Part shown: piece after piece, positions 1 to 18,727 of the stretch | Layout: each line of letters begins with the position of its first letter | How positions within the stretch are numbered: the first letter of the stretch is position 1 | NCBI GenBank assembly: GCA_024223125.1 | Contig: JAAEOP010000753.1 | Span: 1-18,727, forward strand | Reading direction: 5' to 3' | DNA length: 18,727 nt | Source: Chloroflexota bacterium | Lineage (GTDB): Bacteria; Chloroflexota; Anaerolineae; Promineifilales; Promineifilaceae | The notes under the pieces: model-generated | Told to the model about the DNA's origin: nothing | Databases searched by the model: none | What the model saw: the letters and a program-made list of their open reading frames with translations, nothing else | Program-made: the position numbers and the translations under genes

Positions 1-425
1 AATCCGTAGATAATGGGTAGATCGTCTACCCGTTCTGTGTTGATTCGTTTGTCTGGTACACTCATCATAATTCATAGGCGTACCAAATTTGCTTTTTATG
101 TCAAAATTTAAGCGAACGTCGAGTAATTAGCTGAAAATAATCAAGAGAAGATGTTATGGGATCAAGAAAGTTGGTAGCTTATTTCAACGGCTTTGGCTAG
201 ACACAGCGGGGTATGCACGATTTGCTTAACCCCCGTATATTCTGTCAACTACGTGAAATCCCAAAGAGCCAACTTTTTCAGTTCGGCCGGTGATTTCTGA
301 TTCTCTAATATTTTACGGATAGGTTAGTGGGAATCTGTGTTGGGGGGCGTATTGGATGCCAAACAGGGCATCAATAGGTATGCCAGCGCCACTCAGTAAG
401 AATGACTATCACTTAGGCGTCGAAA
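1..425. other. Gene-free left flank
   Basis: No convincing coding region is visible on either strand in this stretch. Reading frames are broken by frequent stops and no fragment of a known protein was recognised. A small perfect inverted repeat lies at 15-21/25-31 (GGGTAGA, loop TCG, TCTACCC); no U-run follows it, so it is a weak hairpin rather than a clear terminator. The stretch is more AT-rich than the genes to its right and contains no ACGGCCGT octamer. It probably includes the native promoter of the downstream histidine kinase, but no -35/-10 pair could be chosen with confidence. Confidence 0.5.
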
Positions 426-435
426 GAAAAAAGTT

Positions 436-528
436 AACCATTCACTCCCCCAAGGTGCCCGGCACTTATAAACGAGTGTGCTACTCCAGTAGACCTGGTA
501 ATGAAGTGCCGGGCACCTGAATGGTTAC
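436..528 (+). mobile_element. 93-bp palindromic MITE-like element, copy A, with 10-bp target duplication
   Basis: The element begins AACCATTCA and ends TGAATGGTTAC, giving inverted ends. Inside lie a second pair of inverted arms, GGTGCCCGGCACTT and AAGTGCCGGGCACC, and a loop of about 36 bases that contains a smaller hairpin (CTACT..AGTAG). It is flanked by identical 10-bp direct repeats GAAAAAAGTT at 426-435 and 529-538, as expected for a target-site duplication. Copy B (15130-15222) is the same length in inverted orientation and differs at about three positions in the loop. It has no coding capacity, so it would have to be moved in trans. The high identity of the two copies and intact duplications suggest recent transposition. 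The family was not recognised; a REP/RAYT-type or DDE-transposase-dependent MITE are both possible, the duplication favouring the latter. Confidence 0.8.
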
Positions 529-562
529 GAAAAAAGTTAAGGGCACACATCGGGCAAACTTT

Positions 563-2275
563 ATGACGAAAACAGTATCGGATACCTTGTTCAAACAATT
601 AAAGGGTCGGCCACAAATTCACGGCTGGTTATCACGACGGCCGAGACTGGCCGAAATTGTTCTTTTCCTGAGCTTATTTGGTCTTCTAGGTTTTTTGCTG
701 GCGGCACGGCCGTCTATCTCCTTTTACGCCCTTCTATTAGCGCCCATTGCTCTGGCGGCCGTGAAATATGAATTTACCGGGGGAACCTTGGCCGCTCTCA
801 TCGCCGTCATCAGCATGTCCATCCTCATCGCCTTCGATCCTGATGCCGGACGGCGAGCGGCAAACCTGCAAGCTGCCTGGCCTATTTTGATCGCTTACCT
901 GGCTGTTGGCCCGTTGATTGGCTGGCTGGCCGCCCACGAACGAGAACAGAACCGAGACTTGATAATGGCCGGTCAACAACTTCAGGCCGAACAAGCCCGC
1001 CTCTACCAGACGGAGCATAAATGGGCACAGCAGCTGGGGGCCATCAGTGATGCCAGCCGCCAAATTGCTGCCACCCTCGATTTAGATCGCACCTTGCAGT
1101 TGGTGATGGAAAAAGCATGTGAAACCTTGCCCATGGACGCCGGCGCCCTTTTTCAGTTTGATTCAACCACCCAACTTTACAAGATGCCAGCCAGCATCAA
1201 CGTCTCGGAAAATCACGCCGCCCGGATTACATTCGCCTTGAATGAAGGCGTACCCGGTTGGGTCATCAACCACCAAGAATCGTTAGTTATCGCCGACGCA
1301 GCCAACGACGAGCGCGTCCATCCTTATATCCTGGAAGAAGGGGTTCAATCGGTGCTGGCAATCCCCCTGATAGCCCGCGAAAAGTCTGTGGGCGTCTTAA
1401 CGTTGTATGGCAAAACCAAAACCCATGCCTTTGATGATGAAGCCCTGCGGCTGGCTCAAGTGTATGCAGACCAGGCGGCCGTCTTCATTGAGAATGCCCG
1501 CCTGCTGGCAGAATTAAAGCTGGCTGCGGCTGGGTTGGAAGCACGGGTAGAACGACGGACACAACAATTGCGCGAAACACAAGCCCAGGTCGTCCGTGCC
1601 GAGAAGCTAGCCGTCGTTGGGCGACTGGCCGCTTCTGTAGCCCACGAGGTCAACAATCCGCTGCAAGCCATTACCTTGCACTTGCAGCTTGTGGCTGATG
1701 AGGGGCTGTCTGAATCGGGGCGACAAGAAATGGGGGTTGTGCAGCAAGAATTGGGGCGCATCGCTGACATTGTGCAACGATTGCTTGAATTCCAACGGCC
1801 GAAACAAGGCAACCACACTATTCAAGACGTTAACCGTTTATTGGCTGATGTTTTGGCGTTGGCCGGCAAGCAATTACAGCAGGCGAATGTGGTTGTAGTT
1901 CATCACGATTCTTCTGAACCGGCTTTGGTCACGGCTGTTGGCGACCAACTTAAACAAGTGTTCCTCAACATCATCCTGAATGCCATTCAAGCAATGCCCA
2001 ACGGCGGTGAGTTGCTTATCAACAACCGCTGTCAGGAACAGAATTGGATCATAACCTTCAGCGATGCCGGCAGCGGCATGACGCCTGATATTGCAGACCA
2101 GTTATTTGAGCCATTTTTCTCTACCAAACACAATGGCACCGGTCTAGGTCTGGCCGTCAGTCATGAGATTGTAACGGCGCATGGAGGTATGCTAACGGCC
2201 GTATCCCAACCCAATCAAGGCGCTATTTTTACCATTTCTTTACCGACGGCCGCTGCCCCAACAGGTGATTCATGA
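563..2275 (+). CDS. Membrane GAF-domain sensor histidine kinase
   Basis: Predicted sensor kinase that autophosphorylates on histidine and passes phosphate to the regulator encoded next to it. Numbering from the in-frame ATG at 521, hydrophobic segments lie at about 44-62, 66-82, 88-105 and 120-138. They are followed by a short coiled coil, a GAF domain (about 172-328), a second coiled coil (about 330-362), the H-box with H375 (VAHEVNNP), and a HATPase domain with N-box N483/N487, G1 DAGSGM and G2 TGLGLAVS. The ATG at 521 lies inside the inserted 93-bp element. If the element and one target duplication are removed, the frame runs back to a TGA at 403-405 without any start codon. The native start is therefore most likely ATG 563, although neither start has a good ribosome binding site. 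The stop overlaps the response regulator start (ATGA), so the two are translationally coupled. The ligand is unknown. Confidence 0.9.
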   Translation: MTKTVSDTLFKQLKGRPQIHGWLSRRPRLAEIVLFLSLFGLLGFLLAARPSISFYALLLAPIALAAVKYEFTGGTLAALIAVISMSILIAFDPDAGRRAANLQAAWPILIAYLAVGPLIGWLAAHEREQNRDLIMAGQQLQAEQARLYQTEHKWAQQLGAISDASRQIAATLDLDRTLQLVMEKACETLPMDAGALFQFDSTTQLYKMPASINVSENHAARITFALNEGVPGWVINHQESLVIADAANDERVHPYILEEGVQSVLAIPLIAREKSVGVLTLYGKTKTHAFDDEALRLAQVYADQAAVFIENARLLAELKLAAAGLEARVERRTQQLRETQAQVVRAEKLAVVGRLAASVAHEVNNPLQAITLHLQLVADEGLSESGRQEMGVVQQELGRIADIVQRLLEFQRPKQGNHTIQDVNRLLADVLALAGKQLQQANVVVVHHDSSEPALVTAVGDQLKQVFLNIILNAIQAMPNGGELLINNRCQEQNWIITFSDAGSGMTPDIADQLFEPFFSTKHNGTGLGLAVSHEIVTAHGGMLTAVSQPNQGAIFTISLPTAAAPTGDS

Positions 2276-3081
2276 ATCCATCAACCCCCACCGGCAAAAT
2301 TCTGGTCGTGGACGATGAGAAAAACATTCGTCGTGGCTTACGGACTGTTTTGAGCAAACAAGGCCACGAAATCAGAGAGGCCGCCAGCGCTGAAGAAGCG
2401 TTACAAACATTTACCGTCTTTAAGTGCGAGGTTGCCATCTTAGATATTCGGATGCCGGGTATGTCTGGAGTTGAATTACTTACGGCCGTGCGCGAACATT
2501 GGCCCCACATTGCCATCATCATTTTAACAGGTCATGGGACGTTAGATTCGGCGATGACGGCCGTGAAAGCCGGCGCCCACGACTATCTGCTCAAACCGGC
2601 TCAGCCAGACACCATCCTCAAAACAGTAACAGAAGCCCTGACCGCCACCCGCCGCCGCCGTGAACAAGACCAACTGCTGACAACCTTACGCACTGGCCTA
2701 CAGCGATTGGGAGAACTGCCCCAACCGGAAAACACCCCCTTTGCCATCAAAGAAGAAAACATCCACATCGCCGACTTGTTCATTGATTGCAAAGCACACC
2801 AGGCTTACAAAAACAGCAGCCCGCTCCCATTAACCCCATCCGAATTCAATTTATTGGTTGCCCTGACCTCTCATGCCGGGGAAGCGCTAGATTACGTCAC
2901 TCTCGTCAAAATGACGCTGGATTATGAAGCCGACCCCTGGGAAGCTAAAGAACTCATCAAGCGCCACATCTTTGCCCTGCGGAAGAAAATTGAGCTAGAC
3001 TCCTCTTCACCCCAGTACATCCTCAACGTGCGCGGCGTCGGCTACCGGCTGGCCGCGCCGCAAACTTCAGACACCACATAA
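2272..3081 (+). CDS. OmpR-type response regulator, receiver plus winged helix
   Basis: DNA-binding partner of the preceding kinase. The receiver domain (about 8-125) has the acidic pocket D14/D15, the phosphoacceptor D58 in LDIRMPG, the switch residue T86 and K108. A linker rich in Arg and Gln (about 126-170) leads to a C-terminal winged-helix domain of the Trans_reg_C type (about 173-262), with the usual LTPSEFNLL start and the closing YILNVRGVGYRL hairpin. At 269 residues it is somewhat longer than the usual 220-240, the extra length being in the linker. Its start overlaps the kinase stop by four bases. No regulatory targets can be named; the neighbours downstream are not typical targets. 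Confidence 0.95.
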   Translation: MNPSTPTGKILVVDDEKNIRRGLRTVLSKQGHEIREAASAEEALQTFTVFKCEVAILDIRMPGMSGVELLTAVREHWPHIAIIILTGHGTLDSAMTAVKAGAHDYLLKPAQPDTILKTVTEALTATRRRREQDQLLTTLRTGLQRLGELPQPENTPFAIKEENIHIADLFIDCKAHQAYKNSSPLPLTPSEFNLLVALTSHAGEALDYVTLVKMTLDYEADPWEAKELIKRHIFALRKKIELDSSSPQYILNVRGVGYRLAAPQTSDTT

Positions 3082-3095
3082 AAACTCGCTGGCGC

Positions 3096-3368
3096 AATGC
3101 CCTTCCCCGCCCCATTGCTTTTGTCTTTTCTGGCGGTGCCAGTCTGGGAGCGATTCAGGTTGGTATGCTGCACGCCCTGGCTCAAACGGACATAACGCCT
3201 GACCTGGTGCTAAATGCCGGCAACACCTGCCATCGTCACAATCCACCCCGCCAGGTCGCCGACATGGTGGCTATTGCCTTACTCGCTTCGCTGTGGCAGC
3301 GGGTGCTGGTTGAAGCGTCGATTACAGAACCGTCTCCATGTCTCCTGCTGGATCATCTTGATATCTAG
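3096..3368 (+). pseudogene. Remnant of a patatin-like phospholipase
   Basis: The frame after the response regulator reads FVFSGGASLGAIQVGML followed by HALAQTDITPDLVLNAG. This is the N-terminal oxyanion-loop region (GGxxxG type) and first helix of bacterial patatin-like phospholipases. In intact members the next residues are the nucleophile elbow GxSxG; here the sequence changes to GNTCHRHN, so the catalytic serine is absent. The frame ends at a stop after about 60 further residues instead of the roughly 250 or more expected. The Asp of the Ser-Asp dyad is missing too. The piece is a decayed or internally deleted gene, not an active lipase. No clean start with a ribosome binding site is visible; it may once have been cotranscribed with the two-component pair. 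Confidence 0.65.
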
Positions 3369-3398
3369 GATATTATATATTTGAGGAGGTTTATACCT

Positions 3399-4790
3399 AT
3401 GAAACAATATGATGTAATTTGGATAGGAACGGGTCAGGCAACAGGTACAGTTGTGCCCCGTCTGGTAAAAGCGGGGAAAACAGTAGCTCTTGCGGAAGGC
3501 GGCCGCTTTGGCGGCAGTTGTGTCAATTACGGTTGCACTCCCACCAAGACAATTGTAGCCAGTGCGAGAGCGGCTCATATGGCCCGCCGCGGCGCAGATT
3601 TTGGCGTCATCACGGGTGAAATTAGCATCAATTTCGCCAAAGTAATGGCTCGTCAAAACAAGATACGTCATGGTGCCAGTCATGGTTTGGAGAAATGGCT
3701 GCGTAGCATGGGTAACGTTGATGTTTATGCTGAATTCGCAACCTTTGCCGGGCCGCATACAGTACGTATGGGCGCTGAATTGATTGAGGGCGAAACAATT
3801 ATCATTAACGCTGGCGGTCGGCCGCGTATTGTGTCAATTCCCGGTCTTGATGATGTTGATTGGATGGACAATGCCCGTTTACTTAACTTACAGGAACTGC
3901 CCCAACATCTCGTTATTGTGGGTGGTAGCTACATCAGTCTGGAATTTGCTCAGGCATTTTGTCGTTTGGGGAGCGAAGTAACCATTTTGGAAAATGGCCC
4001 CCAGATAATGTCCCGTGAAGATACTGATATTGCCGCCATTGCCCACCAGGTCCTTGAAGACGAAGGGGTCACAATTCATCTCAATGCCAAAATAAAGCGG
4101 TTAGCGCAAGAGACGGAGCAAGAAATTGATGTTTTCTTTAAAAAAGATAGCCAGGCAACACAAGTACGCGGGACACACTTGATGCTGGCTGTCGGCCGAG
4201 TTCCCAACAGCGACCGTCTTAACCTGGAAGCGACCGATGTTGAGGTCAGCAAGCGCGGCTACATTCGGGTCAATGATGTCATGCAGACCAACGTTCCCCA
4301 TATCTTCGCCATCGGCGACATCAACGGTGAGGGGGCGTTTACCCACACATCGGTCAACGACGGCGAGATTTTTTGGGATTTCTACAGTGGTGACGATGAT
4401 CGCAAATTATCTGAACGTGTTTCAACCTATGCCTTATTTATAGACCCTCCACTGGGCCGGGTAGGTATGAGTGAAAAAGAAGCATTGGCAAGCGGCCGCA
4501 ATGTTTTGATGGCCACACGGCCGATGAAACAGATCACACGGGCTAAGGAAAAAGATGAAACCGCAGGTCTAATCAAAATATTAGTTGATGCGGATACAGA
4601 GCAATTCTTAGGCGCAACTATTTTGGGTATCGGCGGTGACGAGATCATAAACATGTTTACGACATTCATGTACACCAAACAATCTTATAAGTTGTTTCGC
4701 AAAGCTGTTCTGACACACCCCACTGTCGCTGAATTGATGCCCTGGATTTTGGATGATCTGAAACCACTACATCTCCATCTACCCGGATAG
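3399..4790 (+). CDS. Pyridine nucleotide-disulfide oxidoreductase, mercuric reductase-like
   Basis: FAD-dependent class I disulfide reductase of 463 residues. The N-terminal FAD motif is GTGQATG (residues 10-16); the redox-active pair is C41/C46 in GGSCVNYGCTPTK; the NAD(P)-binding motif is near VIVGGSYISLEFA; the second FAD motif is IFAIGDINGEGAFTH. The C-terminal dimerisation domain ends with the HPTVAE motif (H440/E445) that serves as active-site base in the partner subunit. A strong ribosome binding site, GAGGAGG at 3383-3389, fixes the ATG at 3399. It lacks the N-terminal HMA domain and the C-terminal cysteine pair of true MerA, and no merR, merT or merP is nearby, so mercury reduction is not supported. 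Members of this subgroup are often annotated as MerA-like or dihydrolipoamide dehydrogenase-like. It contains no ACGGCCGT octamer, unlike most neighbouring genes. Confidence 0.93.
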   Translation: MKQYDVIWIGTGQATGTVVPRLVKAGKTVALAEGGRFGGSCVNYGCTPTKTIVASARAAHMARRGADFGVITGEISINFAKVMARQNKIRHGASHGLEKWLRSMGNVDVYAEFATFAGPHTVRMGAELIEGETIIINAGGRPRIVSIPGLDDVDWMDNARLLNLQELPQHLVIVGGSYISLEFAQAFCRLGSEVTILENGPQIMSREDTDIAAIAHQVLEDEGVTIHLNAKIKRLAQETEQEIDVFFKKDSQATQVRGTHLMLAVGRVPNSDRLNLEATDVEVSKRGYIRVNDVMQTNVPHIFAIGDINGEGAFTHTSVNDGEIFWDFYSGDDDRKLSERVSTYALFIDPPLGRVGMSEKEALASGRNVLMATRPMKQITRAKEKDETAGLIKILVDADTEQFLGATILGIGGDEIINMFTTFMYTKQSYKLFRKAVLTHPTVAELMPWILDDLKPLHLHLPG

Positions 4791-4791
4791 G

Positions 4792-5862
4792 CTATCTTTC
4801 TACCCAGACCACTTCGGTACCAGAATGTAGGCCAACCCCCCAGGCTGGGGAATCCAGGGCAACCTCCTGAATTAATAACCCATGATCAATGTCAAGTTCC
4901 AGGAATTCGGCTCGTTGGGGATTCAGCGCCAGACCGACAATGCCCAAAAACGGCCGTGACACATAACCCTTCTCCGAAATCTCGGAAATCACCTGACGTG
5001 CCATATTGCTTGGTACGGCAAAACCGATGCCTTGCGAACCACGGCTGGTCGAAAATATAGAGGTATTGATGCCGACCACCTCGCCATCCAAATTAAAAAG
5101 TGGGCCACCACTATTGCCGGGGTTAATGGCAGCATCGGTTTGAATCATCCCATCGAGTACCGGCCTGTATTTATCATCAGTTGGGGTCATCCGGCCTAAA
5201 CCACTGATGTGCCCCACCGTCAGTGAGCTATCGAGGCCAAACGGATGCCCGATAGCAATCGCCATCTGACCCACGCGCAGGGTGTCTGAGTTGGCAAAAG
5301 GCACGGCCGTTAATTTCTCCCCAGGCGCCTCTACACGTAGTACGGCCAGGTCAGTAGCTGAATCTACCCCCAGTATGGTGGCGGAAATAACTCGGCCGTT
5401 GTCCAATTGCACCACCACATCAGCCGCTTCCGCCACCACATGGTTATTAGTGACAATGGTCCCGTTCTCATCAATGATGATGCCGGAGCCGACCCCATCC
5501 CCTCGAGGATCAGGGTCTAATAGGTCAATACGGCCGTTTTGCGAAACGACAACCTTGACAACGGCTGGCCCGGCAATCTCATAAAGTTCAGTCAGAATGG
5601 TCTCTTCATCACTCAAGTTGAATGTCTGTACAGGGGCGGCGGCAACATTCTCTGTTGTCACATTTTCAGGCGTTCCCACTGATGCAACTGGAATGAACTC
5701 ACTTGAGAACACCATTGTATTGGGCATAAAAACCCTTAGGGTCTGAACGGATACAAAAATAATTCGTATCGTTATCTGCGGCGCTGACCATTTGAGTTCA
5801 TGGTTACTTAGCCAACAGGACGCCACTAACAGTTGGCCTCTTACAAGAGAAGACCAAAACAT
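4792..5862 (-). CDS. HtrA/Deg-like trypsin-family serine protease, truncated in the PDZ domain
   Basis: S1C-family protease expected to act outside the cytoplasmic membrane in protein quality control. Counting from an in-frame start codon 14 residues upstream of the chosen ATG, the catalytic triad is H155 (VTNNHVV), D185 (SATDLAVL) and S265 (NPGNSGGPL), with the conserved GIGFAVPS strand after it. The PDZ domain begins (RPFLGIVGL) and runs to GLHSGTEVVWVER, then stops, lacking roughly the last 60 residues. The stop is one base from the convergent oxidoreductase stop. The N-terminus is also poor: no normal signal anchor is present. ATG 5862 was chosen because GGGAAGGA precedes it; its protein has only a short hydrophobic run ending in VASC, which is lipobox-like but weak. 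ATG 5727 is the alternative. The protease domain is intact, so activity without PDZ regulation is possible. Confidence 0.8.
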   Translation of the reverse strand: MFWSSLVRGQLLVASCWLSNHELKWSAPQITIRIIFVSVQTLRVFMPNTMVFSSEFIPVASVGTPENVTTENVAAAPVQTFNLSDEETILTELYEIAGPAVVKVVVSQNGRIDLLDPDPRGDGVGSGIIIDENGTIVTNNHVVAEAADVVVQLDNGRVISATILGVDSATDLAVLRVEAPGEKLTAVPFANSDTLRVGQMAIAIGHPFGLDSSLTVGHISGLGRMTPTDDKYRPVLDGMIQTDAAINPGNSGGPLFNLDGEVVGINTSIFSTSRGSQGIGFAVPSNMARQVISEISEKGYVSRPFLGIVGLALNPQRAEFLELDIDHGLLIQEVALDSPAWGVGLHSGTEVVWVER

Positions 5863-6020
5863 TAGTCCTTCCCTAACCCAAACTAAACTGTCACAATTCC
5901 GCAACGAAACCGTTTCCGCATACGGCCGTCTCCCCAGTTATAGTGACAGCATTAAATTATTTCGGCAGCCAATCGGTTGCTTTTTAGATGTATCGCCTAG
6001 TTGCTAAAGGAGGCAAACTT

Positions 6021-6386
6021 ATGGCAAATAATGACCTTTCAAAATTGGATCGGGAAACAACTGGTCTCAAGTTATTTCCCCTGTTCACCTTGCTGGGCTG
6101 GCTCCTGATTGGCGCCGCCATCATCATTCTCGCCACAACCGTCAGCCCCACCGCCGCCGGTTATTGGGGCAACGCCAAGCAAGCACGGGACGCGGCCGCA
6201 GTTGGGTCAGCGTTGTTAGCGCAGTTAAGTACGCTGGCCTCATATGACAAGCTGCTACCGCCCCTGATATTCCTGGGCGTCTCCAGTTTCATGCTGGCCA
6301 TCGCCATGGGATTCTCATCCATTCCCGCCATTTTGGATCGGCGTATCGAAGTCCTCAAGCAAGCTGTCCCCCTGATGGGCAAATAA
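6021..6386 (+). CDS. Small two-TM membrane protein, first of three tandem paralogs
   Basis: A 121-residue protein with two predicted membrane helices (about 18-40 and 81-103). The roughly 40-residue loop between them contains AAVGSALLAQLSTL. ATG 6021 is chosen because the near-perfect ribosome binding site AAAGGAGG lies at 6006-6013; an ATG at 5988 has no such site. The protein corresponds to one repeat unit of the two following genes: helix, loop with a GSALL motif, then a second helix with the pattern FLGVxxxxxxIAxG. I do not recognise the family and assign no function. The location within a same-strand cluster of three paralogs suggests co-expression and perhaps a hetero-oligomeric membrane complex, which is inference only. 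Confidence 0.8.
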   Translation: MANNDLSKLDRETTGLKLFPLFTLLGWLLIGAAIIILATTVSPTAAGYWGNAKQARDAAAVGSALLAQLSTLASYDKLLPPLIFLGVSSFMLAIAMGFSSIPAILDRRIEVLKQAVPLMGK

Positions 6387-6393
6387 TAAGTGA

Positions 6394-6450
6394 CTATACA
6401 GGCCATTCCCCCGCCTTTACGGGTATGACAGTCGAGAAACGCCTGTATAG
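6394..6450. repeat. Inverted repeat around a degenerate CATTCC..GGGTATGAC hairpin
   Basis: Perfect 10-bp inverted ends CTATACAGGC (6394-6403) and GCCTGTATAG (6441-6450) enclose a GC-rich core with CATTCCCCCGCC and CGGGTATGACA. The core resembles the hairpin repeat at 7206-7265, and both intergenic gaps share CGGGTATGACA(G/A)TCGA immediately upstream of the next ribosome binding site. The whole can fold into a stem-loop between the first and second membrane-protein genes, where it could stabilise or attenuate a polycistronic message. Confidence 0.6.
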
Positions 6451-6474
6451 CTACAGTAATAAGGAGAGTTACAA

Positions 6475-7179
6475 ATGGAAAAGATGCTGCAATCTATGAT
6501 GGAACGTTTTCGGATTTTTATCGCCATGGGCTTCATGATCGTGGTCATTTCGCTCATCATTGGTTCCTGGAATGCCGGTAATGCGACCACTTACTACGCC
6601 GTTGACAAGGCGACTCGTGATACCAGTCAGCAATGGGCCAATGTGCGGGCCACTATCGAGAGTACCATTATCTGGCTGCCCTACTTTAAGTTCCTGGGCG
6701 TCTCCATGATCCTCAGTGGCATTACGATGGCTCTGGGTGTGATTGGCTTGCGCCTAATGAAGTTGGGCAAAGAGGTGATGGGCAGTGTGCCCCGGCAAGC
6801 CCGCATCAATGTTCCCCCTAAACCCAAATCAGCGCTGTTAATGCGGCTGTTTATGATGATGGGGATGATGATCATCCTTATCGGTTTTATTGTTTCGTTG
6901 GTGACGGCCGGAACAGCCTCGGCCGTTTTTAGCCATCCCATCACCGATATTGATGCGGCCGCTACCGGTTCGGCGCTGCTTAAAGACCTGGCCAGCGTAC
7001 TGGCAACTGAAGCCTGGCTGGAAGCCTTCAAGTTCGTCGGCGTAGGTTTCCACTTCCTGGGTATTATCTACGGTCTGGTCTCTATTCTCTTCGCCCTTTC
7101 CTACCAGCAAAAAGCTATCCCCGAAGTTGTGAAAAAATTGCCACCTGTTGGCAGACCATCTCTCGGAACAGCTGATTAA
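6475..7179 (+). CDS. Four-TM membrane protein with internal duplication, second paralog
   Basis: A 234-residue protein made of two copies of the two-helix unit found once in the preceding gene. Helices are predicted at about 13-31, 71-93, 123-144 and 186-209. The halves are joined by a basic, proline-rich linker (about 100-120, PPKPKSA). The second half carries the AATGSALLKDL loop motif and FKFVGV before its last helix; the first half has FKFLGVSMILSGITMAL but a diverged loop (QQWANVRAT). AAGGAG at 6461-6466 sets the start at 6475. It is closely similar in plan to the third gene, including YxxDKxTRxT after the first helix. No known family was recognised. It lies between two hairpin repeats and is presumably cotranscribed with its paralogs. 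Confidence 0.88.
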   Translation: MEKMLQSMMERFRIFIAMGFMIVVISLIIGSWNAGNATTYYAVDKATRDTSQQWANVRATIESTIIWLPYFKFLGVSMILSGITMALGVIGLRLMKLGKEVMGSVPRQARINVPPKPKSALLMRLFMMMGMMIILIGFIVSLVTAGTASAVFSHPITDIDAAATGSALLKDLASVLATEAWLEAFKFVGVGFHFLGIIYGLVSILFALSYQQKAIPEVVKKLPPVGRPSLGTAD

Positions 7180-7205
7180 TTTAATAGAACGAATATTACT
7201 ATAAA

Positions 7206-7265
7206 TGTCATTCCTGCGAAGGCAGAAATCCACACATCTGGATACCCACCTTCGCGGGTATGACA
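7206..7265. repeat. Dispersed hairpin repeat of the TGTCATTCC..GGGTATGACA type
   Basis: Imperfect 60-bp inverted repeat with outer arms TGTCATTCCTGCGAAGG and CCTTCGCGGGTATGACA and an inner pair around CCACACATCTGG. This arm type (GTCATTCC-TGCGAAGG...CCTTCGC-GGGAATGAC) is a common dispersed bacterial intergenic palindrome. It ends only four bases before the AAGGAG of the third membrane-protein gene, so folding could influence its translation. Confidence 0.75.
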
Positions 7266-7283
7266 ATCGAAGGAGTTATCACC

Positions 7284-7979
7284 ATGATGGAAAAAATGAT
7301 CAACACGATGATGAAACGTTATCAGATGTTTGCCTGGTTGGGCATACTCATCGTCCTTATTGCCTTTGTCGTAGCCCTACAGGGAGCGAATGCTAACACC
7401 GCATTTTTTGGCGTGGATAAGGTCACCCGTGAAACGGCCGAAGCTGGTTCTGCCCTCGTCGCAGCAAATGTCGCCCGGCACACCATTCCTTTTTGGGTAC
7501 CCAGCTTTAAGTTCTTAGGTTTGGGTATTTTGCTAGGAGCTATCACCATGGCTCTGGGCATGATTGCCACAACACTGCGTAATTTGGGCACGGATGTCAT
7601 GTCTAAATGGCCGGCCGATCTGAACCCCGGCACACCTCCCAAACCACGTTCAGCCAAGATGTTCCCCATGATTATGATGATGGGCTGGATGGTACTTATC
7701 ATCGGTTTTATCTGGGCGCTGGCCTCACTGGGTACTGTCAGTTCCTACTGGAATCACTCGATTGTGACTGAGTTGAACCCGGCCACGGCCGGCTCGGCAT
7801 TGCTCAATCAGCTTCGTACAATCCAGGCCACATTGCCCTGGCTGGGTGTATTACGCTTTGGCGGTATGTCCCTCCTCTTCACTGGCATCACCGTGGCGCT
7901 GACGGTCATCATCCGCACCTTGCAGCACCAGGAACAGGTACTGCGCCAATTTGTCCAAGTCCACACCAGCAGCGATTAA
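7284..7979 (+). CDS. Four-TM membrane protein with internal duplication, third paralog
   Basis: A 231-residue protein with the same architecture as the preceding gene: helices at about 15-33, 74-95, 127-149 and 187-210, two loops with GSAL motifs (AEAGSALVAA and ATAGSALLNQL), and a proline-rich junction TPPKPRSAKM that matches PPKPKSA in the second paralog. AAGGAG at 7270-7275 places the start at ATG 7284; an in-frame ATG at 7260 overlaps the upstream hairpin and has no ribosome binding site. Conserved features between paralogs two and three are MMKRYQMF/MMERFRIF, VDKxTRxT, and FKFLG followed by GAITMALG. The first paralog resembles the second half of this protein most (LGWLLIG/MGWMVLI and GSALLxQL). 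Function unknown; no catalytic residues or binding motifs are evident. Confidence 0.88.
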   Translation: MMEKMINTMMKRYQMFAWLGILIVLIAFVVALQGANANTAFFGVDKVTRETAEAGSALVAANVARHTIPFWVPSFKFLGLGILLGAITMALGMIATTLRNLGTDVMSKWPADLNPGTPPKPRSAKMFPMIMMMGWMVLIIGFIWALASLGTVSSYWNHSIVTELNPATAGSALLNQLRTIQATLPWLGVLRFGGMSLLFTGITVALTVIIRTLQHQEQVLRQFVQVHTSSD

Positions 7980-8009
7980 TGTTCGTTGATGTCTTTCAGT
8001 TCCTGTCTA

Positions 8010-8056
8010 CGCAAAGTCCCCGGCGCTTGGGAAGTGCCGGGGACTTGAACTTTGCG
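8010..8056. repeat. Short palindromic repeat related to the 93-bp element
   Basis: Arms GTCCCCGGCGCTT (8016-8028) and AAGTGCCGGGGAC (8032-8044) pair with one mismatch around a 3-base loop, and outer ends CGCAAAG and CTTTGCG extend the stem. The core differs from the 93-bp element arm GTGCCCGGCACTT at only a couple of positions, so it is probably a shorter relative. It lies 31 bases after the third membrane gene stop, between convergent genes, and could end or protect transcripts from either side. No U-run follows, so it is not called a terminator. Confidence 0.7.
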
Positions 8057-8184
8057 ACGTATCTGTAAAGGGGGCCATTACAATTAAGTAGGTTTATGCC
8101 GCCAGTAACAAAGCTTCTTTAACTTTATTTAAGCATAGTAAATTGTTTTTTTGATTGCCTATTTTTCGTTGATTTCAAAACCCA

Positions 8185-10203
8185 CTATGTTTTTACTCGA
8201 ATCCAGACACGATTACTATGAAAAGTGCTTTGTCCAGCCAAATCGCCCAGAGTATCGGACGTGGTGAAATTAACGTGCCCTCCTTCCAGGACACCCCACC
8301 GACCTTTAGGTGAGGCAACGATACCAGGCCGAATACCATCGGTGACCACGGCTTTGAGTTCGCAGACGCCACGGCCGTTTTCCACCATCACCCAATCCCC
8401 ATTTTCAATTCCCCGCACGGCCGCATCCTCAGGATGAATCTCAATGAACGGATCGCCCTCCCGTGCCCGCAAATCTGGCTGCCCGGCAAAAGTGCTGCTG
8501 ACGAAGTGGTGAGCGGCACCAGTTATCAGCCAAAGACCGCCGTTCGCCGACGGCCGTCCGCCGTCATCATGGTCTACATTTAGGCGCTCTGAAACCAGTT
8601 CCACTTTACCGCTGGGGGTGGGAAAACGGCCGTCGGCAAAAGGCACATCCGGTTCAAACGCTAATTCAATTGAATGTTCGTTTTGCAATCGTTCCAGGGT
8701 GATGTTTTTGAGGGCGGGGTTGTGGACGGCCGTCGCTGCCAACACCTCAGCAATCACCTCATCTTCGCTTTGTTGCAACCACGGTTCAGCAAAGTCCATT
8801 TCGGCCGCCAGCAGACGCATTAACTGCCAGTTGCTTTTACACTCACCCAACGGGGGAATGGCGGGGGCATTGTAAGCCAACACCCGCGTTCCATACCCTT
8901 TGTGCAGGTCGGTCTGTTCCAGTTGGGAGGTGGCGGGGAGGAGGATGTCGGCGTATACGGCCGTGTCCGTCATAAACAACTCATGCACCACCGTAAATAA
9001 ATCTTCCCGCTTCAACCCCGCCACAATCTTGTTTGTATTGGGGGATGATGCAGCCGGATTAGCCCCAAACACATACAATGATTGGATAGGCGGATTTTGA
9101 GCTTCCCCCGTTAAAGCCGCACCCAAGCGGTTCATGTTAATCACTCGCCCTGGTGCAGGGCACTTGCTCCATTTGTTGACCGCTTCCCCATCCCACTGCA
9201 CAAAGCCGCTGGCCGAATACATCAAGCCGCCTCCACGACGGCCGTATTGCCCCGTTAGAGCTGGTAAGGCACACACCGCCCGCACCGTCTGCCCGCCGCC
9301 ACGATTGCGCTGCAACCCATCCGCTATCTTGATGAGACTGGGGGTTTCGATAGCATATAATCTCCCCAATCTCTCAATCTCCCCAACCTCTAATCCTGTT
9401 ATCTCTGCCACTCGCTGCGGTGGATACTCTGCCAGCCGCGCCCGCAGTTCCGGCCAACCGACGGTGTGGGTAGCCAGCCATGCTTCATCCTGCCACTCTT
9501 CGCGCTCGATGATATGGGCCAGCCCCAAAGCCAACGCGCCATCGCTACCCGGTCGGGGTTTGATGTGCCAGTCAGCCTGTTTGGCTGTGCGGGTGCGGCG
9601 CGGGTCAATGACGATTAGTTTTGTGCCGTTTTTGCGGGCGGCCGTCAGATGGGGCATGAAATGGGGCGCAGTTGTGACAGGATTATGCCCCCAGATAATG
9701 GCCACTTTGCTGTGTAACACGTCTTCGTAGCGGGGATTGAATCGTTTACCCAAAGTTGCTTCGACGGCCGTTTCTGCCGCTGCGCCGCAAATGGAACGTT
9801 GTAACTGGCTGGCGCCAAGTCTGTTCCAAAAACGGCCGCTGCTCACCCCCATCTGCACCAATCCCAAAGTGCCACTATAACTGTAAGGTAAAATCGCTTC
9901 CGCCCCATATTCCGCAATGATGTCTCGCCACCGTTCCCCAATTTCGCCAATGGCTTCATCCCAACTGATGCGCTGCCACTGCCCACCCCCTTTTGGCCCG
10001 ACGTGCCGCAGCGGGGTTTGCAGTCGTTTGGGGTGGTAAACGTGGTTGAGATACGGCCGTACCTTGGCGCACAACCACCCCTGGGCAATAGGATGGTCAG
10101 GGTCGGCGTAGAGTTGGAGGGCACGGCCGTCTTCCACTTCCGTTATAAAGCCGCAGCTATCCGGGCAATCATGTGGGCAAACACCATATACTTTTGTAAT
10201 CAT
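8185..10203 (-). CDS. Molybdopterin oxidoreductase (DMSO-reductase superfamily, BisC-like)
   Basis: Soluble 672-residue molybdenum/tungsten bis-MGD oxidoreductase with no Tat signal or membrane segment. An N-terminal 4Fe-4S site is formed by C9, C13, C17 and C45 (CPHDCPDSCGF ... WLCAK). The molybdopterin domain follows, with NRLGASQLQRSICGAA, where C139 is the candidate metal-ligand region, then IWGHNPVTTAPH, VIDPRRTRTAK, and GANPAASSPNTNK. The C-terminal molydop-binding domain has FPTPSGKVELVSE and a final VNFTTSD segment. The substrate cannot be told from sequence: this subgroup includes enzymes annotated as formate dehydrogenase, thiosulfate/polysulfide reductase and biotin sulfoxide reductase, and no electron-transfer or membrane-anchor subunit is next to it. 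It holds nine ACGGCCGT octamers, the densest run in the window. The AAAGGA upstream of its start is unusually far away (about 15 bases). Confidence 0.93.
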   Translation of the reverse strand: MITKVYGVCPHDCPDSCGFITEVEDGRALQLYADPDHPIAQGWLCAKVRPYLNHVYHPKRLQTPLRHVGPKGGGQWQRISWDEAIGEIGERWRDIIAEYGAEAILPYSYSGTLGLVQMGVSSGRFWNRLGASQLQRSICGAAAETAVEATLGKRFNPRYEDVLHSKVAIIWGHNPVTTAPHFMPHLTAARKNGTKLIVIDPRRTRTAKQADWHIKPRPGSDGALALGLAHIIEREEWQDEAWLATHTVGWPELRARLAEYPPQRVAEITGLEVGEIERLGRLYAIETPSLIKIADGLQRNRGGGQTVRAVCALPALTGQYGRRGGGLMYSASGFVQWDGEAVNKWSKCPAPGRVINMNRLGAALTGEAQNPPIQSLYVFGANPAASSPNTNKIVAGLKREDLFTVVHELFMTDTAVYADILLPATSQLEQTDLHKGYGTRVLAYNAPAIPPLGECKSNWQLMRLLAAEMDFAEPWLQQSEDEVIAEVLAATAVHNPALKNITLERLQNEHSIELAFEPDVPFADGRFPTPSGKVELVSERLNVDHDDGGRPSANGGLWLITGAAHHFVSSTFAGQPDLRAREGDPFIEIHPEDAAVRGIENGDWVMVENGRGVCELKAVVTDGIRPGIVASPKGRWGVLEGGHVNFTTSDTLGDLAGQSTFHSNRVWIRVKT

Positions 10204-10227
10204 CTTGCTATTGAAATCCTTTCAAAG

Positions 10228-10304
10228 ACTACAGCAGATTGGAGTCATAAACAGATTTTTCCAGAGAATACGCCAATCTGTTCCTATCTTAAATCTGTTG
10301 TAGT
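10228..10304. repeat. Imperfect palindromic repeat of the ACTACAGCAGATTGG type
   Basis: Outer arms ACTACAGCAGATT (10228-10240) and AATCTGTTGTAGT (10292-10304) pair with one mismatch; an additional CCAATCTG at 10273-10280 can pair with CAGATTGG at 10235-10242, so two alternative hairpins compete. The block fills most of the 121-base gap upstream of the molybdopterin oxidoreductase. It may be a dispersed element or a regulatory leader; a mutually exclusive pairing is visible but no gene-control role is demonstrated. Confidence 0.6.
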
Positions 10305-10324
10305 TTCCCTAAAATAGTTTTCAT

Positions 10325-10978
10325 TTATGATGGTGTACTGTGGCGCGTATCGTCTCCTTTCAAAATAGCGACCAGTACTTGCAGTAAAGCCTCTAAATCA
10401 GCCGGCACGCGGAACAAATTATAATCCTGGGTCACATGCTTGGCTTCTCTGTTGAGGACACCAAACTGCCAGACATTCCCCATAGACACGGCTCCATAAA
10501 GTAGTTTTTCTGAGGATTCTTTCATTTTATCGAGGGCAACTTTATCGAGGGCAACCAATTCTATCGCTAATTGGGTAAAGCCATTTTGCAAATCCCCTTT
10601 CTTCGCCTCAACAATTAACAAATTCATCCCGGCTTGCAAAAAGTAGTCAAGGACTCCTTGCAACTGCTCATTCACCGTCAGTGGCATCTCTACCCGTATC
10701 TTCGCTTGCGTGCAATGTACCACTTCCGCCAGCACCGGCGCTATCAGGAATTCACGGCGGGCAGCTTCGTTTGTCAGGCTGATGAAGGGGAGACTTTCTT
10801 CAAGCCGGGTCGTTAAATCTTGAACACGCTTTTGGTCTACGGCCGCATGTGGCAACACATAATTCTCGACTGAAAATGAGAACCCAAAATAGGCCAGAAT
10901 ATCTTCGGTTTCGATATTCAGTTTGAAGTAGTCTGAAAAAGTATATGATCCTCGTTCGGCAATAACTGTCTGTATCAT
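10325..10978 (-). CDS. PD-(D/E)XK nuclease-like protein of unknown role
   Basis: A 217-residue soluble protein. The central stretch LQGVLDYFLQ ... LLIVEAKKGD ... FTQLAIEL has the spacing of a PD-(D/E)XK nuclease core: an Asp on one strand, ExK on the next, and a following helix with Gln. These are D113, E126, K128 and Q138 when counted from an ATG two codons upstream. The preceding EAARREFLIAPVL resembles the N-terminal helix of restriction-type endonuclease folds. The start is taken as the second ATG (10978) because GGAGG then has six-base spacing; at the first ATG it would abut the codon. A perfect 15-bp tandem duplication (10526-10540 and 10541-10555) gives VALDKVALDK in the helix after the core. 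No methyltransferase or toxin partner is adjacent, so a restriction or defence role is not supported. Confidence 0.7.
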   Translation of the reverse strand: MIQTVIAERGSYTFSDYFKLNIETEDILAYFGFSFSVENYVLPHAAVDQKRVQDLTTRLEESLPFISLTNEAARREFLIAPVLAEVVHCTQAKIRVEMPLTVNEQLQGVLDYFLQAGMNLLIVEAKKGDLQNGFTQLAIELVALDKVALDKMKESSEKLLYGAVSMGNVWQFGVLNREAKHVTQDYNLFRVPADLEALLQVLVAILKGDDTRHSTPS

Positions 10979-11013
10979 GTGCATCCTCCGCTGCGCCCAT
11001 TAGACATACATTC

Positions 11014-11022
11014 ATTATACCA
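11014..11022 (-). promoter_or_regulatory. Extended -10 promoter for the PD-(D/E)XK-like gene
   Basis: On the minus strand TGGTATAAT matches the extended -10 consensus TGnTATAAT exactly and lies about 35 bases upstream of the chosen ATG, leaving a short leader that contains the ribosome binding site. No good -35 hexamer is present, as is usual for extended -10 promoters. Confidence 0.5.
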
Positions 11023-11064
11023 TCCACCACCTATTAGCTAGATAGCGCTAATTGATGAGTGGAA

Positions 11065-11874
11065 TCACGGCCGACTAAAAACATGCTGATGTACAATCGT
11101 CTGTTGGGGCAGGAGTTGAACGACGTTAAAGGCGGGTGGGTAATCCAAATCTTTACCGGCTGCCAGGACATCCGTCGGCCAGGCGGTGAATTGGGAGTAG
11201 GTAGAGGGTACGGCCGTGTAGGTAATCCCATCCCGCACCGTTTGCATAGATTGGTGGATATGTCCATGAAACACACCGCGTAGCCGATTCCGGGCTGGTA
11301 ACAGTGCTTCATGCAGTTTCTCTCCATTCACAATCAGCATATTGTCATCCATCCAGGGCGAATTGAGCGACAGGCTGGGGAAATGAACAAACACGGTTAA
11401 GGGCGGACCGTCCCGCGCCGTTTCTTCACGTACAACATCTAACTGGTCTTCGGAAAGGTAGCCATGGGGATCGAGTTCGTCGGGGGCACGGCCGTCTAAC
11501 AGTAAAAACCGATACCCCTTCACATCAAACCGGTAACATAATACTTCCGGCTCATCCACCAGCCACACCAGTGGCCCCATTGGTAAAGTTTCCCGGATCA
11601 TCTGGGCAGAATCATGATTGCCGGTAACATAATAAATGGGTACATTCAATTCGCTAAAAACATCCCGTGCCAGAGCATAAGCGGCCGGATCGGGATTGGT
11701 GGCCACATCCCCCGTATGCACCACAAAATCCGGTTTCGCTGGTAAATTGTTGATGATCTCCACAAACTTAACGGCACAAGGATAGGAGGTATGACTGTCA
11801 CGGCCGTAATTCCGCGCAGTCCCAAAATGCGTATCACTCACATGCACAAATAAAACAGATTCCGCCACTTGCAT
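11065..11874 (-). CDS. Calcineurin-like metallophosphoesterase
   Basis: A 269-residue cytoplasmic phosphoesterase of the CpdA/Icc-like type, using a dinuclear metal centre. All family motifs are visible: DTH with D14/H16, GDVATN with D56, GNHD with N87/H88, H164 in VFVHFPS, and GHIH with H205/H207. ATG 11874 is chosen because the conserved core (VLFVHVSDTHFG) starts a few residues later and a GGGGA-type ribosome binding site precedes it; the upstream in-frame extension to 11928 has no family similarity. Likely substrates are a cyclic nucleotide or another phosphodiester, but this cannot be decided from sequence. The gene is followed by the nuclease-like gene, which has its own promoter candidate. 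Confidence 0.9.
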   Translation of the reverse strand: MQVAESVLFVHVSDTHFGTARNYGRDSHTSYPCAVKFVEIINNLPAKPDFVVHTGDVATNPDPAAYALARDVFSELNVPIYYVTGNHDSAQMIRETLPMGPLVWLVDEPEVLCYRFDVKGYRFLLLDGRAPDELDPHGYLSEDQLDVVREETARDGPPLTVFVHFPSLSLNSPWMDDNMLIVNGEKLHEALLPARNRLRGVFHGHIHQSMQTVRDGITYTAVPSTYSQFTAWPTDVLAAGKDLDYPPAFNVVQLLPQQTIVHQHVFSRP

Positions 11875-11970
11875 ACTTCCCCTAACAAAAAAGCGGTGTG
11901 GGTTACGACTGTTTGCAACCCACACCACTCTTAACTATCTCTTGTGCAAAAAACAGTCTTCAGTTCAGAA

Positions 11971-13398
11971 TTATTTGCCCGTTAAATAATCCAGCACATC
12001 TTTGGCCGTGTAGCTGCGTTTACCAGGTTGTAAAAAACGGCCGATACCTACCACCCCATCCCCTGAAGTCACTAACGGCGCTTCAATATAACCATCTTTT
12101 TGATGTTGTGGTTTGCCGGCCGTAGCGCATAAATTGTTGCACAAACAACCGCGTCCAACAGTTTCTTCTAGCTCACCACCTTTCTTTACATATTGATCAA
12201 TTGGTTCGGCCGCACAACGATAGCCAATTTTGCCATTATCCTTTTTATACAGCTTTCGCAACAGGCCAATATCGCATAACCGGGGACGTTTGTTGTAAAC
12301 GGCCGTTTCAGACATCGTACCCTTAACCTGAACCACCTTAAATGGAAAACCAGTAGGCGATACACGCGGATCAGTAAGAACGACAATCTCTTCATCCACA
12401 ACCTTTTGTATCACATTCCTTTTAAGCCTGTCTTTCATCCCCGATTCATCACAATAAGCAAATGCAGTCCCCACTTGTACACCTGCGGCGCCAGCCGTCA
12501 ACGCCTCCTGCACTTTTTCAGGTGAATCATATCCGCCGGCCAGCCAAAACGGTAAGCCAAACTGCTTCATTTTACTAAAATCAACAATGTCTTTCTTGCC
12601 ATAAATGGGTTCGCCATTCTCATTCAACTTCATGACGCCCCTGGGCGGTGCATTATGACCGCCAGCAGTTGGCGCTTCTATAACAAATCCATTTACCTTG
12701 CCTGTAGAACGTTTAATCAACGCTTTTGCCAATACAACCGAGGAAATAATCGGTATAAAAAAGGGACGCACTAATGCCTTCCCCTTCTCAACCGTACCAG
12801 AAAAAACAGCCTGGGGATCAAAATGGATGTGATAATCATCCTCTTTGTCCGTATTCAACACATCCAGCCGGTAGCTCACCGGCTCATGGTTTGCCAGCTT
12901 GTCCAAAATACCAGGGATTTGCACCGGTATACCGGCGCCCATGATGACATAATTTACCCCCGCTAACATAGCCCCATAAAGGGAAGCCATGGTCGGCATT
13001 TGCAGCTTCTCCAACAAATTAATACCCACCCCATTTTCGTGACCCTCTTTTGCTAAAAATACTTCTACAAAATTGGCAATGACTGTCAGTTCATTCAATA
13101 TCTTTGGCGGATTAATCGTCCACATGGGGGGGCGGCTATAGGGAATCTTGGGGAATGTTGGTTTGGCAATATAATATTTTTCTAATATTCGGGGAATGGG
13201 TTCCTGAAATGGAAACTGTGCCAAAGCCCGTTGAACATGGCCGCCCTCATCACCATCCATCAAACGAGAGATCATCATCTGAGCAACACCTGTACCTGAA
13301 ATCACGCCCAGATGGCCTTCTCTGGAAACAGCTTTGGCTAAAGGCCAGTGAGAAATGGCAACACCCATTCCTCCTTGAATTATTTTTGGTAGCTTCAT
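11971..13398 (-). CDS. Nitronate monooxygenase-like FMN flavoprotein
   Basis: A 475-residue TIM-barrel flavoprotein. It begins with the family hallmark IIQGGMGVAIS, has the catalytic-type histidine H248 in TAGGHNAP, and has the FMN-phosphate motif region LAGGYDSPEK ... GAAGVQVGTAF. It is longer than typical class I nitronate monooxygenases (about 320-360). The extra C-terminal 90 residues contain a cysteine cluster (GYRCAAEP and GCLCNNLC), reminiscent of longer 2-nitropropane dioxygenase-like and PfaD-related proteins. ATG 13398 is chosen because the hallmark starts six residues later; an in-frame TTG at 13455 gives a non-conserved extension. No ribosome binding site lies at a normal distance (GGAG is about 30 bases away). 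The substrate is unproven: nitronate oxidation and enoyl reduction are both possible for this fold. Confidence 0.87.
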   Translation of the reverse strand: MKLPKIIQGGMGVAISHWPLAKAVSREGHLGVISGTGVAQMMISRLMDGDEGGHVQRALAQFPFQEPIPRILEKYYIAKPTFPKIPYSRPPMWTINPPKILNELTVIANFVEVFLAKEGHENGVGINLLEKLQMPTMASLYGAMLAGVNYVIMGAGIPVQIPGILDKLANHEPVSYRLDVLNTDKEDDYHIHFDPQAVFSGTVEKGKALVRPFFIPIISSVVLAKALIKRSTGKVNGFVIEAPTAGGHNAPPRGVMKLNENGEPIYGKKDIVDFSKMKQFGLPFWLAGGYDSPEKVQEALTAGAAGVQVGTAFAYCDESGMKDRLKRNVIQKVVDEEIVVLTDPRVSPTGFPFKVVQVKGTMSETAVYNKRPRLCDIGLLRKLYKKDNGKIGYRCAAEPIDQYVKKGGELEETVGRGCLCNNLCATAGKPQHQKDGYIEAPLVTSGDGVVGIGRFLQPGKRSYTAKDVLDYLTGK

Positions 13399-13462
13399 AA
13401 GATTTTGGCGCTGTAGTCGCCTTTTCTCCTGCGTAAATGTAGGGCAATTTTGCAAATCACCC

Positions 13463-13482
13463 CCCGATTTTGCAAAATCGGG
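13463..13482. repeat. Perfect 20-bp palindrome in the nitronate monooxygenase leader
   Basis: CCCGATTTTGCAAAATCGGG is fully self-complementary and lies 64 bases before the ATG of the flavoprotein gene. A related half-degenerate unit (CAATTTTGCAAATC, 13446-13459) sits directly beside it, so ATTTTGCAAA occurs twice about 20 bases apart. That spacing, two helical turns, would suit a pair of operators; as RNA on the minus strand it is a strong stem without a clear U-run. Confidence 0.5.
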
Positions 13483-13562
13483 CTGTATTTTTCATTCATA
13501 CTGGTGGGTGGAAACTCGTGAAGTCTCCTCCGCAAATTTAGTTAGGCGCAATGAACCCACCC

Positions 13563-13571
13563 TTTATAACA
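13563..13571 (-). promoter_or_regulatory. Possible extended -10 promoter for the flavoprotein gene
   Basis: On the minus strand TGTTATAAA is one base from the extended -10 consensus TGnTATAAT. It would give a leader of about 155 bases containing the 20-bp palindrome. No convincing -35 is seen. Confidence 0.3.
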
Positions 13572-13646
13572 GCAAATTATCGATAAAGATTCGATATTGT
13601 GGATTTGCAATGTTGTGACTCCTTATATCGGCCGTTGTCTTCATAT

Positions 13647-14738
13647 TCATTTTTCCAGCGCCTGTAGATAAACAGTATCAATGCGGCTTAACATGCGCTC
13701 CATCGTGAATTCGGCCGCAGCCCGTTGCTGCCCAGCTTTTCCCATACGGCCGCGTAAATCAGCATCCGCCGCCAATCGGTTGAGAGCGGCCGCTAATGCT
13801 TCGGGGTTTTGCGGTGGTACAACCAATCCTGAAACGCCGTCTTGCACCAACCAGGATGTACCCGTGCCTAATTCTGTGGTCACACACGGCCGTCCCGCCG
13901 CCATCGCCTCTTGTAACACAATCCCAAACGATTCTGCCCGACTGTTTGAAGGTAGCACAAAAACATCGCCGGCAGCAAAGAACCGGGGCAGTTCTTCATC
14001 TGGGATTTTGCCCAAAAACTGTACTTTGCCTGTAATATGCAATTCGTGAGCCAACGCTTCCCATTCAGCCCGTCGAGGACCGTCGCCGCCAATGAGACAA
14101 CGGCCGTTCACATCTACCATTGCCCGCAGCAAATCATCCACCCCTTTGTAATAACGATGCGCTCCTACAAAAATGAAAGTAGGCACATCTGTTGGCGGGA
14201 GTGAAGGGATTGCAGTTTGAAAACGAGCCACATCTACAGCAAAGGGGATGACAGTGCATTTGGCGGCTAACGGCCGTAAATACTCCGAACTGTGAATGTA
14301 ATTATCATTGCTCACAATAATTTGTGCCGCCCTATCGAGTACCCGTTTGAGGAAGGGACGATAAAAGCGCAAAACAGTTTGTTGTTTGACTACATCGCTG
14401 TGATAGGTAATGACATACGGCCGTTTGCCCCCCCTCAACAATTGACTCATTTCCCCCACCGGATAAGGGGAATGGAGATGGACGATGTCGGCCTGAATCT
14501 GGGGTAGTTTGAAAGGCATCTCCGGGCTGAGAGGGGTGGACGCCACAGTTGCCAGCCGCCAGGCGCGGATAATGAAGACGCCGCCCTGCTGTTCATATTT
14601 AGGCAATTTGGCCGGGTTTGTGACCAACACTGTTACCTCATGGCCGGCGGCCGCCTGCGCTTCGGCCAGCCATTTCATATGGTTTTCGATACCGCCTAAA
14701 ATGGGATCATAATCTTTGTAAACATGTAATATCTTCAT
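13647..14738 (-). CDS. GT4-family glycosyltransferase
   Basis: A 363-residue GT-B retaining glycosyltransferase. The N-terminal Rossmann domain starts HVYKDYDPILGGIENHM, the typical glycine-rich acceptor-side loop of GT4 enzymes, and contains VHLHSPYPVGE and ITYHSD. The C-terminal donor domain has FVGAHRYYKGVDDL, LIGGDGP and the EX7E motif with E269 and E277 in ESFGIVLQE, then AAGRPCVTTELGTG. Length and motif order are complete. It probably adds a sugar from a nucleotide-sugar donor to a cell-surface glycan or lipid; the sugar cannot be told. No ribosome binding site is visible, and a promoter candidate lies only eight bases upstream of the ATG, so a leaderless message is likely. It is divergent from the sulfotransferase remnant, and the two may once have belonged to a surface-polysaccharide cluster. 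Confidence 0.93.
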   Translation of the reverse strand: MKILHVYKDYDPILGGIENHMKWLAEAQAAAGHEVTVLVTNPAKLPKYEQQGGVFIIRAWRLATVASTPLSPEMPFKLPQIQADIVHLHSPYPVGEMSQLLRGGKRPYVITYHSDVVKQQTVLRFYRPFLKRVLDRAAQIIVSNDNYIHSSEYLRPLAAKCTVIPFAVDVARFQTAIPSLPPTDVPTFIFVGAHRYYKGVDDLLRAMVDVNGRCLIGGDGPRRAEWEALAHELHITGKVQFLGKIPDEELPRFFAAGDVFVLPSNSRAESFGIVLQEAMAAGRPCVTTELGTGTSWLVQDGVSGLVVPPQNPEALAAALNRLAADADLRGRMGKAGQQRAAAEFTMERMLSRIDTVYLQALEK

Positions 14739-14746
14739 CGGCTATG

Positions 14747-14755
14747 ATTCTAGCA
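14747..14755 (-). promoter_or_regulatory. Extended -10 promoter, probably leaderless, for the glycosyltransferase
   Basis: TGCTAGAAT on the minus strand is one base from TGnTATAAT. Only eight bases separate it from the ATG, so transcription would start at or next to the start codon. This fits the absence of a ribosome binding site. Confidence 0.4.
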
Positions 14756-14763
14756 TTTGATGT

Positions 14764-15075
14764 AGGCTTGTGGTAGCATCCGCCGCGTGGAAAATCATCA
14801 TGGACGCCACCGAAACCGCCCGCCAACAAATTCCGCAAGACCAGTTTCTACAAATTCGATATGAAGATTTATGCGCCCAACCGGCTGCCACATTCCAAAC
14901 GGTGTTTGATTTTTGTGACCTGTCTTCCAGGCCGCAATTTGAAGCCATCCTGCCCCATTTCCCCCTTCACAGCAGCAATCAAAAATGGCAACAAGAGCTA
15001 ACCCTATCCCAACAACAGATGCTGAACGAACTTTTGTACACCCACCTAAACCAGTACGGGTATGGTTCAAATTAG
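14764..15075 (+). pseudogene. C-terminal remnant of a sulfotransferase
   Basis: The frame reads AAWKIIMDATETARQQI, then FLQIRYEDLCAQPAATF and QTVFDFCDL. This is the part of PAPS-dependent sulfotransferases (Sulfotransfer_3-like) after the 3'-phosphate-binding region, where RYEDLxxxPxxTxxxxxxFxxL is conserved. A further 40 residues lead to a normal stop at 15073-15075. The N-terminal P-loop-like PAPS-binding segment is absent: a stop codon precedes the fragment at 14758-14760 and the glycosyltransferase promoter lies just left of it. A GTG at 14770 could start an ORF of about 101 residues but has no convincing ribosome binding site. It is therefore a 5'-deleted pseudogene, probably of a surface-glycan sulfation enzyme. 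Confidence 0.7.
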
Positions 15076-15129
15076 CCTCTAACGCCGGGACAACGTTAGC
15101 AAATAGCCTACCAGCAGCAAACATTTTTT

Positions 15130-15222
15130 GTAACCATTCAGGTGCCCGGCACTTCATTGTCAAGTCTACTGGAGTAGCACACTCGTTTATAAGTGCCGGG
15201 CACCTTGGGGGAGTGAATGGTT
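15130..15222 (-). mobile_element. 93-bp palindromic MITE-like element, copy B, with 9-10-bp target duplication
   Basis: Inverted relative to copy A (436-528), the same length, and about 90 of 93 bases identical; the differences are clustered in the loop (AGACTTGACAATG against AGACCTGGTAATG). It is flanked by the direct repeat ACATTTTTT at 15121-15129 and 15223-15231, extendable to 10 bp by a shared G. Read in element orientation, the target is AAAAAATGT here and AAAAAAGTT at copy A, so both insertions chose an A6 tract followed by a G/T-rich triplet. It lies between the sulfotransferase remnant and the methyltransferase, and its right duplication falls where a -35 box of the methyltransferase promoter candidate would lie. 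Confidence 0.8.
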
Positions 15223-15249
15223 ACATTTTTTGTCATTGGAGTGTGATCA

Positions 15250-15255
15250 TATAAT
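15250..15255 (+). promoter_or_regulatory. Possible -10 box for the methyltransferase operon
   Basis: TATAAT matches the -10 consensus exactly. The best upstream hexamers are TTTTTG (15227-15232, 17-base spacing) and TTGTCA (15230-15235, 14-base spacing), both overlapping the target duplication of the 93-bp element. The resulting leader would be about 95 bases. Confidence 0.35.
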
Positions 15256-15356
15256 TCTTGCTAATTGAGATGACAACGAATGAAGGAACCAACAAATTTC
15301 TTCGACTGATACTAGCTGTTCCTTTCAAAATTCGTGGTAGTCAATAGAGGTTGACC

Positions 15357-16178
15357 ATGCTCGACTTGCCCAATTTGGAGGATGTTCAAACTGATGTGGA
15401 ACTGAAAACTTGCTGCGCGGCCGTTTATGAAAGTCAATGGGCGCAATTGTTATTAGGGGATTCATTTCATCCTGGCGGTCTGGCGTTGACACGGCGCATT
15501 GGCGAACTGCTGCAATTGGGGCCAGATGACCGGGTGTTGGATGTTGCTTCTGGGCAGGGAACGAGCGCTCTATTTCTGGCCGAGACGTTTGGTTGTGATG
15601 TGGTGGGGGTGGACTACGGCCGTATTGCCACCCAACAAGCCAATCAAGCTGCCGTCAAAGTGGGACTGGCCCACAAAGTCCACTTTGAATATGGAGACGC
15701 CGAATGCCTTCCTTTTGACGACGCTTCATTTGACGCCATTATTTGTGAATGTGCTTTTTGTACTTTTCCCGATAAGCCAACGGCGGCCGCAGAAGTGGCG
15801 CGAGTATTGAAGGATAACGGTCGTGTCGCCCTCAGCGATCTGACCCGAACCCGAAACGGTCCTCTGCCACCCGAACTAGAAACGCTTATTGCCTGGATTG
15901 CCTGTATTGCCGACGCCCAACCATTGGAAAAATATACTGCCTATCTGGAAACGGTCGGACTAACTGTCACCCAGGTAGAATCCCACGACACCGCTCTGGT
16001 TGAACTAATACGCGATGTACGTGGCAAACTGTTGGCCGCGGAACTCATGGTCAAGTTGGGCAAGATTGATTTCCCAACGGCCGATTTCAGTCAGGCCAAA
16101 AAGATTGCTCGTACGGCCGCTGAGTCTGTGCGGCAAGGTAAATTGGGGTACGCTATTTTGGTTGCAAGTGGCAAGTAA
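15357..16178 (+). CDS. Class I SAM-dependent methyltransferase
   Basis: A 273-residue methyltransferase of the UbiE/ArsM-like type. SAM motif I is VLDVASGQGTSALFL (residues 60-74), the acidic residue ending strand two is in VVGVDYG, motif II is near GDAECLPFDDASFD, and post-motif sequence is EVARVLKDNGRVALSDL. It starts with an uncommon conserved-looking segment (ELKTCCAAVYES ... LLGDSFHPGG) with paired C19/C20, plus CECAFC later. Several cysteines invite comparison with arsenite methyltransferases, but the ArsM cysteine arrangement is not clearly present. ATG 15357 is preferred, with AGAGG six to seven bases before it; a TTG two codons upstream is the alternative. It is followed after 14 bases by the SDR gene, so the two are probably cotranscribed. 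Substrate unknown. Confidence 0.88.
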   Translation: MLDLPNLEDVQTDVELKTCCAAVYESQWAQLLLGDSFHPGGLALTRRIGELLQLGPDDRVLDVASGQGTSALFLAETFGCDVVGVDYGRIATQQANQAAVKVGLAHKVHFEYGDAECLPFDDASFDAIICECAFCTFPDKPTAAAEVARVLKDNGRVALSDLTRTRNGPLPPELETLIAWIACIADAQPLEKYTAYLETVGLTVTQVESHDTALVELIRDVRGKLLAAELMVKLGKIDFPTADFSQAKKIARTAAESVRQGKLGYAILVASGK

Positions 16179-16192
16179 AAGGAGAATCTATC

Positions 16193-17119
16193 ATGCGTGT
16201 CATCGTCACCGGCGGAACTGGTTTGATTGGGACGCCTTTAGTTAAAAGGCTGGCAAAGTCTGGGTATGACGTCACCGTTTTGAGCCGTAATCCAGCCAAA
16301 TACAAATTCCCCGAAGGTGTGCGCGGCGAGCGGTGGGATGCGGAATCGGCCGTAGGTTGGGGTCATCTGGCAAATGGGGCTGGAGCAATCATCAATCTGG
16401 CCGGAGAAAGCATTGGCGGGCGGGGATTTCCGCCGCTGCGCTGGACGGCCGAACGCAAACAACGCATTCTACATAGTCGGCTCAAGGCCGGAAAAGCAAT
16501 CGTCGCTGCAGTTCGGGCCGCCACAAGCAAACCCCACGTCGTCATCCAAGCCTCAGGCATTGATTATTATGGAAACGTCCCCGACGAAACCATCATCACC
16601 GAAGAAGCGCCAAAAGGGGAAGGATTTCTTTCTGATGTAACGTGGGATTGGGAAAATTCAACAGCGGCCGTGAAGAAAATGGGTACGCGCCAAATCATTC
16701 TAAGAACCGGCCTGGTGTTAAGTCTGGACGGAGGCGCGCTACCTCAAACCATGCTCCCTTTTAAGTTTTTTGCCGGCGGGCCATTAGGCGGCGGCAAACA
16801 ATGGCTGTCCTGGATTCATTTGGAAGATGAGATACAAGCCATTCAATTTTTGCTAGAATCTTCAGATGCGGCTGGCGTGTACAACCTCTGCGCCCCCAAC
16901 CCGCTGCCGCAAAAACAGGTAGCAAAGGAGATTGGGCGGATGATGTCACGGCCGTCACTCATCCCCACCCCCGCTTTTGCCTTGAAGCTAATTTTGGGGG
17001 AAATGGCAGTGATGATATTAGACGGCCGTTGCGCCCTGCCCCACCGTCTGCAAGAAATGGGCTTCACCTGGCAATATCCACATCTGCGGGATGCGCTTTT
17101 AGATTTGTATAACCGTTAA
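16193..17119 (+). CDS. TIGR01777-type SDR family protein (YfcH/SDR39U1-like)
   Basis: A 308-residue atypical short-chain dehydrogenase/epimerase. The nucleotide-binding loop GGTGLIG (7-13) begins the Rossmann fold, then IINLAGESIGG, a signature of this subfamily, followed by the RxxRILxSR segment. An SGIDYYG stretch takes the place of the usual YxxxK site, then RTGLVLSLDGGALPQ and WIHLEDEIQAI, and the C-terminal DUF1731-like tail with PTPAFALKLILGEMA and ALPHRLQEMGFTWQYP. All conserved blocks are present and the length is normal (about 295-310). A good ribosome binding site (AAGGAG) lies eight bases before the ATG. Members bind NADP(H) but have no established physiological substrate. Close spacing to the methyltransferase implies an operon. 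Confidence 0.93.
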   Translation: MRVIVTGGTGLIGTPLVKRLAKSGYDVTVLSRNPAKYKFPEGVRGERWDAESAVGWGHLANGAGAIINLAGESIGGRGFPPLRWTAERKQRILHSRLKAGKAIVAAVRAATSKPHVVIQASGIDYYGNVPDETIITEEAPKGEGFLSDVTWDWENSTAAVKKMGTRQIILRTGLVLSLDGGALPQTMLPFKFFAGGPLGGGKQWLSWIHLEDEIQAIQFLLESSDAAGVYNLCAPNPLPQKQVAKEIGRMMSRPSLIPTPAFALKLILGEMAVMILDGRCALPHRLQEMGFTWQYPHLRDALLDLYNR

Positions 17120-17190
17120 GTGAGGTTTCATTCACGCAACCATAATACGCCAGTTTTGCCGATTTTGTGCTATGAAGGGACAATGGTTTT

Positions 17191-17871
17191 ATGACCCAAC
17201 TATTTTTTGTATGGCTAGGCTCTAAACGAGCGCAGAAGAATCATGTGCCTGAAAAGGGGTGGCGGCTGGACAGGGCTATGCAAGCTGGACTACCCGTGCC
17301 CAACGGCGGCATTTTTCTGGATGATTTTTATTGGTTGGCGCGGCAGGAAGAGATTGTGTTGGCGGACAACGGCCGTCTCTCAATCTCCCAGCCCCAAAAA
17401 TTGTATGATTTATTGTACACGGCCGTACGCTTTCCTCATCTAGATAAACCATGTGCCATTCGTCCACTTTTTGGCCGCACTTTAGCTATCTCGCCCCAAC
17501 TAAACATAGATATGAATGATTCGGCTGTATTGGCGGCGGCGCTGGTAGATTTGTGGACGGCCGTATTACCCCATGAAGAAACAACCGGCCACGAGTTGTT
17601 AGTTCAGGAAATGGTCGCTGCAGAAGTGATAGGCACGGCCGTATCCCACGTCCAAACTGCCACCGACACAATCACAACCCCAACCGATAGCTTGACATTG
17701 CCCCACTTAGGTCGTTGGCAAAAACCGGCGGCCGCCGCGCCCGACCACATCCAAAGACTGCAAAAACTCCTGCGCGGCGTCCGGCGCACCTTTGGCAATG
17801 GGGATTGGGAAGTGACGTGGGGGGATGACGGCCGTGTGTGTTGGCTGCTGCAAATTCAAGCGATTCTGTAG
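17191..17871 (+). CDS. Short, divergent PEP-synthase/PPDK N-terminal (ATP-grasp) domain protein
   Basis: A 226-residue protein. It begins with a segment like that of the pyruvate, phosphate dikinase ATP-binding domain: KGWRLDRAMQAGLPVPNGGIFL corresponds to the GGKxxxLxxLxxxGxPVPxGF region. It ends with VTWGDDGRVCWLLQIQAIL, matching the closing (IE)W..DG.LWLLQARP strand. The middle contains ELLVQEMVAAEVIGTAVSH, similar to the VQxMVxxxxxGVxFS strand. The usual VRSSATxED motif is reduced to CAIRPLFGR, and the total is well below the roughly 320 residues of a full domain, so catalysis is doubtful. GAAGGGA at 17174-17180 supports ATG 17191. It carries five ACGGCCGT octamers. It may be a degenerate paralog or a regulatory half of a larger PEP-synthase-like system, but no partner domain is nearby. 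Confidence 0.65.
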   Translation: MTQLFFVWLGSKRAQKNHVPEKGWRLDRAMQAGLPVPNGGIFLDDFYWLARQEEIVLADNGRLSISQPQKLYDLLYTAVRFPHLDKPCAIRPLFGRTLAISPQLNIDMNDSAVLAAALVDLWTAVLPHEETTGHELLVQEMVAAEVIGTAVSHVQTATDTITTPTDSLTLPHLGRWQKPAAAAPDHIQRLQKLLRGVRRTFGNGDWEVTWGDDGRVCWLLQIQAIL

Positions 17872-18251
17872 ATATTCTCCTATTGTTGCGTACTGGTAAG
17901 AAAACCGCCCTGGAATAGAATTTGAGTATCTTCTCAATAAGTCGTGGTGGACAGAATTCAAATGAACTATAACACTTTGGCCCGGCCGCTGGCTAGAAAC
18001 GGCGTGTGATTGAGGGTAGAAGCGGTAATGATATACCAGGACTCATCCAGATAAATGTGTGGTGGATGGTGCATTTTATCTAAAGCCTTTCGTCTAATCC
18101 GGAGTCGAGGCTTTAGCCGGGAGAGGTGGTAAGGAAAGACCCGGCTGAAGCCTCGACTCCGGAGGGAGGGGGAAAATGGCGACGGTGACGCGCTTCGCGC
18201 GGAGATGGTGGGGGACCCCGTCAGAAGGGCAGAGACCAGAAAACCAGTAGA
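17872..18251. other. Gene-free gap between convergent genes
   Basis: No coding region is supported in these 380 bases; the open frames have no recognisable protein content. The only structured element is the strong hairpin at 18099-18162. The stretch has no ACGGCCGT octamer. Confidence 0.5.
18099..18162. repeat. Long hairpin repeat of the CCGGAGTCGAGGCTTCAGCCGGG type
   Basis: Arms of 23 bases (18099-18121 and 18140-18162) pair with a single T/C mismatch that would be G-U in RNA, around an 18-base purine-rich loop. It sits between the converging ATP-grasp-like and FGE-fold genes. The near-perfect stem suggests a dispersed palindromic repeat that also works as a transcript end or stabiliser; no U-tract follows on either strand. 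Confidence 0.75.
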
Positions 18252-18727
18252 TCACCCTCCTGGGGCGGACGCACACCGGGACCCCACACGGTGGGCCGTG
18301 ATCGTCGGACTGAAGTTGAGCCGAGCAGCGACGCGGTGGGCGCGCCAATTGTCGACCCAACTGCCGCCCCGCAGCGCTTTGTATATGCCGCTAGCCGGGC
18401 CGGGTGGATTGCTGTAGGGAGAACTACTGTAATAGTTGCCATCATACCAGTCATTCGTCCATTCCCACACGTTACCGCTCATATCCATAGCTCCATACGG
18501 GCTGACCCCAGTTGGGTAATCGCCCACCTGGCTGGTATCGCCCACGCAATAATTTCCTGTGGCTTCATTACGGCTATTAGCCAGAGTGCAATCCGGGTCC
18601 TGGTCGCCCCACGGATAGGCGCGTACCGTTGTGCCTCGCGCTGCTTTTTCCCATTCCGCTTCGGTGGGCAGCCGCTTGCCCGCCCAGGTGCAGTAATCAT
18701 TCGCCCTGTACCAATCCACATGAATCA
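18252..18727 (-). CDS. FGE-sulfatase-fold protein (SUMF1 domain), C-terminal part
   Basis: The frame is open to the right edge of the window, so this is the C-terminal about 158 residues of a longer protein. An in-frame GTG at 18719 is not a real start, because the conserved domain continues upstream of it ([11 protein letters not shown]). Domain hallmarks are [57 protein letters not shown] and the closing AHRVGSRCA. In true formylglycine-generating enzymes the segment after GGS contains two copper-binding cysteines (GGSxxCxxxxCxRYRxAAR); here it reads [16 protein letters not shown] with none. The protein is therefore not a canonical sulfatase activator and belongs with the many Cys-less SUMF1-domain proteins, often fused to kinases or lipoprotein domains. 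The N-terminal architecture is outside the window. Confidence 0.88.

Follow-up and report, generated by a model that had tools for sequence, protein, structure and literature searches.

Two copies of a short palindromic element stand in the window, by which we mean the whole 18,727-nucleotide stretch of DNA analysed here, and they raise the question of what kind of element this is and by what machinery it spread. An earlier note, made from the sequence alone, took it for a MITE mobilised by a DDE transposase whose gene lies elsewhere in the genome, and this is still the best fit, since related ends are dispersed among other genomes with 8-bp duplications and also flank IS66 (DDE) genes. We consider it likely that the window element is an IS66-type MITE with a nested REP-like hairpin, its ends moved in trans by an IS66-family transposase. 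The parts of this reading differ in strength: there is good support for a DDE MITE, and the assignment to IS66 is supported by sequence comparison with relatives; we infer that an IS66 transposase moved the two window copies and that their hairpin was originally a REP, captured between the ends.

Anatomy and setting of the two copies

The element is 95 bp long and non-coding, and its two copies lie 14.6 kb apart in opposite orientation; the features described for it on first reading are all present when the window sequence is read directly (Table 1). Each copy has nested inverted arms, an outer pair of 10 to 12 bp and an inner pair of 15 bp, together with a flanking direct repeat of its own, so that the inverted ends and second inner arms of the earlier description are confirmed. 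The second copy, said to be inverted and about 97 percent identical with its own direct repeat, is just that: copies A and B agree at 90 of 93 core positions, with all three differences in the hairpin loop, and they differ besides at one terminal base, copy B having G..C at its ends and copy A starting with T in place of G.

Table 1. Positions in the window of copies A and B, their arms and their flanking repeats.
Feature	Sequence	Position	Strand	Remark
Copy A, element		434..528	+	95 bp; core 435-527
Copy A, outer inverted arms		435-444/518-527		10/10 matched
Copy A, left end	TAACCATTCACTCCCCC	435..451	+	agrees at 16/17 with the left end of the L159 IS66 element; an end of the G252 MITE is identical
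Copy A, inner REP-like arm	AGGTGCCCGGCACTT	453..467	+	arms recur in G316; near-identical arms beside the Y1 transposase in L140
Copy A, inner arm pair		453-467/504-518		15/15 matched
Copy A, hairpin loop		468..503	+	36 nt; the 3 core positions that differ in copy B all lie here
Copy A, inner arm	AAGTGCCGGGCACCT	504..518	+	
Copy A, right end	TGAATGGTTAC	518..528	+	
Copy A, left target duplication	GAAAAAAG	426..433	+	8 bp, family register
Copy A, right target duplication	GAAAAAAG	529..536	+	8 bp, family register
Copy A, full direct repeat	GAAAAAAGTTAA	426-437 and 529-540		
Copy B, element, inverted		15130..15224	-	
Copy B, inner arms		15140..15154 and 15191..15205	-	
Copy B, outer arms		15129-15140/15214-15225		12/12 matched
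Copy B, left direct repeat	CATTTTTT	15122..15129	.	within exact 11-bp repeat 15121-15131
Copy B, right flank	ATTTTTTG	15225..15232	.	within exact 11-bp repeat 15223-15233
Copy B, full direct repeat	ACATTTTTTGT	15121-15131 and 15223-15233		

A transposase could not be encoded in 95 bp, and where listed open reading frames overlap the element, they enter from outside or exit from it. The element folds at -27.2 kcal/mol against a shuffled mean of -9.35 (z -8.2; none of 200 shuffles as good). Allowing at most one mismatch, the motif GTGCCSGGCAC occurs six times in the window against 0.54 expected; the outer motif alone, at the same tolerance, is not rare there (four matches, a number reached by 9 of 200 shuffles). 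The open reading frame adjoining copy B, at 14770-15075, matches only the C-terminal part of sulfotransferase domains (profile positions 166-213 of 216) and looks like a truncated gene.

Related ends and target duplications in other genomes

Copy A precedes a predicted sensor kinase gene whose named relatives, among the matches listed in a protein search, belong to Anaerolineae, Chloroflexi and Candidatus Promineifilaceae. A search of 298 genomes of the class for close kinases gave three, at 62, 59 and 58 percent identity, and the first of these, G252, served as the centre for searches of the order (56 genomes) and of the class (396 or 376 genomes, evenly drawn from a larger group); a scan of genome contigs by kinase alignment retained 80 loci, and 10 of the 11 with Chloroflexota titles were used. 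The whole element found no full-length match in the 56 genomes of the order and gave there only arm matches, in G316; in the class it gave weak matches, nearly all to arms, in 6 of 396 genomes. The end-pair pattern TAACCRTTCAN{60,90}TGAAYGGTTA occurs at 11 places in 6 of the 396 class genomes; a slightly more permissive form was found at 27 places in 4 of the 56 order genomes, 21 of them in G318, with one G252 copy counted in both tallies; the reversed control pattern had no match in either the 396 or the 56. One end of a G252 MITE is identical to window positions 435-451.

A pattern of right end plus arm had no match in public genomes or in viral contigs, the latter also giving none with another, stricter pattern, and BLAST returned a single 25-base match (E 4) from plasmids and none from phages. 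Sixteen viral contigs bear one arm; a loose partner arm (at most 3 mismatches, within 80 bases) accompanies it in one of them, L004, which we attribute to chance.

The 21 MITE copies of G318 lie at loci L161, L164, L167, L169-L174 and L198-L209. To the eye their interiors are modular: some have a stretch of about 25 nt in the first hairpin, some in the second and some not at all, as if hairpin loops had been swapped or extended.

Target duplications were scored as 8-bp repeats at 39 copies, 37 in relatives and two in the window, with the element taken to extend one base past the core on each side. Ten copies have exact repeats, five match at 7/8 and 24 score lower, the two G395 copies with T..A ends and no repeats being retained in all duplication counts as misses. 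At least 7/8 is reached by 15 of 39 copies, where 5000 shuffles of the flanks gave 0.38 on average and never more than 4, and without the window copies 14 of 37 reach that level; in a smaller set of 26 copies, the mean is 4.69 of 8 matches versus 2.23 after shuffling. Copies sought in related Chloroflexota were found as related ends, dispersed in relatives from both class and order, and a part of these further copies have the duplications looked for in their flanks. The companion expectation, of empty sites, had no such return: the joined flanks of both copies were compared with seven fetched loci, among which there was no orthologous site.

The duplication of copy A is exact, 8/8, in the family register, and its repeat runs beyond 8 bp because target and element both continue with TTAA. 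Copy B reaches only 5/8 in that register, and a shift of one base makes its repeat exact over 9 to 11 bp. Direct repeats at both borders, proposed in the earlier note, are present in both copies, but the proposed length of 10 bp is not supported for the family, the register common to the relatives giving 8 bp. A preference for A6 tracts, suggested by the two window targets, did not survive: among the 15 duplications at 7/8 or better, an A6 tract occurs only in window copy A (the target of copy B has one too, but copy B falls outside the 15), and the duplications in relatives do not follow the rule. These best 15 targets are 60 percent A+T.

IS66 transposase genes with related ends

The earlier note had proposed to look for a transposase gene bounded by the same ends, and in two genomes of the same order IS66 genes have related ends, on both sides at L155 and on one side at L159. 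A search of nine genomes with the IS66 profile PF03050 found the family in two, G246 and G316, and not in five of the six MITE-bearing genomes among those so searched. In G316 the transposase gene at L155 is flanked by GTAATCGTTCACATCCCCC and GGGGGATGTGAATGATTAC, and its protein, compared with 376 class genomes, led to G316 itself, to G318 (L159, 40 percent identity) and to a broken copy in G303 (L160). At L159 the left end GTAATCATTCACTCCCCC begins 65 bp before the start codon and agrees with window positions 435-451 at 16 of 17 bases; the DNA fetched downstream has no matching end. With scores of 216.2 (L155) and 219 (L159), the two proteins lie above the NCBIfam IS66 cut-off of 180, and G318 holds its IS66 gene together with 21 MITE copies in one genome.

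Such ends are found at only two of the seven distinct IS66 loci examined, the other five (L154, L156, L157, L160 and L177) having no such end pair, with a lone end bearing one mismatch at L177. Searches of G319 and G190 did not find the L159 protein, and among nine other MITE-bearing genomes, for which the queries differed, an IS66 gene with such an end occurs only in G318. G316 has an IS66 element with both ends, yet no matching MITE, and its copy at L155 shows no 8-bp repeat when read by eye.

IS66 ends typically begin GTAA. In the closest described comparison that we can offer, ISDge4, a single-ORF element of the ISBst12 group of the IS66 family, the ends are GTAACTGCTCAGCA and GTGACTACTCAGCA, one starting GTAAC and both containing CTCA, and the target repeat is 8 bp (part of PMC12898284); IS66 members generally give duplications of that length, as a section of PMC3916326 states. 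The window family shares the 8-bp duplication, and ends related to those in the window flank IS66 transposase genes in relatives; unlike ISDge4, the window element has no transposase gene, is 95 bp long and has a different interior. A parallel for the mode of movement is MITEPsy1, an element of 100 nt that probably derives from ISPsy2: both it and the window element are short and non-coding, with inverted ends and a target duplication, and in both trans mobilisation is argued from matching ends (an excerpt of PMC3189936). The window element differs in its IS66-type ends and 8-bp duplication (4 nt in MITEPsy1, in the same excerpt), in the REP-like hairpin that it encloses and in interiors that vary between genomes.

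We suppose, then, that the ends G/T-TAACCATTCA...TGAATGGTTAC would be cut and joined in trans by a single-ORF (ISBst12-like) DDE transposase of the IS66 family, and that a cut at the target, staggered by 8 bp, would yield the direct repeats upon repair. Could the ends belong instead to a MITE of another DDE family and resemble IS66 ends by chance? In most of the MITE-bearing relatives an IS66 transposase with these ends was not detected, and other families would be compatible with the longer repeats of the window copies (9-12 bp) too; against this, the register common to the copies is 8 bp, and the only transposase genes with matching ends are of the IS66 family, the sole DDE family searched for. 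On balance we regard this alternative as unlikely.

The hairpin between the ends

What the MITEs of different genomes have in common is their ends, the interior differing from one genome to another. In nine of ten hand-chosen representatives (one per genome, plus the window) the interior folds with z between -2.1 and -6.3, G395 being the exception at -1.0; 30 random window segments have a mean z of 0.21 and a minimum of -1.89. In the window element the second module, between the ends, is a hairpin of the AGGTGCCNGGCACTT...AAGTGCCNGGCACCT kind, with arms of 15 bp, and hairpins of that type in relatives either lack these ends or bracket a Y1 (RAYT-like) transposase gene. Most likely the hairpin was acquired between the ends and has since travelled with them.

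The evidence on this module comes from several genomes. The arm piece AGTGCCGGGCACCT has 25 occurrences in G316 and one in each of three others among the 56 genomes searched. For 23 of the 25 G316 matches the partner arm lies 5-7 nt away, giving hairpins, and 13 of 25 fall in open reading frames of at least 120 aa, whereas for random positions the number is 468 of 500. Over 78 kb of G316 no arm match lies within 120 bases of an IS66-type end, and no Y1 gene was detected in that genome. At L140 (G034) a Y1 gene stands between hairpins of the form AGGTGCCCGTCACTT-3 nt-AAGTGACGGGCACCT, with arms that agree with those of the window at 14 of 15 positions, the change being matched on both sides; they were found by a pattern allowing one mismatch, in one of eight Y1 loci so searched, and the protein scores 72.4, below the RAYT cut-off of 80. 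A G249 Y1 gene (L183, 1294-1866), one of 20 Y1 loci, is bracketed by hairpins that match arms in two of three G190 MITE interiors. Two interior types, that of the window and that of G190, thus resemble hairpins that bracket Y1 genes, each in another genome.

The comparison within single genomes speaks against capture of a host's own REP. In none of eight MITE-bearing genomes did a MITE interior match a Y1-bracketing hairpin of the same genome, and the window interior had no BLAST match at the Y1 loci of those eight. Within a genome, interiors gave two 15-bp matches in G318 and, besides these, one match that is another MITE copy; in 60 kb of a single G318 contig no hairpin of the G318 type turned up other than inside MITEs, and G318 is for this reason not counted as a case of REP capture. 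A 39-bp match between a G106 MITE interior and a Y1 locus proved to be a second MITE copy beside that gene and was not used.

Three other loci deserve mention in their own right. A diverged copy of the G106 MITE lies at L190:1906-1981, about 80 bp from a Y1 transposase gene. L137 has a Y1 gene with several flanking hairpins, whose CCTCCCGCAGG arms resemble the G252 MITE interior in style. At L130 (G032), positions 1412-1553, inner arms of the window type stand between unrelated ends, CAGGACTTACGCAGTT and AACTGCGTAACTCCTG, and there is a direct repeat of 7 bp, TGAATAA; this is a second and different MITE-like unit with the same type of hairpin.

The likeness to REP/RAYT systems consists in a short palindromic hairpin that is repeated in G316 and of which near-identical forms bracket the Y1 gene at L140. 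Unlike such systems, the window hairpin lies within DDE-type ends with a target duplication, has a loop of 36 nt and lacks the GTAG or CGTC tag that marks the base of REP hairpins (as given in part of PMC3733652); neither tag stands beside the arms in the window or at L140, and the GTAG in the window element is inside its loop. The earlier note had set REPs aside, rightly as regards the ends, but the interior does resemble a REP-type hairpin. Y1 transposases are not known to make target duplications. The whole unit might nonetheless be a REP- or BIME-like repeat moved by a Y1 transposase, its outer arms and direct repeats being incidental, given that elsewhere the inner arms have counterparts in hairpins that stand without the outer ends or on either side of a Y1 gene; we judge this very improbable in view of the direct repeats in both window copies and the 14 further copies at 7/8 or better, the sharing of ends rather than interiors among relatives and the absence of GTAG from the hairpin base. 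REP-type repetition in the window itself is limited to the two copies, both with IS66-type ends. Least credible of all is a conserved regulatory RNA or DNA structure, selected at both loci and immobile, which the strong fold and the position of copy A, 34 bp before the predicted start of the sensor kinase gene (563), might suggest, but the element matches no Rfam family, no promoter- or terminator-like site was found in 300-650 (a scan of the copy A region only), and the copies are oppositely oriented, with unrelated neighbours and with different flanks, each of them duplicated.

For an IS66-type MITE with a nested hairpin we have found no description in the literature searched. Among the texts consulted, as far as their accessible parts go, there was no account of MITEs with IS66 ends or of an IS66 MITE joined with a REP-like hairpin, the main text of a review of prokaryotic MITEs makes no mention of IS66 or RAYT (PMC10969869), and a text search for the arm letters returned only papers unrelated by title. 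Insertions of IS elements into REPs have been reported (part of PMC1525189), which is a different arrangement from that of the window element.

The hairpins enclosed by one end family vary from genome to genome, and a hairpin of the window's type is present also in the L130 unit. It is conceivable, though we would lean against it, that the capture of REP-type hairpins by IS66-type ends is a recurrent event in Anaerolineae. The products would be chimeric mini-elements with two recognition systems, DDE ends on the outside and an HUH (Y1) hairpin within; we give this reading less weight since comparing MITE interiors with the hairpins that bracket Y1 genes in the same genome yielded no match. If it were true, such mini-elements could spread by either machinery, or could seed REPs by cut-and-paste. 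The dispersal of REPs has been described as poorly understood (in a passage of PMC8266576). A REP-like hairpin set between DDE ends with clear duplications makes insertions of the hairpin traceable, and genomes rich in copies, among them G318 with 21, offer a test of its dispersal.
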